NCBI RefSeq assembly: GCF_006543045.1
Contig: NZ_RBZW01000055.1
Location: forward strand, 124,001-188,000
Reading direction: 5' to 3'
Origin: Salinadaptatus halalkaliphilus
Lineage (GTDB): Archaea > Halobacteriota > Halobacteria > Halobacteriales > Natrialbaceae
DNA length: 64,000 nucleotides
Part shown: piece after piece, positions 1-64,000 of the stretch
Layout of the letters: every line of letters begins with the position of its first letter
Position numbering within the stretch: the first letter of the stretch is position 1
Translations under genes and position numbers: made by a program
The notes under the pieces: generated by a model
Told to the model about the DNA's origin: nothing
Database searches by the model: none
Seen by the model: the letters and a program-made list of their open reading frames with translations, nothing else

Positions 1-628
1 CGAGCGATCCCGTTCGCTCGTCGCCCGTGTTCGTCAGGTAGCTGGTGACATCGAGTGTGGTGTCGTCGCCGGCTGTCGACGCGATGGTATACTCGATCGC
101 AGGGACGTTCGCAAGCGCCATCCCATGTTCACTACCGAACCGGTGGAACTCCAGACCGGTATCCGCGTAGGCTGGCGTCAACGAGTCCATGCCGGAGACG
201 CGATGTGACACCGACTCGGTCCGTCTGTCGTCGACGTAGACGAACGTCTCGATCTCGTGGGTCCCCTCGCGTGGGACCTCGAGCGCTGCGGGGACGACGT
301 CCTCGTGTTCGGCTTCGAGGCGGTCGATCTCGCGTTCGGTCGTCGACTCGACGAGGCCGGTCTCGGCGTTGGTCGCCCGGTGGACGATCGTCACGTTCTC
401 GACGGCGCCACCGTGGCTCTGGAGGTAGCTATCGACATCGAGCGTCGCCGTCTCGCCGGAGATTTCCTCGGCGGCGAACGTCACTTCGAGCAGCGATGCG
501 TGACCGTCGACGGCAGCGTCGGTCTCGGGTTCGCTTGGGTCTGCGATCGCACCGGAGAGGGCAAGCGTCGTGAGCGCAGCGAGGACGACCACGAGCGCGA
601 CGATCGCGAGCGCGTACTCGCGGTTCAT
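1..628 (-). CDS. Membrane-anchored surface protein, DUF7490-like (partial)
   Basis: The reading frame starts at the ATG at 628-626 and runs off the left edge of the window, so only about 209 residues are visible. Residues 1-30 form one hydrophobic segment (M-N-R-E-Y followed by an Ala/Val/Leu run), either a signal peptide or an N-terminal anchor. The rest is an acidic, beta-rich extracellular-type sequence with an N-V-T sequon and the phrase LTPAYADTGLEFHRFGS. It resembles haloarchaeal surface proteins carrying DUF7490 domains, which usually end in a PGF-CTERM anchor; that end lies outside the window. A TATA-like element at about 647-656 reads toward this gene and is spaced for a leaderless start. 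The family name is from memory and the function is unknown. Confidence 0.7.
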   Translation of the reverse strand, partial: MNREYALAIVALVVVLAALTTLALSGAIADPSEPETDAAVDGHASLLEVTFAAEEISGETATLDVDSYLQSHGGAVENVTIVHRATNAETGLVESTTEREIDRLEAEHEDVVPAALEVPREGTHEIETFVYVDDRRTESVSHRVSGMDSLTPAYADTGLEFHRFGSEHGMALANVPAIEYTIASTAGDDTTLDVTSYLTNTGDERTGSL

Positions 629-646
629 GTCCACCCCTCTCGAACA

Positions 647-657
647 GAAATATAAAT
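647..657 (-). promoter_or_regulatory. TATA element of the leftmost surface-protein gene
   Basis: On the minus strand the sequence reads GCATTTATATTT about 20-28 nt before the ATG at 628, the spacing expected for a leaderless haloarchaeal transcript. Because it overlaps an ATG at 656 on the plus strand, that ATG is an unlikely start for the divergent gene. Confidence 0.5.
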
Positions 658-745
658 GCTTTGTGTAGTTCGAGTTGAAAGAATCGGCCACGGCGATCCC
701 GCAGACGGCACAACGCAGACGTATCGGGCGTCCGTATCGACGGAC

Positions 746-1150
746 GTGTACGTCTTCGTCTACGGGACGTTGACCGATCCCGCACGGGTCGATCGCGTGC
801 TGACTGGTCACCGGTACGCACTCGAGGACGACGCGATACTCGAGGGGGTACACCGAGTCGAGGGGCAATACCCGACGCTCGCACCGGGCGGGAGCGTCGA
901 CGGACGACTCCTCGAGGTCGACTCGGCGGCGCTGGCGGCGCTCGACCGATACGAAGGCGTCGAAAACGGACTCTACGCGCGCGTCTCGATCCCGTTTCGA
1001 ACTGGCGGTGCGTCGGCTGCAACGTACGTCGGCGATCCGGCGCGACTCGGACTCGGCGAGCCCGACTGGTGGCCGGCTGGATCCTCGTTTCAGGATCGCG
1101 TTCGGACGCTGCTCGAGCGGGTCGATCCCGTGGTACAGCGTCGCGAATGA
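746..1150 (+). CDS. Gamma-glutamylcyclotransferase (AIG2-like) family protein
   Basis: The protein begins V-Y-V-F-V-Y-G-T-L, the beta1/loop motif of the gamma-glutamylcyclotransferase (AIG2/GGCT) fold, in which the YGTL segment lines the substrate pocket. The middle contains EGVHRVEGQYPTL, GRLLEVD and LDRYEGVE; the Glu of YEGVE is at the position of the family's catalytic acid. The family cleaves gamma-glutamyl amines, but the substrate cannot be read here. The length of 134 aa is normal. I chose the GTG at 746 because an in-frame ATG at 656 lies inside the promoter of the divergent gene and adds 30 residues not expected in the family. The next gene (ilvA) follows after 265 bp and appears independent. 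Confidence 0.75.
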   Translation: MYVFVYGTLTDPARVDRVLTGHRYALEDDAILEGVHRVEGQYPTLAPGGSVDGRLLEVDSAALAALDRYEGVENGLYARVSIPFRTGGASAATYVGDPARLGLGEPDWWPAGSSFQDRVRTLLERVDPVVQRRE

Positions 1151-1415
1151 CGATCGGCAGACACCCGTCTGACAGGGCACCTAACCCGACGCAGTCGTTC
1201 GGTTTCACTTTCACCCTGGAGGGATTGGTTTTATGTAATCGGCGCCCCCGTCTACACTCGCACGTCACACGCCGTGCATCCTGTATTCCCTGTCGTGTTG
1301 TCGCGGCCCCCGGCCCGACGACACATTCCTGTCCGACCGAAGACAGCGACGGCCCCACCGAGTCGCCGTCCGCCGTGGCGAATCTCACAAATAGGTCCAA
1401 CCGACAGTATAGAGT

Positions 1416-2627
1416 ATGCTCGATCACGACGACATTCTCGAGGCTCGCGAGCGGGTTCGAGCGACCTCGAGACAGACGCCGCTCGAACGGTCTCACACCT
1501 ATTCGGCGATGACGGGCGCCGACGTTCATCTCAAACTCGAGAACTTCCAACGGACGGGTGCGTTCAAGATTCGGGGCGCGACCAATCGGGTCGCAACGCT
1601 ATCGGCCGACCAGAAGGCGGCCGGCGTCGTCACCGCGAGCGCGGGCAATCACGCCCAAGGTGTCGCCCTCGCGGCTACGCGTGCGGGCGTGGACGCGAAG
1701 ATCGTTATGCCCGAATACGCTCCTATCGCGAAGGTCAAGGCGACGCGAAACTACGGGGCCGAGGTCGTTCTCGCGGGGACGGACTACAACGAGGCCGCCG
1801 AGCGCGCCCACGAGATCGAACGCACGGAGGGTCGAACCTACGTCCACGCCTTCGACGACGAGATGGTGATGGCGGGCCAGGGAACGATCGGCCTCGAGAT
1901 CGTCGAGGACTGTCCCGATCTCGACACCGTCGTTGTCCCTATCGGCGGCGGCGGACTGATCAGCGGTATCGCGACGGCGATCAAGGCCGAAACGCCCGAC
2001 GCTCGCGTCGTCGGTGTTCAGGCCGAGGGTGCCTCGAGCGCCGCGAAATCCCTCGAGAAAGGCGAGCGCGTCTCGCTGGAGGGCGTCGATACGATCGCCG
2101 ACGGGATCGCGACTCGCAGCGTCGGCGAGCAGACATTCCCCTACATTCAGGAGTACGTCGACGAGGTCGTCACCGTCTCCGATCCCGAGATCGCCGTCAC
2201 CATCGTCTACCTGCTCGAGCGCTCGAAGACGATGGTCGAGGGTGCGGGCGCGGTCCCGCTGGCTGCGACGCTGTTCGAGAAATTCGACTACGAGCCCGAC
2301 GAGACGATCGTCGCCGCTCTCTGTGGCGGCAATATCGACCTCAACACACTCACGAACGTCATCATCCGCGGCCTCGTCGAAACCGGCCGGTACCTGAAGA
2401 TCCGCACCGTCCTGAAAGATCGGCCCGGCGCACTCGAGGACCTCCTCGACATCTTCACCGCCCACCGGGCGAATATCTACGCGATCCACCACGACCGAAC
2501 CTCCCGGGACGTCGAGATGAGCGACACCGAAGTCGAGATCGACCTCGAGATGCGCGGCCCCGACCACGTCGAGGCGTTTCTGTCGGACCTGCGGGCAGCT
2601 GGGTATCCCGTCGACGTCCTCGCCTGA
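1416..2627 (+). CDS. ilvA: Threonine ammonia-lyase (threonine deaminase) with ACT domain
   Basis: A 403-aa PLP enzyme that converts threonine to 2-oxobutanoate and ammonia, the entry to isoleucine synthesis (serine is an alternative substrate). Residues 1-320 are the fold-type II PLP domain. The PLP lysine is in FQRTGAFKIRGA, ASAGNHAQG binds the substrate and phosphate, and the Gly-rich loop is PIGGGGLISG. Residues about 325-403 form an ACT domain (KIRTVLKDRPGALEDLLDIF), which is typical of the shorter archaeal/biodegradative form and suggests allosteric control. No ilvBNC neighbours are present. The TGA stop lies inside a palindromic repeat that also ends the convergent gene on the other strand. 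Confidence 0.93.
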   Translation: MLDHDDILEARERVRATSRQTPLERSHTYSAMTGADVHLKLENFQRTGAFKIRGATNRVATLSADQKAAGVVTASAGNHAQGVALAATRAGVDAKIVMPEYAPIAKVKATRNYGAEVVLAGTDYNEAAERAHEIERTEGRTYVHAFDDEMVMAGQGTIGLEIVEDCPDLDTVVVPIGGGGLISGIATAIKAETPDARVVGVQAEGASSAAKSLEKGERVSLEGVDTIADGIATRSVGEQTFPYIQEYVDEVVTVSDPEIAVTIVYLLERSKTMVEGAGAVPLAATLFEKFDYEPDETIVAALCGGNIDLNTLTNVIIRGLVETGRYLKIRTVLKDRPGALEDLLDIFTAHRANIYAIHHDRTSRDVEMSDTEVEIDLEMRGPDHVEAFLSDLRAAGYPVDVLA

Positions 2628-2709
2628 TACGGTTTACTGTCAGTCAGTTCAGGCGCACCCGCGACCCAGGGGCGGATGCGCCGGTACATCGGTACAGCAA
2701 TCCGTATCA
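2625..2709. repeat. Family-1 palindromic repeat, copy 1 (stop codons of both flanking genes)
   Basis: An 85-bp near-palindrome beginning TGATACGGTTTACTGT and ending ACAGCAATCCGTATCA, with an imperfect GC-rich inner stem (GGCGCACCCGC against GCGGATGCGCC). The first TGA is the stop of ilvA on the plus strand. The last TCA is the TGA stop of the lipoprotein gene on the minus strand. The two convergent genes therefore both terminate within the element. Confidence 0.9.
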
Positions 2710-3390
2710 GCGAAACGGGATTCGACTCCGCGTTTCGATGCGGAAAGCGATCCCGGGGCTGTAGCCCGTTCCCGGCAGACCATCGTCGTTCGCGGATTCG
2801 TCTCCAGACTCGTCGTCCGCGTTGCCCGCAGCCGCCTCGTCCGGACGCCGATAGGTCACGACGTGATCGTCACCCAGCCGTCCGCCGAGTTCGTAGGTCC
2901 CGTCGGAGTTTGATACATTCTCACCGCGGATTTCGTACTCAGCGGTCACCGTCTCGCCCGGATAGAACGTCATCACCAGCTCCTCGCCGTCGGCACCCAT
3001 CCCGCCAGGAGTGACGTCGATGTGGTCGCTGTCCTCGTAGGCGTCGGTCCACAGTCGGATCCACGATTCCCCGTAGTCGTCGGTTTCGCCGCGCAACTCG
3101 AGGACGCCGAAGGGTCGAATCCCCATGCTGACCAGCTCGAGGGTATCGTCGGAGTCGTTGGTCGCCGAGAGTTCGAACGCGGCCGGCGAATCGACGAGGA
3201 CATCCCGATCGAACGCGTCGATGTCGAACGAGAGCGGCCCGTCGAAGTCGGTCGGTACGTCGACGGAGACGATCGAAAACTCGGTGTCGCCCATACACCC
3301 CGCGAGGGTGGCGGTCGAACCGGCGACGGCTCCAAGCAGCGTTCGCCGTCGGAGCGTCGACCGTCGGTCCTCGCGAGCGTCGTCGGTCAT
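2707..3390 (-). CDS. Tat lipoprotein of an ABC exporter operon, function unknown
   Basis: A 227-aa protein. Its N-terminus has R-R-R-T-L-L-G followed by a short hydrophobic run and the lipobox T-L-A-G-C, as in haloarchaeal Tat-exported lipoproteins. The mature part looks like a beta-sandwich (FELSATNDSDDTLELVSMGI, GETVTAEYEI), similar to proteins that carry intracellular-protease-inhibitor-like or Ig-like folds; I do not recognise a named family. The start ATG overlaps the TGA of the upstream ATPase gene, so it is the third gene of a minus-strand operon with an ABC ATPase and permease. It is probably an extracytoplasmic accessory of that transporter. The stop codon comes from the adjacent palindromic repeat. 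Confidence 0.75.
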   Translation of the reverse strand: MTDDAREDRRSTLRRRTLLGAVAGSTATLAGCMGDTEFSIVSVDVPTDFDGPLSFDIDAFDRDVLVDSPAAFELSATNDSDDTLELVSMGIRPFGVLELRGETDDYGESWIRLWTDAYEDSDHIDVTPGGMGADGEELVMTFYPGETVTAEYEIRGENVSNSDGTYELGGRLGDDHVVTYRRPDEAAAGNADDESGDESANDDGLPGTGYSPGIAFRIETRSRIPFR

Positions 3391-4442
3391 CGGTGCTCAC
3401 CCCCGGCAGGCGATCCGCCGGTATGAGCGACGAAGATCGATTCGATCGACGGCTCCTCGACGGTCGTTCGTCGAATCGTCATGTCTGTGCGCTCGAGCGC
3501 CTCGACGACGGCCTCGCGCCGGTCGATCGACTCGAGGTGCGTAACGATCGTACCACCGGCCATCGTATCAGCCTCGGCTCCGGCGCCGGCCCCACCGGCC
3601 GCCGCGCCCGTCTCAGGGCCGCCACCGGTCGCACCGTCGCCGACCGTCGTTCCGTCGCTTGCCGACGACACCGAGATGTCGACGACGCCCTCGACGTTCC
3701 TTACCGCCCGTCGAGCCTGCTCGAGGTTGCCATCGACGGCGAGTTCGAACTCGGTCGTCACCGGTGCGCTCGCTCGCAGTTCTTCGAGGGTTCCCTCCGC
3801 GACGAGTCGGCCCTCGTGGAGGATACCGATCCGATCGCAGACGAGTTCGACCTGACCGAGGACGTGACTCGAAAAAAAGACCGTCGCGCCGCGGTCGTTC
3901 TCCGCGTGGGCCACGTCGCGGATCGTCCGGACGCCGTGGGGGTCGAGCCCGGAGAAGGGTTCGTCCAGGATCAGCAACTCCGGTTCGCCGACGAGTGCCA
4001 TCGCGAGCGCGAGACGCTGGCGCATCCCCCGCGAATAGCTGCCGGCGTCGTCGTCGACGGCGTCGGCCAGCCCGACCCGCTCGAGCAACGCCTCAGGGTC
4101 GTCGTCAGCGGCTTTCGTGTCGATGACCAGCCGCAGGTGATCGCGGCCGGTCCGATTCTCGTAGACGCTGAATCCGTCGGGGAGGATGCCGACACGCTGG
4201 TGGACATCGACGACGTCCTCGCGCGGGTCCATCCCGAGGATGCTGATCTCGCCCTCGGTCGGTCGCGCGTAGTCCATCAGCATGTTGATCGTCGTCGACT
4301 TGCCCGCGCCGTTTGGCCCCAGAAAGCCGTATATCTCCCCGGTATCGACGGTGAACGAGAGGTTCTCGACCGCCGCGTCGGACCCGTATCGCTTCGTCAG
4401 GCCATCGGTCCGGATGACGGATGCGTCGTCGTTCGAACTCAC
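3387..4442 (-). CDS. ABC transporter ATP-binding protein
   Basis: A 351-aa ATPase of the CcmA/Nod-type export family. Walker A is GPNGAGKST near residue 40, the signature motif is YSRGMRQRLALAMAL, and Walker B is LLILDEPFSGLD, followed by the switch H in FFSSH. After the ATPase core (about 1-225) comes a C-terminal regulatory region. It contains a Gly/Ala-rich low-complexity insert (about residues 265-300) and ends in THLESIDRREAVVEALE. The GTG start overlaps the stop of the permease gene by 4 nt and the stop overlaps the lipoprotein start by 4 nt, so the three genes are translationally coupled. The substrate is unknown. Confidence 0.92.
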   Translation of the reverse strand: MSSNDDASVIRTDGLTKRYGSDAAVENLSFTVDTGEIYGFLGPNGAGKSTTINMLMDYARPTEGEISILGMDPREDVVDVHQRVGILPDGFSVYENRTGRDHLRLVIDTKAADDDPEALLERVGLADAVDDDAGSYSRGMRQRLALAMALVGEPELLILDEPFSGLDPHGVRTIRDVAHAENDRGATVFFSSHVLGQVELVCDRIGILHEGRLVAEGTLEELRASAPVTTEFELAVDGNLEQARRAVRNVEGVVDISVSSASDGTTVGDGATGGGPETGAAAGGAGAGAEADTMAGGTIVTHLESIDRREAVVEALERTDMTIRRTTVEEPSIESIFVAHTGGSPAGGEHR

Positions 4443-5332
4443 GCGAGATCACCCCGATCGAACCGGTAGTAGGCGATCGAAAGCGGTACCAGCCCCCAGG
4501 CGGCCAGAATGACCAGCCCGCCGGCCTCGTGGAGGTACAGCGGGACGGCCCCCGGCTCGAACGTGTTGTCGACGACGAGGACGTTGGAACTGACGTTTGG
4601 CTCGAGATCGGAGATCACGCTGTTGTGAAAGCCAGCCGAGTTGCCCGCCTCGAGGAGCCAGTTCGTCACGGTGTTGTACGCCCTCGATGGGGCGAGCCGA
4701 TCGATCAGGAACAGTCGCCCGTCCGCCGGCGGATCGTAGAGGTTGACCGGCGTGCCGGTGAGTCGCGAGTACAGCATCGGTGCCAGCAGCTGCCAGAGGG
4801 TTTCGAACACCACGAGCAAGCCGACGAACAGCGTCGCCGCTGCCGTCGCCGCCCGGCCGGCGAGTGCCGAGACACTCACGACGATCGAGACGAGCACGGC
4901 GAGGTACGCGAAGGTGACGACCAGTACTGCAAGGTATCGAAGCGGCGAGAACAGCCCGAACCGGACGACGCCGACGACGGTGACGACCGCCAGCGCGATG
5001 CCGACCGGAATCGCGATGCCGACCGTCCGACCGACGAGTTTGCCGAGCAACACGTCTCTGCGGGTCAGTGGCAAGCCGAGTACGAACCGGAGGCTGCCGG
5101 AGGACCGATCACCGACGATAGCCCGATAGCCGAGCGCGATCGCCGCCAGCGGAAGCACAAACGCGGCGCTGTGCTGGACGAACCCGATCGTCATGTCGGG
5201 CCCGAGTTCGTTCCACGTTCGATAGGCCGGGCGATACGTCCACAACGGCAGTACGAGCGCGAGCAGCCAGACCCCTTTGGAGGATACCAGGGCCTTGCAC
5301 TCTTGACGTGCGAGCGGGAACCATCGCATCAC
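4439..5332 (-). CDS. ABC transporter permease (ABC-2 / NosY-type)
   Basis: A 297-aa integral membrane protein with about six hydrophobic helices. An extended extracellular loop between helices 1 and 2 carries a long segment rich in Asn, Asp and Pro. The N-terminal stretch ARQECKALVSSKGVWLLALVLPL and the motif GSLRFVLGLPLTRRDVLLGKLVG (the cytosolic coupling helix region) are typical of ABC-2 type permeases such as NosY. It is the first gene of the minus-strand operon with the ATPase and lipoprotein. An AT-rich region at 5345-5365 probably holds its promoter. Confidence 0.85.
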   Translation of the reverse strand: MMRWFPLARQECKALVSSKGVWLLALVLPLWTYRPAYRTWNELGPDMTIGFVQHSAAFVLPLAAIALGYRAIVGDRSSGSLRFVLGLPLTRRDVLLGKLVGRTVGIAIPVGIALAVVTVVGVVRFGLFSPLRYLAVLVVTFAYLAVLVSIVVSVSALAGRAATAAATLFVGLLVVFETLWQLLAPMLYSRLTGTPVNLYDPPADGRLFLIDRLAPSRAYNTVTNWLLEAGNSAGFHNSVISDLEPNVSSNVLVVDNTFEPGAVPLYLHEAGGLVILAAWGLVPLSIAYYRFDRGDLA

Positions 5333-5440
5333 CGAACGTGTGACACCAATTTAACATAAATTTGCTGGTATCCGTGGCCGCTTCGCTCCTCGAGACGAAA
5401 GCGACACAGCGGGGCCCTGTGTCGAACTGCTGTCGCCGGC

Positions 5441-5448
5441 ATTTAAGC
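5441..5448 (+). promoter_or_regulatory. TATA element of ridA
   Basis: ATTTAAGC lies about 27 nt upstream of the GTG start at 5472, the spacing expected for a leaderless haloarchaeal promoter. Confidence 0.5.
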
Positions 5449-5471
5449 CGATCGACCGAGAGAACAAGCAC

Positions 5472-5852
5472 GTGAAACGCATCATCGACACCGACGACGC
5501 CCCCGACGCGGTCGGGGCCTACAGCCAGGCGACGACCGACGGCTCGCTACTGTTTACCGCCGGCCAGATCGCGCTGACCCCCGACGGCGACTTACTCGCC
5601 GACGAACCGATCGAGACCCAGACCGAACGCGCACTCGACAACATCACGGCGATCCTCGAGGCCGAAGGCGCGACGCTCGAGGACGTCCTCAAAGTCACCG
5701 TCTACCTCGGCGATATCGAGGACTTCGACGCGATGAACGAGACCTACGCCGACTACTTCGAGGACGAGCCTCCAGCCCGAAGCGCCTTCGAGGTCGCGTC
5801 GCTGCCGGCCGGCGCGGCCGTCGAAATCGAGGCCGTCGCCTCCCTCGAGTAA
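5472..5852 (+). CDS. ridA: RidA family reactive intermediate/imine deaminase
   Basis: A 126-aa protein of the YjgF/YER057c/UK114 family, complete and of normal length. It has DDAPDAVGAYSQA at the N-terminus, LLFTAGQIAL, and the C-terminal signature PPARSAFEVASLPAGAAVEIEA. The Arg of ARSAF binds the substrate carboxylate in RidA enzymes. The family hydrolyses reactive enamine/imine intermediates (for example 2-aminoacrylate) released by PLP enzymes such as threonine dehydratase. The ilvA gene about 3 kb away would be a source of these intermediates, but the two genes are not in one operon. GTG start, consistent with the TATA element 27 nt upstream. Confidence 0.92.
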   Translation: MKRIIDTDDAPDAVGAYSQATTDGSLLFTAGQIALTPDGDLLADEPIETQTERALDNITAILEAEGATLEDVLKVTVYLGDIEDFDAMNETYADYFEDEPPARSAFEVASLPAGAAVEIEAVASLE

Positions 5853-5867
5853 ACCGACGCCGAGGGC

Positions 5868-6122
5868 ATGCATCCGCGAACCAAATCCGCGCTGCTGTGG
5901 GGCGCCGTCGGCGTCATGGCGTTTCTGGTGCTCATACAGGGGTACGCACTCGTATCCGGCCCCCTCGTCTCGATCACGCAGGGCGCAGCCGTCGCGCTCG
6001 TCGTCGGCCTCGCAACCGCGGGATCGGCGTACGTACTCGAGCACCGAATCGCGGCGTTGGCGGCCCGCCGCGTGGCGGACGAACCCGAATCACACGGCGG
6101 CGACGGTAAAAGTAAGAGTTAA
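5868..6122 (+). CDS. Small membrane protein, function unknown
   Basis: An 84-aa protein with two predicted transmembrane helices (about residues 9-30 and 36-56) and a charged C-terminal tail (RVADEPESHGGDGKSKS). It starts 15 nt after ridA on the same strand and is probably co-transcribed. I do not recognise a functional family. Small two-helix proteins of this kind are common next to housekeeping genes in haloarchaea. Confidence 0.7.
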   Translation: MHPRTKSALLWGAVGVMAFLVLIQGYALVSGPLVSITQGAAVALVVGLATAGSAYVLEHRIAALAARRVADEPESHGGDGKSKS

Positions 6123-6149
6123 ACGACGGACGTGGTTACGACTACGTGA

Positions 6150-6230
6150 GCCAGGATGGCCGAACGGTAAGGCGCACGCCTGGAAAGCGTGTTCCCTTTG
6201 GGATTCAGGGTTCAAATCCCTGTCCTGGCG
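6150..6230 (+). tRNA. tRNA-Ser (GGA)
   Basis: An 81-nt class II tRNA. The acceptor stem pairs GCCAGGA with TCCTGGC and leaves G as the discriminator. The anticodon stem pairs CACGC with GCGTG around the loop CTGGAAA, giving anticodon GGA at 6182-6184. A long variable arm (about 6190-6206) is typical of tRNA-Ser. The T arm contains GGGTTCAAATCCC. CCA is not encoded. A T6 run follows immediately. The 3' end is partly duplicated at 7615-7640, beyond the tnpB gene. Confidence 0.95.
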
Positions 6231-6235
6231 CTTTT
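6210..6235 (+). repeat. tRNA-Ser 3' end, left copy of an att-like repeat
   Basis: The last 21 nt of the tRNA plus the start of its T-run match 7615-7640 at 21 of 26 positions in the same orientation. The two copies bracket the tnpB gene as attL/attR sites would. Confidence 0.45.
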
Positions 6236-6237
6236 TT
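6232..6237 (+). terminator. Oligo-T terminator of tRNA-Ser
   Basis: Six consecutive T residues start two bases after the mature tRNA 3' end, the usual archaeal intrinsic termination signal. Confidence 0.6.
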
Positions 6238-6310
6238 GAGGCTTTATCCAATATATGGTGGGCTACGCACAAATATCTGGTAGCTCGTGAAGTTTTCGTC
6301 AGGTGCTCGA

Positions 6311-6319
6311 GTTTATATA
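6311..6319 (+). promoter_or_regulatory. TATA element of tnpB
   Basis: GTTTATATA lies about 28 nt upstream of the GTG start at 6344. An ATG inside the following bases (6322) is out of frame with the nuclease. Confidence 0.5.
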
Positions 6320-6343
6320 CTATGGCGAGGCCAGTAGTCGTCA

Positions 6344-7567
6344 GTGGCCACCGACTACCTCCGCCGAACGGCGATCACCCGGCTATCCCTTGGCGACGAT
6401 CAGCAGACGTTACTCGACCGAACGATCGCCGAGTGGAAGCAGGCCTGTAATACCGCCAGTCGAATCGGGCGGGCTACAGGCGAGACGCAGACCGCAGCTT
6501 TACAACAGCTCGCGTACGACGATATCCGCGAACAGACGTCACTCGGAAGTCAACACACGATTCTCGCGGTTCGTCAGGCGGCGGCCGCTCTCGACGGAAT
6601 CGAAGCCCTCGATTCAACCGACGCCGAATACACGACCTCTCGTCCGTCTTTTACCAGTGACACCATCACCTACGATCCGAGGTCGATGACGCTGTTCGAC
6701 GACGATACCGTGTCGTTGGCCACGGTCGACGAACGAATCCGGTGTGAGTTGGTCCTGCCAGACGACGATGGGGGCCACCAATACCGATATCTCGACGCTG
6801 CGAGCTGGGAGGTCACTGAATCGACGCTCTCGAAACGGGATGGAGAGTACTACCTCCATATCGGGTTTCGGAAACCAACACCGGCGTCAGAAACCGAAAC
6901 CGAGGCCGATACTGCGGACAGGACAGTTCTCGGTGTCGACCTCGGTATCGTCAACATCGCGACGACGAGTACGGCGTACTTCGCCTCTGGACGGGAACTC
7001 CGGCACCGACACCGTGAATTCGAACGTGTGCGAAACAGCCTCTATCAGAGAGGTACCCAATCGGCATACCGAACGATACGTCGAATGAGCGGTCGCGAGT
7101 CACGATACGTTCGAGACGTTATGCATCAGGTTGCGAACGACATCCTCGAGGAAGCCACGGTCCACGGGTGTACACATATCGTCTTCGAGGATCTAAAGCA
7201 TATTCGAGAGAACGCACCGCCGGGGAAACAATTTCATCAGTGGGCACACCGGCAACTCGTCGAGTTGGTCGAATACAAGGCGAGAGCCATCGGCATCGAT
7301 GTCGAATTCGTTTCGCCAGCAAACACCAGTCGGCGATGTCCGGACTGTGGCTACACGAGTGACAGGAATCGAACGTCACAGTCTCAGTTCGAATGCAAAC
7401 GGTGTGGAACGACTGCTAATGCGGATTACGTCGGCGCAAAAAACGTCGGCATGCGGTTCGTCCGGCACGGCCGACAGTCGTCGGGTCGGACGGGCGACGG
7501 TCAACTCGCCCTGAAGTCAGGAACGGTGACACCGAACGGAACAGTTAGGCCGTACGCTACCGGATAG
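6344..7567 (+). CDS. tnpB: TnpB-family RNA-guided endonuclease (IS200/IS605, IS1341-type)
   Basis: A 407-aa protein starting at GTG. The RuvC residues are all present: D199 in VLGVDLGIVNIA, E282 in IVFEDLKHI and D361 in NADYVGAKNVG. A zinc ribbon is formed by C332/C335 and C351/C354. TnpB proteins are nucleases guided by an omegaRNA that overlaps the 3' end of the gene and the right end of the element. No TnpA transposase gene is adjacent, so this is an IS1341-type lone copy. In the +1 frame the DNA just after the stop still reads E-F-T-D-K, which resembles the tail of relatives, so the C-terminus may have been shortened by a small indel. The gene sits between tRNA-Ser and a partial copy of its 3' end. 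Confidence 0.9.
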   Translation: MATDYLRRTAITRLSLGDDQQTLLDRTIAEWKQACNTASRIGRATGETQTAALQQLAYDDIREQTSLGSQHTILAVRQAAAALDGIEALDSTDAEYTTSRPSFTSDTITYDPRSMTLFDDDTVSLATVDERIRCELVLPDDDGGHQYRYLDAASWEVTESTLSKRDGEYYLHIGFRKPTPASETETEADTADRTVLGVDLGIVNIATTSTAYFASGRELRHRHREFERVRNSLYQRGTQSAYRTIRRMSGRESRYVRDVMHQVANDILEEATVHGCTHIVFEDLKHIRENAPPGKQFHQWAHRQLVELVEYKARAIGIDVEFVSPANTSRRCPDCGYTSDRNRTSQSQFECKRCGTTANADYVGAKNVGMRFVRHGRQSSGRTGDGQLALKSGTVTPNGTVRPYATG

Positions 7568-7640
7568 CGTCGGAGGGAGAGTTCACTGACAAGTCCAGGT
7601 ATCGAACCGGGACAGTTGATATCCCAGTTCTGGCGCTTTG
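7568..7640 (+). other. Right end of the tnpB element: possible omegaRNA scaffold and tRNA-like repeat
   Basis: The non-coding stretch after tnpB carries a short hairpin (GGGA with TCCC around CAGTTGATA). It ends with 7615-7640, an imperfect copy of the tRNA-Ser 3' end. In related elements this position encodes the guide-RNA scaffold; here that role is inferred from position only. Confidence 0.35.
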
Positions 7641-7688
7641 CTGAAGCGAACGGATAGCCGTATCACTGCCGAGCGCATTCAGATACGT

Positions 7689-8393
7689 ATGTGTGGCCGT
7701 TACACTCTCGCCCTCGAGCGCGAGACCCTCGAGGACAGATTCGACGCCGAATTCGCGGGCTCGTTCGAGCCGCGATACAACGTGACGCCGGGCCAAGACG
7801 TGCCCGTCATCACGAACGAGGAGCCGGAGACGATCCAGGGGTTCGAGTGGGGGCTGGTGCCGTCGTGGGCCGACGACGGCAGCGGTGGGATGATCAACGC
7901 GCGTGCGGAGACGGTCGACGAGAAACCGAGCTTCAGGGAGGCCTACGAACGGCGGCGATGTCTGGTCCCCGCGGACGGTTTCTACGAGTGGGTCGAGACG
8001 GACGACGGGAAACAGCCCTATCGTGTAACCCTCGAGGACGAGCGGCCGTTCGCCATGGCCGGACTGTGGGAGCGATGGGAGCCCGACGAGCCGACGACGC
8101 AGGCGGGGTTGGACGCCTTCGGCGGCGGGAGTGAGGACGCTGGTGGTGACGACGGCCCGCTCGAGACGTTCACGGTCGTCACGACCGAACCGAACGAGCT
8201 GGTTGGCGACCTCCATCACCGGATGGCGGTCGTGCTCGAGCCGTCGGCCGAACGACGCTGGCTCGAGGGCGAGGAGACGGGCGAACTACTCGAGCCCTAT
8301 CCCGCCGACGACATGCGTGCGTATCCGGTCTCGACGGCGGTCAACGATCCGTCGGTCGACGAACCGTCGCTGCTCGAGCCGGTCGAGTCCTGA
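7689..8393 (+). CDS. SOS response-associated peptidase (SRAP/HMCES-like) abasic-site protein
   Basis: A 234-aa protein of the YedK/HMCES family, which forms a thiazolidine crosslink to abasic sites in single-stranded DNA through the amino-terminal cysteine. The start is fixed by this chemistry: MCGRYTL puts Cys at position 2. The other conserved blocks are present: RYNVTPGQDVPV, FEWGLVPSWA, MINARAET (with the active-site Asn and Glu), RCLVPADGFYEW, and HHRMAVVL with the catalytic His. An acidic insert (about residues 140-157) is a haloarchaeal feature. It probably protects stalled or damaged ssDNA. There is no obvious operon partner. Confidence 0.93.
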   Translation: MCGRYTLALERETLEDRFDAEFAGSFEPRYNVTPGQDVPVITNEEPETIQGFEWGLVPSWADDGSGGMINARAETVDEKPSFREAYERRRCLVPADGFYEWVETDDGKQPYRVTLEDERPFAMAGLWERWEPDEPTTQAGLDAFGGGSEDAGGDDGPLETFTVVTTEPNELVGDLHHRMAVVLEPSAERRWLEGEETGELLEPYPADDMRAYPVSTAVNDPSVDEPSLLEPVES

Positions 8394-8560
8394 ACCGATA
8401 GCCCAACATATTTAAACGTGGCGGATGACTGCACGATTTCGGCGGACAGGCCCACGTAGATCGTCGCCGAGATATGGCACAGAAATCGGCCGCAGTACGG
8501 CTGTTTGTGCCGGTATCGTACGTCAACGACTGGCGAACGTCGATGGTCGATAGCGAATGA

Positions 8561-8569
8561 TTTATATAG
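8561..8569 (+). promoter_or_regulatory. TATA element of the thermosome gene
   Basis: TTTATATAG lies 27-35 nt upstream of the ATG at 8596. This spacing makes 8596, rather than the upstream in-frame ATGs at 8557 and 8581, the likely start. Confidence 0.6.
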
Positions 8570-8595
8570 AATCACAATCAATGAATCGACTGACT

Positions 8596-10260
8596 ATGAG
8601 CCAGCGAATGCAGCAGGGACAGCCGATGATCGTGATGAGCGAAGACTCCCAGCGCGTCAAGGACAAGGACGCGCAGGACTACAACATCAGCGCCGCCCGT
8701 GCGGTCGCCGAGGCCGTACGCTCGACGCTGGGTCCAAAAGGGATGGACAAGATGCTCGTCGACTCGATGGGATCGGTGACGATCACCAACGACGGCGTCA
8801 CCATCTTAGAGGAGATGGACATCGACAACCCGACGGCCGAGATGATCGTCGAGGTCGCCGAGACCCAGGAAGACGAGGCCGGAGACGGCACCACGACGGC
8901 CGTCGCGATCGCCGGTGAACTGCTGAAAAACGCCGAGGATCTCCTCGAGCAGGACATCCATCCGTCGGCGATCATCAAAGGCTTCCACCTCGCGGGCGAT
9001 CAGGCCCGCGAAGAGATCGACGATATCGCGACCGAAGTCGACACCGAGGACGAGGAACTGCTTCGGTCGGTCGCCGAAACCTCGATGACCGGCAAGGGCG
9101 CCGAGGTCAACAAGGAACACCTCTCCCAGCTGATCGTCGACGCGGTCAGTGCCGTCACCGTCGAGGACGGCGAGGGCGAAAACGTCGTCGACCTCGAGTT
9201 CTTAAACATCGAGACCCAGACCGGTCGCAGCGCCGGTGAGTCCGACCTGCTCGTCGGTGGCATCGTCGACAAGGATCCAGTTCACGACGACATGCCCGTC
9301 GAAGCCGAGGACGCAGACGTGTTGCTGCTCAACGAGGCCATCGAGGTCGAAGAGACGGACATCGACACCGAAGTGTCGGTCACCGACCCGGACCAGCTTC
9401 AGCAGTTCCTCGATCGCGAGGAAAAACAGCTCAAAGAGAAGGTCGAACAGATCGTCGACACCGATGCTGACGTCGTCTTCTGTCAGAAAGGCATCGACGA
9501 CCTCGCCCAGCACTACCTCGCCAAGGAAGGCGTCCTCGCCGTCCGACGCGCGAAGAAGTCCGACCTCGAGTTCCTCTCGGAGGTCGTCAACGCGGCCATC
9601 GTCTCGGATCTCTCGAGTGCCTCGGCCGAGGATCTCGGTCACGGCGACATCACCCGCGACGAGGAAGACGAGCTGTTCTACGTCGAAGGCGACGACGCCC
9701 ACGGCGTCACCCTCCTCCTGCGTGGCTCGACTGACCACGTCGTCGACGAACTCGAGCGCGGCGTCGGCGACGCACTCGACGTCGTCGCCCAAACCGTCTC
9801 CGACGGTCGCGTGCTGGCTGGCGGCGGTGCGATCGAGGTCGAACTCGCCTCGCGACTGCGTGACTACGCCGACTCGGTCTCCGGGCGCGAACAGCTGGCC
9901 GTCGAGGCCTTCGCCGATTCGCTCGAGCTCGTCCCGCGCGTGCTCGCCGAGAACGCCGGCCTCGATTCGATCGATACGCTGGTCGACCTGCGCGCCGCCC
10001 ACGAGGACGGCGACGCCGAAGCCGGCCTGAACGTCTTCTCGAACGATGTCGAGAACACCTTCGAGGCTGGCGTCGTCGAGCCGGCTCACGCCAAAGAGCA
10101 GGCCGTAAGCTCCGCCTCCGAAGCCGCAAATCTCGTGCTCAAAATCGACGACATCATCTCCGCCGGCGACCTCTCGACCGACAAGGGCGACGACGAGGAA
10201 GGCGCCCCCGGCGGCGGCATGGGCGGCGGTATGGGCGGCGGTATGGGCGGCATGATGTAG
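8596..10260 (+). CDS. Thermosome subunit (group II chaperonin)
   Basis: A 554-aa subunit of the archaeal CCT-like double-ring chaperonin, which folds proteins in an ATP-dependent cycle in the cytoplasm. ATP-site motifs are present: [11 protein letters not shown] (residues 44-54), ITNDGVTIL and GDGTTT (97-102), with GGGAIEVEL in the C-terminal equatorial domain. The tail is the Gly-Met repeat [11 protein letters not shown] typical of thermosomes. The N-terminus [13 protein letters not shown] matches other haloarchaeal subunits and, with the TATA element at 8561, sets the start at 8596. Haloarchaea have two or three paralogues; which one this is cannot be decided here. Confidence 0.95.
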
Positions 10261-10426
10261 GCGAGGGTTGACGCGAGCGCAGCGAGGGAAACCCTCGAGA
10301 AGGCGAGTGGGCCATCGGCCCGCGAGCAGCGTGGTTCGACCGACGTGAGAAACACGACGAAACGAACGCCAGAGGTAGCTTTTTGATTCGGTAACGACAC
10401 TTGCTACGACGCGATAGCCGCCGCTC

Positions 10427-11434
10427 TCAGTACTCGAGCGGCCAGCGCTCGTCATCTGTCGCGGCGAGTTCGTCGGCGACGCCGTCGGCGAGTCGATACT
10501 CGTCGCCATCGCGGACGACGGTGCCGGCTCGCTCTAAGTGCTCGAGGTGGGCGTAGGATTCGCCGGGTCCGTGCAGAATGTGGATCCCCTCGAGGTCGCC
10601 GAAGAGGTCGGCGCTGACGGTCCAGGTATCACAGGGGCCGAGTCGATCGAGCGCGTCGAGGACGCGCCAGGAGCGTTCTTCGTGGTGGTCGATGATGTAG
10701 GCGGCGCGACCGGCCGGATCGTCGATCGGATCCCGGTGACCTGGCCACGCACGCTCGTAGTCGGCGTCGACGATTCCCTGGAGCGCTCGCAGGTACTTCT
10801 CGAGTGGGCGCTCAACGCGGACGTCCGCACCGCCGACGTTGGGTGTGTAGACCGGAAGCAAGACATCGCCGGAGACGATCTCGGTCGTGCCATCGTGCTC
10901 GAGTTCGAACAGACAGAGGCCGTCGGCGTGGCCGGACGTGTGGACGACCCGGAGGTCGTAGCCGTTGATCGAAAATTGGTCGCCGTCCTCGAAGGTCGTG
11001 ACGGTGGGCGTGGCGACGGGGGTGTCGCCATGGGCCATCCGATCGAGCAGGGTTTGCTGGTCGTCCTCGGGCATCCGCCACTGGTCGAAGTACTCCTTCT
11101 GTGTCGCCTCCATCGATGTCCACGCGTCTTCGTCGCCCTCGATCAGCGCGGCGTCCGCGGGGTGGGCGTAGACCTCGGCACCGCTTTCGGCCTGGATCTC
11201 GCCGGCCAGGCCGACGTGGTCGTGGTGCCAGTGGGTGAGAAAGATGCGATCGACGTCTGCGAAGGCGACGTCGCGCTCGTCGAATTCGGCCTCGAGTTGC
11301 TCTCGAGTGGTCTCCATCCAGTCGCCGGTATCGATCAGTGCGACCTCGTCACCGTCGGCGAAGAGATACGCGTTGTTGTCCCCTTCGAACGCCGAGTTCG
11401 ATAATTCGATTCGTTCCATGCCCTCGTGTGGCAT
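10427..11434 (-). CDS. MBL-fold metallo-hydrolase
   Basis: A 335-aa beta-lactamase-fold hydrolase. The metal motif is LTHWHHDHVG (H-x-H-x-D-H), followed by HTSGHADGLCLFE with the bridging His and SGDVLLP with the bridging Asp. A C-terminal winged-helix-like region (SWRVLDALDRLGPCDTWTVSADLFG) matches the C-terminal domain of LACTB2/hydroxyacylglutathione-hydrolase-like proteins. The substrate is not evident. A T-rich element at 11447-11451 would fit the second Met (11419) as the start just as well as the first (11434). The gene points toward the thermosome gene and is probably transcribed alone. Confidence 0.85.
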   Translation of the reverse strand: MPHEGMERIELSNSAFEGDNNAYLFADGDEVALIDTGDWMETTREQLEAEFDERDVAFADVDRIFLTHWHHDHVGLAGEIQAESGAEVYAHPADAALIEGDEDAWTSMEATQKEYFDQWRMPEDDQQTLLDRMAHGDTPVATPTVTTFEDGDQFSINGYDLRVVHTSGHADGLCLFELEHDGTTEIVSGDVLLPVYTPNVGGADVRVERPLEKYLRALQGIVDADYERAWPGHRDPIDDPAGRAAYIIDHHEERSWRVLDALDRLGPCDTWTVSADLFGDLEGIHILHGPGESYAHLEHLERAGTVVRDGDEYRLADGVADELAATDDERWPLEY

Positions 11435-11491
11435 AGGAAGCGGAAAAACCTTTTGCGAGACGGAAGAATACGACGGGTATTCTCCCGTCGC

Positions 11492-11577
11492 TGATACGGT
11501 TTACTGTAAGTCGTTTTCGGTGCAACCGCGTCCCGTCTTGCGGTTGCACCGGTAAACCGTTACAGCAATCCGTATGA
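11492..11577. repeat. Family-1 palindromic repeat, copy 2
   Basis: Same ends as copy 1 (TGATACGGTTTACTGTAA and CAGCAATCCGTATGA). The inner stem GGTGCAACCGC/GCGGTTGCACC is perfectly paired over 11 bp and differs in sequence from copy 1. It lies in the 504-bp gap upstream of the MBL gene. Confidence 0.88.
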
Positions 11578-11937
11578 GTGGGTGGGTTCGGAGTCTATAA
11601 AGAAAACAGCGCGAGTACCCCGACCCACCGTGGTCGGGGGTGAAGCGCGTCGAAGTGTTTAATAAACTACCTCACGTACATAATAGTAACAAGCCAGAAT
11701 CAACAACCTGAAAGTAGGGAATTGACGACCTCAATTCCTTTGCTGGCTTGTCGGCACTGAAAATGCGACACCTCTCAAAATCCGCGTCATTGGCGTGGTG
11801 AGACGGGTGTTGTCGGGTCGTGGTAGAGCGACCGAGCTCCATGGACACTCGCTGTAGGCGAGTGTTCGGGTGTTTACCCGTGCCGGGCACGAGACGTTCA
11901 GTCAAGTGCGGAGGGAATTAAAGGCCGTGCCGGTGCA
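11578..11937. other. Non-coding stretch with strong hairpins, probable mobile-element relic
   Basis: No convincing gene is present. Visible structures: a hairpin CCCCGACC/GGTCGGGG near 11620-11640; a nested palindrome at 11691-11750 with outer arms CAAGCCAG/CTGGCTTG and inner arms GGAATTGA/TCAATTCC; and ACACTCGC/GCGAGTGT near 11843-11866. Subterminal hairpins of this type are typical of IS200/IS605-like ends, but no transposase gene is left. A 77-codon open frame on the minus strand (11672-11905) shows no recognisable domain. Confidence 0.35.
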
Positions 11938-12295
11938 GTGCGGCCCCAAACCCGGACGCCACGGGCCACCGTGCCCGTGGTACTTCACGCGGGACTAGTG
12001 ACGGCCGTGTCGCTTTTCGACGCCCCGGTTGTCACGCACGCGATCACGGACGATATCGCGGCGGGCGGGTGGGCGTTCGTCGCCGTGCTCTTCGCGCTCG
12101 TCGTCTTCGTCAACGCACCCGTCGAGGAGTTTCTCTTTCGCAACGTCGTCCAGAAGTGCCTCGCGGACGCGATTTCACAGCGGCGGGCGATACTCGCGGC
12201 GTCGATGTCGAACGGCGAACCTCGTCGTCCCGGCGCTGTGTCACGGACTCTACAACGTGGCCGTCTTCGGGATGACCGCGGTCGTGACGCTGTGA
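11938..12295 (+). pseudogene. CPBP (CAAX protease-like) intramembrane protease relic
   Basis: One frame gives a membrane helix followed by VNAPVEEFLFRNVVQ, the EExxxR motif of the CPBP/Abi intramembrane protease family. A second frame then gives NLVVPALCHGLYNVAVFGMTAVV, the family's His-containing helix. The frame change and the short distance between the motifs show a deletion with frameshift near 12215-12225. The gene is therefore a relic of a protein that would normally be about 230 aa. Its last in-frame TGA (12293-12295) is the first codon of a family-1 palindrome. Confidence 0.7.
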
Positions 12296-12377
12296 TACGG
12301 TGTACTGTAACTATTTACCGCCGATCGCCGACCCCGTTCTGGCGATCGGCGGTAATTGACTACAGGAAACCGTATGA
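12293..12377. repeat. Family-1 palindromic repeat, copy 3
   Basis: Begins TGATACGGTGTACTGTAA and ends TACAGGAAACCGTATGA. The inner stem TTACCGCCGATCGCC/GGCGATCGGCGGTAA is perfect over 15 bp and unrelated in sequence to the stems of copies 1 and 2. It provides the stop of the CPBP relic and ends 3 nt before the stop of the convergent minus-strand gene. Confidence 0.88.
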
Positions 12378-12379
12378 TG

Positions 12380-12808
12380 CTACTCGAGCGTCGGCTCGGC
12401 GTCCATCGTCTGGGCCACGAGGTTTTCGACGGTAAGCTCGAGTTCACGGCGGACCGTCTTCGCGGCGAGATAATTCAGGACGAACGCCAGCCTCGAGTCG
12501 AGGGTGTACTCCATCGTGGCAGTGACTTCGGTCTCGGACTCGTCTTTCACGCGGATCGTCGACTGGCGCGTCGCGAACAGCCCCGAGCCGTCGACCATCG
12601 TGTACTCGTAGCCGTCGGACAACTCGACAAACTCCAGAACCATCGTGTTCTCGTCGAACGAGACCGTCATTCGATCCGTCTCGCCGACCGTCTCGTGGGA
12701 CTCGATCGCGAAAATGTCCGCGTACTCGACGATCGCCGTCGGCGACAGCGACGCCAGTAGCTCCTCGGCGGACGGTTCGACCGTGTACGAGAGTTCGACG
12801 GTGTGCAT
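12380..12808 (-). CDS. SRPBCC (START-like) family protein
   Basis: A 142-aa protein with the pattern of a polyketide cyclase/START-like fold. It opens with a beta strand carrying an alternating charged/hydrophobic pattern (HTVELSYTVEPSAEELLASLS). Strands ending in FATRQSTIRVKDESETEVTATMEY follow, then a long C-terminal helix (LNYLAAKTVRRELELTVENLVAQTM). Such proteins bind hydrophobic ligands or act as small-molecule chaperones; the ligand is unknown. Its stop lies 3 nt from the end of palindrome copy 3. It is on the same strand as, and 93 nt downstream of, the small gene at 12902-13261. Confidence 0.7.
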   Translation of the reverse strand: MHTVELSYTVEPSAEELLASLSPTAIVEYADIFAIESHETVGETDRMTVSFDENTMVLEFVELSDGYEYTMVDGSGLFATRQSTIRVKDESETEVTATMEYTLDSRLAFVLNYLAAKTVRRELELTVENLVAQTMDAEPTLE

Positions 12809-12901
12809 TCGGTCGTCGTACGTCCCGGTAACAGTAAATAGCGATCGCTTCTGGTGTACGGGCGGCGTGTCGTCGACGCTCCCGGGCGAACCCGCGGCTA
12901 G

Positions 12902-13261
12902 TCACTGCTCGCCGGTGGTCACGAACCGAACCTGGACGGCGACCTCGTAGGCCGCGTGTTCGTTGATACGATCCTCGAGCGTCGCGATCAGGTCGGGGTC
13001 GTAGATATCCGGTGGGCCGCCGACTTCGATGACGACGACGGTGTAGGACTCCTCGTCGACGCCGATGTCTTGCAGCGCATCGAGGATCGGTTCGACGGCG
13101 TTGGTCGGGACCGGAAAGTGGACGACGCCGTCGTACTCCCTGGTGCTGGTCTCGTCGGTTACGACGTAGTCGATTCCCTCCTCGTCCAGCATGCCGAAGA
13201 CGGCCCGGCGTTTCCCGGCCGGAATCGTGACCTGGATGTGTCGCACCGTCGGAAGGGACAT
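12902..13261 (-). CDS. Stand-alone N-terminal domain of the DUF389/TIGR00341 type
   Basis: A 119-aa soluble protein (RHIQVTIPAGKRRAVFGMLDEEGIDYVVTDET...). It resembles the cytoplasmic N-terminal domain that precedes the membrane part of DUF389 (TIGR00341) proteins, but no membrane domain follows; translation stops at TGEQ. The start at 13261 (MSLPTVRHIQ) fits the domain. An in-frame ATG at 13306 adds 15 residues and begins inside a fragment of a family-2 repeat, so it is less likely. The ACT/PII-like alpha-beta pattern suggests a small regulatory domain. Function unknown. Confidence 0.6.
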   Translation of the reverse strand: MSLPTVRHIQVTIPAGKRRAVFGMLDEEGIDYVVTDETSTREYDGVVHFPVPTNAVEPILDALQDIGVDEESYTVVVIEVGGPPDIYDPDLIATLEDRINEHAAYEVAVQVRFVTTGEQ

Positions 13262-13302
13262 CACTCGGCCCCAAAGGTTTCCCGTTGGCACGTGCGCGGC
13301 GC

Positions 13303-13321
13303 TCATACTGTCGGACAGAAC
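13303..13321. repeat. Fragment of a family-2 repeat end
   Basis: The 19-nt TCATACTGTCGGACAGAAC is the exact reverse complement of the right-hand consensus end of the family-2 palindromes. No second end is visible nearby, so it is a remnant. Confidence 0.45.
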
Positions 13322-13362
13322 GACGTGACGCCGATCGGGTAAGGAGTCGTCGAATTCGACAG

Positions 13363-14295
13363 CTACACGTCGCGATCGGGATACAGAATCTCGAGGCTCG
13401 TCCCGTCGTCGGGGACGAACACCTCGCCGTCGAACGTCTCGCGGGCCTGTGCGAGATGGTCGTCGGTGTGGCCGGCATACCGTGAGGAGATGTGTACCAG
13501 CGCGAGCCGTTTCGCGCCGGCTCGAGCGGCGATCTCGCCGGCACCGCGGGCCGTCGAGTGGGCCGTCTTCGTCGCTCGCTCGGCGCGGTCGTCGGCGAAG
13601 GTGGCGTCGTGAATGAGTAGATCCGGCTCGTCGGCGGCCTCGATAGTCGCCGTCGTCGGTCGCGTGTCGCCGGTGTAGACGATCGATCGGCCCGGTCGGG
13701 GGTCGCCGACGACCTGCTCCGGGTGGACGACGGTGCCGCCCTCGAGTTCGACGGGCGTCCCCTCGTGGAGCTGTGAGAACTTCGGGCCGACGGGGACGCC
13801 GAGCTCCTCGGCGCGCTCGCGGTCGAAGCGACCCTTGCGGTCGTCCTCGAGGAGCGCGTAGCCGAGCGAGCGCGTGTCGTGATCGGTGTCGAGCGTCCGA
13901 ACCTCGTACTCGTCGGTCCGGTAGGCGATGTCGCCGGCCACGTGTTCGTTGATGTGGACCGGAAACGAGGGGCGGGTGTTCAGCGCCTCGATCAGGTTGC
14001 GCAACTGCTCGCGCGTGCCCCGAGGCGTGTGGATCGTCAGGGGATCCTCGCGATCGTTGAACGCCATCGTCTGGAGCAAGCCCGGAATACCGAGCACGTG
14101 GTCGCCGTGGGTGTGCGTGACAAAGAGCTGCGAGATGGCAAAACCGGTCCCAAAGCGCATGAGCTGACGCTGGGTTCCCTCGCCGGCGTCGAACAACAAC
14201 TGCTCGCCCTCGCGGGCGACGAAGATTCCGCTCGGATTCCGCTCGGTCGTCGGAATCGCTCCTGCCGTCCCCAGAAACGTCACGCGCAGTGGCAT
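13363..14295 (-). CDS. rnz: Ribonuclease Z (tRNA 3'-processing endonuclease)
   Basis: A 310-aa short-form tRNase Z, which cuts the 3' trailer from tRNA precursors. It has the family start LRVTFLGTAGAIPTTERNPSG, the metal-binding HTHGDH at residues 61-66 followed by VLGIPGLLQTM, the later ligands in YTGDTRPT and IHDATF, and the C-terminal HISSRYAG. The exosite stretch with GPKFSQLHEG is also present. Length is normal. It is needed here because the tRNA genes do not encode CCA. It appears to be transcribed alone; a 244-bp gap separates it from the divergent surface-protein gene. Confidence 0.95.
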   Translation of the reverse strand: MPLRVTFLGTAGAIPTTERNPSGIFVAREGEQLLFDAGEGTQRQLMRFGTGFAISQLFVTHTHGDHVLGIPGLLQTMAFNDREDPLTIHTPRGTREQLRNLIEALNTRPSFPVHINEHVAGDIAYRTDEYEVRTLDTDHDTRSLGYALLEDDRKGRFDRERAEELGVPVGPKFSQLHEGTPVELEGGTVVHPEQVVGDPRPGRSIVYTGDTRPTTATIEAADEPDLLIHDATFADDRAERATKTAHSTARGAGEIAARAGAKRLALVHISSRYAGHTDDHLAQARETFDGEVFVPDDGTSLEILYPDRDV

Positions 14296-14539
14296 CAGCT
14301 ATCCCTTCGACCGCCCGCGGCTAAACCCGCTTCGATCGCTCGAGACGTTCTCGGGACCTCCTCTCGAAGGCGGGCCGTGGACCGGCTGCGGTGGCCGGCG
14401 ATCACGAAGTTCTCACAGCTCCACTCGTTCGAAACGGTTCGAATCCGACCGAATCGACGACACCGACCGCCACCCTGTGAACGGACGACGTGTTTTAGGT
14501 GCCCCGGCGTCGTAATGCAGGTATCGGTCGAAACCCCCA

Positions 14540-15685
14540 ATGAGTTCGAGATCGACCCTCGGTACGGTCAAACGAATCGTCGCCATCCTGCTGGCGATCG
14601 CCATCGTGCTCGCGGCGGGCGTGATCGTCGGGCAGGCGCCGGCGCTGTTCGGCGTCGAAGAGGAACTCGAGGCGTCGATCGAGTTCGAGGACCAACACGG
14701 CGAGGGCGAGAACGTCACTGTCGCGGAGGTGGCGCTCTCCGACGGCGGCTTCGTCGTCATCACCGACGACGACGGACAGCCGCTTGCCGTCTCGGACTAC
14801 CTCGAGGCCGGGAGCCACGAGAACGTCACGGTCGAGCGAAACGAGGACGCAGACGACACCGAACTCCTCGGTCGGTTGACCGCGACGGTACACCAGGATA
14901 CGACCGACGACGAGAGCTATGCCTACGCACAGACCGACGGCACGGAGGATCACCCCTACCTCGAAAACGGCTTCCCGGTCACCGATACCGCGACGGTGAC
15001 GACGACCGACGACGAGGGGCTCGTGACCGACTCGTTCACCGTCGACGCCGTCGATGGTCCCTCGACCGTGACCACGAACGAGACGCCCACGATCGTTGCC
15101 GACATTTCCAATCCGACGGATCTCCAGAGCCAACAGCCGATCGAATTCCGAATCGACGGCCAGCTCGTCGAACAACAGACGCTGGATCTCGAGGCCGGGG
15201 AGTCCAGAGAGATCGCCGCCGAGATCGACATGCGAAGCGTCCACCCCGGCGAGCGAACGATCGGCGTCTACACCGACGGCGACGGGATGCTCGTGTCGAT
15301 CGATGTCGAGTTCCACGCCGAACCGATGGTCGCGGTTCGCGAGGCCAGCGACGAGTCGGTGACCGTCGACGCGGCGATCCCTGCAGCGGGGTTCGTTGCG
15401 ATCGAGCACAACGAGACCGACGAGACGCTCGGAACGAGCGCCAGCCTCGAGCCAGGCGAACACGACGACATCCGGATCAGTCTCGACGAGAACGCGACGA
15501 TCGAAGCCGACGACGAACTTCGCGCGGTGCTCTACGAGGGCGATCCGGACGACCTCGAGGCCGCGACCGTGATCGAGGACGACGATGGCGACCCCGTCGA
15601 AGCGACGATCACGCTCGAGGACGACACGGCGGCCGACGACGCGTCGGACGACGAGCCGACGGTGGAGACCGCTCTCGGCGCGTAA
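14540..15685 (+). CDS. Secreted/membrane-anchored protein with two DUF7282-like domains
   Basis: A 381-aa acidic protein. Residues 8-32 are hydrophobic (VKRIVAILLAIAIVLAAGVIVG) and act as a signal or anchor. Two related domains follow, at about residues 40-150 and 265-375. Each contains the pattern AxVALxxGGFVVI / SxYLEAGxHxxVxVxxxE and a strand ending in LxAxLYxGDP or the like. They resemble DUF7282 domains of haloarchaeal surface proteins. Several N-x-T/S sequons suggest N-glycosylation. The middle (about 160-260) looks like an Ig-like domain (TPTIVADISNPTDLQSQQPIEFRIDGQ). Function unknown. Confidence 0.75.
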   Translation: MSSRSTLGTVKRIVAILLAIAIVLAAGVIVGQAPALFGVEEELEASIEFEDQHGEGENVTVAEVALSDGGFVVITDDDGQPLAVSDYLEAGSHENVTVERNEDADDTELLGRLTATVHQDTTDDESYAYAQTDGTEDHPYLENGFPVTDTATVTTTDDEGLVTDSFTVDAVDGPSTVTTNETPTIVADISNPTDLQSQQPIEFRIDGQLVEQQTLDLEAGESREIAAEIDMRSVHPGERTIGVYTDGDGMLVSIDVEFHAEPMVAVREASDESVTVDAAIPAAGFVAIEHNETDETLGTSASLEPGEHDDIRISLDENATIEADDELRAVLYEGDPDDLEAATVIEDDDGDPVEATITLEDDTAADDASDDEPTVETALGA

Positions 15686-15724
15686 CCGACCGATTCTTAC
15701 GCGGGCCGTCCCTATTGGGAGGCG

Positions 15725-16729
15725 ATGGACGCGCCGCTGTGGACCGACACGTACGCCCCGGAGTTGGCCGAGTTACCACAGGACGACGCCCGCGAGTACC
15801 TCCAGCGGGCCGTCGACGAGCCGATCAACCTCCTCCTCCAGGGGCCACCGGGAAGCGGAAAGACGGCTGCGGCGCGAGCGCTGGCTCGCGAGGCCCACAC
15901 GGATCCGGACAACGACCTGATCGAGATCAACGTCGCGGACTTCTTCGGGCGGACGAAGACCGAGATCAAGAACGATCCCCGATTCGCGCAGTTTCTGACC
16001 GGGCGATCGTCGATGTCCAAGCGCGACATGATCAACCGCGTGCTCAAGGAATCGGCGAGCTACGCCGCCGTCTCCGGCGAGTACAAGACAATCCTGCTGG
16101 ACAACGCCGAAGACGTCCGCGAGGACTTCCAGCAGGCGCTGCGACGGATCATGGAACAACACCACCGGACGACCCAGTTCATCGTCGCGACGCGCCAGCC
16201 GACGAAGCTCATCCCGCCGATCCGCTCGCGGTGTTTCCCCGTTTCGTTCCGGTCGCCGACGACCGCCGAGACCGTCACCGTCCTCGAGCGAATCGTCGAG
16301 CGCGAGGGCGTCGAGTACGACGCCGACGGCCTCGAGTTCGTCGCCGGCTACGCCGACGGCAACCTCCGGCAGGCGATCCTGGCGGCCCAGACCACCGTCG
16401 AGGACGCCGGCGAGTTGACGATGACCGGGGCCTACGAAACCATCGGCGAGGTCGGTCTCGAGGACGACATCGAGTCGATGCTCGCAGACGCCGAGGCCGG
16501 CGAGTTTACCGACGCTCGAAAGGCCTTAGACGACCTGCTCGTCGACGAGGGACTCGACGGGCAGGAAGTCCTCGAGAGCATCCTCGAGATCGCCCGGAAA
16601 CGCTATCAGGGCGAGAAACTGGCACGCACTCACCGACTCGCCGCGGATGTCGAGTTCGAGATGCACGAGGGGTCCAGCGACCGCATTCACGTCTCGCATC
16701 TACTTGCGGAACTCGGCCGCGACGCCTGA
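15725..16729 (+). CDS. Replication factor C small subunit, RfcC type
   Basis: A 334-aa AAA+ protein of the clamp-loader family, which loads the PCNA sliding clamp onto primed DNA. Walker A is GPPGSGKT (40-47). The Walker B position reads LLDNAED, with Asn in place of the usual catalytic Glu of DEAD/DEAE. The SRC sensor with its arginine finger is in IPPIRSRC. The C-terminal helical collar domain is at about 230-334. Haloarchaea have a second small subunit with this altered Walker B that works with RfcA and RfcB; this gene matches that type (RfcC). It is followed 5 nt later by a small membrane gene. Confidence 0.88.
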   Translation: MDAPLWTDTYAPELAELPQDDAREYLQRAVDEPINLLLQGPPGSGKTAAARALAREAHTDPDNDLIEINVADFFGRTKTEIKNDPRFAQFLTGRSSMSKRDMINRVLKESASYAAVSGEYKTILLDNAEDVREDFQQALRRIMEQHHRTTQFIVATRQPTKLIPPIRSRCFPVSFRSPTTAETVTVLERIVEREGVEYDADGLEFVAGYADGNLRQAILAAQTTVEDAGELTMTGAYETIGEVGLEDDIESMLADAEAGEFTDARKALDDLLVDEGLDGQEVLESILEIARKRYQGEKLARTHRLAADVEFEMHEGSSDRIHVSHLLAELGRDA

Positions 16730-16734
16730 AACGC

Positions 16735-17160
16735 ATGAGTGGATCGAACGTCGAATCGGACGAGCCCGATCGCGACGGCGAGTCGGTTGCCTCGAGTCGC
16801 GGCCCCGTCGTCGATCGGCTATCGACGGTCGTCGCCGTCGTCGGTTTTCTGGTGCTTGCGACCAACGACGCGCCGCCGCTTGCCGACATCGGCCTCCCGA
16901 CGGTGTTTCTGGCGTGTCTCGCCGTCGGAACGCTGGTCGGCCTCGCGTCGTACCGGGTAGTCGGCCCGCAGGTTCGCCCGCCGCTGTGGCTCGGCGTCGT
17001 CACCGCCGTTGCCCTCTCGGTGCCGATCCTCGTCGTCCTGTTGCTTACCGGCAGCTACACCGCGGAACGCGGCTGGGCAGTGTCGCTTGGCTGTGCGATG
17101 TTCGGCCTCGGCGCGACCGTTCGGGCGATCCGCGCCCAACAGCGGGCCGAGCCGGCCTGA
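16735..17160 (+). CDS. Four-helix membrane protein, function unknown
   Basis: A 141-aa protein: an acidic N-terminal tail of about 25 residues, then four predicted transmembrane helices ending in a short basic tail (RAIRAQQRAEPA). I do not recognise a named family. It starts 5 nt after the RFC gene and 106 bp before htrII. A decayed second copy of the same gene lies just past the rhodopsin gene at about 19711-19971, so the paralogues flank the phototaxis pair. Confidence 0.75.
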   Translation: MSGSNVESDEPDRDGESVASSRGPVVDRLSTVVAVVGFLVLATNDAPPLADIGLPTVFLACLAVGTLVGLASYRVVGPQVRPPLWLGVVTAVALSVPILVVLLLTGSYTAERGWAVSLGCAMFGLGATVRAIRAQQRAEPA

Positions 17161-17266
17161 ACGCGATCTCCCACAGCGCGTCTCTCGTTCGACGCTCGGG
17201 AACGCAGCCGACGAACCCAAACAATGCGGCCAGTACAGCTATCCGTGGATGCTCACTCGAGAGTAG

Positions 17267-18934
17267 ATGAACGTGGCACGACTCCATCTCCCTACCCGCG
17301 TCCGGCGCAGTTACACCGCGAAACTGGGGACGATCTTCGCCCTCGTGATCGCGGTGACGGTCGCGTTCGGCGGGGCAGTCTACCTCGAGATCACGGCTGC
17401 CATCGCCGACGCGAACGCCGGCGCGGACGCGACTGTCGGGGCAGTTGCCGTCTCGGCAATTTTGGGTCTGATCGTACTGACCGTAATCAATCTCGGACTG
17501 GTTGCAGCGACCGTCGGCGGCAACACCGCCGCCTCGCTTGCCTCGCTGTCGAACAAGGCCAGTCGGATGAGCGAGGAAGAACTCGAGGTCGACCTCGAGA
17601 GTCGGCGCGAGGACGAGATCGGCGACCTGTACGACTCCTTCGCCGAGATGCGTGACTCGCTGCGTGAGTCGATTGAGACTGCCGAGCGAGAGCGGGCGCG
17701 TGCCGAAGACGCCCTCGAGGAAGCCGAAAGCGAGCGCCAGCGCGCCGAGGAGGCCCGCGAAGCGGTCGAACGCGAACGCGAGCGCCTTGCGGAGATCAAC
17801 GACGACCTCGAGCGGGAGGCCGAGCGGTTCAGCGACGTGATGGCCGCCTGCGCCGACGGCGATTTTACCCGTCGGCTCGAGGCCCACAGCGAGAACGACG
17901 CGATGGTCGCGATCGCCGACTCGTTCAACGAGATGATGGACGGGATCGAGGACCTCGTCGGCCGGATCGACGCCTTCGCCGAGAACGTCTCGGAAAGCAG
18001 CCAACAGGTGCGAACGAACGCCGAGCACGTGATGGACGCAAGTGACGACGTCACCCAGACCATTCAGGAGATTTCTCGCGGTGCGAACAACCAGACGGAG
18101 AACATTCAGGAAATCGCCCGCGAGATGGACGACATCTCGGCGACGACCGAACAGATGGCCGCAAGCGCCGCCGGCGTCGCCGAAACCTCCCAAGAGGCCG
18201 CTACTGCCGGCGAAACGGGCCGTGAAACCGCCGAGAAGGCCATCACCGAAATGAACGAGGTCGAAGCCCAGACCGAAGAGGCAGTCGAAGCGATCGAAGC
18301 CCTCTACGAGGAAACCCAGGCGATCGGCGAGGTGACCGAACTAATCGCCGACATCGCCGAACAGACGAATCTGCTCGCGCTGAACGCTTCGATCGAGGCT
18401 GCTCACGCGAACGACGACGGTGACGGGTTCGCCGTCGTCGCCAGCGAGGTAAAATCCCTCGCTGAAGAGACGAAAGAAGCGACCGGCGAGATCGACGCGT
18501 TGATCGGGCGCATTCAGAATCAGTCCCAGGAAACCGTCGAGGATATCCGGGAGACGAGCGATCGGATTTCGAGCGGTGTCGAGACCGTCGAGGAAACCGC
18601 TAACTCGCTCGAGCGGATCGTCGAGGCCGTCGAAGAGGCAAACGCCGGCATTCAGGAGATCAACGAGTCGACGGATACGCAGGCGCGGTCGGCACAGCAG
18701 GTCGTAAACATGACCGACGACGTGGCCGCGGTGTCAGAGGAGACGGCCGCGGAAGCCGAAAGCGTCGCGAACGCCGCACAAACGCAGTCCGAATCCGTCC
18801 GGGACGTCTTCGAACGGGTCGACGACCTCGCCGAGCAGGCCGACGCGCTGCTCGACATCCTGCAGGATACGGAGGTCTCCCAAAGCCGGACCGACGAGCA
18901 ACCCGCACGGACCGTCACTGGTGATGCGGTATGA
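17267..18934 (+). CDS. htrII: Sensory rhodopsin II transducer (HtrII)
   Basis: A 555-aa phototaxis transducer that couples sensory rhodopsin II to the CheA/CheW flagellar signalling pathway. It has two transmembrane helices (about 20-41 and 58-82) joined by a short loop, as in N. pharaonis HtrII. Residues that contact SRII there are conserved in context: E41 in VYLEITAA and N75 in [10 protein letters not shown]. Two HAMP domains (about 84-135 and 190-240) are joined by a Glu/Arg-rich helix. The C-terminal coiled coil carries the CheW/CheA-binding hairpin [21 protein letters not shown]. Its stop overlaps the start of sop2 by 4 nt, so the two are made together. Confidence 0.95.
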
Positions 18935-19641
18935 TCGAGATCACGACCTGGTTTACGATCGGCGCGGTTGGGATGCTCGTCGGCACCGCGGCGTTTCTCC
19001 GGCGGTGGCTCTCAGCGGGCGACGACGACCGGCGCTACTACGCGACGCTTTCGGCGATCAGCCTGATCGCGGCCGTGGCGTACGCGTTGATGGCGCTCGA
19101 GGTAGGGTGGATCACGGTCGACGAACGGGTGGTCTTCGCGCCGCGGTACGTCGACTGGATTCTGACCACGCCGCTGTTGCTGGCGTTTCTGGGGTGGCTC
19201 GCGGGCGTCGAGCGCGAGACCCTGCTGCAGGTCGTCGGTGTCAATACCGTCGTCATGGTGGCCGGATTCGTCGCGGCCATCCTCTCGGGGGTCGAACGGT
19301 ACGCGCTGTTTGCCGTCGGCGGAATCGCATACGTCGTCCTCGTCTACCTGGTCCTGGGTCCGATGACGGCGCGTGCGGCCGAACGCGACGATGGGACGGA
19401 ATCGTTGTTCAACAGCCTGCGAAACCTCACGATCATCCTCTGGTCGGTTTACCCGATCATCTGGCTGCTCGGGCCGCCGGGACTGGCGCTGCTGACGCCC
19501 GGCGTCGACGTCATGCTGATTACCTATCTCGATCTCCTCACGAAGGTCGGCTTCGGTCTGATCGCGCTCAATGCGAGCACGGTCATCGAAGCGGAGTACG
19601 AGACGGCCGGCATCGACGCAGGTGCCAAGCAGCCGGCCTGA
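18931..19641 (+). CDS. sop2: Sensory rhodopsin II (phoborhodopsin)
   Basis: A 236-aa seven-helix retinal protein for blue-light avoidance. Numbering coincides with N. pharaonis SRII: R72, counter-ion D75, F86 at the proton-donor position (Asp in proton pumps), Y174, D193, Y199, D201, T204 and the retinal lysine K205 in [12 protein letters not shown]174 and T204 form the steric trigger needed for signalling, and Y199 contacts HtrII. F86 rather than Asp shows that it is a sensor, not a pump. The ATG overlaps the htrII stop. It is well preserved and should be functional. Confidence 0.96.
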
Positions 19642-19710
19642 TACGAGCGTCGTCGTCTGTTTCGATACAGCCGCGACAGCCAGGTAGTTTGCCCAAGGCG
19701 TGCGTCACTC

Positions 19711-19971
19711 GGTCCCGTCGCCGATCGGCTCTCGACGGTCGCTGCGGTCGTCGGCCTCGTCCTGTTTCGCGTACTCGGTCCAGCGGTTCGGGGCCACTGT
19801 GGCTTGGGGTGGGTACCGCCATTTTCCTCTCGGTGCCGATCTTGCCGGTCCTCTTACCCACCGGCAACTACGCCGCACCGCTGGGCTGGGCGATCTCGCT
19901 GGGCGCCGCGATGTTCGGCTTCGGCGCGGGCGCTCGAGCGCTGCAGGCCCAGGACGGGTCGAGACCGGCTG
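19711..19971 (+). pseudogene. Decayed paralogue of the membrane gene at 16735-17160
   Basis: Two frames together rebuild a shortened copy: first GPVADRLSTVAAVVGLVLF and RVLGP, then, after a frame change near 19797, PLWLGVGTAIFLSVPILPV, GWAISLGAAMFGFG and RALQAQ. The matching parts of the intact gene are VVDRLSTVVAVVGFLVL, PLWLGVVTAVALSVPIL and GWAVSLGCAMFGLG. About 40 codons are missing between the halves. It is in the same orientation as the intact copy and lies 70 bp after the rhodopsin gene. Confidence 0.75.
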
Positions 19972-20104
19972 CACGCTGGCGAGGAACCGTGACGGCGTCT
20001 CCATCGACCGTCGACGTGCGCCGATCACGGTGACTACTGTTCCGACGACCGCCGCCGCTCGGGACCACGGACAGTTTTCTCGCGGGCGATCGAATCGGCC
20101 AGCT

Positions 20105-20545
20105 ATGCCGACCGTCGTCGAGACTCACATCGAGAATCGCTTTCGCGTCCAGCCGAACCACGCCAACAACAACGACACGCTCCACGGGGGGAACCTCATG
20201 AAGTGGCTCGACGAGGTCGGCGCGATGTCGGCCATGCGCTTTGCAGGCGACACCTGCGTCACCGCTCGTGTCAACGATCTCGATTTCGAGCGCCCGATCG
20301 GAATCGGGGATACGGCCCTCGTGGAAGCGTACGTCTACGACGTCGGCCACACGAGCGTCCACGTCGCGCTCCGGGCCTGGCGCGAAGAACCACGCAGCGG
20401 CGAGACGGAGAAGACGACCGAATCGTCGTTCACCTTCGTCGCGATCGACGCCGACGGCGGCCCACAGCCCGTTCCCGATCTCACCGTCGAGAGCGACGAG
20501 GGCGAACGGTTGCGCGAGCGAGCACTCGAGAGCGACCAGTACTAA
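20105..20545 (+). CDS. Acyl-CoA thioesterase, hotdog fold
   Basis: A 146-aa single-hotdog protein of the YciA/BACH-like family, which hydrolyses acyl-CoA to free acid and CoA. The signature is N-H-A-N-N-N-D-T-L-H-G-G-N-L-M-K-W-L-D-E: the Asn and the catalytic Asp are on either side of the HGG turn. The second conserved block is DLDFERPIGIGDTALVEAYVYDVGHTSV. Length and start are normal. The acyl specificity cannot be read from sequence. Confidence 0.88.
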   Translation: MPTVVETHIENRFRVQPNHANNNDTLHGGNLMKWLDEVGAMSAMRFAGDTCVTARVNDLDFERPIGIGDTALVEAYVYDVGHTSVHVALRAWREEPRSGETEKTTESSFTFVAIDADGGPQPVPDLTVESDEGERLRERALESDQY

Positions 20546-20548
20546 CCG

Positions 20549-20750
20549 TCTTCCGACTCCCGAACGTCGTTTCGCCTGCGTCGCGGACGATTTGGAATTC
20601 GGCTCCGGTCTTGCGGTCAAGTTCGTCGCGCAGTGCCGCCGGAATTGTCACCCGACGGCGACCGTCGAGTTGGACGGAACCATACGTGTCGGTCGAATTG
20701 TTCTGGGGTTCGGTTACCGAATCGCCTGTCGAGAAAGGACGGCATCGTTC
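20549..20750 (-). pseudogene. AbrB/SpoVT-type regulator relic
   Basis: A minus-strand frame without a usable start codon reads YGSVQLDGRRRVTIPAALRD and ELDRKTGAEFQIVR, a clear AbrB/SpoVT swapped-hairpin DNA-binding domain. It is followed directly by DAGETTFGSRK, which resembles the C-terminal tail of haloarchaeal AbrB proteins. The linker expected between them is missing and there is no in-frame stop before the thioesterase gene. The gene thus lost its start, an internal segment and its end. In relatives such proteins are antitoxin-like or general regulators. Confidence 0.65.
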
Positions 20751-20786
20751 ACCATAAGATCGGGGACGATTCGGTCGGGCGTCTCC

Positions 20787-21869
20787 TCATTCCAGCACCA
20801 GCACGTACCGCGTCAGTGAGCGATGAACCCGCCGTTCGAAGGCGGCCTCGAGTTCCCACCCGGCCTCGCGAGCTTCGCTCGCCCACGACCGATCCGCGAC
20901 GACGACGGCCCGCGAGCCGACCCGTCGGGCTTGCGCGAGCGCGCCCGAAACGAGATCCTCGAGCCGGTGGGTTTCGACCTTCGACTGACGACCGTAGGGG
21001 GCGTCGAAGACGACCGCGTCGGCCGAATCGTCCGGGAGGGGGAGCCGCGTCGCGTCCCCGCGGCCGACGTGCCAGTCGCCGCGGGAAACACCTGTGGGGG
21101 AGGGTTCGTCGCGCTCGAGGAAGTGCTCGAGATTCGTCCGAGCACCCGCCGCCATCTTCGCCTGGGCGTCGGTGCCGATCACGTCGGCGCCGAGGAGGCC
21201 GGCCTCGACGAGGACGCCGCCGGTGCCACACATCGGATCCAACACGGTCGCGCCCGCTTTCGCGCCCGCGATGTTCGCGACGGCGCGAGCGAGCAGCGGA
21301 TCCATACTGCCCGGCTGGAAGAAGGGCTTGTCCGTCGGCGCTCGAGCGCCGAAATCACGGACGCTTGCGGCCGCGAGCCAGCCCAGGGCACAGATCGAGA
21401 CGGCGTTGCCCTCGGCTCTCCCGTCGCGGCGGTCCTCACGCTCGAACAGGTCCCCATCGAGGGCGTCCGCCTCGAGTCGGCCGGCCGAAAAGACCGCCCG
21501 CAGGACGTGGTCGGGATCCTCGAGGTCGACGGAAAAGCCGCGGTCGACGAGCACCTGGCCGAGTTCGCGCTCGGCGCGTTCGGTGTCGACGCCGCTTTCC
21601 CCGTGGACATCCGTCGCCCGCACCGCGATCGAGCCCTCGCGCTCGAGGGTGGCGGCCTCGAGCAGGGTGCGAGCGCTCGTGAGATCGGCGTCGGTCCGGC
21701 CGAGGAGATCGCTCGCGCGGTGGGTATAAGCCAGCCCGCGGACGCGCTCGGGGACGATGGCGTCGGCGAGGGCGACCGATGGCCCGACGAGGTCGACGCC
21801 GGTCGCCGCACTCGCCGCTTCGCGGGCGGCGAAGGCGTCGTCCTCGCCGCCTAACTCGAGCAGATACAC
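20787..21869 (-). CDS. tRNA (guanine-10-N2) methyltransferase, Trm-G10 type
   Basis: A 360-aa protein with an N-terminal THUMP-like region (about 1-160) that binds tRNA and a C-terminal Rossmann methyltransferase domain. The SAM motif is DPMCGTGGVLVEAGLLGADVIG. The catalytic motif IV reads DAPYGRQ instead of the more usual DPPYG. PFFQPGSMDPLLARAVANI precedes the SAM site as in TrmG10/RlmKL relatives. These enzymes make N2-methyl or dimethyl guanosine at tRNA position 10. Its neighbour 5' is tbp, on the opposite strand. The assignment is good for fold and class and slightly less certain for the exact position modified. Confidence 0.85.
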   Translation of the reverse strand: MYLLELGGEDDAFAAREAASAATGVDLVGPSVALADAIVPERVRGLAYTHRASDLLGRTDADLTSARTLLEAATLEREGSIAVRATDVHGESGVDTERAERELGQVLVDRGFSVDLEDPDHVLRAVFSAGRLEADALDGDLFEREDRRDGRAEGNAVSICALGWLAAASVRDFGARAPTDKPFFQPGSMDPLLARAVANIAGAKAGATVLDPMCGTGGVLVEAGLLGADVIGTDAQAKMAAGARTNLEHFLERDEPSPTGVSRGDWHVGRGDATRLPLPDDSADAVVFDAPYGRQSKVETHRLEDLVSGALAQARRVGSRAVVVADRSWASEAREAGWELEAAFERRVHRSLTRYVLVLE

Positions 21870-21925
21870 GGCCGATGTTCGCTCCGGTTCGGATATCAGC
21901 GTGTCGCTTCGGCGCTCCCGAGTAC

Positions 21926-22010
21926 TGATACGGAGTACTGTCCCGATCTACCGGCCCAATCGCCACCTGAGTCGCGATTGGGCCGGAACTGACTACAGGA
22001 AACCGTCCGA
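21926..22010. repeat. Family-1 palindromic repeat, copy 4
   Basis: Begins TGATACGGAGTACTGT and ends TACAGGAAACCGTCCGA (one end is slightly degraded). The inner stem CCGGCCCAATCGC/GCGATTGGGCCGG is perfect over 13 bp and again has its own sequence. It sits between the divergent methyltransferase and tbp genes. Confidence 0.85.
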
Positions 22011-22070
22011 GACCCACGAGCGTCGCCGCGTTGGGAAATATACCGGATATATCAGGTGGCGGTACTAACC

Positions 22071-22099
22071 TTTATAAGCCTTAAATACGTTTTTTAAAG
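22071..22099 (+). promoter_or_regulatory. Promoter region of tbp
   Basis: An unusually AT-rich stretch with three TATA-like boxes in tandem: TTTATAAG (22071), CTTAAATAC (22080) and TTTTTAAAG (22091). The first is spaced for transcription initiating just before the ATG at 22106. The third is so close that bound TBP would block initiation, which would suit feedback control by the gene product; that is inference. Confidence 0.5.
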
Positions 22100-22105
22100 C
22101 GACTT

Positions 22106-22666
22106 ATGACGGATCCGAAGGACACCATCAATATCGAAAACGTGGTGGCGTCGACCGGCATCGGACAGGAACTCGACCTCCAGAGCGTCGCGATGGACCT
22201 CGAGGGGGCCGACTACGACCCCGAGCAGTTTCCCGGTCTCGTCTACCGAACACAGAATCCCAAGTCCGCCGCCCTGATCTTCCGCTCGGGGAAGATCGTC
22301 TGTACGGGCGCGAAAAGCACGGACGACGTCCACGAGAGCCTGCGCATCGTCTTCGACAAGCTCCGTGAACTCCAGATTCAGGTCAACGAGGACCCCGAGA
22401 TCGTCGTCCAGAATATCGTCACCTCGGCCGATCTCGGCCGCAACCTCAACCTGAACGCGATCGCGATCGGCCTCGGCCTCGAGAACATCGAGTACGAACC
22501 CGAGCAGTTCCCCGGGCTGGTTTACCGACTCGACGACCCCGAAGTGGTGGCCCTGTTGTTCGGCTCCGGGAAGCTCGTCATCACCGGCGGGAAGAAACCG
22601 GAAGACGCCGAACACGCCGTCGACAAGATCGTCTCGCGACTCGAGGATCTCGGCCTGCTCGAGTAA
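22106..22666 (+). CDS. tbp: TATA-box-binding protein
   Basis: A 186-aa general transcription factor of the expected length, built from two TBP repeats. The first is about residues 8-90 with INIENVVASTGIGQELDLQ and FPGLVYRTQNPKSAALIFRSGKIVCTGAKS. The second is about 98-180 with VVQNIVTSADLGRNLNLNAIA and FPGLVYRLDDPEVVALLFGSGKLVITGGK. The Asn and Phe residues that contact the minor groove are in place. Haloarchaea often have several TBPs; this one has the acidic, housekeeping form. Confidence 0.97.
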   Translation: MTDPKDTINIENVVASTGIGQELDLQSVAMDLEGADYDPEQFPGLVYRTQNPKSAALIFRSGKIVCTGAKSTDDVHESLRIVFDKLRELQIQVNEDPEIVVQNIVTSADLGRNLNLNAIAIGLGLENIEYEPEQFPGLVYRLDDPEVVALLFGSGKLVITGGKKPEDAEHAVDKIVSRLEDLGLLE

Positions 22667-22814
22667 CGCGTCGTCGCCGGATCGTTCGATCGGCTGGTCG
22701 CGTCTCGCTACGTCGCCGTCGCCGCCGCGTGCGTCGCGATGATCCGTGCTGGTACGAGCAGATACCGATGTGCCGGGCGGTCGTTGACGGGGTTGGGGGA
22801 CGTAGCCTGGCAAA

Positions 22815-23813
22815 ATGCAACCGCTGTTGCTCGGCGTCGGTATCGTTCTCTTGCTCGCGGTCATCGTCGACATTCTTTGGACGACCCTTTGGGTCGACGG
22901 CGGCTCGGGACCGCTCTCGGGGCGCCTGTCGACGGCTGTCTGGCGCGGGCTTCGACGGATCGCGACGGATCGAAACCGGGCGCTCAGTCTCGCCGGACCG
23001 ATCATTCTGGTACTGACGCTGGCAATGTGGATCGGCCTGCTCTGGCTCGGCTGGACGCTGCTGTTTGCCGGAGGTTCTCCCGCGCTCGTCAGCACGCACA
23101 CCGGCGATCCGGCTGACTGGACGGGACACGTCTACTACGTCGCCTACACGATGTTTACGAACGGTAACGGCGACTACACGCCGACGACCGGGACCTGGGA
23201 GATCGCCAGTTCGTTCACGACCGCAACGGGCATGGCCTTTGTCACGCTCGCGGTGTCGTACGTCCTTTCGGTGCTCGGGGCCGTCTCCGAGAAACGATCG
23301 TTCGCAAGCGACGTCACCGGCCTCGGCGAGCGCCCCGAAGCGTTCGTCCGGGCGAGCTGGCACGACGAGGATTTTGACGGGATCGGACTGCCACTCGAGT
23401 CGATGGCCGCCGATCTCTCCTTGCTTGCGGACCAGCACAAATCGTATCCGATTCTCCACTACTATCACAGCGAGAGTGCCGACCGCGCGTCCGCCGTCGC
23501 CGTCGCGATTCTCGACGAGGCGCTGTCGTGCTATCGCCACGGAGTCGCCGACGACGCCGAACCGAACCCCCCGCTGGTCACGGACGCCCGCTCGAGCGTC
23601 GACAGCTACCTCGAGACGTTGGATACGGCCTTCATCGAGCCGGCCGAGAAAGCGCCGCCGGAGCCCGATCTCGAGCGCATTCGCGAGGACGGCGTACCGA
23701 CGGTATCGGACGAGGAGTTCGCGTCGGCCCTTACAGCGCTCGTCGATCGCCGTCGAAAGCTACTCGGTGTCGTCGAGGCCGATGCCTGGGAGTGGCCGCC
23801 AGTCGAGGAGTGA
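22815..23813 (+). CDS. Two-helix ion channel, potassium-channel fold with unusual filter
   Basis: A 332-aa membrane protein. After an N-terminal helix (2-25) and a second helix (58-88) there is a pore helix and a selectivity-filter-like stretch, YVAYTMFTNGNGDYTPTTG. Here T115-N-G-N-G-D-Y121 occupies the place of the usual T-V-G-Y-G-D. A further helix (130-152) follows. The 170-residue cytoplasmic domain has no motif that I recognise; it is mainly helical and acidic. The fold points to a cation channel, but the two filter changes make potassium selectivity uncertain. The TGA stop is the first codon of a degraded family-1 repeat. Confidence 0.75.
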   Translation: MQPLLLGVGIVLLLAVIVDILWTTLWVDGGSGPLSGRLSTAVWRGLRRIATDRNRALSLAGPIILVLTLAMWIGLLWLGWTLLFAGGSPALVSTHTGDPADWTGHVYYVAYTMFTNGNGDYTPTTGTWEIASSFTTATGMAFVTLAVSYVLSVLGAVSEKRSFASDVTGLGERPEAFVRASWHDEDFDGIGLPLESMAADLSLLADQHKSYPILHYYHSESADRASAVAVAILDEALSCYRHGVADDAEPNPPLVTDARSSVDSYLETLDTAFIEPAEKAPPEPDLERIREDGVPTVSDEEFASALTALVDRRRKLLGVVEADAWEWPPVEE

Positions 23814-23893
23814 GACGGGTTACGGTCCGTCCTTTCCGGCGCAACTGCGACCCGGAGCTTGCGCGGGTACATCGGTACGTACGAACGGATACG
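23811..23893. repeat. Family-1 palindromic repeat, degraded copy 5
   Basis: TGAGACGGGTTACGG at the channel gene stop, a TTTCCGGCGCAACTGCGACCCGG core and GCGCGGGTACATCGGTACG then ACGGATACG on the right. Several positions of both ends are lost, so this is an old copy. Confidence 0.5.
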
Positions 23894-24137
23894 TGCCCTG
23901 TATCGGCACTCGAAAAGGGGGTGGCCCGATGTGGGGCCGAGCGAACGTGGGTGTGGGGAGAGACACGACAGCGGTGGGGTGCACAACAGCGGACTGACGC
24001 CGGGGTGAGCCGTGTGCCCGCTGCAGTTCGTCTTCCGATCCCGTGACAAGTAACCGTGCTGCCAACATGTGTTGGGAGTCAGGGGTGCAGTTGTTGGGAT
24101 AGGTACGTTCAAGGCGGTGCTCGACCCACCGTGGTGT
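23894..24137. other. Gap without recognisable gene
   Basis: The stretch is rich in G on the plus strand (several GGGGTG runs around 23915-23990) and has no reading frame with codon use like its neighbours. I see nothing further in it except the region just upstream of the gene at 24138. Confidence 0.4.
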
Positions 24138-24638
24138 ATGCTTCGCTCGTTCGAAGGGACCGAACCGCAGGTCGCCGACTCGGCCTACGTCGACGAGGCG
24201 GCGGTCGTCATCGGCGACGTGATCGTCGAGGAAGACGCCAGCGTCTGGCCGAACACGACGTTACGTGGCGATCACGGGACGATCGTCATCGGAGAGGGGG
24301 CTAACGTCCAGGACAACGCCGTCCTCCACGAGGACGCTGAACTCGAGCCCTATTCGACGGTCGGCCACAGCGCCATCGTCCACGACGCGACCGTCGCCGA
24401 GAACGCGTTGATCGGGATGAACGCCGTCGTCCTGGACGGTGCCGAGATCGGCGAGGGGGCCGTCGTCGGGGCCGGCAGCGTCGTCACCGAGGGGACCGAC
24501 GTTCCGCCCTCGACGCTCGTCGTGGGATCGCCTGCCGAACCAAAGACCGAGATCGACAGCCCCCACCTCCAGGCGACGGCCGACCGATACGTCGAGCTCT
24601 CGAGTCGCCACGACGAGGCCTCCGAGCGACTCGAGTGA
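24138..24638 (+). CDS. Gamma-carbonic-anhydrase-like left-handed beta-helix protein
   Basis: A 166-aa protein made of hexapeptide repeats (for example YVDEAAVVIGDVIVEEDASVWP, GEGANVQDNAVLHED and VGHSAIVHDATVAENALIGMNAVVLDGAEIGEGAVVGAGSVV). The Arg/Asp pair in TLRGDHG and the three His in LHED and GHSAIVH fall where gamma carbonic anhydrases bind zinc. Members either hydrate CO2 or have other roles, so activity cannot be asserted. The ATG at 24138 is the family start. An in-frame upstream ATG at 24069 only adds unrelated residues. Confidence 0.88.
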   Translation: MLRSFEGTEPQVADSAYVDEAAVVIGDVIVEEDASVWPNTTLRGDHGTIVIGEGANVQDNAVLHEDAELEPYSTVGHSAIVHDATVAENALIGMNAVVLDGAEIGEGAVVGAGSVVTEGTDVPPSTLVVGSPAEPKTEIDSPHLQATADRYVELSSRHDEASERLE

Positions 24639-24738
24639 CGGAACTGACTCCGTCGACGTAACGGAACACCGATTCGGCCGAGTTACGTCCCGTCCCCGAG
24701 GGGAAACGCTGATACACACACCGCTCTAATCGATGGCC

Positions 24739-25209
24739 ATGAGCGACTCGTCGTGGACCGATCGGATCGTCGGTGATCGAATGACCGTCGATCAGGAGTT
24801 TTCTTCCCGAGTGCAGTCCTCGGAGTTTTCGAACCAGCAGTGGAGTCTCATCATGACGGCGACGGAGTTCGAAATCGAACAGCCCGCCGACCCCGAGCAG
24901 GCCCGGATCGTCGCCAACACCGACAACGTCGACCAGATCATCCCCGAACTCGAGAACGTCGGCCAGGGGATGGGCGCCATGGGCGGCGCTGGCGGTGGGG
25001 GCGGTTCGAGTAACGCCTCGGGCGGGTTCCTCGACTCGATCAAGGGCGCGCTCGGTCTCGGTGGCGGCGAGAACGGGTCGAACGACGAGAAACGCGACGC
25101 CGCTGAACGACTCACCCAGGAGTACGCCGAAGCACTCCAGAACCACCTCGAATCGCAGGGACGCTGGGACGAGGTTCGAGAGGCGGCTGCCACGGACGGC
25201 GCCGCATGA
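24739..25209 (+). CDS. DUF5799 family protein
   Basis: A 156-aa acidic haloarchaeal protein. The conserved N-terminal block is SWTDRIVGDRMTVDQEFSSR, then WSLIMTATEFEIE and ARIVANTDNVDQIIPELENV. A glycine-rich linker (about 76-110, with runs of Gly and Ser) leads to a helical C-terminus (DAAERLTQEYAEALQNHLESQGRW). This matches what I remember of DUF5799. Function unknown. The start at 24739 is the second of two close ATGs (24733, 24739). It is separated by 129 bp from engB downstream. Confidence 0.75.
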   Translation: MSDSSWTDRIVGDRMTVDQEFSSRVQSSEFSNQQWSLIMTATEFEIEQPADPEQARIVANTDNVDQIIPELENVGQGMGAMGGAGGGGGSSNASGGFLDSIKGALGLGGGENGSNDEKRDAAERLTQEYAEALQNHLESQGRWDEVREAAATDGAA

Positions 25210-25338
25210 GCGGCTTCCCTCTCGCTCGTTCGCGAGATGGGGACACGATACCGGATTCGAATGCGTGGCGCCGACGCCCACCAGCGTCGCGTCGATCGTA
25301 TACGTCAGGTATAACCTCGAGACCACCCTATCCCGGGT

Positions 25339-25956
25339 ATGTTCGAGATGCGTCCCGACCGGGAGGCCGAGGTGGCCCTCGTCGGTCGCTCTAACGTGGG
25401 GAAATCGACGCTCATGCGCGAGATCACCGGCCACAGCTTCGACACCGGCGGCAAGCCGGGGGTCACGCGCGAGCCAAACCACTACGACTGGGCCGCCGAG
25501 GACTTCGTTATCACCGATCTCCCGGGCTTTGGCTTCATGAGCGGCGTCGACGAGGACTACCGCGAGGAGATCAAGACGAACATCGTGCAGTATCTCGAGG
25601 AGTACGCCGACAACGTCTGCGTCGGCGTTCTGGTCGTCGACGGCAAGAGCGTCATTGATATCATTGACCGCCACTCCGGGCCCGATGAAATCCCCTACGA
25701 TGTCGAGATGTTTCACTTTCTGCGAGACCTCGAGATACCGGTCGTCGTCGCGGTCAACAAGATGGACAAAGTCGAGGACAGAGACGAGCGTCTGAACGAG
25801 CTCTGTGATCGCCTCGGCCTCTATCCGCCCTGGAAACAGTGGCAAGAGACGATCGCGCCGATCACCGCCAAACGCGGCCAGATCGAGCCGCTGAACGAGG
25901 CCGTTCGCGAGCACCTTCACGAGCAGAACCGGGACGATCTGTTCAAGTTCTTCTGA
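25339..25956 (+). CDS. engB: Ribosome-biogenesis GTPase EngB (YsxC-like)
   Basis: A 205-aa TRAFAC GTPase. G1 is GRSNVGKST near residue 17, with the family spacing [17 protein letters not shown]2 lies in [11 protein letters not shown]3 is DLPGFGF, G4 is NKMDK, and G5 is in the TAKRG segment. It is the archaeal EngB form, of normal length. In bacteria EngB acts in assembly of the large ribosomal subunit; the archaeal role is assumed similar. It appears to have its own promoter. Confidence 0.93.
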
Positions 25957-26033
25957 CTCGGACGGTGGTCACCCGTATCCTTCCCTGGACCGAAACTATT
26001 GGCGATTATCAAATGCATCAATCCGGCAGCGTC

Positions 26034-26097
26034 TCATACGGACCGTTGTAGTTCTTTACCGGTGATCACCGGTAAAACGCTACAACAATCCGTATCA
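26034..26097. repeat. Family-1 palindromic repeat, short copy 6
   Basis: A compact 64-bp version starting TCATACGGACCGTTGTAG and ending CTACAACAATCCGTATCA. The core is a perfect inverted repeat (TTTACCGGTGA followed at once by TCACCGGTAAA) without the usual central loop. It lies in the gap before the peptide-transporter operon. Confidence 0.85.
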
Positions 26098-26131
26098 GTG
26101 ACGAACTGAACCGTACTATATCCACAGTAGA

Positions 26132-26170
26132 CATATATACCACAATCACGAAAGGTTTTTCCGTTATTTA
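26132..26170 (+). promoter_or_regulatory. Promoter region of the dipeptide ABC operon
   Basis: Two TATA-like elements: CATATATACC at 26132 and TTATTTA at 26164. The second lies about 25 nt before the ATG at 26192 and fits a leaderless start; the first would give a leader of about 30 nt. Confidence 0.4.
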
Positions 26171-26191
26171 GCGAGTCTACTCAATGACCAT

Positions 26192-27991
26192 ATGACCCGT
26201 TCAGTGGGGGCCGACGACAGTACTGTGACCGACAACCTTTCGCGCCGGTCGTTTCTCGCCGCAGGTGGGGCTGGGGCTGCAACCGCGCTCGCCGGCTGTA
26301 GTGACGGTGAGGAGATCGACGCCGGCAACGGTGCGGACGAGGACACCGATGTCGATGGCGACTACCTTCGGATGGCCGTCGACTCGGTCAGTTCGCTGGA
26401 TCCGGTGATCATCCAACTCGACAGCGTCGGCGAGTACAATATCTACGAACGACTGACCGACCACAGGAACGGTCAGCTTCCGGCCGAGGGCAACCTCGCC
26501 GAGGATTGGCGGACCGAAGACGACGGCCGCATCTACGAGTTCGACCTCAAGGAAGGCGTCCAGTACCACGACGGTCGCGAGATGACCGCCGACGACGTCG
26601 TCTACGCCTGGCGACGGATGGCCGAGTCGCCGGAGACGCGAAACGCCGACGACCTGTTGGACACGTTCGAGATCGCCCACGAACGCGACGACGACGGGGA
26701 GCTCGTTCCGGACTCGCTGGCGGTCGAAGCGGTCGACGACTACACCGTCCGCGTCGAACTCGCCCAACCGTTTTACCTGACCCTCGATCAGCTCGCGAAC
26801 ATCTCCTTCGCCGTCTATCCAGCGGGCGTCGTCGGCGATATCGAGGGCTACGACGGCGAGATGTCCCAGTCGGAGTTCGGCACCGAGAATCCGATCGGGT
26901 CCGGCCCGTTCCAGCTCGAAGAGTGGGAAGACGGGAGTCACCTCTCGATCGAACGGTTCGACGAATACCACGGCGAAGTCGCCGATATCGACGGCGTCCA
27001 CTGGTCGATCATGGACGACTCGAATGCGCGACTGAACCGCGCCCTGAACCGGAACCTCGACGTGTTCACGATGGAACCGTCCCAGTTCGACCCCGACCTC
27101 CTCGAGATCGAGGAAACCGACGAGCAGGGCCGTGAGTTCGGCACCTACGGACCGCTCGACAACGACGAGATGGTCCAGTACCAGTCCTCCGAGGTGCTCG
27201 TCTCGTACTACATCGTCTTCAACACCGCGAACGTCGACGAACTCGCCGTTCGTCGGGCGATCGGCCACGTCATCGATCAACACGAACTCGCCGCGAACGA
27301 GTTCAACGACATGTACGACCCCGGCTACCACATCGTGCCGCCGTCGGCGTTCCCCGGTGGCGAGGACAACTACTGGGAGATGGCCGAATCGGACTACCCG
27401 TACGGCTACGCCGAGAGTCAGATCGACGAAGCTCGCGAACTCATGGAAGATGCGGGATACGGCGAGGACGACATGTACGAGCTGTCGCTGACCGTCTACC
27501 CCGATAGCATCTGGCAGGACTTCGGCGAACTACTGGCCTCGCAAGCGCGCGCAGCGCACATCGATATCGACGTTCAGGAGGCACCCCAATCGACGATCAT
27601 CAACCAGGCCATCGAGGGGACGATGGACGCGTTCACGCTCTGGGATCGGATGGATTACCCCGGTCCGGACGTGTTCCACCGGTTTCTGCACCCGACGCCG
27701 GAGATGCCGCAGTTCACCCGCATTTCGGCCGGCGTCGACTCGGAATACGCCGACGAGGCCGCCGACGCGTGGGAACAGTACCTCGACAATCGCGGCCCGA
27801 GTGATGCGGAGGAACAGGCCCGAAACGAGGCGTTCGAGCGGATCGAGACGGCAAATCTGGAGATGGTTGCCCAGCTTCCCTTGCTCCACGAGCGTGTTCA
27901 CCGGTTCGTCTACGACTGGGTCGACATCGACATGCACGGCGCCATGGAGTACCAACAGTACAATACGGTCTCGATCGACGACCAGCCGTAA
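26192..27991 (+). CDS. Dipeptide/oligopeptide ABC transporter substrate-binding lipoprotein
   Basis: A 599-aa SBP of the DppA/OppA family (family 5 extracellular solute-binding). The signal is a Tat type with S-R-R-S-F-L at 17-22 and the lipobox L-A-G-C with Cys36, so the protein is exported folded and lipid-anchored outside. The family signature is in EFDLKEGVQYHDGREMTADDVVYAWRRM. The two lobes run about 55-300 and 300-570. It is the first gene of a five-gene operon with two permeases and two ATPases, which together form a complete importer. The 230-bp gap to the first permease is longer than the overlaps further on. Confidence 0.94.
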   Translation: MTRSVGADDSTVTDNLSRRSFLAAGGAGAATALAGCSDGEEIDAGNGADEDTDVDGDYLRMAVDSVSSLDPVIIQLDSVGEYNIYERLTDHRNGQLPAEGNLAEDWRTEDDGRIYEFDLKEGVQYHDGREMTADDVVYAWRRMAESPETRNADDLLDTFEIAHERDDDGELVPDSLAVEAVDDYTVRVELAQPFYLTLDQLANISFAVYPAGVVGDIEGYDGEMSQSEFGTENPIGSGPFQLEEWEDGSHLSIERFDEYHGEVADIDGVHWSIMDDSNARLNRALNRNLDVFTMEPSQFDPDLLEIEETDEQGREFGTYGPLDNDEMVQYQSSEVLVSYYIVFNTANVDELAVRRAIGHVIDQHELAANEFNDMYDPGYHIVPPSAFPGGEDNYWEMAESDYPYGYAESQIDEARELMEDAGYGEDDMYELSLTVYPDSIWQDFGELLASQARAAHIDIDVQEAPQSTIINQAIEGTMDAFTLWDRMDYPGPDVFHRFLHPTPEMPQFTRISAGVDSEYADEAADAWEQYLDNRGPSDAEEQARNEAFERIETANLEMVAQLPLLHERVHRFVYDWVDIDMHGAMEYQQYNTVSIDDQP

Positions 27992-28221
27992 CCGCTACGC
28001 CGACCGACACTGCGCTGCCCGACCCGACGACTCACTACCAAAATGGAGTATACGCGTCCGCTACACCCATCGAACACCCCGCCACCGGCACTCGATCGGC
28101 CGAGCACTCGAGGCGAATCCGGCACTCGAGACCGACTCTGTCGAGGCGCTCGAGGAGCGTCGCTGATCGTGGCGGCCGTCGACTGGCGTAGACCGGTTTG
28201 TAGACATCTCCTAGGAGGCGG

Positions 28222-29259
28222 ATGGCACCGATGAGCCGACTCGGCTATCTGGCTCGCCGACTGTTGCTCGCGATCCCCGTCGTGCTCTTTGGCACGTCGT
28301 TGACGTTTCTGATCATCCGGATGGGGCCGATCGATCCAGCGGCGGCGATCGTCGGCTCGCCGGACACGCCATCCGCCCAGGCACAGTACGAACGCACCCG
28401 CGAACAGCTCGGGCTCACCCAACCGCTGTGGGACCAGTACGTCGAGTTCATGACCGATCTGTTGCTGTTCGACCTCGGCCAGTCGTGGGTCCTGAGTCCC
28501 GGGACGAACACGTACGATCTGATACTGACGTACGCTCCACGAACCCTCTGGCTCGGGTTCTGGTCGATTCTGATCGCCGTCTTCGTCGGGATCCCGCTGG
28601 GATTCTACGCCGGACTCAATCCGAACACGCGGGCCGACTACCTCGTCTCCTTCGGCGGGATCGTCTGGCGTGCGATGCCGAACTTCTGGCTCGCGATCAT
28701 CCTGCTCGCGCTGTTTGCCCAGTCACAACAGTATTTCTTCGGCTTCGACTGGAGCGGCTTCGTGGTCGACAGCGAGGTCACCGGCGCCTACCAGTTTAGC
28801 GATATCACGACGAGTGAGGGCTTCGTCCGGGAGTTCAAGCGCGTTCTGCCCGCTGCACTCGTTCTCGGCTCGGCGTCGATGGGCAACGAGATGCGAATTG
28901 GCCGGACCGCCGTCCTCGAGACGATCAACTCGAATTACGTCGAGACCGCGAAGGCGAAAGGGCTCTCGACCACAAAGATCGTCTGGAAACACGTCTTCCG
29001 GAACGCGTTGATCCCGCTGGTACCGGTCATCACGAGCGAGGCGTTTCTCCTCATCGGCGGTGCGGTACTGGTCGAAGTCGTCTTCGGCATCAACGGGCTG
29101 GGCTACCTCTTCTTCCAGGCCGTCATCAACGGCGATCTGCCGCTCGTCGCATCACTCATGTACGTATTCATCCTCGTGCTCGTGGGCGTGAACATCATCC
29201 AAGACATCCTGTACACCATCATCGATCCCCGCGTGGGACTCGAGGAGGGAAGCGCATGA
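28222..29259 (+). CDS. Dipeptide/oligopeptide ABC transporter permease, DppB type
   Basis: A 345-aa permease with six transmembrane helices. Typical DppB features are the N-terminal RLGYLARRLLLAIPVVLFGTSLTF and the coupling motif EAA-like region ETAKAKGLSTTKIVWKHVFRNALIPL. It is followed by ITSEAFLLIGGAVLVEVVFG. A purine-rich AGGAGG at 28213-28218 precedes it; the spacing is 3 nt to the ATG at 28222 and 12 nt to the one at 28231 (MSRLGY), so the exact start is open. Its stop overlaps the next start by 4 nt. Confidence 0.93.
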   Translation: MAPMSRLGYLARRLLLAIPVVLFGTSLTFLIIRMGPIDPAAAIVGSPDTPSAQAQYERTREQLGLTQPLWDQYVEFMTDLLLFDLGQSWVLSPGTNTYDLILTYAPRTLWLGFWSILIAVFVGIPLGFYAGLNPNTRADYLVSFGGIVWRAMPNFWLAIILLALFAQSQQYFFGFDWSGFVVDSEVTGAYQFSDITTSEGFVREFKRVLPAALVLGSASMGNEMRIGRTAVLETINSNYVETAKAKGLSTTKIVWKHVFRNALIPLVPVITSEAFLLIGGAVLVEVVFGINGLGYLFFQAVINGDLPLVASLMYVFILVLVGVNIIQDILYTIIDPRVGLEEGSA

Positions 29260-30785
29260 TCGGTGGAGACGCGGACGACGGCGACGGAGGCTCGGCCGGC
29301 GGCAACGCCGATGGACGCTCGACCGACGGCGACACCGATTCGTTCGAGGACAGGCCGCTTCGCGAACGGATCGCAGCGAACCCGCGGCCGGCGGCGGTGT
29401 GGGGAGCCGGATTCGCACTGCTCGTGGCCGTCCAGTTCGGTGCGATCGCCGACGTGATCGTCAACGCGATGCCGTGGGGAGTCGCACTCGGTGCACTGCC
29501 GTCGATTCCCGGAACGGGAATACTTGCCGCAGTGGGCCAGTGGTTCGCTGACCTCCCGACGCTGCTCTCTCCCGAACTGATTCCCAACGAGGGGTACTAC
29601 GTTCCCGGTGAGGGGTGGCACGGAACCTTCCTCGGCCTCTCGCCGGCGATCGCGTGGGGGATCCGCGTCGTCCTCGTCTACGCCTACGCCTTCGCGGCGC
29701 TGGCGTGGATCTGGTACGCGTACGTCCTCTTTCGGCGGCACTATCGCTACGCCGACTGGACCCCTCGCGACGATGTCGTCGACCGACTGCGGACCCACCG
29801 GTGGGGGCAGTTCGGTATCGTGATCGTGCTCGCCTTCCTGGTGATGGCGATCTTTGCGCCTGCACTGGCGACCGCACCGGTCGCCCAGAACATCGAGGAT
29901 CCCTACTCGCACACGATCGAGTACTACGACCATGATGCGGGCGAGGTCGTCGAGACGACGGTCGGCGACGCGAACCGCAACTCCCAATCCCGCGGACAGG
30001 ACGCGCGAAACGTCGGACCGATGAGCTACGACGACTACGACCGGTTCCACCCGCTCGGAACCATGCCCTCCGGGCAGGATCTGTTCACGTTCATCGTCTT
30101 CGGGGCGCGAGTATCGCTGTTGATCGGGTTGTTGAGCCTGACGATCAGCGGCGTCGCGGCCGCGGGGTTCGCACTGTTTGGGGCCTACTACAAGGGGAAA
30201 CTCGACCTCTCGTTCGTGGTCATGAGCGACTCTGTCCAGGCGATGCCCCGGCTGTTACTGCTCGTGTTACTCTCGGTGATACTCGCGGACACGTGGATCG
30301 GCGGGCTCTACAGCGGTGCGGTCGTCCTCGCGTTGATCTTCGGGGTGACCGGCTGGCCGGCGCTCTGGCGGGCGATTCGTGGCCCCGCGTTGCAGGTCGC
30401 CGAAAAGGAGTGGATCGACGCTGCTAGGAGTTACGATCAGGCGCCGACGACGACGATGCGCAGACACATGTTGCCGTACATCCTCGGCTACCTGCTGATC
30501 TACGCCTCGATGACGCTCGGCGGCATCATCGTCGGCGTCGCCGGCCTCTCGTTTCTGGGGCTCGGCGTCGACTCGCCGACGCCCGAGTGGGGCCGAGCGA
30601 TCGACGCCGGCCAGGACTACGTCACCACGGCGTCCTGGCACATCTCGCTGCTTCCCGGACTGTTCATCGTCCTCGTCGTAACGGCGTTCAACGCGCTCGG
30701 GGACGGCATTCGGGACGCGATCGATCCACAGAGCGACGTTGGCGGGGACTCTGAGGAGGCCGCCGCCGGGGGGACCGGCGCATGA
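29256..30785 (+). CDS. Dipeptide/oligopeptide ABC transporter permease, DppC type
   Basis: A 509-aa permease, much longer than the usual 300 aa. Residues 1-160 form an extra region: an acidic Gly/Asp-rich tail, then two or three additional hydrophobic helices. Residues about 190-490 are the DppC core, with the loop between the first two core helices carrying ENIEDPYSHTIEYYDHDAGE, the phrase HPLGTMPSGQDLFTFIVFG, and the coupling region KEWIDAARSYDQAPTTTMRRHMLP. The extension is seen in some haloarchaeal relatives. Start and stop both overlap the neighbouring genes by 4 nt. Confidence 0.92.
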   Translation: MIGGDADDGDGGSAGGNADGRSTDGDTDSFEDRPLRERIAANPRPAAVWGAGFALLVAVQFGAIADVIVNAMPWGVALGALPSIPGTGILAAVGQWFADLPTLLSPELIPNEGYYVPGEGWHGTFLGLSPAIAWGIRVVLVYAYAFAALAWIWYAYVLFRRHYRYADWTPRDDVVDRLRTHRWGQFGIVIVLAFLVMAIFAPALATAPVAQNIEDPYSHTIEYYDHDAGEVVETTVGDANRNSQSRGQDARNVGPMSYDDYDRFHPLGTMPSGQDLFTFIVFGARVSLLIGLLSLTISGVAAAGFALFGAYYKGKLDLSFVVMSDSVQAMPRLLLLVLLSVILADTWIGGLYSGAVVLALIFGVTGWPALWRAIRGPALQVAEKEWIDAARSYDQAPTTTMRRHMLPYILGYLLIYASMTLGGIIVGVAGLSFLGLGVDSPTPEWGRAIDAGQDYVTTASWHISLLPGLFIVLVVTAFNALGDGIRDAIDPQSDVGGDSEEAAAGGTGA

Positions 30786-32056
30786 CCTTGGACGCCGATT
30801 CGGACGGTCCGACAGAGTCGAGCGCCAACGCCGACCCGCTACTCGCCGTCGAGGGCCTCCGGACGGTCTTCTCGACGGACAAAGAGGAAATCCACGCGGT
30901 CGACGGCATCGACTTCGACGTTCGCGAAGGCGAAACGCTCGGCATCGTCGGCGAATCCGGCTCGGGCAAAAGCGTCACCGCCCGTTCGATCATGGGGCTC
31001 GTCAAGTCGCCCGGACGAATCGTCGACGGCAGTATTCGCTACCGCGGCGAGGACCTCGTCGGCAAGTCCGAGGACGAACTCCGGGCCTATCGCGGCGGTG
31101 ACATCGCGATGATCTTCCAGGACCCGATGACGAGTCTCAACCCGGTCTACACCGTCGGCAACCAGATCGAGGAAGCCCTCGAGTTACACCAGGGACTCTC
31201 CGGCAGCGAGGCCACCGACGAAGCCGCCTCGCTGCTCGAGTCGGTCAACATCCCCGACGCGCGACGCCGCCTCGGGGAGTATCCTCACGAGTTCTCCGGC
31301 GGGATGCGCCAGCGAGCGTTGATCGCGATGGCGCTTGCCTGTGATCCCGAGGTGCTCATCTGTGACGAACCGACGACGGCACTCGACGTGACGACGCAGG
31401 CACAGATCCTCGAGTTGCTCCAGGACGTCCAGCGCGAGCGCGATCTGGGGATGATCTTCATCACCCACGACATGGGTGTGATCGCGGAGATCGCGGACCG
31501 CGTCGGCGTGATGTACGCCGGCGAGATCATCGAGCGCGCGCCGGTCGAACGGCTGTTCGCCAAGCCGAAACACCCCTACACCCGGGGGCTGCTCGAAAGC
31601 ATTCCGGGACGCAACCCCGAGGCCGCGCGCCTGCACACGATCGAGGGCGACGTGCCGACGGCGACCGAACCCGCCGCCTCCTGTCGGTTCGCACCGCGGT
31701 GTCCGAAGGCGATCGACGGCTGCGACAGGGTCCACCCCTCGGCCGTCGCGGTCGACGACGCCGACGCCGATTCGGCGGGCACAGACGGCGCCGACGACGG
31801 CGCCATCGACGGCCACACCGTCTCCTGTCTCCTCTATCCCGAGGATCGCTCTCGAGAGTGGCGACTCGAGGGTCACCGAGACGGCGACAGCATCGACGCG
31901 ACCGATCTCGAGGGTGCGAGGACCGACGGCGGCACGGACGAGACGACCAGCCGCGGCGCAGACGCAACGACCAGCCGCGGCGCGGGCAAGGCGACCGGCG
32001 ATGATGCATCCGCGGACACGCGTGACGATGCGACCAACGAGGTGATCGACGAATGA
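30782..32056 (+). CDS. Dipeptide/oligopeptide ABC transporter ATPase, DppD type
   Basis: A 424-aa ATPase. Walker A is GESGSGKS (about 59-66), the Q-loop is in MIFQDPMTSLNPVYTVG, the signature motif is FSGGMRQRALIAMALACDPEVLICDEPTTALD. The oligopeptide-type C-terminal domain has four Cys around CRFAPRCPKAIDGC and VSCLL, as in proteins that carry a Fe-S cluster there. A further low-complexity acidic/Ser-Arg tail (about 375-424) ends the protein. Translational coupling to both neighbours (4-nt overlaps). Confidence 0.94.
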   Translation: MTLDADSDGPTESSANADPLLAVEGLRTVFSTDKEEIHAVDGIDFDVREGETLGIVGESGSGKSVTARSIMGLVKSPGRIVDGSIRYRGEDLVGKSEDELRAYRGGDIAMIFQDPMTSLNPVYTVGNQIEEALELHQGLSGSEATDEAASLLESVNIPDARRRLGEYPHEFSGGMRQRALIAMALACDPEVLICDEPTTALDVTTQAQILELLQDVQRERDLGMIFITHDMGVIAEIADRVGVMYAGEIIERAPVERLFAKPKHPYTRGLLESIPGRNPEAARLHTIEGDVPTATEPAASCRFAPRCPKAIDGCDRVHPSAVAVDDADADSAGTDGADDGAIDGHTVSCLLYPEDRSREWRLEGHRDGDSIDATDLEGARTDGGTDETTSRGADATTSRGAGKATGDDASADTRDDATNEVIDE

Positions 32057-33405
32057 GTTTCCAGACAGATCCACGAGTCGATGCGGACGAATCGGTCGCG
32101 ACCGATCCGGAATCCGAGCCGCTCGTCTCGGTCGAGAACCTACAGACCTACTACGATACCGGCGGCATCCGCTCGTCGAACCCCGTCAAAGCCGTCGACG
32201 GCGTCAGCTTCGAGATTGAACGCGGCGAGACGCTCGGGCTGGTCGGCGAGAGCGGTTGCGGAAAGACCACCCTCGGGCGCACGCTCGTTCGCCTCGAGCG
32301 GCCGACGGGTGGCAGCGTCGCCTTCGACGGGACGGACATCACGACGCTGTCGGGCGAGGAGCTGACGGCGTGGCGAAAGAACGCCCAGATCGTCTTTCAG
32401 GATCCGGACTCGAGCATGAACGACCGGCTCACGGTCGGTAAGATCGTTCGCGAGCCGCTGGACTCCTACGACTGGAAGACGCCGCGACAACGACGCGCTC
32501 GAGTCCGCGAGTTGCTCGATCTCGTCGGACTCCAGCCCGAACACTACTACCGATACCCTCACCAGTTCTCCGGCGGCCAGCGCCAGCGAATCGGGATCGC
32601 GCGGGCGCTCGCTTTGAACCCAGACTTCGTCGTCCTCGACGAACCAACCAGCGCGCTCGACGTCTCGGTGCAGGCGAAGATCCTCAACCTCCTCGAGGAG
32701 TTACAGGCCGAGCTGGGATTGACGTACCTCCTGATCGCCCACGATCTCTCCGTGGTTCGTCACGCCTGCGATCGGATCGCGGTCATGTACCTCGGCAATA
32801 TCATGGAGATCGGCGAGGCCGAGCAGGTGTTTACCGAGCCGGCGAATCCGTACACGCGGACGCTACTGTCGGCGATCCCGTCGCCAGATCCGACCGTCGA
32901 CCGGAACCGGATCCCGCTTCGAGGCTCGCCGCCGAGTCCGCGCGATCCACCCGCCGGCTGTCCGCTCTCGACCCGGTGTCCGATGAAAGTGCGGCCGGAC
33001 AAGTGGGACGAGCTCTCAGAGGATCTCTGGCACGCCCTCGACGTCCTCCAGGACATCCTGCGAGAACGCTCGAAACGGGCCGACAACCTTCCGACACAAA
33101 TCCGTCGGCGAGTCGGTCTCGAGGATCCGACGGCCGATTTCGCGACAATTCGGGACTCGGTGTTCGAGGACGTGTCCGTCCCCGAGTCGGTCGCGACCGA
33201 ACTCGACGAGACGGAGCGCCGACTCGCCGAGGGTGGCGAACCGGCCGCACTCGAGTACCTCCGGGAACGATTCGGCAGCGACTGTGACGCTGTCTTCCCG
33301 GACGACCACGCCGTTGACGCCACCGGCCGGACGAGCCGCTGTCATCGTCACCGCGAGGGCGACGACGAATCGACCGCGGTCGATCGCGGACGGTTCGGCC
33401 GGTAG
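32053..33405 (+). CDS. Dipeptide/oligopeptide ABC transporter ATPase, DppF type
   Basis: A 450-aa ATPase. Walker A is GESGCGKTT, the signature motif is [32 protein letters not shown]. The C-terminal cysteine motif begins normally (CPLSTRCPM) but the second half (SRCHRH) follows only after an insert of about 120 residues rich in Glu and Arg. The insert contains an Arg-rich helix. The insert is a haloarchaeal variation whose role is unknown. It is the last gene of the importer; a membrane gene follows 3 nt later. Confidence 0.93.
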
Positions 33406-33407
33406 CG

Positions 33408-33824
33408 ATGGTACGGACACTCGTCGTTCTCGATCTCGTCCTCGCCGCCGTAACTCTCGCGGCGCTCGTCGTCGTCGCCGTCACCGCCGGCGCGTTCGGG
33501 CTCGGCTACGGCCTCGTCACGGTCAAACACGTCCTGTTCGCGGTCGGATTGCTGCTGGCCGGCGTCGGAACGCTACAGTACAGGACCGGCCTCGAGGTGC
33601 GAGATGGCAGCGACGCGAGTGCGGGCCACCCCTCGTCGCCGTCCAGATCGGTCGATCCGACTCGCCGCTCCCGACTTCGCTCCCTTCTCGAAGCGTGCCT
33701 TCCCGACGGCTGGATCGTCCCGCCGGGAGAACGCCTGCCCGACGCCGCGAAGATCGCGGTTGTGGGGCTGGCGCTGCTGGTAGTTTCCTACGGACTGGAA
33801 GCCGTCTTCGGCGTCGGCGTCTGA
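33408..33824 (+). CDS. Membrane protein, function unknown
   Basis: A 138-aa protein with two N-terminal transmembrane helices (about 5-28 and 33-58), a Ser/Arg-rich cytoplasmic loop (65-100) and one C-terminal helix (114-135). The start follows the end of the peptide-transporter operon by two bases, so it is probably co-transcribed with it. I do not recognise a family, and nothing in it shows a direct part in transport. Confidence 0.7.
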   Translation: MVRTLVVLDLVLAAVTLAALVVVAVTAGAFGLGYGLVTVKHVLFAVGLLLAGVGTLQYRTGLEVRDGSDASAGHPSSPSRSVDPTRRSRLRSLLEACLPDGWIVPPGERLPDAAKIAVVGLALLVVSYGLEAVFGVGV

Positions 33825-33906
33825 GACGGGCGCTCCGGCCACGGGGCCCAAGGCCCGGATCCGAGTCGGTACGTTTACCGTCCGGGCCCGGAACGAACAC
33901 GTAACG

Positions 33907-34362
33907 ATGGCCGAGGAAACCCCCTGGGAAGCGACGCTCGAGGATATGCACTCGATGGCCGGGGAACTCGCCGCGGACGGCTGGGAGACGGTCACGATCG
34001 TTGCTGGCGACACCACTCCGGTCAGTCCCGCCGTCGGGCCGGACGACCGATTCGGCATCGTCCACGTCGTGGAAGGCGACGACGCCGACCGACTCGAGTC
34101 GCTCGTTCCGCCGAACGACTTCACGAGTTCGGAAGCGTACGTCGCCGTCGCAGGTGGAGTCGAGTACGCCGTCACGGTGGTCAGAGACCCCGACGCTCGC
34201 GTGGCGGTGTTGCTCGCCGGTGCCTTCGAGTACGCCACGGCCGGCGACTGCTTCGCAGCCGCCGCCGAGGAGGGACGGATCTACACCCACGTCCAGCGCC
34301 TCGACGGAACGCGCGCTGCCGTCTTCGAGCACGACGACCCGGGACTGTTCGACCCCGAATGA
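33907..34362 (+). CDS. Conserved haloarchaeal protein, DUF7529-like
   Basis: A 151-aa soluble acidic protein with a regular alpha/beta pattern: WEATLEDMHSMAGELAADGWETVTIVAGDTTP, FGIVHVVEGDDADRLE, then AFEYATAGDCFAAAAEEGRIYTHVQRLDGT. No catalytic motif was seen. I associate it with the uncharacterised family DUF7529; this is from memory. An upstream TATA-like element is not obvious, and it may be read from the upstream operon. Confidence 0.65.
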   Translation: MAEETPWEATLEDMHSMAGELAADGWETVTIVAGDTTPVSPAVGPDDRFGIVHVVEGDDADRLESLVPPNDFTSSEAYVAVAGGVEYAVTVVRDPDARVAVLLAGAFEYATAGDCFAAAAEEGRIYTHVQRLDGTRAAVFEHDDPGLFDPE

Positions 34363-34451
34363 CGACTCGCGTACCGACGCCAGGATAACGACTCGAATGC
34401 CGACGCGACGAAATCCACAACACCGAACCGTTCCCATCAGAAAGGGGGGCT

Positions 34452-35234
34452 ATGGCAACGATTCGGCTGCTCGGGACGGCGGCGTACCCGCGCGTCGGCG
34501 AGACGGTCCACCTCCTCGTTCGCGCGGGCGAGGACTGCCTGTTGGTCGACGCCGGGACGGGGACGCCCGCGACGCTTGAGGAACTGGGCTACTCGCCGGG
34601 CGACGTGACCGATCTCTTCTGTACGCACTCTCACGCCGATCACCTCCTCGGCGTCCCAAACGTGTTGCTCGGCCGGTTTTTCGCCCGAATCGGCGCGATT
34701 CGCGCAACGCCACCGGCGGCGCCGCTGACGGTACGGGGCAACGAGGCGACGCTCGAGGATCTACGGGCGTTGGTCGGTATCGTGACGCCCGGACTCGACG
34801 AACTGCTCGCCGACGAGGACGAACTGCGCGGGACGGAGGCCGGCGATAGCTTTTCGATCGGCGACATCACCGCGACGGTCCTCCCGGCCGAACACCCCGT
34901 TCCGACCCAGGGGCTCTGCTTCGAGGGCGAGCGACGGGTTGTCTACACCGCCGATACGACGGCGACGCCCGCGCTTCGAGAGCGTGTCGGGAGCTGTGAT
35001 GTCGTCGTTCACGAAGCGATGTACGCCGACGAGCAGGCGGCTCTCGCGGCCGACCTCGGCCACGGGACCGCTCGTGAGGCGGGCGCGTTCGCCGAGGCGA
35101 CGGGAGCGAGCGAACTGTGGCTCGTCCACATCGCAGACCGCTACGAGCGCCCCGACCGGTTACGACGCGAGGCCAGCGCCGAATTCGACGGTCGCATCGT
35201 GATTCCCGACCGGTTCGACACGCTGTCGCTGTAA
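34452..35234 (+). CDS. MBL-fold metallo-hydrolase (RNase Z/PhnP-like)
   Basis: A 260-aa metallo-beta-lactamase-fold protein. The N-terminus ATIRLLGTAAYPRVGETVH resembles RNase Z relatives. The metal motif is THSHADHLLG (H59, H61, D63, H64), with the further ligands in AEHPVPTQGLCF, YTADTTA and VHEAMY and a C-terminal LWLVHIADRYERP. It is shorter than RNase Z (a true rnz is present at 13363) and lacks its exosite, so a different phosphodiesterase activity is more likely. The substrate is unknown. Confidence 0.85.
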   Translation: MATIRLLGTAAYPRVGETVHLLVRAGEDCLLVDAGTGTPATLEELGYSPGDVTDLFCTHSHADHLLGVPNVLLGRFFARIGAIRATPPAAPLTVRGNEATLEDLRALVGIVTPGLDELLADEDELRGTEAGDSFSIGDITATVLPAEHPVPTQGLCFEGERRVVYTADTTATPALRERVGSCDVVVHEAMYADEQAALAADLGHGTAREAGAFAEATGASELWLVHIADRYERPDRLRREASAEFDGRIVIPDRFDTLSL

Positions 35235-35253
35235 CGGGCTTTTCGGCACGGAG

Positions 35254-35730
35254 TCAGTTCACCGGTGTCGTCTCGGCAGCCCGAATCGCTTCGATCCCGA
35301 GTTCGACGACATCTTCGGGGAGGCCACTCTCGAGGAGGTCTCCCTCTGTGTACCACGCCCAGGCGTCCGACCCGGATTCGCCGTCTGCGGGGTCGATGGC
35401 CCGACTCGAGACGGTAGCGTAGTAGACGTGATCGATGTGCTGGTGGGCGACGCGGCCGTCGTGGACGTCGACGTCGTAGAGCATCTGGTGGCGCGGTTCG
35501 GGGAGTTCCCGCCCGTCGGGTGAGGCCACCGGATCGGTCTCGTCGAGCAGCGTGGGCTCGAGCCCGGTCTCCTCGCGAACCTCCCGAAGGCCGGCCTCGT
35601 GAGGGAGTTCGTCACGATCCACGTGGCCGCCGGGCGGAATCGTAATTCCGAGGCGCTCGTGTTCGTGGAGGGCGGTCGCGCCGTCGTTGACGACGTAGAC
35701 CGTCGCCGTAAAGTGGCGGGTCGTTTCCAT
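35254..35730 (-). CDS. NUDIX hydrolase
   Basis: A 158-aa NUDIX protein. The Nudix box is present in GGHVDRDELPHEAGLREVREETGLEP: the spacing of the Gly, Glu, REVREE and final Gly-Leu fits G-x5-E-x7-R-E-U-x-E-E-x-G-U. A preceding strand (TATVYVVNDGATALHEHERLG) and the following VYYATVSSRAID fit a NUDIX core. These enzymes hydrolyse nucleoside diphosphates linked to other moieties; the substrate is unknown. It is convergent with the MBL gene at 34452. Confidence 0.9.
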   Translation of the reverse strand: METTRHFTATVYVVNDGATALHEHERLGITIPPGGHVDRDELPHEAGLREVREETGLEPTLLDETDPVASPDGRELPEPRHQMLYDVDVHDGRVAHQHIDHVYYATVSSRAIDPADGESGSDAWAWYTEGDLLESGLPEDVVELGIEAIRAAETTPVN

Positions 35731-35755
35731 ATCGGGGCGAGGAAGGGTGCGCTCT

Positions 35756-36283
35756 TCAATCCTGTCGGTTCGACTCGGTCGGCCGGAGCGACGTTCGCAT
35801 CCGTAGACACTCGAGAGCCACGCCCTCTTGCATCTCGAGGGCGACGGTCTCGACGCCCTCGTAGCCCGCCCGCCGGTAGAACGCGATCGCGTTTCGCGAG
35901 GCCGTCAGGACGAGTCGCTCGCAGCCAGCCTCCCGGGCGAGGTCCTCGAGGGCTCGGAGGAGTTGCCGGCCGATCCCTTCGCGTGTGTGCTCGGGGTGGA
36001 CGTAGACCGCGACGATCTCGCCGGTGGCGTGATCTCGGTCCGGCGGCTCGCACTCGAGCCAGCCGAAGCCGACCACCGCGTCTCGTTCGGCGACGAGCAC
36101 GCGGATTCCAGCCTCGGTCTCGCCGATGGGATAGCGCGCCGGGTGGACGTTCGCGAGCCAGGCCGCGACCTGCTCCTCGTCGTAGGCCTCGGTTCCGAGC
36201 GCGCGGATCGCAGCCGCCTGCACGTCGGCGATCGCGCGGGCATCGTCGGGGGTCGCCGCTCGCGTCCGAACCGGTCGTGACAC
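35756..36283 (-). CDS. GNAT family N-acetyltransferase
   Basis: A 175-aa GNAT protein. The acetyl-CoA site (motif A) is in VAVYVHPEHTREGIGRQLLRAL, with the R-x-x-G-x-G/A type loop as R-E-G-I-G-R. Motif B is LVLTASRNAIAFYRRAGYEGVE. The N-terminal VRTRAATPDDARAIADVQAAAIR matches single-domain acetyltransferases of the RimI-like type. The acceptor is unknown. Its ATG (36283) is one base before the stop codon of the dehydrogenase gene upstream, so the two are probably co-transcribed. Confidence 0.88.
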   Translation of the reverse strand: MSRPVRTRAATPDDARAIADVQAAAIRALGTEAYDEEQVAAWLANVHPARYPIGETEAGIRVLVAERDAVVGFGWLECEPPDRDHATGEIVAVYVHPEHTREGIGRQLLRALEDLAREAGCERLVLTASRNAIAFYRRAGYEGVETVALEMQEGVALECLRMRTSLRPTESNRQD

Positions 36284-37213
36284 TCAGACCACGCGGTTGT
36301 GAACCGCCTCGTCGGACTCGAGGCGCTCGACGTTCTCGCGGACGATGTCGCCGGCGTCGCGGAAGTAGTCCCGCGTGAAGGCGCCGCAGTGAGGCGTGAC
36401 GATCACTTCGTCCATCCCCCACAGCGGTGACTCCTCGGGGAGCGGTTCGGTTTCGAAGACGTCCAGCGCCGCGCCGGCGACCACGTTGTGCTCTATGGCG
36501 TCGATCAGCGCCGACTGGTCGACGACGGCCCCGCGAGCGACGTTGACGAGATAGGCGTCCTCGCGCATCGTCTCGAGGATCGTCTCGTCGACGAGGTGAT
36601 GCGTGTCGTCGGTCAGCGGTACCGTGACGATCACGAAATCGGCGTCCGCGACGGCCTCGAGCAGGTCCTCGGTCGCATATATCTCGTCGAAGCCGGGGAC
36701 GGGATCGGCCGACCGGCGGACGCCGACGATATCGACGCCGAGCGAGCCAACGACGTTCGCGACGCCTTTCCCAAGGGTGCCCGTCCCGACGACGCAGGCG
36801 GTCGTCCCCGGCAACGTGAACGCTTCGTCCCAGGCCGGCCGGTTCCACGAGCGCTCCTGCTGGTTCGCGACGTGGCGGTGGAGTCGCCGGGCGAAGGCAA
36901 GCAGGTAGCCCGCGACGGTCTCGCCGATCGTTCGATCGTGGATACCCGTGCTGTTGGTCAGGACGACGCCGTGGTCCTCGAGGTCGCCGAACGGAAACCG
37001 GTCGACGCCGGCCTGTATCGAGTGGATCCAGTCACACGCGAGGAACTGCTCGCGGTAGGCGATGGTGACGACGGCGTCGCAGTCGGCGGCCGCCGCGTCG
37101 TCGACGATGTCGACCGCAGGTGGGAGATCCTGCAGATACGATCGCAGTTCGTCGGGCGGGAACACCCGTTCGACCGATTCGTGGACGCCGATTCGCTCGA
37201 GGTCGACGGTCAT
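36284..37213 (-). CDS. D-2-hydroxyacid dehydrogenase
   Basis: A 309-aa NAD(P)-dependent oxidoreductase of the D-isomer-specific 2-hydroxyacid dehydrogenase family, which interconverts 2-oxo acids and D-2-hydroxy acids. The Rossmann motif is VVGTGTLGKGVANVVGSLG. The catalytic Arg is in VNVARGAVVD, Glu in DVFETEPLPEESPLW and His in TPHCGAF. The start MTVDLERIGVHESV at 37213 fits the family; the longer open frame to 37303 has atypical composition. The GNAT gene follows directly. Confidence 0.9.
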   Translation of the reverse strand: MTVDLERIGVHESVERVFPPDELRSYLQDLPPAVDIVDDAAAADCDAVVTIAYREQFLACDWIHSIQAGVDRFPFGDLEDHGVVLTNSTGIHDRTIGETVAGYLLAFARRLHRHVANQQERSWNRPAWDEAFTLPGTTACVVGTGTLGKGVANVVGSLGVDIVGVRRSADPVPGFDEIYATEDLLEAVADADFVIVTVPLTDDTHHLVDETILETMREDAYLVNVARGAVVDQSALIDAIEHNVVAGAALDVFETEPLPEESPLWGMDEVIVTPHCGAFTRDYFRDAGDIVRENVERLESDEAVHNRVV

Positions 37214-37320
37214 GGCGGTCACTACGCAGGTGAGGTGGTTCAACGTTTGGCAACCGGCGTTCTCGACGCCCGAGAGCGTCCTAAGTGCGATCGGCGTACG
37301 CATTGTTTCGTCCGGCAGTA

Positions 37321-37755
37321 TTACCTGTTCGCGTTTCGGGGCGGGCGAATCGTGAGAACGGGGATGTCTGCGAGTCGGACCACTTTTTCGGTGACGCTAC
37401 CGAGAAGATATCGGCCGATACCGGTTCGGCCGTGGGTCCCCATCACCACGAGGTCGATCTCGTTGGTCTCGATGTACTCGAGGATTTCCCTGTGAGGAGT
37501 ACCCGTCGTCACGTCGGTCGTCGTCGCGAGGCCCCTGTTTTCGGCCTGTTCAGCGAGTGTCGCGAGCGTCCGCTCTCCAGCCGCCTCCAGCGCCTCAAGT
37601 GCATCTTCGGCACCGCCCTCGTCGCCGTGGATCGGTTTGACGACGTAGAGTCCGTGGACGGTCGCGCCCTGCTCGGCGGCCAACTCGATTCCGGTTTCCG
37701 CGGCATTGCTCGCCGTCTCGCTTCCATCCGTCGGAATGAGAATATGCTCGAACAT
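37321..37755 (-). CDS. Universal stress protein (UspA family)
   Basis: A 144-aa single Usp domain. It starts MFEHILIPTDGSETASNAAETGIELA and contains the ATP-binding motif GTHGRTGIGRYLLGSVTEKVVR (G-2x-G-9x-G-S/T), followed by PVLTIRPP. The members bind ATP and are induced by stress; in haloarchaea many such paralogues exist. It is separate from the dehydrogenase upstream by about 107 bp. Confidence 0.93.
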   Translation of the reverse strand: MFEHILIPTDGSETASNAAETGIELAAEQGATVHGLYVVKPIHGDEGGAEDALEALEAAGERTLATLAEQAENRGLATTTDVTTGTPHREILEYIETNEIDLVVMGTHGRTGIGRYLLGSVTEKVVRLADIPVLTIRPPRNANR

Positions 37756-37819
37756 GTGTGGGAAGTTGACGTAGTCGTATATAGTAGCGGACCCGTGTGT
37801 TGCCGGTAATAGAAGTATT

Positions 37820-38197
37820 TCAACGCGTCAGAGAGCCGAGATCGAAAGCTGGAACGTGAGAACCGAGCGCCGTGTCGCCTCGATGACGCGTGTCCCGAAC
37901 TGCAGACGCTCGAGACATCGGTATACGGGAATCAGCGCTCGAGCCCGATACCTCGATCAGCGAGTCGATCGTCGCGCGGACCGTCTCGTCGTCGTGTTCC
38001 TCGACCGTGCCGACTTCGATCTCGATCGGACCGGCCGAGCCCTCTTCGGGACCGACGTATTCGTCGACGTAACGGTCCTCGCAGGCTTCGATTCGCGATT
38101 CGGAGGCATCCTCGAAATCGTCCGGCGAGCGGTCGACTTCGGGGAGCGAACCACCCTCGAGACAGCCTACGAGAGCGGCCGTTGCGGTCGCGCTCAC
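37820..38197 (-). CDS. Putative lipoprotein, possibly truncated
   Basis: A 125-aa protein from GTG, with a short hydrophobic stretch and an A-L-V-G-C lipobox (Cys12). The signal lacks a basic n-region or twin-arginine, so the N-terminus may have been shortened. The acidic core (DRSPDDFEDASESRIEACED and YVDEYVGPEE) is haloarchaeal in character, but the last 40 residues (RIPMSRASAVRDTRHRGD...) have the composition of an out-of-frame sequence. Another frame continues as RCLERLQFGTRVIEATRRSV. The gene may carry a frameshift near 37945. I do not recognise a family. Confidence 0.45.
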   Translation of the reverse strand: MSATATAALVGCLEGGSLPEVDRSPDDFEDASESRIEACEDRYVDEYVGPEEGSAGPIEIEVGTVEEHDDETVRATIDSLIEVSGSSADSRIPMSRASAVRDTRHRGDTALGSHVPAFDLGSLTR

Positions 38198-38220
38198 GAG
38201 AAACCTGGGTCCGTGTACCC

Positions 38221-39354
38221 TTATCGATCCTGCAGTGCCACGCGAACGGCGTCGGCGAGCGAACGTACGCGGGCGACGTGCTCGTAGGAGCCGTCGCGGA
38301 CGCCGTTGGTGATGTAGGAAAACCCGACATTCGCCTCGGGATCGGCCCAGCCGACGCTGCTGCCCAACCCCGCGTGGCCGAAGACGTACTCGGGCGTCAG
38401 CGAGCCGTAGGGATCGGCGCTCGTTCCGCCCTTCCAAAAGCCGAGCGCGAACCGTCCCGGCCGACCGAGCGTGCCGTCGGCGTCGGTCTCGGCCTGGACG
38501 GTCGTCATCGCCTCGACGGTCTCGGGCGAAAGAACCCGCGTTCCCTCGAGTTCGCCGCCGTTGGCCAGACAGGCGTAGAACCGTGCCATATCGCGGGCGG
38601 TCCCCAGACCGCTCGCGGCGGGAATGACCGCGCGGTGGACGGCCTCGGTGTTGAACGGCGCGGCGACCTGCGTGTGATCGCCCAGCCCCTCACCGGGGTC
38701 GCGACAGCGGTCGAACGTCTCGAAGGCGGTGAGCGTGGCGACGTCGTCGTCCTCGTCCTCGCGCAGGCCGATGCCGGTGTCTCCCATCTCGAGGGGGTCG
38801 AAGACGCGCTCGGCGACGGCCGTCTCGATCGGCGTCCCCGTGACCCGGCGGACGAGTTCGCCGACCAGCCAGCCGAAGGTCAGCGGATGGTAGGCCGCCC
38901 GCTCGCCCGGCTCGTACACGGGCTCCATCGCCTCGAGGGCCTCGATGCAGGCGTCCCAGTCGCCCCACAGATCGGGCCGTTCGTCGATCTCGCCCTGCGT
39001 GAGGCCTGCAGTGTGGCTGAGCACCTGACGAACGGTGATATCGGCTTTCGCGGTCCCCTCGTCGGCGAACTCGGGCCAGTGTTCGACCACGCGGTCGTCG
39101 TATTCGAGGAGGCCGTCGTCGACGCAGCTGTGCAGCGTGACCGCCGCGTAGGGTTTCGTACTCGAGAAGAGGACGTGGCGCCGATCGGCCGTCGTCTCGT
39201 CGCCGTCGGGGCCGGTGACGCCACCCGCGAGCTCGAGGGCGGCCTCGCCGTCGACGTAAACGGCCAGTTGCGCGCCGTGGTGGAGCCCCACGTCGAGTTG
39301 TCGGTCGAACAGCGCCGCGATCCGCTCGCGATCCGCATCGGTGAGATGTGACAT
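38221..39354 (-). CDS. Serine hydrolase, class C beta-lactamase/esterase family
   Basis: A 377-aa protein of the beta-lactamase-related serine hydrolase family. The nucleophile motif is S-S-T-K in HVLFSSTKPYAAVTL (S-x-x-K with Ser-Thr-Lys). The Tyr motif is in RAAYHPLTFGW and the third motif is HAGLGSS. The internal LSHTAGL is typical of the family. Most members are esterases or peptidases rather than antibiotic-resistance enzymes. The ATG at 39354 (MSHLTDADRERI) fits; a longer upstream frame has no family similarity. A putative lipoprotein gene follows 23 nt later. Confidence 0.88.
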   Translation of the reverse strand: MSHLTDADRERIAALFDRQLDVGLHHGAQLAVYVDGEAALELAGGVTGPDGDETTADRRHVLFSSTKPYAAVTLHSCVDDGLLEYDDRVVEHWPEFADEGTAKADITVRQVLSHTAGLTQGEIDERPDLWGDWDACIEALEAMEPVYEPGERAAYHPLTFGWLVGELVRRVTGTPIETAVAERVFDPLEMGDTGIGLREDEDDDVATLTAFETFDRCRDPGEGLGDHTQVAAPFNTEAVHRAVIPAASGLGTARDMARFYACLANGGELEGTRVLSPETVEAMTTVQAETDADGTLGRPGRFALGFWKGGTSADPYGSLTPEYVFGHAGLGSSVGWADPEANVGFSYITNGVRDGSYEHVARVRSLADAVRVALQDR

Positions 39355-39410
39355 GTCATAGCAGACCAGTAGCGGGCTTGTAACTGTTCCCCTCGAGATT
39401 TGGACCGCCA

Positions 39411-39722
39411 CTAGACGCGCCGAGTCCAGTTCGATGCCGCCTCGAGTGTCGACAGCGTCGCGTCGAGATCCACGCTGGCGGCGCCGTAGAACTTCTCCCG
39501 GCCGACGGGAGTGCGAATCCGGAGTACGAGCGTGTTGCTCGTTGCCCGAAAGATCGACAGCCCCCACGTGTTCCCCGTTTGAACCCACTCGCTGTGTCGC
39601 GTCGCATCGTCGACGATCCGGGACCCGAGTTCCCAACTCAACTGTGGCAGCGACGACAACTCGAGCGGAATCGAGTCGGGACGGGACGATCGGTCACCAC
39701 GCTGAAAGCCATGGGTGGCCAT
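39411..39722 (-). CDS. Conserved hypothetical protein
   Basis: A 103-aa protein, MATHGFQRGDRSSRPD then LSSLPQLSWELGSRIVDDAT, then WGLSIFRATSNTLVLRIRTPVGREKFYGAASVDLDATLSTLEAA. The composition is that of a genuine haloarchaeal protein with alternating strands and helices. I do not recognise a family. The start at 39722 is chosen because further upstream the open frame runs into a family-1 palindrome and becomes Arg-rich. Confidence 0.55.
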   Translation of the reverse strand: MATHGFQRGDRSSRPDSIPLELSSLPQLSWELGSRIVDDATRHSEWVQTGNTWGLSIFRATSNTLVLRIRTPVGREKFYGAASVDLDATLSTLEAASNWTRRV

Positions 39723-39787
39723 ACCACGGGATTTGCAACTCGAGCGGAAAAGACACCTATCTCGGTTCGGGGTTCGATCGACAGTCG

Positions 39788-39870
39788 TCAGACGGATTGC
39801 TGTGGCCATGTACCGGCGCGACCGCCATCCGGGTCGCGGTTGCACCGGACATGACTACAGAACCGTATCA
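39788..39870. repeat. Family-1 palindromic repeat, copy 7 (stop codon of the MATE gene)
   Basis: Left end TCAGACGGATTGCTGT and right end CTACAGAACCGTATCA, in the reverse orientation relative to copy 1. The imperfect core is CCGGCGCGACCGC against GCGGTTGCACCGG. The TCA at 39868-39870 is the TGA stop of the minus-strand MATE gene. Confidence 0.8.
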
Positions 39871-41346
39871 GTCGCCGGGCGAGCTATCGGGACGGTACGC
39901 TCGACTAATGGCTTTCCAGTGACCGCTCTCGAAGCGGTAATAGGTGACGACGGCGGGGACGAGCGTCTCGAGAATCAGGGCGGCATACAGCGCACCGATG
40001 CCGAGGGGGACGGCGGTCTCGAGTCCCGCCACCGGAACCGAGACGGCGCCGAGTGCGGCGACCGGGATCGCGAAGACGTACAGCCCGAGCACCTGGCCGT
40101 AGAAGGGCCAGCGCGTGTCGCCGCTGGCCCGGAGCGGACCGGTCGCGCCGCCGCTGATGCCACGGAAGACGACGCTGACGCAGGCGACGGCGATGAACGT
40201 CGTCACGAGCGGGAGGATCGAGGGATCGTCGACGAACAGCCGCCCGACCTGCTCGGCGAAGACGAACACGAGCGCCGCGGTGACGAGGTAGACAGCCGTC
40301 CCGAACCACAGCACTTCTCGGCCGTAGGTATCGGCGTTGCTCTCGTCGCCAGTGCCCAGTTCCTGGCCGACGAGACTGCTCGAGGCCAGCGAGAAGCCCC
40401 AGCCGGGGGTGTCCATCAGGTCCCTGACGCGGCGGGCGACGACGTAGGCCGCGAGGACGTTCGGGCCGAACAGCGCGACGATGGCGAGCATGGGGAACTG
40501 CGCACCCCGGCGAGCGACGTTCGTAAACACCAGCGGGATCCCGATGGTGAGGATGTCTCGAACGTCCGGTGGCGTCACCACCGGCCACGCGAGGCTGAGC
40601 GTGACGGGAAACCGGCCGACGACCGGGAGCCCGACGCCGGTAAAGCCGACGACGAAGACGCCCAGAACGAGCGCGTTCGCGACGACCGTCCCGATCGCCG
40701 CGCCGACGACGCCCATCCCGAGGGCGAAGATCAACACCGCGTTGATCGCCACGTTCGCGACCGCGCCGACGGCCCGCAGCACCATCGGCGTCCAGGCGTC
40801 GTCGGCTCCGACCAGGGTGCGACTCGCGATGAGGTTCACTCCGGCAAAGGGGACGCCGAGCGCGACGACCCGGAGGTAGTCCGCGCCGTAGGCGATCGAG
40901 GCGGGATCGTTGCCGACCAGCGAGATCAACCGTTCGGGTATCGCGGTGTACAGCGCCGCCACCGGAACCGTGATCACGACCACGAGAAACGCACTCGAGG
41001 TCACCGCGAGCGAGAGTCCCCGCTCGGTGCCGCCGCTGAACCGCTGGGAGACGAGTCCGATGGTCGCGCCGGCGATGCCGCCGCCGATCGCGAACGCGAG
41101 CCCCCAGTACGGCGTCGCGAGACCGACGCCCGCGATCGCCGCCGGGCCGAGTGCGATGCCGACCATCGCCACGTCGGCCGCGGACTTGGACATCCGGGCG
41201 ATCCCCGTGACGATGCGCGGCCAGGCGAGATCGGTCGTCCGCTCGACGCGGCGTCGGTCTAGTATGCCGACGCGGGCGAGCAGGTAACCCACCGCCAGCA
41301 ACAGCCAGCGGATCGGGTTCGGAACGGTCCTCGAGCGAAGCGTCAC
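39868..41346 (-). CDS. MATE family efflux transporter
   Basis: A 492-aa protein with about twelve transmembrane helices arranged as two similar halves, the MATE/NorM topology. MSKSAADVAMVGIALGPAAIAGVGLA near the N-terminus and the related second-half helices (LAAYVVARRVRDLMDTPGWGFSLASSSLVGQELGTGDE) are characteristic; the G-x-x-L-V-G-Q-x-L-G motif is typical of the family. It exports organic cations or other drugs using an ion gradient. The stop is provided by a family-1 palindrome. The start codon could be a little further in, but the N-terminal TVPNPIRWLLLAVGYLLARVG is a normal extension in haloarchaea. Confidence 0.93.
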   Translation of the reverse strand: MTLRSRTVPNPIRWLLLAVGYLLARVGILDRRRVERTTDLAWPRIVTGIARMSKSAADVAMVGIALGPAAIAGVGLATPYWGLAFAIGGGIAGATIGLVSQRFSGGTERGLSLAVTSSAFLVVVITVPVAALYTAIPERLISLVGNDPASIAYGADYLRVVALGVPFAGVNLIASRTLVGADDAWTPMVLRAVGAVANVAINAVLIFALGMGVVGAAIGTVVANALVLGVFVVGFTGVGLPVVGRFPVTLSLAWPVVTPPDVRDILTIGIPLVFTNVARRGAQFPMLAIVALFGPNVLAAYVVARRVRDLMDTPGWGFSLASSSLVGQELGTGDESNADTYGREVLWFGTAVYLVTAALVFVFAEQVGRLFVDDPSILPLVTTFIAVACVSVVFRGISGGATGPLRASGDTRWPFYGQVLGLYVFAIPVAALGAVSVPVAGLETAVPLGIGALYAALILETLVPAVVTYYRFESGHWKAISRAYRPDSSPGD

Positions 41347-41504
41347 TACGTCCGGTTCGAAACTCGCGAGTAAAACGCTTCATATCTCCACACCTCGAGT
41401 GACGCAGTCACACAGCAGGGCCGACGATACTCACGTCGGACCGAACCGACGAATGCGCCGACACAGTTCATAAATAGTATGAAGACGTACTCCGAACTAG
41501 AGCG

Positions 41505-41873
41505 ATGGCTCGAATTACTGGCTCCTATCCAGACGACTTAGACCTCCTCATCGAGGGTGCCGTCGAGGCTGGTGTGTTTGGCGGCAAGAGCGATGCGTTG
41601 CGAGAGTTCGTACGCGAATACTTCGAGGACCACGAAAACGAGCGCATTGCGGCTGCAGTCGCCCTCTACGAACGCGAGCGGATCACGCTCGGCGATGCTG
41701 CGAGGCTCGCTGCTGTCGACCGCTGGACGATGCGTGATATCCTTCGAGAACACGGCGTCGAACTCCGGCTTGGGCTCGCAGACGAAGACGATGTGGCCTA
41801 CGAGGCGGCGGCAGCGAACGAACTCGAATTCGACGACGAAGAGTCGGGCGACGACGCGTCGCATCCGAAATGA
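41505..41873 (+). CDS. UPF0175 family antitoxin-like protein
   Basis: A 122-aa protein. The N-terminal ARITGSYPDDLDLLIEGAVEAG and the C-terminal EDHENERIAAAVALYERERITLGDAARLAAVDRWTMRDILREHGVELRLG match UPF0175 proteins, small HTH-like proteins that pair with PIN-domain toxins. The stop overlaps the ATG of a PIN gene (ATGA at 41870-41873). A TATA-like ATAAATAGT at 41470 precedes it. The antitoxin appears intact while the partner gene is frameshifted. Confidence 0.85.
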   Translation: MARITGSYPDDLDLLIEGAVEAGVFGGKSDALREFVREYFEDHENERIAAAVALYERERITLGDAARLAAVDRWTMRDILREHGVELRLGLADEDDVAYEAAAANELEFDDEESGDDASHPK

Positions 41874-42375
41874 CGGGCGACAGTGTTCCAGCGAATCCGA
41901 GCGTACTCGATACGACTGTCTCTCGAATTTTGCATATATCGACCAGCTGTGGGTGATTACAGGACTCTCTGGAATCTGTACGGCTCCCGTTGTGCGCGAG
42001 GAACTCGAACACGGTGTCGAGGACCATCCATATCTCCAGTTAGCACTCGAGACACTCGACGACGAGATTCCAGTCGCACCCATTTCGGAAACAGTCGCCA
42101 ATAGAGAATCGGTCGTCAGTGCCCGGCTCGATCCCGGCGAGGCACAGGCGTTCGCTTTGGCGGACACATACGATGGGCGTCTGCTGACCGACGACGGGGA
42201 CGCCCGGTCGTTTGTCAAAGAACAGGGCGTGACTGTCGTCGGGTCGGTCGGAGTTCTGTTGGCTGCAATCGATGCAGGGAAGATCGAGGAACCGACCGCC
42301 GACGAGTGGCTGTCGACCTGGATCGACGAGATCGGCTACTACGTCCCCTATCGAAATATCTCGGACTATCGGTGA
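41870..42375 (+). pseudogene. PIN-domain (DUF3368-like) toxin gene with a 1-nt frameshift
   Basis: From the ATG at 41870 the frame reads MTGDSVPANPSVLDTTV and then goes out of frame. One base deleted at about 41920 would restore VLDTTVLSNFAYIDQLW, the usual PIN start with its catalytic Asp. The rest is intact in the shifted frame: ICTAPVVREELEHG, VVSARLDPGEAQAFALADTYDGRLLTDDGDARSFV with the Glu/Asp catalytic residues, and an end at IGYYVPYRNISDYR. The protein would be 168 aa. As written it is non-functional, which may be real or a sequencing error. Confidence 0.8.
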
Positions 42376-42761
42376 CGAGCGTGACAGCGTTCGAAACGAC
42401 TGCTCTCTCCAAAACGAGGGCGCCGACCACGACGACCATCGACAGGATTCAGTGTTCACGACGAATTGGAGGAGCGAACAGCCCCTCAAGTACGGTAGAA
42501 GTAAACGGTCGAGAACGGCTACGGGTCGATCGGACGGGCCGTCGAAACGGTTTATCGGTGCAGCCACAGGAGGGACGCGGTTAGGTGGACACGGTTTAGC
42601 GCAGTCCGTCCCGAGCGGTTCGTGTTACGACAACTCGAGTGACATTGGGCTGCAACCCTTCGCTGCCCGTCTCGTTCGGTTCGACGACTGTGCCGTCGAG
42701 GAACGCGGCAGGGCCGTTCGGTTCGACCGACGTTTTTACCCCCGGCGGGACAACTCCGGGT
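42376..42761. other. Gap before moeA without recognisable gene
   Basis: I see no reading frame with haloarchaeal codon use in this 386-bp stretch. There is a TATA-like GGTTTATCGG at 42548. GTTTTTACCC at 42732, about 28 nt before the moeA start, is probably its promoter. Confidence 0.4.
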
Positions 42762-44708
42762 ATGGACCGCAAGGAATTTCGCGACCTCGCGTCGCCCGAG
42801 ACGGCACGCGAGGCGATCGAATCGCTCTCGCTCGAGGGCGGGATCGAACGCGTCCCGCTCGAGGACGCCCGCGGCCGGGTGCTCGTCGCGCGACTGGACG
42901 CCGAACTCGACGTACCGGGGTTCGATCGAGCGAGTATGGACGGCTACGCGCTTCGGGCGCGGGACACCTTCGGCGCCGACGAGGCAGATCCCGCTCGCCT
43001 CGCGGTCGTCGGCGAGGTACACGCCGGCGAGGAACCCGATGTCGCGCTCGAGGCGGGCGACGCCGTCGAGATTTCGACCGGCGCGGTGATGCCGTCGGGC
43101 GCGGACGCGATGGTCCCCGTCGAGCGGACGGACCGCGTCGAGCGTGGCTCGACGGCCGACGGGAACGGCGGCGCCGTGAGCGACGACGGTGACGCCGTCC
43201 TGATCCGCACCTCGGTGGCACCCGGGGACAACGTCATGTTCGCTGGTGCGGATGTGGCGGCCGGCGAGCGCGCGCTCGGGCCCGGAACGCGGATTACGCC
43301 GCGGGACGTCGGCCTTCTCTCTGCGATCGGCGTCGACGAGGTGCCGGTCCGTTCGCGGCCGACGGTCGGCATCGTCTCGACCGGCGACGAACTCGTGCGG
43401 CCAGGTGAGGATGTCGACAGTGCCCGCGGCGAGATCTACGATGTCAACAGTTACACCATCGCCGCTGGCGTCGAGGACGCCGGCGGCGAGGCCGTTCTCT
43501 ATCCACACGCCGGCGACGATCAGGACGAGATGGAGCGGGTCCTTCGGGAGGCCGCAAGCGAGTGCGACCTCGTGCTCTCCTCGGGCTCGACCAGCGCAAG
43601 CGCGGTCGACGTCATTTACCGAGTCATCGAGGAGCAAGGCGAGTTGCTGCTTCACGGCGTCGGCGTCAAGCCGGGCAAACCGATGCTCGTCGGTCGTTTG
43701 GAGGAGTCGGCCTACGTCGGCCTGCCGGGGTATCCCGTCTCGGCGATGATGGTCTTTCGAACGTTCGTCGCGCCGGCGCTTCGCGAGGCCGCCGGCGTCC
43801 CCGAACCGGAGACGGCGACCGTCTCCGGGGAGTTGGCCCGGGAGGTCCGTTCCGAACAGGGTCGTCATCGGTTGCTGCCGGTCGGGCTCGTCGAACGCGG
43901 GCCGACGCCGACGGCCGATGGTGGCCGAAAGGGTGCGGACGAGACCGGCGAGACGCTCGTCTACCCCGTCGACAAAGGCAGCGGCGCGACGACGAGTCTT
44001 GCTCACGCCGACGGCGTCGTCGAGGTACCGGCCGAGACCGACTACCTCGAGGCGGGTGCGTCGCTGTCCGTCTCGTTGTTCTCGCCGGACGTCCGGCCGC
44101 CGTCGATCCTGGGCGTCGGCGAGGACGATCCGACGCTGAATCGCCTGCTCGACCGACTCACGAACCCGCGCTATCTCTCGGTCGGCTCACGACCCGGCCT
44201 GCGCCGGCTTCGCGAGGGAACACCCGACATCGCGGTCGTCGCCGGCCCGCTCGAGCCCGACGGCGAGGTCGTCGAACTCGGCGACTGGGAGCGCGAGTGG
44301 GGGCTGGTCACGCGAGCGGGCAATCCCGACGATATCGACGGGCTCGCCGATCTGGTCGATCGTGACCTGGGCTTTGTCAACCGGACGACCGACTCCGGGC
44401 TCCGGACGAGCCTCGAGCGAGCGCTTGCAACACTGGCGGACGACCGCGGCGTCGACACCCACGACCTCGTCGACGCGATCGACGGCTTCGACGTCGCGCT
44501 TCGGGCCCACGAGAGCCCCGCCCGGCGTGTCATCGCAGGCGAGGCCGATGTCGCGATCGGGCTTGCCGACACCGCGGACCGCCTCGACCTCGCGTTCGTC
44601 CCGCTTGGCACCCAGTCCGTTCGCGTCCTCGCCAACCCCGATCGGACGGCCAAAGCCGGCGTTTGCGACCTCGAGTCAGCACTCGTGGAGCTCCCTGAGA
44701 TGCGTTGA
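42762..44708 (+). CDS. moeA: Molybdopterin molybdotransferase MoeA fused to a PBP-like domain
   Basis: A 648-aa fusion. Residues 1-410 are MoeA, which inserts molybdate into molybdopterin-AMP. The signature is in VPGFDRASMDGYALRA, GDAVEISTGAVMPSGADAMVPVERTD, PRDVGLLSAIGVDEVPVRSRPTVGIVSTGDELV and SSGSTSASAVDVIYRVIEEQGELLLHGVGVKPGKP. Residues about 440-648 are a periplasmic-binding-protein-like domain of the type found fused to archaeal MoeA (PF12727), probably a sensor of molybdate or cofactor. A stretch between them carries a low-complexity linker. The start at 42762 agrees with the upstream T-rich box. Confidence 0.93.
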   Translation: MDRKEFRDLASPETAREAIESLSLEGGIERVPLEDARGRVLVARLDAELDVPGFDRASMDGYALRARDTFGADEADPARLAVVGEVHAGEEPDVALEAGDAVEISTGAVMPSGADAMVPVERTDRVERGSTADGNGGAVSDDGDAVLIRTSVAPGDNVMFAGADVAAGERALGPGTRITPRDVGLLSAIGVDEVPVRSRPTVGIVSTGDELVRPGEDVDSARGEIYDVNSYTIAAGVEDAGGEAVLYPHAGDDQDEMERVLREAASECDLVLSSGSTSASAVDVIYRVIEEQGELLLHGVGVKPGKPMLVGRLEESAYVGLPGYPVSAMMVFRTFVAPALREAAGVPEPETATVSGELAREVRSEQGRHRLLPVGLVERGPTPTADGGRKGADETGETLVYPVDKGSGATTSLAHADGVVEVPAETDYLEAGASLSVSLFSPDVRPPSILGVGEDDPTLNRLLDRLTNPRYLSVGSRPGLRRLREGTPDIAVVAGPLEPDGEVVELGDWEREWGLVTRAGNPDDIDGLADLVDRDLGFVNRTTDSGLRTSLERALATLADDRGVDTHDLVDAIDGFDVALRAHESPARRVIAGEADVAIGLADTADRLDLAFVPLGTQSVRVLANPDRTAKAGVCDLESALVELPEMR

Positions 44709-44720
44709 CACCGCTGCATT

Positions 44721-44834
44721 TCATACTGGCGGACAGAACTATTCGAAGATCGGTCGCGCTCTTGCGGCCGTCGCCCTCGGGAACGGCCCCACATCCGCGA
44801 CCGACTGCTCACTGACTGCTGTCCGACAGTATCA
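44721..44834. repeat. Family-2 palindromic repeat, copy 1
   Basis: A 114-bp element with ends TCATACTGGCGGACAG and CTGTCCGACAGTATCA. Nested inner arms contain ATTCGAAGATCGGTCGCG, TTGCGGCCGTCGCC and matching CGCGACCGACTGCTCACTGA. It is in reverse orientation relative to copies 2 and 3 and lies just after moeA. Confidence 0.85.
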
Positions 44835-44867
44835 CTCACCCTGACCGTCAGTCCGTCACGAACAGCG

Positions 44868-44876
44868 ATTTATACA
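44868..44876 (+). promoter_or_regulatory. TATA element of the Bat-type regulator
   Basis: GATTTATACA lies 23-31 nt upstream of the ATG at 44899. Confidence 0.5.
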
Positions 44877-44898
44877 CGTCGCTGCTGTACGAGACCTG

Positions 44899-45558
44899 AT
44901 GTCGACGATAGCAGAGCTTCGCCTTCCGGCTACCGAGACGACGCTCGCGACGGCACTCGAGAACGCACCGGCTGCGACGTTCGCACTCGAGTCGTCGGTG
45001 TCGAAACCCCATCCCAGTTTCTGGGTCACCGGCGTCGAGCGCGAGCGGGCGACCGAGGCGTTCGACGCCGATCCATCCGTCGAGCGGGTCGAGTTACTCG
45101 TCGAAACCCAGACTCGGCTGCTGTTCGACGTTCGGTTCGTCGACGGCGACGGCATCCAATCGCTGTACGACCCGCTACTCGTCGACGGCGGCTGCCTCCT
45201 CGAGGCCTGGGCGACGAACGACTGGTGGCAGGTTCGGGCGCGATTCCCCGACCGCGACGCCCTCGTCGCCGCCTACGACCGCCTCGACGACCGCGGGATC
45301 ACCGCCGACCTCCGGCGGGTCAGCGACGGGACCGGCGATCTCGGCCCCGAAACACAACTGACCCCACAGCAACGCGAAGCCCTCGAGGCCGCGCTGAAAC
45401 ACGGCTACTTCGAAATCCCGCGTCGAATCTCGATGGAGGAACTCGCCGACGAACTCGACATCTCCCACCAGGCGCTCTCCGAGCGATTCCGTCGCGCCTA
45501 CGAGACGCTCGTCGACGAGGAACTGCAACCGACCGGCGAACAATCCGTTACTGAGTGA
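44899..45558 (+). CDS. Bat-type HTH-10 transcriptional regulator
   Basis: A 219-aa protein with an N-terminal regulatory region (about 1-150: AELRLPATETTLATALENAPAATFALES and others), as in the haloarchaeal bacterio-opsin activator family. It has a C-terminal HTH-10 domain: LTPQQREALEAALKHGYFEIPRRISMEELADELDISHQALSERFRRAYETLV. It lacks the PAS and GAF domains of full-length Bat. The target genes are unknown. The stop TGA is the first codon of a family-1 palindrome. The gene before is moeA, with a family-2 repeat between them. Confidence 0.88.
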   Translation: MSTIAELRLPATETTLATALENAPAATFALESSVSKPHPSFWVTGVERERATEAFDADPSVERVELLVETQTRLLFDVRFVDGDGIQSLYDPLLVDGGCLLEAWATNDWWQVRARFPDRDALVAAYDRLDDRGITADLRRVSDGTGDLGPETQLTPQQREALEAALKHGYFEIPRRISMEELADELDISHQALSERFRRAYETLVDEELQPTGEQSVTE

Positions 45559-45641
45559 TACGGTTTACTGTACGTCATTTCCGGCGCACCCGCCGTCCGG
45601 GTCGCGGGTGCGCCGGTACATCGTTACAGCAATCCGTATGA
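45556..45641. repeat. Family-1 palindromic repeat, copy 8 (stop codon of the regulator gene)
   Basis: TGATACGGTTTACTGT on the left and TTACAGCAATCCGTATGA on the right. The core is CCGGCGCACCCGC then GCGGGTGCGCCGG, a perfect 13-bp stem. TGA at 45556-45558 is the stop codon of the HTH gene. Confidence 0.92.
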
Positions 45642-45718
45642 GTCATATCCCCGTCTACGAGGCGACAGCGAAGTCCGTGAACCAGTACGCTTTTGGTCGA
45701 TATTCCCCACTAACTAGT

Positions 45719-45937
45719 ATGGCACCTCGAGACGACGCGACGGCTGATATTCGCTTCTACTACGGTATCGGGGCCTTCATGATCGTCGTCTACGGCGGGG
45801 CGATCGCCGCTGCGGTGCTGTTGGATCTTGCCGTCGTCGATCGTCGACTCGTCCCGCTCACGGTCGGCTTCTTGTTGTTTATGCTCGTCTATTTCGTCTC
45901 GATCAGCGTCCAACGTCTCGAACCGAGCGACGCCTGA
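45719..45937 (+). CDS. Small two-helix membrane protein
   Basis: A 72-aa protein beginning M-A-P-R-D-D-A-T-A-D-I-R-F, followed by two predicted transmembrane helices (about 16-36 and 42-64). The end is SVQRLEPSDA. A longer open frame begins inside the upstream palindrome, but it would add repeat-encoded residues, so I take the ATG at 45719. The stop TGA (45935-45937) is again supplied by a family-1 palindrome, so palindromes flank the gene on both sides. Function unknown. Confidence 0.65.
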   Translation: MAPRDDATADIRFYYGIGAFMIVVYGGAIAAAVLLDLAVVDRRLVPLTVGFLLFMLVYFVSISVQRLEPSDA

Positions 45938-46033
45938 TACGGTTTGCTGTACGTCAGTTCCGTCGCACCCGCGACCGGCGCCCTCGCGGGACGGTCGCGG
46001 GTCAACCGCCACTGACGACGACAGTCCGTAGCA
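45935..46033. repeat. Family-1 palindromic repeat, copy 9
   Basis: TGATACGGTTTGCTGT at the stop of the small membrane gene. The core pairs CGCACCCGCGACCG with CGGTCGCGGGTC. The right end is degraded (ACAGTCCGTAGCA). Confidence 0.75.
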
Positions 46034-46150
46034 GCGCGGTCGCTTCTCGATGGTTCGTTGCCGAGGACATCACCAGCCGAACCCGCTGGCTGCTGGACTC
46101 GAGGGCCAGAAATCGGCGGGTACTTCCCTGCCGATCACCCAGACGAAAGT

Positions 46151-47410
46151 ATGAACGAGGAACTCATCGACAGCGGTAATCTTCCGCTGGCCCGCAAATC
46201 CGTCCTGCCGGGCACCGGATTCTTTCTCCCCGACGATCTCGAGGAGGATCTCGAGGACGAGGAAGCCGCAGCCGCTCTCGAGGGCGCCGAAGTGGCGGTC
46301 GTCGCCGATCCCGACGCCGACGGATTGGCCTGCGTGGCACTGCTTCGAGCGGCCTACGACGACGTGGCCGTCGTACCCGAACCCGACGAAGAGGACGCGG
46401 CACTCGAGGAGGAAGACCTCGAGCGTGAACCGAGCGACGCGGACGATACGGCGCTCGAAGAACCCGAGCCCACGCCCCACGCCGTCGCCTTGCTGCCGGC
46501 CAGTCCCCACGATGTCGAGGACGCCCTGGCTCGCGTGGCCGAATACGGTGACGAGGGGGTCGATCTCTACGTCTGTGACCTCTGTCCGGACAAGTACGAG
46601 TACGTCGAGGACGAACTCGCGGCCGCACTCGAGACCGCTTCCCGCGTCTCGTGGTACGACCACCACCAGTGGGACGACGAGGTCGCCGCGGCCGTTCGCG
46701 AAGCCGGCGTCGACCTCGTCGTCGGCGATTCCGACGCGGAGTGTAGCGCCGACGTGGTCTATCGCTCGCTCGAGTACGAGTTCGACCCGATCTACGAGGA
46801 ACTCGCGGCCGTCACGCGAGACCACGACCTCTGGCTGCGCGAGGACCCACGCAGCGACGACCTCGCGGATTACGCCTACTGGACCGATCCCGCGGAGTAC
46901 GTCGAAGTCGTCCGCAAGTACGGCGCCGATCTGCCCGACTGGGTCGCCGAGTTCATCGCGGAACGACGCATCGAGAAAGAGGCGCTCATCGAGCAGGCGG
47001 TCGGTCGCGCGGAACTGCGGGAGGTCGGCCCCTACACGGTCGGGATCACCTACGGCCGCTGCTCGCAGAACGAGGTCGCCGAAGCGATGCGCGAACAGGG
47101 CGCCGACGCTTCCGTGATCGTCAAACCCGCCGGCTCGGCGTCGATCCGGGGCACCGACGAGTTCGAACGCTGTCACGAGGTCGCCGGGAAGGTAAACGGC
47201 GGCGGCCATCCCAAGGCCGCCGGCTGCAAGCCCGACATCTACGACGATATGCTCGACTACGCGAATCACTGGACCACCCGCGGCGCGGTGACCAAACGGG
47301 TGATCCTCGAGGCGTTCCACGAGGTCGTCGAGAGCGAGGACGCGGCTGACGGCGACGAGACCGATGGCGACGACCTCGAGGCTGCAGAGTCGACCAAATC
47401 TGGAGACTGA
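46151..47410 (+). CDS. DHH family phosphoesterase (RecJ-like)
   Basis: A 419-aa protein of the DHH/DHHA1 superfamily. Motif I is VAVVADPDADGLACVALLRAAY, motif III is WYDHHQWDD with the Asp-His-His, and the DHHA1 part ends in KVNGGGHPKAAGCKPD. An acidic insert (about 80-115, EDAALEEEDLEREPSDADD) separates motifs I and II. The archaeal members act as single-strand nucleases in repair or as oligoribonucleases. The ATG at 46151 begins MNEELIDSGNLPLARKSVLPGTGFFL, a typical N-terminus. Confidence 0.9.
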   Translation: MNEELIDSGNLPLARKSVLPGTGFFLPDDLEEDLEDEEAAAALEGAEVAVVADPDADGLACVALLRAAYDDVAVVPEPDEEDAALEEEDLEREPSDADDTALEEPEPTPHAVALLPASPHDVEDALARVAEYGDEGVDLYVCDLCPDKYEYVEDELAAALETASRVSWYDHHQWDDEVAAAVREAGVDLVVGDSDAECSADVVYRSLEYEFDPIYEELAAVTRDHDLWLREDPRSDDLADYAYWTDPAEYVEVVRKYGADLPDWVAEFIAERRIEKEALIEQAVGRAELREVGPYTVGITYGRCSQNEVAEAMREQGADASVIVKPAGSASIRGTDEFERCHEVAGKVNGGGHPKAAGCKPDIYDDMLDYANHWTTRGAVTKRVILEAFHEVVESEDAADGDETDGDDLEAAESTKSGD

Positions 47411-47494
47411 CTCGAGGACACCGGCTGATCGATCAGTGCGAGCAATCGATCGATGTGTGCGTCTTGTGCATACCGACGAAACTATTATTCGGCC

Positions 47495-47513
47495 GTGTGC
47501 AGAATATGCACAC
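47495..47513 (+). promoter_or_regulatory. Palindromic operator of the RHH-PIN module
   Basis: GTGTGCAGAATATGCACAC, with perfect 7-bp arms around GAATA, lies between the AT-rich promoter (ACTATTATTC at 47480) and the ATG at 47517. Half-sites GTGTGC and TTGTGCAT occur again at about 47455-47472. A repressor at this site would cover the transcription start, as in autoregulated toxin-antitoxin operons. Confidence 0.6.
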
Positions 47514-47516
47514 GTT

Positions 47517-47897
47517 ATGAGCGCGAGTGACGATCGGCGTCGTGTCCACTTCCAGTCGCCGGCGTATCTCCTCGAACGGTTGGACGCGGTTGCCGACCTC
47601 TTCGAGACGGATCGTACCGATCTGCTCGTGGATGCCATCAGCGAGTATCTCGAGGAGACGGCAGCTGACGATTCGTTTCAGGACCTCGTGGCCCGGAAGT
47701 ATTACGACGATCAGATCGACGCTGAGACCGTCTCGGAGCTGCTCGGCCCCGAAACCGCCCAGCGACTTCGGCTGTTGAAGGCCGATCTCGACCGTGAGCC
47801 GTTCGATCTCGACGCGCCTGACGATGCCGATATCTACGAGGGGGAGACGGACACGGTCGATGCCGAGAACGGATCCGAGGCAGATCCGGATCGATGA
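47517..47897 (+). CDS. Ribbon-helix-helix antitoxin-like protein
   Basis: A 126-aa protein. The N-terminal RRVHFQSPAYLLERLDAVADLFETDRTDLLVDAISEYLEE is a ribbon-helix-helix DNA-binding domain. The C-terminal part (DDQIDAETVSELLGPETAQRLRLLKADL) is helical and followed by an acidic tail. Its stop overlaps the ATG of a PIN gene by 4 nt. Together they form a VapBC-like pair. The palindrome immediately upstream is its likely binding site. Confidence 0.85.
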   Translation: MSASDDRRRVHFQSPAYLLERLDAVADLFETDRTDLLVDAISEYLEETAADDSFQDLVARKYYDDQIDAETVSELLGPETAQRLRLLKADLDREPFDLDAPDDADIYEGETDTVDAENGSEADPDR

Positions 47898-48469
47898 GTG
47901 GTCGGAGACGGCTTCGGACGATCGTCGCCGATACGAGTGCGCTGGTCAGCCTCGGTGTCGTCAGCGCTGACCCGACGTTCGAGACGGATTCGACACCGGA
48001 TCCCCTTCGCTTTCTGCTCACGTCGTGTACGGTGTCCGTGCCGCCGACCGTCGTCTCGGAACTCCGTGCAGTCGCGCAGTACGACGACATTCACGCCGCC
48101 GCAGCCACGAACGTCCTCGCCGCGCGTCCACACTACAGCGTCGTCGATCCCTACGAACGGACGGCGACGCCTGACTCGCGGCCGTCGTTTGGACTCGACG
48201 ACGGTGAAACGGACGCCATCGTGCTGGCGAACGCGCTCGAGGCCGACGGCGTTCTCACCGACGAGTTCGGCGGAACAAACTTCGCGCTCGTTCACGCGGC
48301 ACTCGTCGGTCCGCGTATCGTCCCTACCCCACGGCTCGTCTGTGACTACGACCGGAACGGCTACATGGAGACCGAGGCCGTTCGAACGCTTCTCGAGACC
48401 ATCGGCGACCATCGAAGCTGGGACGAGAGTCCCTACGTCGCGCAACTGCTGGCGCAGTTGGACGAGTGA
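47894..48469 (+). CDS. PIN-domain toxin-like protein
   Basis: A 191-aa protein. The catalytic acid residues expected for a PIN ribonuclease are in TIVADTSALVSLG (Asp), FGLDDGETDAIVLANALEADGVLTDEFGG (Glu, Asp). The region after it (THEGT-like VHAALVGPRIVPTPRLV) is longer than in classical VapC, so it is closer to the DUF3368-like type. The ATG overlaps the stop of the RHH gene, which is the expected antitoxin-toxin order. The stop TGA is part of a family-1 palindrome. Confidence 0.82.
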   Translation: MSGRRRLRTIVADTSALVSLGVVSADPTFETDSTPDPLRFLLTSCTVSVPPTVVSELRAVAQYDDIHAAAATNVLAARPHYSVVDPYERTATPDSRPSFGLDDGETDAIVLANALEADGVLTDEFGGTNFALVHAALVGPRIVPTPRLVCDYDRNGYMETEAVRTLLETIGDHRSWDESPYVAQLLAQLDE

Positions 48470-48552
48470 GACGGTCTGCTGTACCGATGTACCGGCGCAC
48501 CCGCCGCCCGGGTCGCGGGTGCACCGGAAATGACGTACAGTAAACCGTATGA
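48467..48552. repeat. Family-1 palindromic repeat, copy 10 (stop codon of the PIN gene)
   Basis: TGAGACGGTCTGCTGT on the left and GTACAGTAAACCGTATGA on the right, thus in reverse orientation. The core stem is CCGGCGCACCCGC/GCGGGTGCACCGG with one mismatch. TGA at 48467-48469 is the stop of the PIN gene. Confidence 0.88.
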
Positions 48553-48596
48553 GAGCTGAGTCCGGTCGGCGCGTCCACTTCTTTCGTTCTATCCGA

Positions 48597-49298
48597 CTAC
48601 TCCTGGGAGAGCACGTACCGCATGACCAGTTGGAGCACGTGGACGAAGACACCGGCGACGGCGATGTAGACGCCGATCGTCTGCAGGCCGATCGAGGCGT
48701 CCCGGTCGTCTCTGACCTGCCAGATCTCGTAGCCGAGCCGGAGCAAGAACCCGAGGAAGATCAACACGAAGCCGACGAGCAACAGCTGTGCCAGGACGAA
48801 ACTCCCGACGGCGATGACGACGACGCCGCCGATGAACGAGACATTCGCGAACCGGCCCCAGTGTTCGAACGTCGTACTCCGTGCGTAGACGTACCCCGAG
48901 ATCACCGCCGTCACGAGGGCGACGACGACCGCCGTCAGGCCGAGAATCTCGAGTTGCAGAGCCGCCGGTGCGACCGCGAGGATGCCGGCGCCGAAGATAC
49001 CGAACGCGAGTTGCAAGACGAGCATCCCGAGGAAAGCGATCCCCATGTCGCCACCCTCGATGCCGCGCTCGGCGACGAGTTCGCCGCCCATAATCGCCGC
49101 GCCGTAGACGATCACGCCGATGATCGGCATCGAAAACAAGGTGGCGTTGATCGCCGCCAGTTGTGGGATCGACGCGAAGACGTACATCACTGCGACGTTG
49201 ATCGCCATCAGCACGCTCGCGCCCCCGATGACCTGCACTTCTCGACTCGAGAGCCCGAACCCGCGGTCGGTCTCCTGTGGCGTTTCGAAGGAACTCAT
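48597..49298 (-). CDS. Polytopic membrane protein, function unknown
   Basis: A 233-aa protein with about seven transmembrane helices and a short acidic N-terminal tail (MSSFETPQETDRGFGLSSREVQ). Its overall topology resembles that of Bax-inhibitor-like membrane proteins, and I see no motif that confirms this. Its last helix (IAVAGVFVHVLQLVMRYVL) ends shortly before the family-1 repeat copy 10. No operon partner is seen. Confidence 0.7.
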   Translation of the reverse strand: MSSFETPQETDRGFGLSSREVQVIGGASVLMAINVAVMYVFASIPQLAAINATLFSMPIIGVIVYGAAIMGGELVAERGIEGGDMGIAFLGMLVLQLAFGIFGAGILAVAPAALQLEILGLTAVVVALVTAVISGYVYARSTTFEHWGRFANVSFIGGVVVIAVGSFVLAQLLLVGFVLIFLGFLLRLGYEIWQVRDDRDASIGLQTIGVYIAVAGVFVHVLQLVMRYVLSQE

Positions 49299-49375
49299 TG
49301 GGCGACCGTAGCCGATTCCCGCGGATAAGCGTACTCCTTACGGTTCTGTCATCACACCGTGTCGGTGCTCGAGAC

Positions 49376-49488
49376 TGATACTGTCGGACAGCAGTCAGTG
49401 ACACGTCGGTCGCGAATTCGCGGCCGTCCTTACGGTGACGGCCGCAGTACTGCGACCGATCGTTGAATAGTTCTGTTCAACAGTATGA
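49376..49488. repeat. Family-2 palindromic repeat, copy 2
   Basis: A 113-bp element starting TGATACTGTCGGACAG and ending CTGTTCAACAGTATGA. The inner arms are GGTCGCGAATTCGCGGCCGT and ACGGCCGCAGTACTGCGACC, separated by a short loop. It lies upstream of the Mrr-like gene. Confidence 0.85.
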
Positions 49489-49545
49489 CGCGAGTGTCGG
49501 AGCCGAAAGACTATCGGTATCGAAACAGGTACGATACGGTGAGTA

Positions 49546-50919
49546 ATGGCGCTGCTGGACGAGCTCTCCGGCTACGAGTTCGAGGATCTGATGGAGGACG
49601 TGTTTCGAAAGCTCGGCTACGAGAACGTCCGCCAGTCGGCACGCACGGCCGACGAAGGTCGGGATATTCTGATGGAGGAAGTGATCGACGGGCAACGGCG
49701 AGCGGTCGTCGTCGAGTGTAAACACACCGACACCGTCGGTCGGCCGGTCGTCCAGAAACTTCACTCGGCGATCCGGACCTACGACTACGACGGTCCGCGA
49801 CGCGGGCTGGTAGCGACGACGGGACGCTTTACCGAACCGGCCCGCAAGTACGCTGCCGACCTCGGCACCCGGGAGGACGGCGGCATCGAACTTCTTTCCG
49901 GCACCGACCTCCGCGAGATCGGCGAGGAAATCGGGATGGACCTCTACAACGGCCGTATCGAAATCCTCTGCGAGGAGGCCCTCGAGCCGACCCATCCCAC
50001 AGCCGACCGTGACGCGCCGGTCTACGAGGCCGTTCGCGACGTGGCGAACCTCGAGCCGGCGACGATTCCGACGCCCGAGACGAGCGTCACGCTCGAGCCG
50101 CTGGTGACGATCAGCGGTCGAACGAGCGCCACCTTCGAGACCTCGGTCGGCGTCGTCCACAGCCTCGACGAGACGACCGACCTCGTGATCCACGCCGATC
50201 GCGAGACGCCACGGGTCGCAAGCGGCGACGTTCGCTCGCTGGTCGCGAACCCGACCGCACCACGGATCGACCTCGACGCGCGCGACCTCGAGGCGACCTT
50301 CGACGCGGTCGAGCGCAAGCGCTTCGACCAGACCGAGACCGAGTACAAGGAGTGGGCGATCGACAAGCTCCGGGCGATCCACACGACGACGGTCCACTAC
50401 ACGGGCGACAACAACGTCGACTACGAGAAGACCTGTACGCCGAATCGCTCGGATGTCCGCGTCCAGTCGATCGACCCCGTCTACGCGCCCCACGTCCGAT
50501 CGAACCTCTCGCTGGGCGCGTACGACTATCGCTACGCCTACTACGCGGCCGGCCCCTCGAGGACGACCACGACCGACGCCTTCCATCGCTGTGTCCACTG
50601 CGAGCGGGCCGGCGCGGACGGCAGCTACACCTACTGCGACAACTGCGGCAGCATCAACTGTCCCGATCACGTTCGAACGGAGCGCCTCGAGGGCGAACCC
50701 GTCTGTACCGGCTGTGCGGTCACCGAACGCTTTGCGCTACAGACGAAGTACTTCTACGACGAGTCCAATCTCGAGGCGTTCCGCGATGAGTACGCCGAGA
50801 TGGCGATCCACGAGAAAGCGATGGAGAACGTTGCGCTGGCGGTGGCGAGTGCGATTGCCCTCGCGTTCTTCGCGCTCGTGATCGTCGTCGGGGTGGTCGG
50901 TGCGGTCGGGCTCCTTTAG
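49546..50919 (+). CDS. Membrane-anchored Mrr-type restriction endonuclease-like protein with zinc ribbon
   Basis: A 457-aa protein. Residues 1-115 are an Mrr-like PD-(D/E)xK nuclease domain: GYEFEDLMEDVFRKLGYENV, D40 in DEGRDIL, and E57-C-K59 in VVVECKHTDT, then a Q-containing helix. The middle (about 150-340) is beta-rich. A zinc-ribbon-like region holds CVHC, YCDNC, INCPDH and CTGC (about 350-395). The C-terminus is one transmembrane helix (about 428-457). Such nucleases usually cut modified DNA; the membrane anchor is odd for that role. It is a single gene without a methyltransferase neighbour. Confidence 0.85.
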   Translation: MALLDELSGYEFEDLMEDVFRKLGYENVRQSARTADEGRDILMEEVIDGQRRAVVVECKHTDTVGRPVVQKLHSAIRTYDYDGPRRGLVATTGRFTEPARKYAADLGTREDGGIELLSGTDLREIGEEIGMDLYNGRIEILCEEALEPTHPTADRDAPVYEAVRDVANLEPATIPTPETSVTLEPLVTISGRTSATFETSVGVVHSLDETTDLVIHADRETPRVASGDVRSLVANPTAPRIDLDARDLEATFDAVERKRFDQTETEYKEWAIDKLRAIHTTTVHYTGDNNVDYEKTCTPNRSDVRVQSIDPVYAPHVRSNLSLGAYDYRYAYYAAGPSRTTTTDAFHRCVHCERAGADGSYTYCDNCGSINCPDHVRTERLEGEPVCTGCAVTERFALQTKYFYDESNLEAFRDEYAEMAIHEKAMENVALAVASAIALAFFALVIVVGVVGAVGLL

Positions 50920-50948
50920 GAGATCCGACTGCTATATCGGGCGTCTGG

Positions 50949-51512
50949 TCAGGCGACCCGCGTCGCGAACTCGAGGGTGAACGCCTCGACATCGTCCCAG
51001 TCGGTGTACTCGTAATCTCGAGACGTATCGGTGTCGCGGCCCGTCTTACCGGCGATGTGACGCATTACGAACCGAGTGAGCAACCCGTACTCGCTGTACT
51101 TCAACGCGCCCGCGACCGAGAGCGTCGTATCCGGATTCCAGCCCGTCTCCGCGAGAAACGCCTCGAGCAGATCCGTCGCCGGTCTCCGATCCTCGGGTGC
51201 GTCGTGGGCGGCGGTCAAACTCACCGAGAAGAACGCCGAGGGGAGGCGATTCAGCGTCTCGCGGTGTGAGCGGACGAACGCGGTGGCGTTTCGCTGGTGG
51301 GAGCCGCGGTGGATCGAGGCGCCGACGACGACGCCATCGTAAGAGCCGACATCGAGGTCGGCGGGGACCGCCGCGAGATCGACGCGGTCGACCGCGTCGC
51401 CCTCGCGCTCGAGCACCGCCCGCATTCGGTCGGCGATGGTCGCGGTTTGGCCCTCGCTCGAGGCATAACAGACCAGTACTCGCGTCCCGTCGCTGTGGTC
51501 GGCTGTCGACAT
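50949..51512 (-). CDS. Flavodoxin-domain protein (HemG-like)
   Basis: A 187-aa protein with a flavodoxin fold. The FMN phosphate loop is VLVCYASSEGQTATIADRM, followed by GVVVGASIHRGSHQRNATAFV. The C-terminal phrase ALKYSEYGLLTRFVMRHIAGKTGRDTDTSRDYEYTDWDDVEAF is similar to the menaquinone-dependent protoporphyrinogen oxidase HemG. A real role in haem synthesis is not proven. The ATG at 51512 (MSTADHSDGTRV) fits best; the longer open frame adds 43 basic residues. Confidence 0.88.
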   Translation of the reverse strand: MSTADHSDGTRVLVCYASSEGQTATIADRMRAVLEREGDAVDRVDLAAVPADLDVGSYDGVVVGASIHRGSHQRNATAFVRSHRETLNRLPSAFFSVSLTAAHDAPEDRRPATDLLEAFLAETGWNPDTTLSVAGALKYSEYGLLTRFVMRHIAGKTGRDTDTSRDYEYTDWDDVEAFTLEFATRVA

Positions 51513-51710
51513 ACGGAACGAACGCGGCCTGGCCTCTTCAATCGATCCGCGTCTCGCCGTTCCAACATGATCGCCCGCAGCGGTGGTGGCGAGCGTCATC
51601 GGTTGGTTCTTCGGTCGCCGCCGACCGGAAGCGGGCCCCACTCGAGGGGAACGGGTCAGTTAACCTGACAAATACGAGACGCTTTTGTAGTCGGCTGTCC
51701 AAGGGTGGAT

Positions 51711-52127
51711 ATGGGTCGTCTTGGCATCCTCCTCCTCAAAGGCCTGGGCGTGTTGGTCCTCGCGATCGTCGCGTTGAGCGTCCTCGCGAGCATTCTCGCA
51801 ACGATCGTTAGTATCGCGTTCGGTGTGGCGTCGCTCGTCGTCACGCTCGTCGTCCTCGGTCTCATCGGGTTGGGGATCGTCGGGCTGGCGTCGTTGCTGT
51901 GGGGTGACGGCACCACCGACGAGATCACTGCTGGAACGTCTCGGCAACGCAGCGAGCCCGCCGATCCCGAATCCCGGGTCCGATCGGCCTACGTCGAGGG
52001 CGAACTCACCGAAGCCGAGTTCGAACGCGAACTCGACCGCGTACTCGGCGAGGACGGTCCCGACTTCGAACGCCAGTACGATAGCTCGCGGTCCCGGTCG
52101 CGAGAAACCGAGCGGTACAACCAATAA
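51711..52127 (+). CDS. Membrane protein with C-terminal SHOCT domain
   Basis: A 138-aa protein. Residues about 7-66 form two or three closely packed hydrophobic helices. After a short Ser/Thr/Glu-rich linker the C-terminus carries a SHOCT motif (VRSAYVEGELTEAEFERELDRVL), a short helical domain of about 30 residues found at protein ends. Function is unknown; SHOCT domains may support oligomerization. I take the ATG at 51711; a GTG two codons upstream is also possible. Confidence 0.75.
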   Translation: MGRLGILLLKGLGVLVLAIVALSVLASILATIVSIAFGVASLVVTLVVLGLIGLGIVGLASLLWGDGTTDEITAGTSRQRSEPADPESRVRSAYVEGELTEAEFERELDRVLGEDGPDFERQYDSSRSRSRETERYNQ

Positions 52128-52138
52128 GAGCGCCGAAG

Positions 52139-52954
52139 TTAGGACGGCCGTTGGACGACCGCCAGCGGATCGTAGCTATCCTCGAGCAGCAGGCGGGCGA
52201 ACCAGCCCGAGACGCGAGCGAGGAGGTTCAGTGCATGCAGCGTCGCCAGTAACAGGACGACACCGAGTCCCGCGGCGACGAGCGCTTCTGATAACGTCGT
52301 CACTTCCCAGTAGCCAAGCGTGACGACGGCGTCGAAGCCGACCAGCAGGTAGTTCCAGCCGAGATACAGCGTCTGGTGGAACTCGGGGGCGCGTTCGGAG
52401 ACGACGCCGACGTACAGCCCCGGCTGGTCGTAGTACAGCGGCAGCATCAGCAGGCTCACGGCCGTCGAGAGCCCCGTCACTACGAGCGCGAACGAGGCCA
52501 CCCCCAGGACGAATTTCGCGGGTAGATAACACACCGCCGTCCACGTCTTCGGATCGGAGACCACCGACCAGCACGCCTCGAGAGCGGTCTCGCCAGCGAG
52601 GTCGGTCTTGGGCTCGATGTCGACCGCGAGCATCGTCGCCGTCAGCCAGCGTTCGAAGCCGGCGATGCCAAGCGCGAGCGCCAGCGTGACCGCCAGGATC
52701 GGCACGCCGACGACGAGTCCGATGATGGTGACCGAGAACCCGATGCCGACCGAGAACGCGACCGTCACGAAAACGAAATACGCCAGTCCGAGCGGAAACG
52801 CCAGCAGGAGATACGCCAGATTGCGATAGGTCTGGCGCTCGAACGGGACCGCGAGAAATCGCTTGCAGCCCGCCCCCACCCGGCCGAAGCGATCGCCGGT
52901 CGCCGTCGCCACGGACCGTGACATATCGATGGTGACTGCCCCGGCCGCGTACAT
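52139..52954 (-). CDS. Sensor-domain (PF13796-like) membrane protein
   Basis: A 271-aa protein with four to six transmembrane helices. It matches the sensor domain family: F-E-R-Q-T-Y-R-N-L-A-Y-L-L-L-A-F-P-L-G, the central YFVFVTVAFSVGIGFSVTIIGLVVGVPIL, and the cytosolic DPKTWTAVCYLPAKFVLGVASFALVV. It has no kinase domain. In haloarchaea such proteins stand next to an HTH regulator and small membrane proteins, as here. A paralogue is at 54605. An internal ATG at 52924 (MSRSVATATG) may be the true start. Confidence 0.8.
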   Translation of the reverse strand: MYAAGAVTIDMSRSVATATGDRFGRVGAGCKRFLAVPFERQTYRNLAYLLLAFPLGLAYFVFVTVAFSVGIGFSVTIIGLVVGVPILAVTLALALGIAGFERWLTATMLAVDIEPKTDLAGETALEACWSVVSDPKTWTAVCYLPAKFVLGVASFALVVTGLSTAVSLLMLPLYYDQPGLYVGVVSERAPEFHQTLYLGWNYLLVGFDAVVTLGYWEVTTLSEALVAAGLGVVLLLATLHALNLLARVSGWFARLLLEDSYDPLAVVQRPS

Positions 52955-53055
52955 AAACGTTGGCCTCGAGTTGGCGATCGAACAACTCCTCGTGGGGATA
53001 CAGTGTGTCGGGTGCCGATCGCACAGCCGATGGACGATCGGGGCGCATCGACCAA

Positions 53056-53141
53056 TGATACGGTTTACTGTAAGTCATTTCCGGCGCACCCGCGACCCGG
53101 ACGGCGGTTGCGCCGGTAAATCGTTACAGCAATCCGTATGA
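53056..53141. repeat. Family-1 palindromic repeat, copy 11
   Basis: TGATACGGTTTACTGTAA left and TTACAGCAATCCGTATGA right, inner arms CCGGCGCACCCGC against GCGGTTGCGCCGG. It lies in the divergent region between the sensor-domain gene and the HTH gene, so here it is not at a gene end. Confidence 0.9.
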
Positions 53142-53173
53142 ACCATGTCGGTCGCCATCGAACGCGGAACGTA

Positions 53174-53521
53174 ATGAGCGACGACGCTGAGGCGGACGTC
53201 GTCGATGTCCTCAGCGACGACTATATGTGGACGATCCTCGAGCGGACCCGCGAGGAACCACAGTCGGTCGACGCGCTGAGCGACGCCTGCGAGGCCGATC
53301 CGTCCACGATCTACCGACGGATCGAGCGGCTTCAGGCTGCCGACTTGCTCGAGGCCCAGCAGAAACTCGATCCCGGGGGTCACCACTACAAGGTCTACAG
53401 CGCCCGTCTCCAAGAGGTTCGCATCCGCCTCGACGACGACGGCTTCGACGTCGACGTCGATCGCACGCCGACCGAATCGGCCGCCGACCGCTTTACCAGA
53501 CTCTACGAGGGGTTCAAATGA
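53174..53521 (+). CDS. Winged helix-turn-helix transcriptional regulator
   Basis: A 115-aa ArsR-like regulator. DDYMWTILERTREEPQSVDALSDACEADPSTIYRRIERLQAADLLEAQQKLDPGGHHYKVYSARL is a complete wHTH with its wing. It ends in a short tail (TESAADRFTRLYEGFK). The stop overlaps the ATG of the next membrane gene by 4 nt, so it is co-expressed with the two small membrane proteins. Together with the two sensor-domain genes it forms a local cluster. The start at 53174 (MSDDAEADVV) is chosen over 53138, which is in the tail of the upstream palindrome. Confidence 0.87.
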   Translation: MSDDAEADVVDVLSDDYMWTILERTREEPQSVDALSDACEADPSTIYRRIERLQAADLLEAQQKLDPGGHHYKVYSARLQEVRIRLDDDGFDVDVDRTPTESAADRFTRLYEGFK

Positions 53522-53895
53522 TCGGGGCGATCACCGCAGGCGTCGGCCCGATCGGCGTTTGGACGGGCGACTCGAGCGCCACCGTGGCGGCGCCACTGCA
53601 GCAGGTCACCGGTGGCTCGCCGGCGGTGGTTCTGTTGGTGTTCGTCGCGTTACTCGTCGCTACGGCGCTGTCGCTGTATCTCGCCGTGCGACTCTATCGG
53701 GGCTATCGTGGCGGCGGTGGTATCGGTATGCTCGTCCTCGGAACCGGGCTGGTGTTGCTGACGACGGTCCCGATGGTCCTCAGGCTGGTCCTCTCGAACG
53801 TCCCTATCGGACCGATCTGGCGGGAGGTCATCGCAACGGCCGTCCAACTGCTCGGCCTGGTGCTCATCCTGGGGGTGGTCTATGGTCGTCGCTGA
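53518..53895 (+). CDS. Small membrane protein, DUF7521-like (first)
   Basis: A 125-aa protein with a non-cytoplasmic N-terminal segment and three predicted helices (about 35-60, 70-90 and 102-122). It begins in the stop of the HTH gene and overlaps the next gene by 14 nt. Haloarchaea often have such three-helix proteins (DUF7521 in my memory) next to an HTH protein. Its function is unknown; it may convey a membrane signal to the regulator. Confidence 0.7.
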   Translation: MIGAITAGVGPIGVWTGDSSATVAAPLQQVTGGSPAVVLLVFVALLVATALSLYLAVRLYRGYRGGGGIGMLVLGTGLVLLTTVPMVLRLVLSNVPIGPIWREVIATAVQLLGLVLILGVVYGRR

Positions 53896-54166
53896 CCCCG
53901 CCGTCGTGCTGTTCGCGACGGCGCTTGCGACCGCCGTCCTCGGCGCTGTCGTCGCCGGCCTCGCCTACCAGGGGGCTCGGCGAAACGACAGCGCGACGAT
54001 GCGGTATCTGGCCATCGGCATCGCCTGTATCGCCGTCGGCCCCTTCCTCGTCAGCTACGGCCTCGCACCGCTCGTGGCACTCTCCGAAGCGGCGACGCTG
54101 CTTGGCGTCCTCTGCGTTACGATCGCCGGCTTGCTCGCGATTCTCTACTCGCTCGAGGCGACGTAG
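53882..54166 (+). CDS. Small membrane protein, DUF7521-like (second)
   Basis: A 94-aa protein with three predicted helices (about 5-28, 38-60 and 66-92), shorter than the preceding gene but with a similar pattern. It overlaps that gene by 14 nt (start at 53882), so they are translationally coupled. R-R-N-D-S-A-T-M-R-Y-L-A-I-G lies between helices 1 and 2. Function unknown. Confidence 0.7.
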   Translation: MVVADPAVVLFATALATAVLGAVVAGLAYQGARRNDSATMRYLAIGIACIAVGPFLVSYGLAPLVALSEAATLLGVLCVTIAGLLAILYSLEAT

Positions 54167-54174
54167 CACCGCGC

Positions 54175-54318
54175 TCAGTCGAACCGTTCGAACTGCGCGT
54201 GCCCGCACGAACAGTTGGCCGATCCGATCGGTCGGATCCGCCCGCCGCCGACGATTTTGGATGCGTACACGGATCCACACCGCTCACAGACGGTCAAGAG
54301 ACGTTGCTGGTCGCTCAC
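54175..54318 (-). CDS. Zinc-finger micro-protein (47 aa)
   Basis: A GTG-initiated minus-strand frame of 47 residues. It has two Cys pairs: C-E-R-C-G at residues 11-15 and C-S-C-G-H at 36-40, with a basic middle (KIVGGGRIRPIG) and an aromatic tail (AQFERFD). The spacing is that of the C-x-x-C-G zinc-finger micro-proteins of haloarchaea, a set of small proteins with regulatory roles in biofilm, motility and metabolism. It is convergent with the DUF7521-like gene, 8 bp from its stop. The short length explains why gene callers would miss it. Confidence 0.7.
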   Translation of the reverse strand: MSDQQRLLTVCERCGSVYASKIVGGGRIRPIGSANCSCGHAQFERFD

Positions 54319-54604
54319 CGTTCGATCCTGCTGTCAACCCAGATCCGCTGCCCTGAACATCTTCTTATATATTCTATCCACTACTGGCCAGATCTGCCGA
54401 CCGTCGGTGGTCACTATACACAGCCGTTCATGCGCATCGTCGCCGATACCGGCTGGTGATTGCAGTATCGCCCCCTTCTACGACCGTCGTCTCGTCCGAA
54501 CCCGACATCCGGAGTATTTCCTACTTATTTGTTTCGCCGAGTGGATCGATCGACAGTCCGTGGCGCCGGTTTAGGGACATGCCAGCCGTCGACCCACCTG
54601 AAGC

Positions 54605-55237
54605 ATGTCGACCACCACTCGATCCCACGATCGACCGCCGCGGACGATCGCTCGAGAACTCGCCGCCGCACCGATCGATCCCCTGACGTACCGTTCGCTA
54701 GCCTACCTTCTGCTCGCGTTTCCGCTCGCCGTCATTTACTTCACCGTGGCGGTTACGGGCGCGTCGTTGACGCTCGGTCTGAGCGTTACCCTGCTCGGGC
54801 CGCTCGCGCTCGTCGCGACGTTGCTGGCGTTCGTCTCGCTCGCCTGGCTCGACGGCGCGCTGACGGAAGGACTGCTCGAGGCCGAGGTCGCACCCGCGTT
54901 CCCGACCCACGACGACGGCGTCGTCCCGTTCTTGACGGAGTTATTCCTCGGGCGCGGGACGTGGCTCGGCGCGGTCTACCTGCTGTGGAAGACGCTGCTC
55001 GGGTTCGTCGCGTTCGTCGCTATCGTCACCGCGTTGTCCCTCGCCGCGAGCCTCCTGGCCGCGCCACTGTTCTACGGCGACCACGTCGTCGTCGGGACCT
55101 ACAGTGTCCACACGCTCGAGCGGGCACTCGTCGCGTCGGCCGGCGGCCTCGCCATCGGCTACCTGACACTAGTGCTTGTGAATCTGACCGGCCGCCTCGC
55201 TGCCGTGGTCGCATCGGCGCTGTTGACGCCGGAATAA
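54605..55237 (+). CDS. Sensor-domain (PF13796-like) membrane protein, paralogue
   Basis: A 210-aa protein that starts MSTTTRSHDRPPRTIARELAA and continues with D-P-L-T-Y-R-S-L-A-Y-L-L-L-A-F-P-L-A, which matches Q-T-Y-R-N-L-A-Y-L-L-L-A-F-P-L-G of the protein at 52139. It then has four hydrophobic helices and a cytosolic loop (GRGTWLGAVYLLWKTLLGF) at the same place as in the paralogue, and is shorter by one loop. The two paralogues face outward from the HTH cluster. Function unknown, sensor role inferred from the family. Confidence 0.78.
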   Translation: MSTTTRSHDRPPRTIARELAAAPIDPLTYRSLAYLLLAFPLAVIYFTVAVTGASLTLGLSVTLLGPLALVATLLAFVSLAWLDGALTEGLLEAEVAPAFPTHDDGVVPFLTELFLGRGTWLGAVYLLWKTLLGFVAFVAIVTALSLAASLLAAPLFYGDHVVVGTYSVHTLERALVASAGGLAIGYLTLVLVNLTGRLAAVVASALLTPE

Positions 55238-55472
55238 CGGGGCTGCTGTACCGAGATTCGGTCCAATGCAGGCGGTCGCGGCCGTCCCGAGATTGATGGA
55301 CAACGGTCCGTGTGAGTTGCGCCCGTATCGAGCGCAGAACATGCCTACTGTAATCAGGCCGTCACCCGATAGGGCACCGTCGCCGCATACAGTTCGGTCG
55401 CACCCGTGACGAAGAAGGCGCCGCCGACAGTTGCAAGGAGTCCCGTCACGAGTACAGGTGCAACCCGTCCTG
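55238..55472. other. Gap after the sensor-domain gene
   Basis: Only a possible 40-aa minus-strand frame (55354-55476) is seen here, listed separately. The rest of this stretch shows no codon bias and no recognisable element. Confidence 0.35.
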
Positions 55473-55476
55473 TCAT
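55354..55476 (-). CDS. Possible small membrane peptide or gene relic
   Basis: A 40-codon frame (MTGRVAPVLVTGLLATVGGA then FFVTGATELYAATVPYRVTA) with a hydrophobic helix. Its ATG is formed by the end of family-1 repeat copy 12. On the far side of that repeat, on the same strand, the sequence still reads VLQLGFVAGALLGGVLI. The repeat could therefore have split a small membrane gene. No start signal was seen, so this may be a relic. Confidence 0.35.
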   Translation of the reverse strand: MTGRVAPVLVTGLLATVGGAFFVTGATELYAATVPYRVTA

Positions 55477-55557
55477 ACGGATTGTTGTAGCGTTTTACCG
55501 GTGATCACCGACCCCGTCCGGGTGATCACCGGTAAAGAACTACAACGGTCCGTATCA
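55473..55557. repeat. Family-1 palindromic repeat, copy 12
   Basis: TCATACGGATTGTTGTAG left and CTACAACGGTCCGTATCA right, reverse orientation relative to copy 6. The inner stem TTTACCGGTGATCACCG/CGGGTGATCACCGGTAAA is the same sequence type as copy 6 but with a loop. Confidence 0.88.
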
Positions 55558-55851
55558 GAACCCCACCCAACAGGGCGCCAGCGACGAAACCGAGTTGAAG
55601 CACCAGTCGATCCTACGCGAGGTCGAACGACGATCGGTCTGGGCTCGTTCATGCTGTACCCGGCGCGGTGGTGACACCGTATTCGACTATTTCCGATCGG
55701 CCGATCCGGTTGACTGGATACAGACCGATCGGTCGATCGATAGCGGACAGCACGCTGCCGTCACCCCGTCCCTCCCGCACCCGGTACATCCACATTATTG
55801 ATTGTAATATAAACCATCCAACAGGAGTTATATTTCCCGGTCGCGTTCGAC
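55558..55851. other. Gap between two palindromes
   Basis: No gene is recognised. On the minus strand near 55560-55620 a short hydrophobic frame is visible (see the entry at 55354). The end (about 55795-55830) is AT-rich (ATTGTAATATAAACC), a possible promoter, with an unclear target. Confidence 0.35.
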
Positions 55852-55937
55852 TCATACGGTTTACTGTAAGTCATTGCCGGCGCACCCGCGACCCGGGCGG
55901 CGGGTACGCCGGTAAATCGTTACAGCAATCCGTATCA
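55852..55937. repeat. Family-1 palindromic repeat, copy 13
   Basis: TCATACGGTTTACTGTAA left and TTACAGCAATCCGTATCA right. The inner stem is CCGGCGCACCCGC/GCGGGTACGCCGG with one mismatch. It lies directly before the oxidoreductase start at 55940, so its outer end would fall within the gene's promoter or leader. Confidence 0.9.
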
Positions 55938-55939
55938 GT

Positions 55940-57407
55940 ATGGCAACGACAGACAAGTCCCCGGGTGTGGAAGCCTTCGAACGGCTCTCGAGCGACGCCG
56001 TCCAATCCCTCACCAACGAATTCGGCGGCGACGTACTGACACCGTCCGACGGGGCCTACGAGGAACACCGCCAGGTGTGGAACGGTATGATCGACAACTA
56101 TCCGGCGATCATCGCCCGCTGTGTCGATGTCGACGATGTCGCGATAGCGGTGACGTTCGCTCGAGAGCAGGGGGTGATCGTCGCGGTCCGTGGCGGCGGG
56201 CACAACGTGGCCGGCACGGCGATCCGCGACGGCGGTCTCGTTGTCGACCTCGAAGAGATGAACGGCGTTCGCGTCGATCCCGACACCCGGACGGTTCGCG
56301 CGGAGGGCGGCGCGACGCTGGGGCACCTCGACAGGGAGACCCAGCGGTTCGGACTTGCGACCGCACTCGGCGCCGTCTCGGAGACCGGAATCGCTGGGTT
56401 GACGCTCAACGGGGGCTACGGTCACCTGAGTCGCCAGTACGGGTTGGCGCTGGACGGGCTGGTCGGCGTCGACATCGTCACGGCCGACGGCCAGGTCCGA
56501 ACCGCGACCGCCGAGCAGAACGCGGACCTGTTCTGGGCCGTCCGCGGTGGCGGCGGCTGTTTCGGCGTCGTGACCGCGTTCGAGTACGCACTTTACGACG
56601 TCGGTCCCGAGGTGTACACGCTCTTTACGTGGTTCCACGGCGACGATACGGCCGACGTAATGGACGCGTTCCAGGAGTGGACAATCGACGCGCCTCGAAA
56701 AGCGGGCATACTCGTGTTCACCGCCCACGTCCCCGAACTCGAGGAATACCCCGAGGACTCGTGGGGCGAACCCGCGCTGGTCTTTCTCGGTTCCTATCGC
56801 GGTCGCGTCGGCGAGGCCGACGGCGTGGACGAAGCCAACAGCGTCGACGAGGCTGAACGCGTGTTCCGCCCGCTGTACGAGCGTGCGACGCCCATCGTCG
56901 ACATGAGCGGGCCGATGCGCTACGTCGATCTGCAGTCGATGCTCGACGAGGACTATCCCGACGGACTCCGGTACTACTGGAAGTCGATCTACCTCACGGA
57001 ACTCACCGACGAGGTCGTCGATCTCATGGCTCGGTACAACGAGTCGGCACCGTCGGCGCTCTCGACGATCGATCTCTGGTACCTCGAGGGCGCGGTCGGC
57101 GAGGTACCCCGAGACGCGACCGCGTTCTGGCACCGGGACAAGCCCTACATGCTCAACGTCGAGGCGAACTGGGAGGAGGCGGTCGACGACGACGCGAACG
57201 TGACCTGGGCGCGGGAGGCGATCGCCGAGGCACGGACACTGTCGGTCGCCGGCGGCGGATACGGGAACTTCCCGGGGATGAACGAAGCCCCCGCGAAAAC
57301 AGCTCTACGGCGACAACCTCGAGCGACTGGTGGACGTGAAGACGGCCGTCGATCCGGCGAACACGTTCCCGACGAACGGCGCCATCAGGCCTCGGACGGC
57401 CGAGTAA
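55940..57407 (+). pseudogene. FAD-binding oxidoreductase (berberine-bridge type) with C-terminal frameshift
   Basis: A flavoprotein of the BBE/6-hydroxynicotine oxidase-like family. The FAD site is RGGGHNVAGTAIRDGGLVVDLEEMNGVRVDPD, with the His that is bicovalently or singly bound in many members. G-L-T-L-N-G-G-Y-G-H-L-S-R-Q-Y-G and a Gly-rich VRGGGGCFGVVTAFEYALY follow. The substrate domain is at about 215-420. Near the C-terminus the frame breaks: at the A4 run at 57296-57299 one base too many shifts the frame. In the corrected frame it would end YGDNLERLVDVKTAVDPANT then FPTNGAIRPRTAE. Uncorrected, the reading frame runs on to 57520. Confidence 0.85.
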
Positions 57408-57464
57408 ACGCTGGCTGGAGACGATGCCGTGGAATCGCTGTGGCAGTATCGAGAGCCGGACCCA

Positions 57465-58298
57465 CTACGACAGCGACGTCAGCGAAATCTCGCCGGTGTT
57501 CGCTTCGAACCGCAGCGTAGGGCCGCCATCGCCGAGCGTCCCGACGAGCATGTCGTCGCTTCGGGTCGACTCGGCCAGTTCCAGCCCGGACGAATCGACG
57601 GTACCGGTGTTGGTCTGGGCGTGCAGTTCGGCGTCGATATCGGGATCGATCGCGGCCTCGATGGTGCCGGTCGTCGTCGTGATCGCCGTGTCGCCGTCGA
57701 TCGCCGGCACCTCGAGGTCTACCTCACCGGTCGTCGTGTGAACGTCCTCGAGGGCCTCGACGTTCGAGATGTCGACACGGCCGGTGCTGGTTCGGGCGCC
57801 GACCGCGCCATCGACGCCAGCGATGTCGACTTCACCCGTGCTGGCCTCGACTGTAAGGTCGCCGACGACCTCCCTAACGGCCACCCGGCCGACGCTGGCG
57901 TCGATTCGCTCGAGGGCCAGTTCGGCCGGCAGGTCGATGTCGAGATTCATCGTCGGCTGGTTCTGGAACCAGCCGTCGCGTCCCTCCCACTCCGAGCGCA
58001 ACTCGAGGCGGTCGTCGTCGCGTTCGGTTCGGAAGACGAGCTCCTCGAGGTCGGTGCGGATCGAACTCGACTGCTTCTCGACATCGACCGCGAGGTCGTC
58101 ACGGTCGGCGCCGACGACCGATATTTCGCCGACGCTGCCGTGGACGGCCACTCGTTGCGCGCCATCGGGTGAAATCGTCTCGGAGCGTGCGGTTCGGCGA
58201 CCGACGAACGGTGTCATCGAACTACAACCGGCGAGCGCGGTTAGTCCGCCTGCACCGACGGCCGCGAGCAGTCTTCGTCTGGTCGTGTCCGTGCTCAT
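57465..58298 (-). CDS. DUF4097-type Tat lipoprotein
   Basis: A 277-aa lipoprotein. The signal is MSTDTTRRRLLAAVGAGG and the lipobox T-A-L-A-G-C. The body is a repetitive beta-helix-like array, with the pattern DLTVEASTGEVDIAGVDGAV, ARTSTGRVDISNVEALEDVH, TTTGEVDLEVPAIDGDT, and ITTTTGTIEAAID as consecutive turns. This is typical of DUF4097 (putative adhesin) proteins. The start at 58298 places the twin-arginine correctly. Function unknown, cell-surface location inferred. Confidence 0.85.
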   Translation of the reverse strand: MSTDTTRRRLLAAVGAGGLTALAGCSSMTPFVGRRTARSETISPDGAQRVAVHGSVGEISVVGADRDDLAVDVEKQSSSIRTDLEELVFRTERDDDRLELRSEWEGRDGWFQNQPTMNLDIDLPAELALERIDASVGRVAVREVVGDLTVEASTGEVDIAGVDGAVGARTSTGRVDISNVEALEDVHTTTGEVDLEVPAIDGDTAITTTTGTIEAAIDPDIDAELHAQTNTGTVDSSGLELAESTRSDDMLVGTLGDGGPTLRFEANTGEISLTSLS

Positions 58299-58407
58299 AC
58301 GAGTACGCACGACCCGCGACACCCTTAACCCGGGCAACCAACTGGCGACCGATCAACCGACCCCTGGTAGTTATATATGCGAGTCACCGACTGCACCGAG
58401 GTGTTTA

Positions 58408-58522
58408 TGTGTACTGTCGGGTAGCAGTCAGTGAGACATCGGTCACGAATGCGCGGCCGTTCCCGAGGGCCACGGCCGCAGGAGCACGACCGATCTTCGA
58501 ATAGTTCTGTCCGACAGTGTGA
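58408..58522. repeat. Family-2 palindromic repeat, copy 3
   Basis: TGTGTACTGTCGGGTAGCAG left and AATAGTTCTGTCCGACAGTG right. The inner arms ACATCGGTCACGAATGCGCG and GGCCGCAGGAGCACGACCGA match those of copies 1 and 2. It lies between the exporter gene and the DUF4097 gene. Confidence 0.82.
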
Positions 58523-58541
58523 TTACCTCTCGAGCGAGCGA

Positions 58542-61454
58542 CTAGCCCTCGAGTCGAGCGAGCACGCGTTCCCGAAGCACGAGCAGGCTCGGGAGGACGG
58601 TCAAACATGCGACGAACGCGAAGACGATGCTCAGGCCGGTGACGAGGCCGAACCGCTGTAGCGGCGGAGCGAGTGCGAGCGCCAGCACGCCGAAGCCGGC
58701 CGCCGTCGTCGCCGCGCTGCCGAGTAACGCGCCGCCGGTGCCCGTGATTGTCGTCTCGAGGGCGTCGACGACCTGTTCGCCCCGTCCGTAACTCCCGTCG
58801 GTCGCTGCTCGCTCGCGCTCGACGACGAACCGTTCCCCGAGGTGGATGCTGTAGTCGACGCCGAGCCCGATCGCCAGACTCGTGATGACGGCGGTCTCGC
58901 TGTTGAACGGCACGTCGAGGACGGCCATCGTGCCCAGCAACCAGGCCAGCGCGACTACCACCGGCGCGAGCGTCACGGCGCCCAGCGAGAGCGCCCGGTG
59001 GCGCACCCAGTACAGCACCGACAGGAACGCGAGGATGACCGCGAGCGTCACCGCGAAGGCCTGGACGAGCGTCTCGAGCAGCGCGTCCTGGACGACGGCG
59101 GTCGTGACGGGACCGCCGGTCGCGATCGCAGTTACTGGGGTTTCGTCGTCCGTCGCTGGTTCGAGTTCGCCGCCGTCACCGCCGGCAGCCGCGTCCGTGC
59201 TATCTCCCGTTCCGTTCTCGACCTCGCTCGCGAATGCCCGCACGTCGTCGGCGACGGCCTGCGAAGCAGCGTCCCCGCGAACGCTTACGGTGAGCAGCGC
59301 CGATTCGTAGGCACCATCGTCGGTGCGCTCGAGGACGGTCGCGGTCGCATCGGGGTCGGCGTCGGCGGCCAGATCGTACAGCCCCTCGAGATCCGTATCG
59401 GGGACGCCGTCGCCGGTCGTGTCACGGTTTTCGAACCCGTCGGCGACGGTCTCGTTGTCGGCGGCGATGTTCTCGAGGACGGTCAGCGGCCCGTCGACGG
59501 CGGCGGTGCCGTCGGGCCGGTCGTCGATGGTGCTGTTAGCGGCCGACGGGCCACCGCCAGCGTTGGATGCCGTTGTGCTTCCGTTCTCGCGTGCGTCTTC
59601 GATCGCCGCCAGTAGCGTCGGATCGGTCACATCCCCGCGTATCAGAATCTCGGCCTGGGAGTCCCGATCCTGGAAGGTTTCCCCGAGATACTCGGCGTCG
59701 TCGCTGATCGTGTAGGTGTCGGGCGCGAGCGGGCCGGGCAGCGACTGGGCCCACTCGGGAGCGTCCTCGGGGAGGAAATCGGCCTCGTTGAACTCGGTGT
59801 CGATCCCCGTCGCGCCGTAGGCGCCGCCGACGGCGAGCAGGAGCGCGACGGCTACGACCGCGAGCGGGACTCGTCGTGCCAGCACCACGCCGCCCGAGAG
59901 CAGGCGATTGACCGGCCCGGGCGTCACCCCGAACGCGGGCTTGGCCCGGTTCCGGCCGAACCGTTCCTCGAGGACGCCGTCGACTTCGACCTTCAACGCG
60001 GGCACGAAGACGCCGAAGGCGACGAAGGTAGCGAAGATGCCCCCCGCGCTCAGGATCGCGAAGTCCCGTATCGCAGACAGCGGACTAACGACGTTCGAGA
60101 GGAAGCCGATGCCGGTCGAGAACGTCGCCGCCGCGAGCGCCAAGGCCACTCCCCCGAGGCCGAGGGCCATCCCCGTCCGGACGCCCCGGACGGCGTCGCT
60201 GTGGGTCGCGTCGGTACCGGCGTCTCCGGTCGTGTCACCCCCAGTGGGATCGGTGGCTATGGCGGTGCTCGAGTTCGCCCCCATCCCGTCGCCGACTTGC
60301 GCCTCGAGCGTCCCCGCTCTGGCCTCCCGATAGCGCATGACGACGTGGAGGGCGTAATCGATCGAGAGCCCGATCAGCAGGAACGGCACCGCGATCAACA
60401 GCTGGCTCGTCGGAATCTCGAGCCAACCCAGGATGCCGGCGAGCCAGGTCATCACGACGGCGATGCCGACGAGTCCGAGACAGACATCGACGATGTCGCG
60501 GTAGGTGATCGCGAGGATCGAGAGGACGAGCACGAGCGCGACAGGCGTGATGATCGCGAAGCTATCCCCGACCGCGCTCGAGGAGGCCGCGTCGGTGATT
60601 CCCTCGCCGAAGACGAAGCCGTCGTCGAAGCGCTCCGCGAACAGCGACTCGACCTCGAGTTGGGCCTCGGCGACCGCCTCGGGAATCTCGTCGTCGCCGT
60701 CGTCCGTCCCCGCGGTGGCGCCCTCGGACTCGGGGTTGGCATCGGATTCGGAGCTGGCCTCGGACTCGGTGCCGCCACCGGTCCCGTCGTCCTGCAAGAA
60801 GAGGGTGAGCCGGGCGTCGGCCTCGGTCGAACCCGGTTCGTAGTCAGTCGGCAGGAACTCGGTCGGCTCGGCGTCGCCACCGCCGTCGCCCGCGTCTGTC
60901 TCGGGCGTGGGCGTCTCTCCGTCCGGATCGAGGACGTCGGCGAGCAACTGCTCGACTTCCTCCTCCGATCGCGACTCGAGGGCGTCGATCTGCTCCTCGA
61001 GCGTCGGCTCGTCGGTCTCGGGCGGACCGTCGGCTGCGGCGACGCGATCCTCGAAGACCGCGACGATGGCGACGAGGTTCTCGAGGCCGACGAAACCGCC
61101 GTCGGCCGTCGCGCCGTCTTCGGACAGCGTCGCGTTCATCGACGGCGTGTTCTGGGCGTCCCGCTGGAGGTATAGCCCCTCGAGCAGCGACTCACGGGTG
61201 AGAACGTCACCGCCCTCGTCGCGGACGACGATCTGTGTGAGGATATCGTCGCCGGTCGCGTAATTCGTGTCGACGTACTCCTGGGCGGCTTCTTCCTCGG
61301 ATCCAGTCTCGAACTCGCCGATGCCGGCGTCTTCGGTCTCGGTGAGGACAGCCCCTGCACCGACGAGGGCGGTCAGGAGCAAGACCGCGACGACGACGAG
61401 TTTCCGGCGGGCGACCAGCCCGCGGGCGTACCGCGCGGCGAGGTCACCAGCCAT
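58542..61454 (-). CDS. RND/MMPL superfamily exporter
   Basis: A 970-aa membrane protein of the RND family (MMPL/SecD-like), made of two similar halves. Each has a first helix, a large extracytoplasmic domain and five more helices. The sterol-sensing-type helices carry LLIAVPFLLIGLSIDYALHVVMRYRE in the first half and VITSLAIGLGVDYSIHLGERFVVER in the second; the Asp of G-x-x-x-D-Y is part of the proton relay. The extracytoplasmic loops contain acidic, Gly/Ser-rich inserts. It probably exports lipids or hydrophobic compounds. A GTG two codons earlier (61460) is the alternative start. Confidence 0.92.
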   Translation of the reverse strand: MAGDLAARYARGLVARRKLVVVAVLLLTALVGAGAVLTETEDAGIGEFETGSEEEAAQEYVDTNYATGDDILTQIVVRDEGGDVLTRESLLEGLYLQRDAQNTPSMNATLSEDGATADGGFVGLENLVAIVAVFEDRVAAADGPPETDEPTLEEQIDALESRSEEEVEQLLADVLDPDGETPTPETDAGDGGGDAEPTEFLPTDYEPGSTEADARLTLFLQDDGTGGGTESEASSESDANPESEGATAGTDDGDDEIPEAVAEAQLEVESLFAERFDDGFVFGEGITDAASSSAVGDSFAIITPVALVLVLSILAITYRDIVDVCLGLVGIAVVMTWLAGILGWLEIPTSQLLIAVPFLLIGLSIDYALHVVMRYREARAGTLEAQVGDGMGANSSTAIATDPTGGDTTGDAGTDATHSDAVRGVRTGMALGLGGVALALAAATFSTGIGFLSNVVSPLSAIRDFAILSAGGIFATFVAFGVFVPALKVEVDGVLEERFGRNRAKPAFGVTPGPVNRLLSGGVVLARRVPLAVVAVALLLAVGGAYGATGIDTEFNEADFLPEDAPEWAQSLPGPLAPDTYTISDDAEYLGETFQDRDSQAEILIRGDVTDPTLLAAIEDARENGSTTASNAGGGPSAANSTIDDRPDGTAAVDGPLTVLENIAADNETVADGFENRDTTGDGVPDTDLEGLYDLAADADPDATATVLERTDDGAYESALLTVSVRGDAASQAVADDVRAFASEVENGTGDSTDAAAGGDGGELEPATDDETPVTAIATGGPVTTAVVQDALLETLVQAFAVTLAVILAFLSVLYWVRHRALSLGAVTLAPVVVALAWLLGTMAVLDVPFNSETAVITSLAIGLGVDYSIHLGERFVVERERAATDGSYGRGEQVVDALETTITGTGGALLGSAATTAAGFGVLALALAPPLQRFGLVTGLSIVFAFVACLTVLPSLLVLRERVLARLEG

Positions 61455-61638
61455 CGACACGCTCGAGGTGAGACAGCAGCCTGATTAGTCGCCGACGATC
61501 CGCCGGGCGGGGAAGAGAACGCATCTGACTGCGGTCCAACACGAACGGTGATAACGCTTGCTCCAAACGTTCGGGTTCGTGACAGACGATCGGTAACGAA
61601 CCGTCGATGCAGGTGGGCGGTACCGACGCTCGAGGAGC

Positions 61639-62430
61639 CTACACCGGCGCGTCGACCCGCCGGGCGAACTGCCGGACGGCCTCGGTGAACGTCTCCGGTC
61701 GGTGGAGGTTACAGACGTGGCCGACGCCCTCGAGGACGACCACGTCGGCGTCGCCGACTACCGCGTGGTCACGTTCGCCCCGGCGCATGATCTTGTCGTG
61801 CTCGCCGTTGATCACGAGTACGGGGCCGTCGAAGGCAGCGAGGCGCACCCGGAAGTTCCGGCCCGCGAGATCCGGTCCCGGCGTGGCGAACTCCCGCGGG
61901 AAGATCCCCGACTCGACGATCTCTCGTTTCTGTGCTGGTGAGATGTCTCGGTTGCGAACCCAGCGCTCGCCCAGCCGTTGGACCCCTCGTTCGACCGTGT
62001 CGAAGCGAGTCGCCAGGCCGACGATCCCAGCCGTCGCTCGCGTCAGGACGTTCAATCCGCGGATCGGGTTCGCGCTCGCGCCGACGATCACGAGCCCGTC
62101 GACTTTCTCGGGGTAGCGATTCGCGTACGCCGTCGCCAGGTAGCCCCCAAGCGAGAGCCCGACCAGAATCGCGTGCCCGCCAGCCGCCGACTCGAGGGCG
62201 TCGTCGAGAACCGATATCGCGCGCTCGAGGTCGAACGTCTCGTCCGAACGGTCGCCGTGGCCCGGCAGGTCGGGGGCCACGACGCGGTACTCCTCGGCCA
62301 GGGCATCTCGCTGTGGCGCCCACAGTTTCCGGGAGAACATCGCGCCGTGGACGAAGACGACCGACCGCGCATCCGACGGACCGACGATGTCGATACCGCG
62401 ACGCTGGGCAGCCTCGGTCGTGCGTTCCAT
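61639..62430 (-). CDS. Alpha/beta hydrolase
   Basis: A 263-aa hydrolase. The oxyanion-hole region is VVFVHGAMFSRKLW, the nucleophile elbow is LVGLSLGGYLA (G-x-S-x-G), the acid lies in VLVINGEHDKI, and the His in GVGHVCNLHRPE. A cap domain is at about 120-195. The overall pattern fits small-molecule esterases, haloperoxidase-like or MhpC-like hydrolases, but the substrate is not apparent. It is convergent with no gene, with a 178-bp gap to the exporter gene downstream. Confidence 0.9.
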   Translation of the reverse strand: MERTTEAAQRRGIDIVGPSDARSVVFVHGAMFSRKLWAPQRDALAEEYRVVAPDLPGHGDRSDETFDLERAISVLDDALESAAGGHAILVGLSLGGYLATAYANRYPEKVDGLVIVGASANPIRGLNVLTRATAGIVGLATRFDTVERGVQRLGERWVRNRDISPAQKREIVESGIFPREFATPGPDLAGRNFRVRLAAFDGPVLVINGEHDKIMRRGERDHAVVGDADVVVLEGVGHVCNLHRPETFTEAVRQFARRVDAPV

Positions 62431-62799
62431 AGCCGACTCCTATGGGGAACGGTCGGGTAACCGTGCTGCCGGCATATCGAATTCCGACGGCCGTGGCGGT
62501 TCCCCGTCGCGTTGCGGGTCGAAGCGACGACGAACGCGAAACACCTAACAGGATTCGCGCCACTACCTGTGTGTATGGGTCGTTCGGTCACGGTTCGGGG
62601 CGATTCGTTCGCCAGCCCGCTCCCGCTCGAGACCGTTTTCGTAGGGGCGTCCTAGCCCCGCATTCCCCACCCCGTTTCGACGGATGTATTGGCACCGACC
62701 AGAATTCACCGAGCAACGGCCAGTTACAGCCATGATCGACCGACTATCTCGACGTTCGACCTCGACGCACCGACGACGCCCCCGCCGGGCGGTGAGAGC
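62431..62799. other. Gap between the hydrolase and valS
   Basis: The stretch holds the divergent promoters of the two genes. A short in-frame extension of valS (FDLDAPTTPPPGGES) can be read upstream of 62800 but has no start codon. No separate gene or RNA was recognised. Confidence 0.4.
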
Positions 62800-64000
62800 A
62801 TGAGCACGGATGCACCGGAGCAGGCGGACGACGGCGACGCAGCCCGCGACCAGGAGCCGTCCCTCGAGGGCGGCTACGATCCCGAGGCCGTTGAATCGCG
62901 CTGGCAGGATCGCTGGGTCGACGAGGGCGTCTACGCCTACGACGGCGACCCCGATCAGGATCCAAACACCACCTACGCGATCGATACGCCGCCGCCGACG
63001 GTCTCGGGCAGTCTGCACATGGGTCACCTCTACGGGTCGACGCTGCAGGACTTCGCCGCGCGATTCCAGCGGATGCACGACGGCGATGTCCTCTTTCCCT
63101 TCGGCTACGACGACAACGGGATCGCTAGCGAGCGCCTGACCGAGCAGGAATTGGACATCCGCCACCAGGACTACGAGCGCCGGGAGTTCCAGGAACGCTG
63201 TCGCGAGGTCTGTACGGAGTACGAGGCCGAGTTCACCGACAAGATGCAGAACCTCGGCACCTCGATCGACTGGGACAATACTTACAAGACGATCGAGCCT
63301 CGCGTCCAGCGCATCTCCCAGCTCTCCTTTCTCGACCTCTACGAGAAGGGCCGCGAGTACCGCAAGAAAGCGCCCGCGATCTGGTGTCCGGAGTGCGAGA
63401 CCGCCATTTCCCAGGTCGAGATGGAAGACGACGAACGGGGTTCGCACTTCAACGACATCGCCTTCGAAATCGCCAGCGAGGGAACCGACCGCGACGAGTT
63501 CGTCATCTCCACGACCCGACCCGAACTCATCCCGGCCTGCGTCTCCGTCTTCGTCCACCCGGACGACGAGGACAACCAGGACCTCGTCGGCGAGACAGCC
63601 CGAATTCCGATCTTCGGCCACGAGGTGCCGATCATCGAGGACGACCGCGTCGACATGGAGAAAGGCAGCGGCGTCGTGATGTGTTGTACCTTCGGCGACC
63701 AGAACGACATCGAGTGGTACCAGGCCCACGACCTGCCCTTGCGCGTCGCCATCGACGAATCCGCGACGATGACCGACCTCGCTGGCGACTACGAAGGCAT
63801 GTCGACGGTCGAGGCCCGCGAGGCCATCGTCGAGGATCTCGAGGACGAGGGCTATCTGCGCGACCGCTGGGAGATCTCCCACGCGGTGCAGGTCCACGAA
63901 CGCTGTGACACCGCCGTCGAGTACCGCGTCTCCAAGCAGTGGTACGTCGAAATTCTGGATCACAAAGACGAGTACCTCGAGGCCGGCCGGGAGATGGACT
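62800..64000 (+). CDS. valS: Valine--tRNA ligase (partial, runs off the right edge)
   Basis: The first 400 residues of a class Ia aminoacyl-tRNA synthetase that attaches valine to tRNA-Val. The HIGH motif is in VSGSLHMGHLYGSTLQDF, and the start of the editing (CP1) domain is seen in DEFVISTTRPELIPACVSVFVHP and KGSGVVMCCTFGDQNDIEW. A Cys pair in WCPEC is of the type used to bind zinc in the archaeal form. The N-terminus (STDAPEQADDGDAARDQEPSLEGGYDP) is acidic as is usual in haloarchaea. The KMSKS part lies beyond the window. Confidence 0.95.
   Translation, partial: MSTDAPEQADDGDAARDQEPSLEGGYDPEAVESRWQDRWVDEGVYAYDGDPDQDPNTTYAIDTPPPTVSGSLHMGHLYGSTLQDFAARFQRMHDGDVLFPFGYDDNGIASERLTEQELDIRHQDYERREFQERCREVCTEYEAEFTDKMQNLGTSIDWDNTYKTIEPRVQRISQLSFLDLYEKGREYRKKAPAIWCPECETAISQVEMEDDERGSHFNDIAFEIASEGTDRDEFVISTTRPELIPACVSVFVHPDDEDNQDLVGETARIPIFGHEVPIIEDDRVDMEKGSGVVMCCTFGDQNDIEWYQAHDLPLRVAIDESATMTDLAGDYEGMSTVEAREAIVEDLEDEGYLRDRWEISHAVQVHERCDTAVEYRVSKQWYVEILDHKDEYLEAGREMD

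Follow-up and report, generated by a model that had tools for sequence, protein, structure and literature searches.

A TnpB cassette parked beside a haloarchaeal tRNA-Ser gene as a candidate natural RNA-guided cleave-and-rescue element

We propose that positions 6150–7640 of the window (the whole 64-kb stretch of DNA that was analyzed, from contig C66 of genome G000) hold a tRNA-parked TnpB cassette that acts as a natural RNA-guided cleave-and-rescue element at an essential tRNA, a reading to which we give slightly better than an even chance. The cassette would run, in order, from a spared allele of tRNA-Ser(GGA) through tnpB and its omegaRNA scaffold to a guide that is close in sequence to the 3′ end of another allele of the same tRNA. 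The parts of a cleave-and-rescue system appear to be in place, since the nuclease would be guided to the other allele and is linked to a version of the tRNA that fits the guide less well or has no TAM.

Organization of the window locus

The tRNA-Ser(GGA) gene (6150–6231, forward strand; ARAGORN, Rfam RF00005) is the only tRNA that ARAGORN finds within the 64-kb window, and it has a single match in its own genome. It carries the T-stem allele CAGGG/CCCTG, which is not the allele that best fits the local guide. Its T-loop contains TTCAA (6211–6215, forward), the presumed TAM of this TnpB family from the left-end motif context of unlinked members (below), and the TAM-adjacent tRNA sequence ATCCCTGTCCTGGCG (6216–6230, forward) differs from the guide at two positions, 6 and 9.

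The tnpB gene (6344–7567, forward) starts with GTG at 6344, stops with TAG at 7567, and encodes a 407-aa protein that matches PF07282, PF01385, and the NCBIfam model guided_TnpB; its relatives among named records are nearly all haloarchaeal. The RuvC triad (D199, E282, and D361) and the Cys4 zinc knuckle (Cys 332, 335, 351, and 354) are all there, as an earlier note on this DNA had stated. By inspection, a TATA-like element TTTATATA (6312–6319, forward) lies 25 nt upstream of the tnpB start, which suggests that the gene has its own transcript, possibly leaderless. The omegaRNA scaffold predicted by RNAalifold on relatives (7492–7620, forward) overlaps the 3′ end of tnpB and contains the helices GGGCGA/TCGCCC and GTCAG/CTGAC, plus a final hairpin ahead of AGTTGAT. 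With the scaffold so delimited the predicted guide begins at 7621, and its first 15 nt, ATCCCAGTTCTGGCG (7621–7635, forward), resemble most the CCCAG allele of tRNA-Ser(GGA), from which they differ by a single C-to-T. The chromosomal neighbor downstream, a SRAP gene (7689–8393, forward; PF02586), is context only.

The repeat of the tRNA 3′ end as an omegaRNA guide

The earlier note had placed tnpB between tRNA-Ser(GGA) and a 26-nt copy of the tRNA 3′ end at 7615–7640; these coordinates are right, and our recount against the tRNA end at 6210–6235 again gives 21/26 matches. The match is far above chance: the runner-up on both strands of the 64-kb window has 17/26 matches, and the best match per second-order Markov window (n = 6) has 16–17/26. 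The repeat divides into the scaffold end GTTGAT (7615–7620) and the guide (7621 onward). A scan of the host genome for TTCAA plus guide with up to three mismatches finds two places only, the tRNA (two mismatches) and the guide’s own DNA, where TTGAT stands at the TAM position.

The family at large points to the same division. Most unlinked relatives (those away from tRNA genes) have tnpB, then a scaffold ending in GTTGAC, then locus-specific sequence. Of the 137 unlinked members with a left-end motif, 82 have TTCAA in the 30 nt upstream of it (the background rate being 1.5% per 30 nt), and because of this enrichment just left of the motif in unlinked loci we infer that TTCAA is the TAM. For an alignment of 40 relatives, 16 of them linked and 24 unlinked, RNAalifold gave −30.3, whereas 30 column-shuffled alignments averaged −2.4, and several pairs in the scaffold alignment, the final hairpin included, are compensated. 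The tRNA sequence after the T-loop TTCAA (ATCCCTGTCCTGGCG) and the guide share one register. With the register fixed, 36 of 59 tRNA–tnpB pairs match the 15-nt tail of their own tRNA at 12/15 or better; a match this good turned up in 13 of 1509 comparisons against the tails of other tRNAs and in 1 of 5440 at unlinked loci. When the offset may vary from −4 to +10, the best match falls one base past the scaffold-end motif in 50 of 52 loci, and in 43 of 52 this motif stands before the best tail match across the whole 3′ region.

The 26-nt repeat is thus the predicted guide of the TnpB omegaRNA and not an integrase attR. An old integration, with the two copies as attL and attR left by an integrase-type element that had entered at the tRNA, was the reading favored in the earlier note; copies of the tRNA 3′ end do flank the inserted gene on either side, and species without tnpB there also have downstream copies of the tRNA-Ser(GGA) 3′ end. 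The right copy, however, starts with the scaffold end and not with the T-loop, it sits in guide register beside 12 tRNA species, and among the ORFs between the tRNA and the copy no integrase was found, tnpB alone being assigned a family. Similarity past the tRNA end also fades there or soon after in the loci compared, except at L152, where it runs ~30 nt beyond (9, 9, and 10 of 10 matches); because of this fading we claim no general mechanism of insertion with flank duplication. We regard an integrase origin as very improbable. The note’s alternative fared better: a guide taken from tRNA sequence, marking the omegaRNA, is supported by its register after the scaffold end.

The note had also looked to related strains for an empty site. 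No clean one was found among 12 tRNA-Ser loci of congeners and family members (L314–L325), of which 11 have no TnpB match and one (L324) has a 50-aa TnpB remnant; seven cassette-bearing loci (L033, L037, L039, L040, L044, L049, and L054) stand outside this comparison. Upstream synteny is kept at the 12 loci, and the interval from the tRNA to the next gene holds other sequence, so that a one-step insertion is not demonstrable.

Recurrence beside tRNA genes

At least 227 distinct tnpB loci were gathered by protein queries with the window TnpB and that of L161. A tRNA lies within 520 bp of 56 of the 227, which is not an unbiased frequency because both queries are themselves tRNA-linked. This tRNA is upstream on the same strand in 51 of the 56; at L240 and L159 it is on the opposite strand. 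The guide-at-tRNA design is seen in 52 gathered loci and with 12 tRNA species: Ser(GGA) 18, Thr(GGT) 12, Ser(CGA) 8, Gly(CCC) 3, Gly(GCC), Ile, and Pro 2 each, and Ser(TGA), Arg, Leu, Lys, and Met 1 each. A FastTree phylogeny of 201 TnpBs (51 of them linked) has at least 18 changes between the linked and unlinked states, and repeated origin of the tRNA-linked design beside different tRNAs is supported by sequence.

The 52 tested loci come from 57 linked ones (the 56 plus L071). L292 and L258 (<8/15) and L297, L293, and L002 (no convincing guide) were left out, and none of these five would score as self-susceptible (defined below). Guides were placed by the scaffold-end motif together with the best match to the locus’s own tRNA, hairpin-based calling being unfit for many diverged cassettes; L204, L105 (scaffold end CTGAT), and L024 were placed by hand. 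Placement of this kind favors a self-match and is conservative for the test of self-avoidance.

State of the nuclease and of the transposon ends

The triad and the four Cys residues are kept in all 51 linked proteins aligned, and among the 201 aligned proteins every one of these residues is conserved except in one unlinked row with Tyr at Cys335. The alignment excludes 26 of the 227 loci (internal stops or <330 aa), including linked L071, L110, and L116; its linked rows number 51, made up of 49 of the 52 tested loci together with L292 and L293. Of 14 pairs compared, 13 have dN/dS of 0.10–0.26, and the remaining one, a very close pair, has 0.43. Judged by their residues and by purifying selection, the linked TnpB nucleases look live. 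Were TnpB an RNA-guided regulator that binds the tRNA locus without cutting and tunes tRNA expression, its location beside the tRNA would be accounted for, but the intact triad and the tendency of the guides to avoid the host tRNA (below) speak against this, and we think it highly unlikely.

The ends of the transposon have fared differently from its nuclease. The left-end motif is present at 6 of 55 linked loci, the window locus not among them, versus 137 of 172 unlinked loci, and the base after GTTGA (with automatic guide placement) is C in 107 of 110 unlinked loci versus T in 33 of 52 linked ones. With the left-end motif mostly lost and the right-end base often changed, the cassettes mostly look unable to transpose in the usual way, and they look to have been maintained nonetheless. 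The window locus itself has the RuvC D-E-D and Cys4 TnpB of the family and a scaffold with adjacent guide, and it lacks a TAM-preceded left end.

Probable sparing of the host tRNA

We scored a locus as self-susceptible if the host tRNA has TTCAA and matches the guide at 14/15 or more. None of the 52 hosts is self-susceptible, whereas the criterion is reached in 157 of 506 non-self pairings drawn from the same tRNA species. When guides were permuted among the hosts of each tRNA species, susceptible hosts averaged 9.2 and numbered 0 in none of 20,000 shuffles, and the same permutation on the 36 unique configurations gave P = 0.0021 (kinship ignored in both). The permutation result depends on the cut-off, being significant only at 14/15 among the four tried (12, 13, 14, and 15) and when no cut-off is used: at 13/15 there are 19 self-susceptible hosts versus 21.3 expected (P = 0.14), at 12/15 there is no difference, and at 15/15 there are 0 versus 1.1 expected (P = 0.25), which is too few cases. 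As the signal vanishes at 13/15, many hosts are only one mismatch further from the guide than is the presumed target.

Tests free of a cut-off agree with the result at 14/15. TTCAA hosts have 63 T-stem mismatches to their guides versus 50.4 when shuffled (P = 0.0002, kinship ignored), or 43 versus 36.1 with unique configurations (P = 0.014, kinship likewise ignored), and TTCGA hosts have 4 versus 8.0 (P = 0.02, again ignoring kinship). The T-loop reads TTCAA in 42 of the 52 host tRNAs and TTCGA in 10; a T-stem mismatch to the guide is present in 40 of the 42 and in 4 of the 10 (Fisher P = 2.5e-4, kinship ignored). The two TTCAA hosts with no T-stem mismatch, L241 and L116, differ from their guides in the acceptor stem only. 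Hosts with the best-fitting guides are thus those that have lost the presumed TAM. When tRNA species are taken separately, only Ser(GGA) has a count of TTCAA hosts without a T-stem mismatch that departs from the shuffles; the count for Ser(CGA) does not reach significance, and shuffling says nothing for Thr because the Thr guides are all of one type. The within-set signal of self-avoidance comes mainly from Ser(GGA). Taken together, the predicted guides tend to avoid the host’s own tRNA.

Natural alleles nearest to the guides

Mismatches between guide and adjoining tRNA are mostly not decay, judging from the alleles found in relatives: the Ser(GGA) and Thr guides are nearest to another natural allele, one that is absent from the host. 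Among 125 family genomes, 122 could be scored with one tRNA-Ser(GGA) match each, 74 with the CCCTG allele and 48 with CCCAG. All nine family cassettes with CCCAG guides are in CCCTG hosts (hypergeometric 0.009, kinship ignored), and all seven TTCAA-host cassettes with CCCTG-type guides sit in CCCAG hosts (hypergeometric 0.001, kinship ignored). Taken alone, these Ser allele counts give moderate support. The single TTCGA genome of the 122, G006, is the only family host found with a Ser guide that matches its own tRNA at 15/15 (L152). Exactly one C-to-T difference from the nearest known allele is present in 15 of the 18 Ser(GGA) guides, so that such a guide fits its presumed target at 14/15 and its host at 13/15, host and target being one mismatch apart; this regular C-to-T would leave an rU-dG wobble.

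In nine of the 12 Thr guides the first 12 nt are identical to the common tRNA-Thr tail. Of 392 genomes from the order, at least 326 have a match to that tail, TTCRA-WTYCCGGCCTAGGC, either within a tRNA or within a copy of a tRNA, and the matches listed include none of the 11 surveyed hosts of a Thr cassette (P = 1.5e-9, uncorrected); the twelfth Thr locus, L110, is outside the 392 genomes. Congeners that have the common tail are G009, G080, G082, and G083 in genus g10, G033 in g7, G061, G092, and G093 in g12, and G244, G268, and G387 in g65. Again among the matches listed, the tail is also missing from some genomes with no known Thr cassette, for example G094, G328, and many of genus g33. We also note that three of the 11 Thr-cassette hosts belong to g33.

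Close relatives with opposite cassettes

Three pairs of close relatives carry opposite cassettes at tRNA-Ser, G062/G132 in one genus and G090/G027 and G089/G091 in another. Over the 500 bp ending at the tRNA their identities are 95, 93, and 95%, respectively, and in all three pairs high identity is regained within roughly 60–180 aligned columns past the guide; the TnpBs between are only 50–51% identical and have opposite guides. The tRNA-Ser genes within these pairs differ only at positions 58 and 72. These two positions form a T-stem pair, the very pair that distinguishes the two alleles matched by the opposite guides. (A fourth pair, L014/L160, has tRNAs of unequal length and is left out of this per-position comparison.) This coupled switch of predicted guide and T-stem pair between close relatives is the strongest single result of the analysis.

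It also bears on whether these cassettes are neutral relics, that is, functionless TnpBs parked behind tRNAs with drifting guides, guide and tRNA having merely diverged. Some of the material has that look, in that L071 has in-frame stops, only the short remnant is left at L324, several guides are degenerate past position 12, and the self-avoidance permutation depends on its cut-off. Drift of this kind is nonetheless hard to square with the coupled switch, with purifying selection on TnpB, with Ser and Thr guides that are nearest to real alternative alleles, and with the agreement of the cut-off-free tests, and we consider it improbable.

Proposed cleave-and-rescue mechanism

Under the cleave-and-rescue reading, the presumed cut target of the window TnpB would be TTCAA-ATCCCAGTCCTGGCG (the CCCAG allele), and the host sequence TTCAA-ATCCCTGTCCTGGCG would be spared. 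Escape of the host would come from a paired T-stem swap at the window locus and, in other hosts, from a TAM that reads TTCGA. TnpB would cut the non-host tRNA allele wherever it is met, whether in another copy of the chromosome, in a mating partner, or in incoming DNA, and repair from the cassette-bearing chromosome would install the resistant tRNA, tnpB, and the guide together. With cutting and such joint installation, the cassette would spread and would not be replaceable by the cut allele. The process would amount to homing plus a recoded rescue, and each of two opposite-guide cassettes at tRNA-Ser(GGA) would shut out the other and convert it. Haloarchaea are polyploid, and this, together with exchange of DNA through cytoplasmic bridges, would provide occasions for homing. 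Across such bridges Haloferax volcanii exchanges DNA (PMC7749143).

The target would be single copy, with one tRNA-Ser(GGA) match in 122 of 125 genomes, and since there is one match per genome, its loss should be lethal, making the gene presumably essential; Ser guides fit the presumed target at 14/15. The linked version of the tRNA, which the guide would not address, is backed by the self-avoidance counts and by the coupled switch, but it stands only one or a few mismatches from that target, and the permutation behind it is cut-off dependent.

Domesticated defence, the chief rival, offers a different use for the same parts. In it, TnpB would guard tRNA genes against viruses or integrative elements whose attachment site is a copy of the tRNA 3′ end, and the host tRNA would have been altered so that only the invader’s copy is cut. 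Mostly lost transposon ends with purifying selection kept would suit such a role, as would an IMG/VR record (L313) whose partial tRNA-Thr, TTCAA-ATTCCGGCCTAGGC, is the target of several Thr guides and lies between a fragment of an aldo/keto reductase gene (PF00248) and an ORF with no Pfam match. On the other hand, IMG/VR scans for targets yielded only two records, one of them with a complete tRNA-Ser, and neither (both possibly fragments) has a match to a phage-integrase family. The Ser tail has no match in a plasmid collection and is matched only weakly in phages of bacteria, partly in annotated tRNAs, although haloarchaeal elements are probably few in both. The presumed targets are the ordinary tRNA alleles of most relatives. 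Defence strikes us as rather unlikely, if still worth serious consideration.

Extending the cleave-and-rescue reading to the whole group, we tentatively suggest, with a little under an even chance of being right, that haloarchaeal tRNA genes are a battleground of rival TnpB cassettes with opposite guides, each cassette tied to a tRNA allele open to cutting by its rival alone, and that this contest would have shaped the T-stem and T-loop across the group. If true, the cassettes would be a natural counterpart of engineered cleave-and-rescue drives, aimed at an essential gene and made from a relative of the Cas12 ancestor. They would also explain why a T-stem pair and a T-loop base (TTCAA/TTCGA) switch between close relatives, and would show how a TnpB stays in a genome without transposon ends.

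Comparison with known systems

In the IS200/IS605 family and with IS1341-type TnpBs, the omegaRNA guide is the right flank of the element. The cassettes resemble these in having a TnpB of the same protein family, a predicted omegaRNA at the 3′ end of tnpB with a guide one base after GTTGA, and TTCAA to the left of many ordinary members. They differ in that most have no left-end motif, the right-end base is often changed, the predicted guide is drawn from a tRNA gene, and the adjoining tRNA is not that guide’s best fit. TldR proteins are nuclease-dead relatives of TnpB, fixed in genomes with conserved guides, that act as regulators; the inactivated RuvC that is their hallmark is not seen here, the catalytic residues of the cassette TnpBs being intact in 51 of 51.

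Among the matches listed in a search of PMC titles and abstracts, in which preprints and subscription journals are thinly covered, there is no paper on tRNA-derived TnpB guides; PMC12558985 concerns circular omegaRNAs in archaea and, in outline, does not treat tRNA genes as targets. In the account of Mears et al. 2025 (PMC11870625), TnpB serves as a gene drive of insertion sequences in plasmids, where, as we infer for the present cassettes, copies that lack the element are cut and copies that bear it win. The target here, however, would be a chromosomal tRNA allele and not an empty plasmid insertion site, and resistance would come from a changed tRNA.

Homing endonucleases and inteins have a site that is read by protein and a rescue by splicing. 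Those of haloarchaea are, in general outline, selfish nucleases that spread by recombination in organisms that exchange DNA (PMC3024317, PMC4071816). The window cassette would instead use an RNA guide and a changed tRNA.

Cleave-and-Rescue (ClvR) elements were engineered in insects with Cas9. In essence, such a synthetic element combines a nuclease against an essential gene with a linked, uncuttable version of that gene (PMC7951863). The cassettes would share with ClvR the pairing of a nuclease against an essential gene with a linked, resistant version of it. Unlike ClvR, the window cassette would be natural, archaeal, and TnpB-based, and its rescue would be the resident tRNA with a swapped stem pair.

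Guide and host tRNA variation

A single C-to-T difference is found at guide position 9 or 10 in 15 of the 18 tRNA-Ser(GGA) guides, for example at 7629 in the window, and it occurs in both TnpB groups. Two tRNA-Gly(CCC) cassettes, at loci L116 and L289, have nearly identical guides; in the L289 host TTCGA replaces the inferred TAM, TTCAA, and in the L116 host the acceptor stem differs from the guide. Nearly the same guide would be paired with different putative protection of the host tRNA.

A decayed and a probably dead cassette, and tRNA end copies at tnpB-free loci

At L071 (genome G072) a Ser cassette has decayed by in-frame stops, and both its guide and the opposite host tRNA allele are kept, so cassettes can die in place. 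Locus L324 (G065) has a 50 aa TnpB remnant (48% identity) at about 1850–1999, roughly 235 bp downstream of tRNA-Ser(GGA), and this is probably a dead cassette.

One or two copies of the tRNA T-arm and acceptor end lie downstream of tRNA-Ser(GGA) in tnpB-free loci L029–L031, L034, L036, L038, L041, L046, L048, L050, L053 and L056, and many of them are preceded by an inverted T-arm and hairpins. These copies do not follow a TnpB scaffold end and belong to a distinct family of repeats that occupies this position. The T-stem alleles at L036 (G031) disagree, with CCCAG in the downstream copy and CCCTG in the live tRNA, which looks like a swap of the tRNA allele after which the former end remained downstream.

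Other TnpB and tRNA arrangements

An ordinary member of the window's TnpB family (L002, contig C5 of the window's own genome, G000) is embedded in a tRNA gene array with about ten members, and its guide resembles none of the neighboring tRNAs; L077 (Halobiforma haloterrestris) and L064 have the same arrangement. In the IMG/VR record L313, a partial tRNA-Thr at 540–640 (minus strand) adjoins an aldo/keto reductase gene fragment (PF00248), a probable provirus/host junction.
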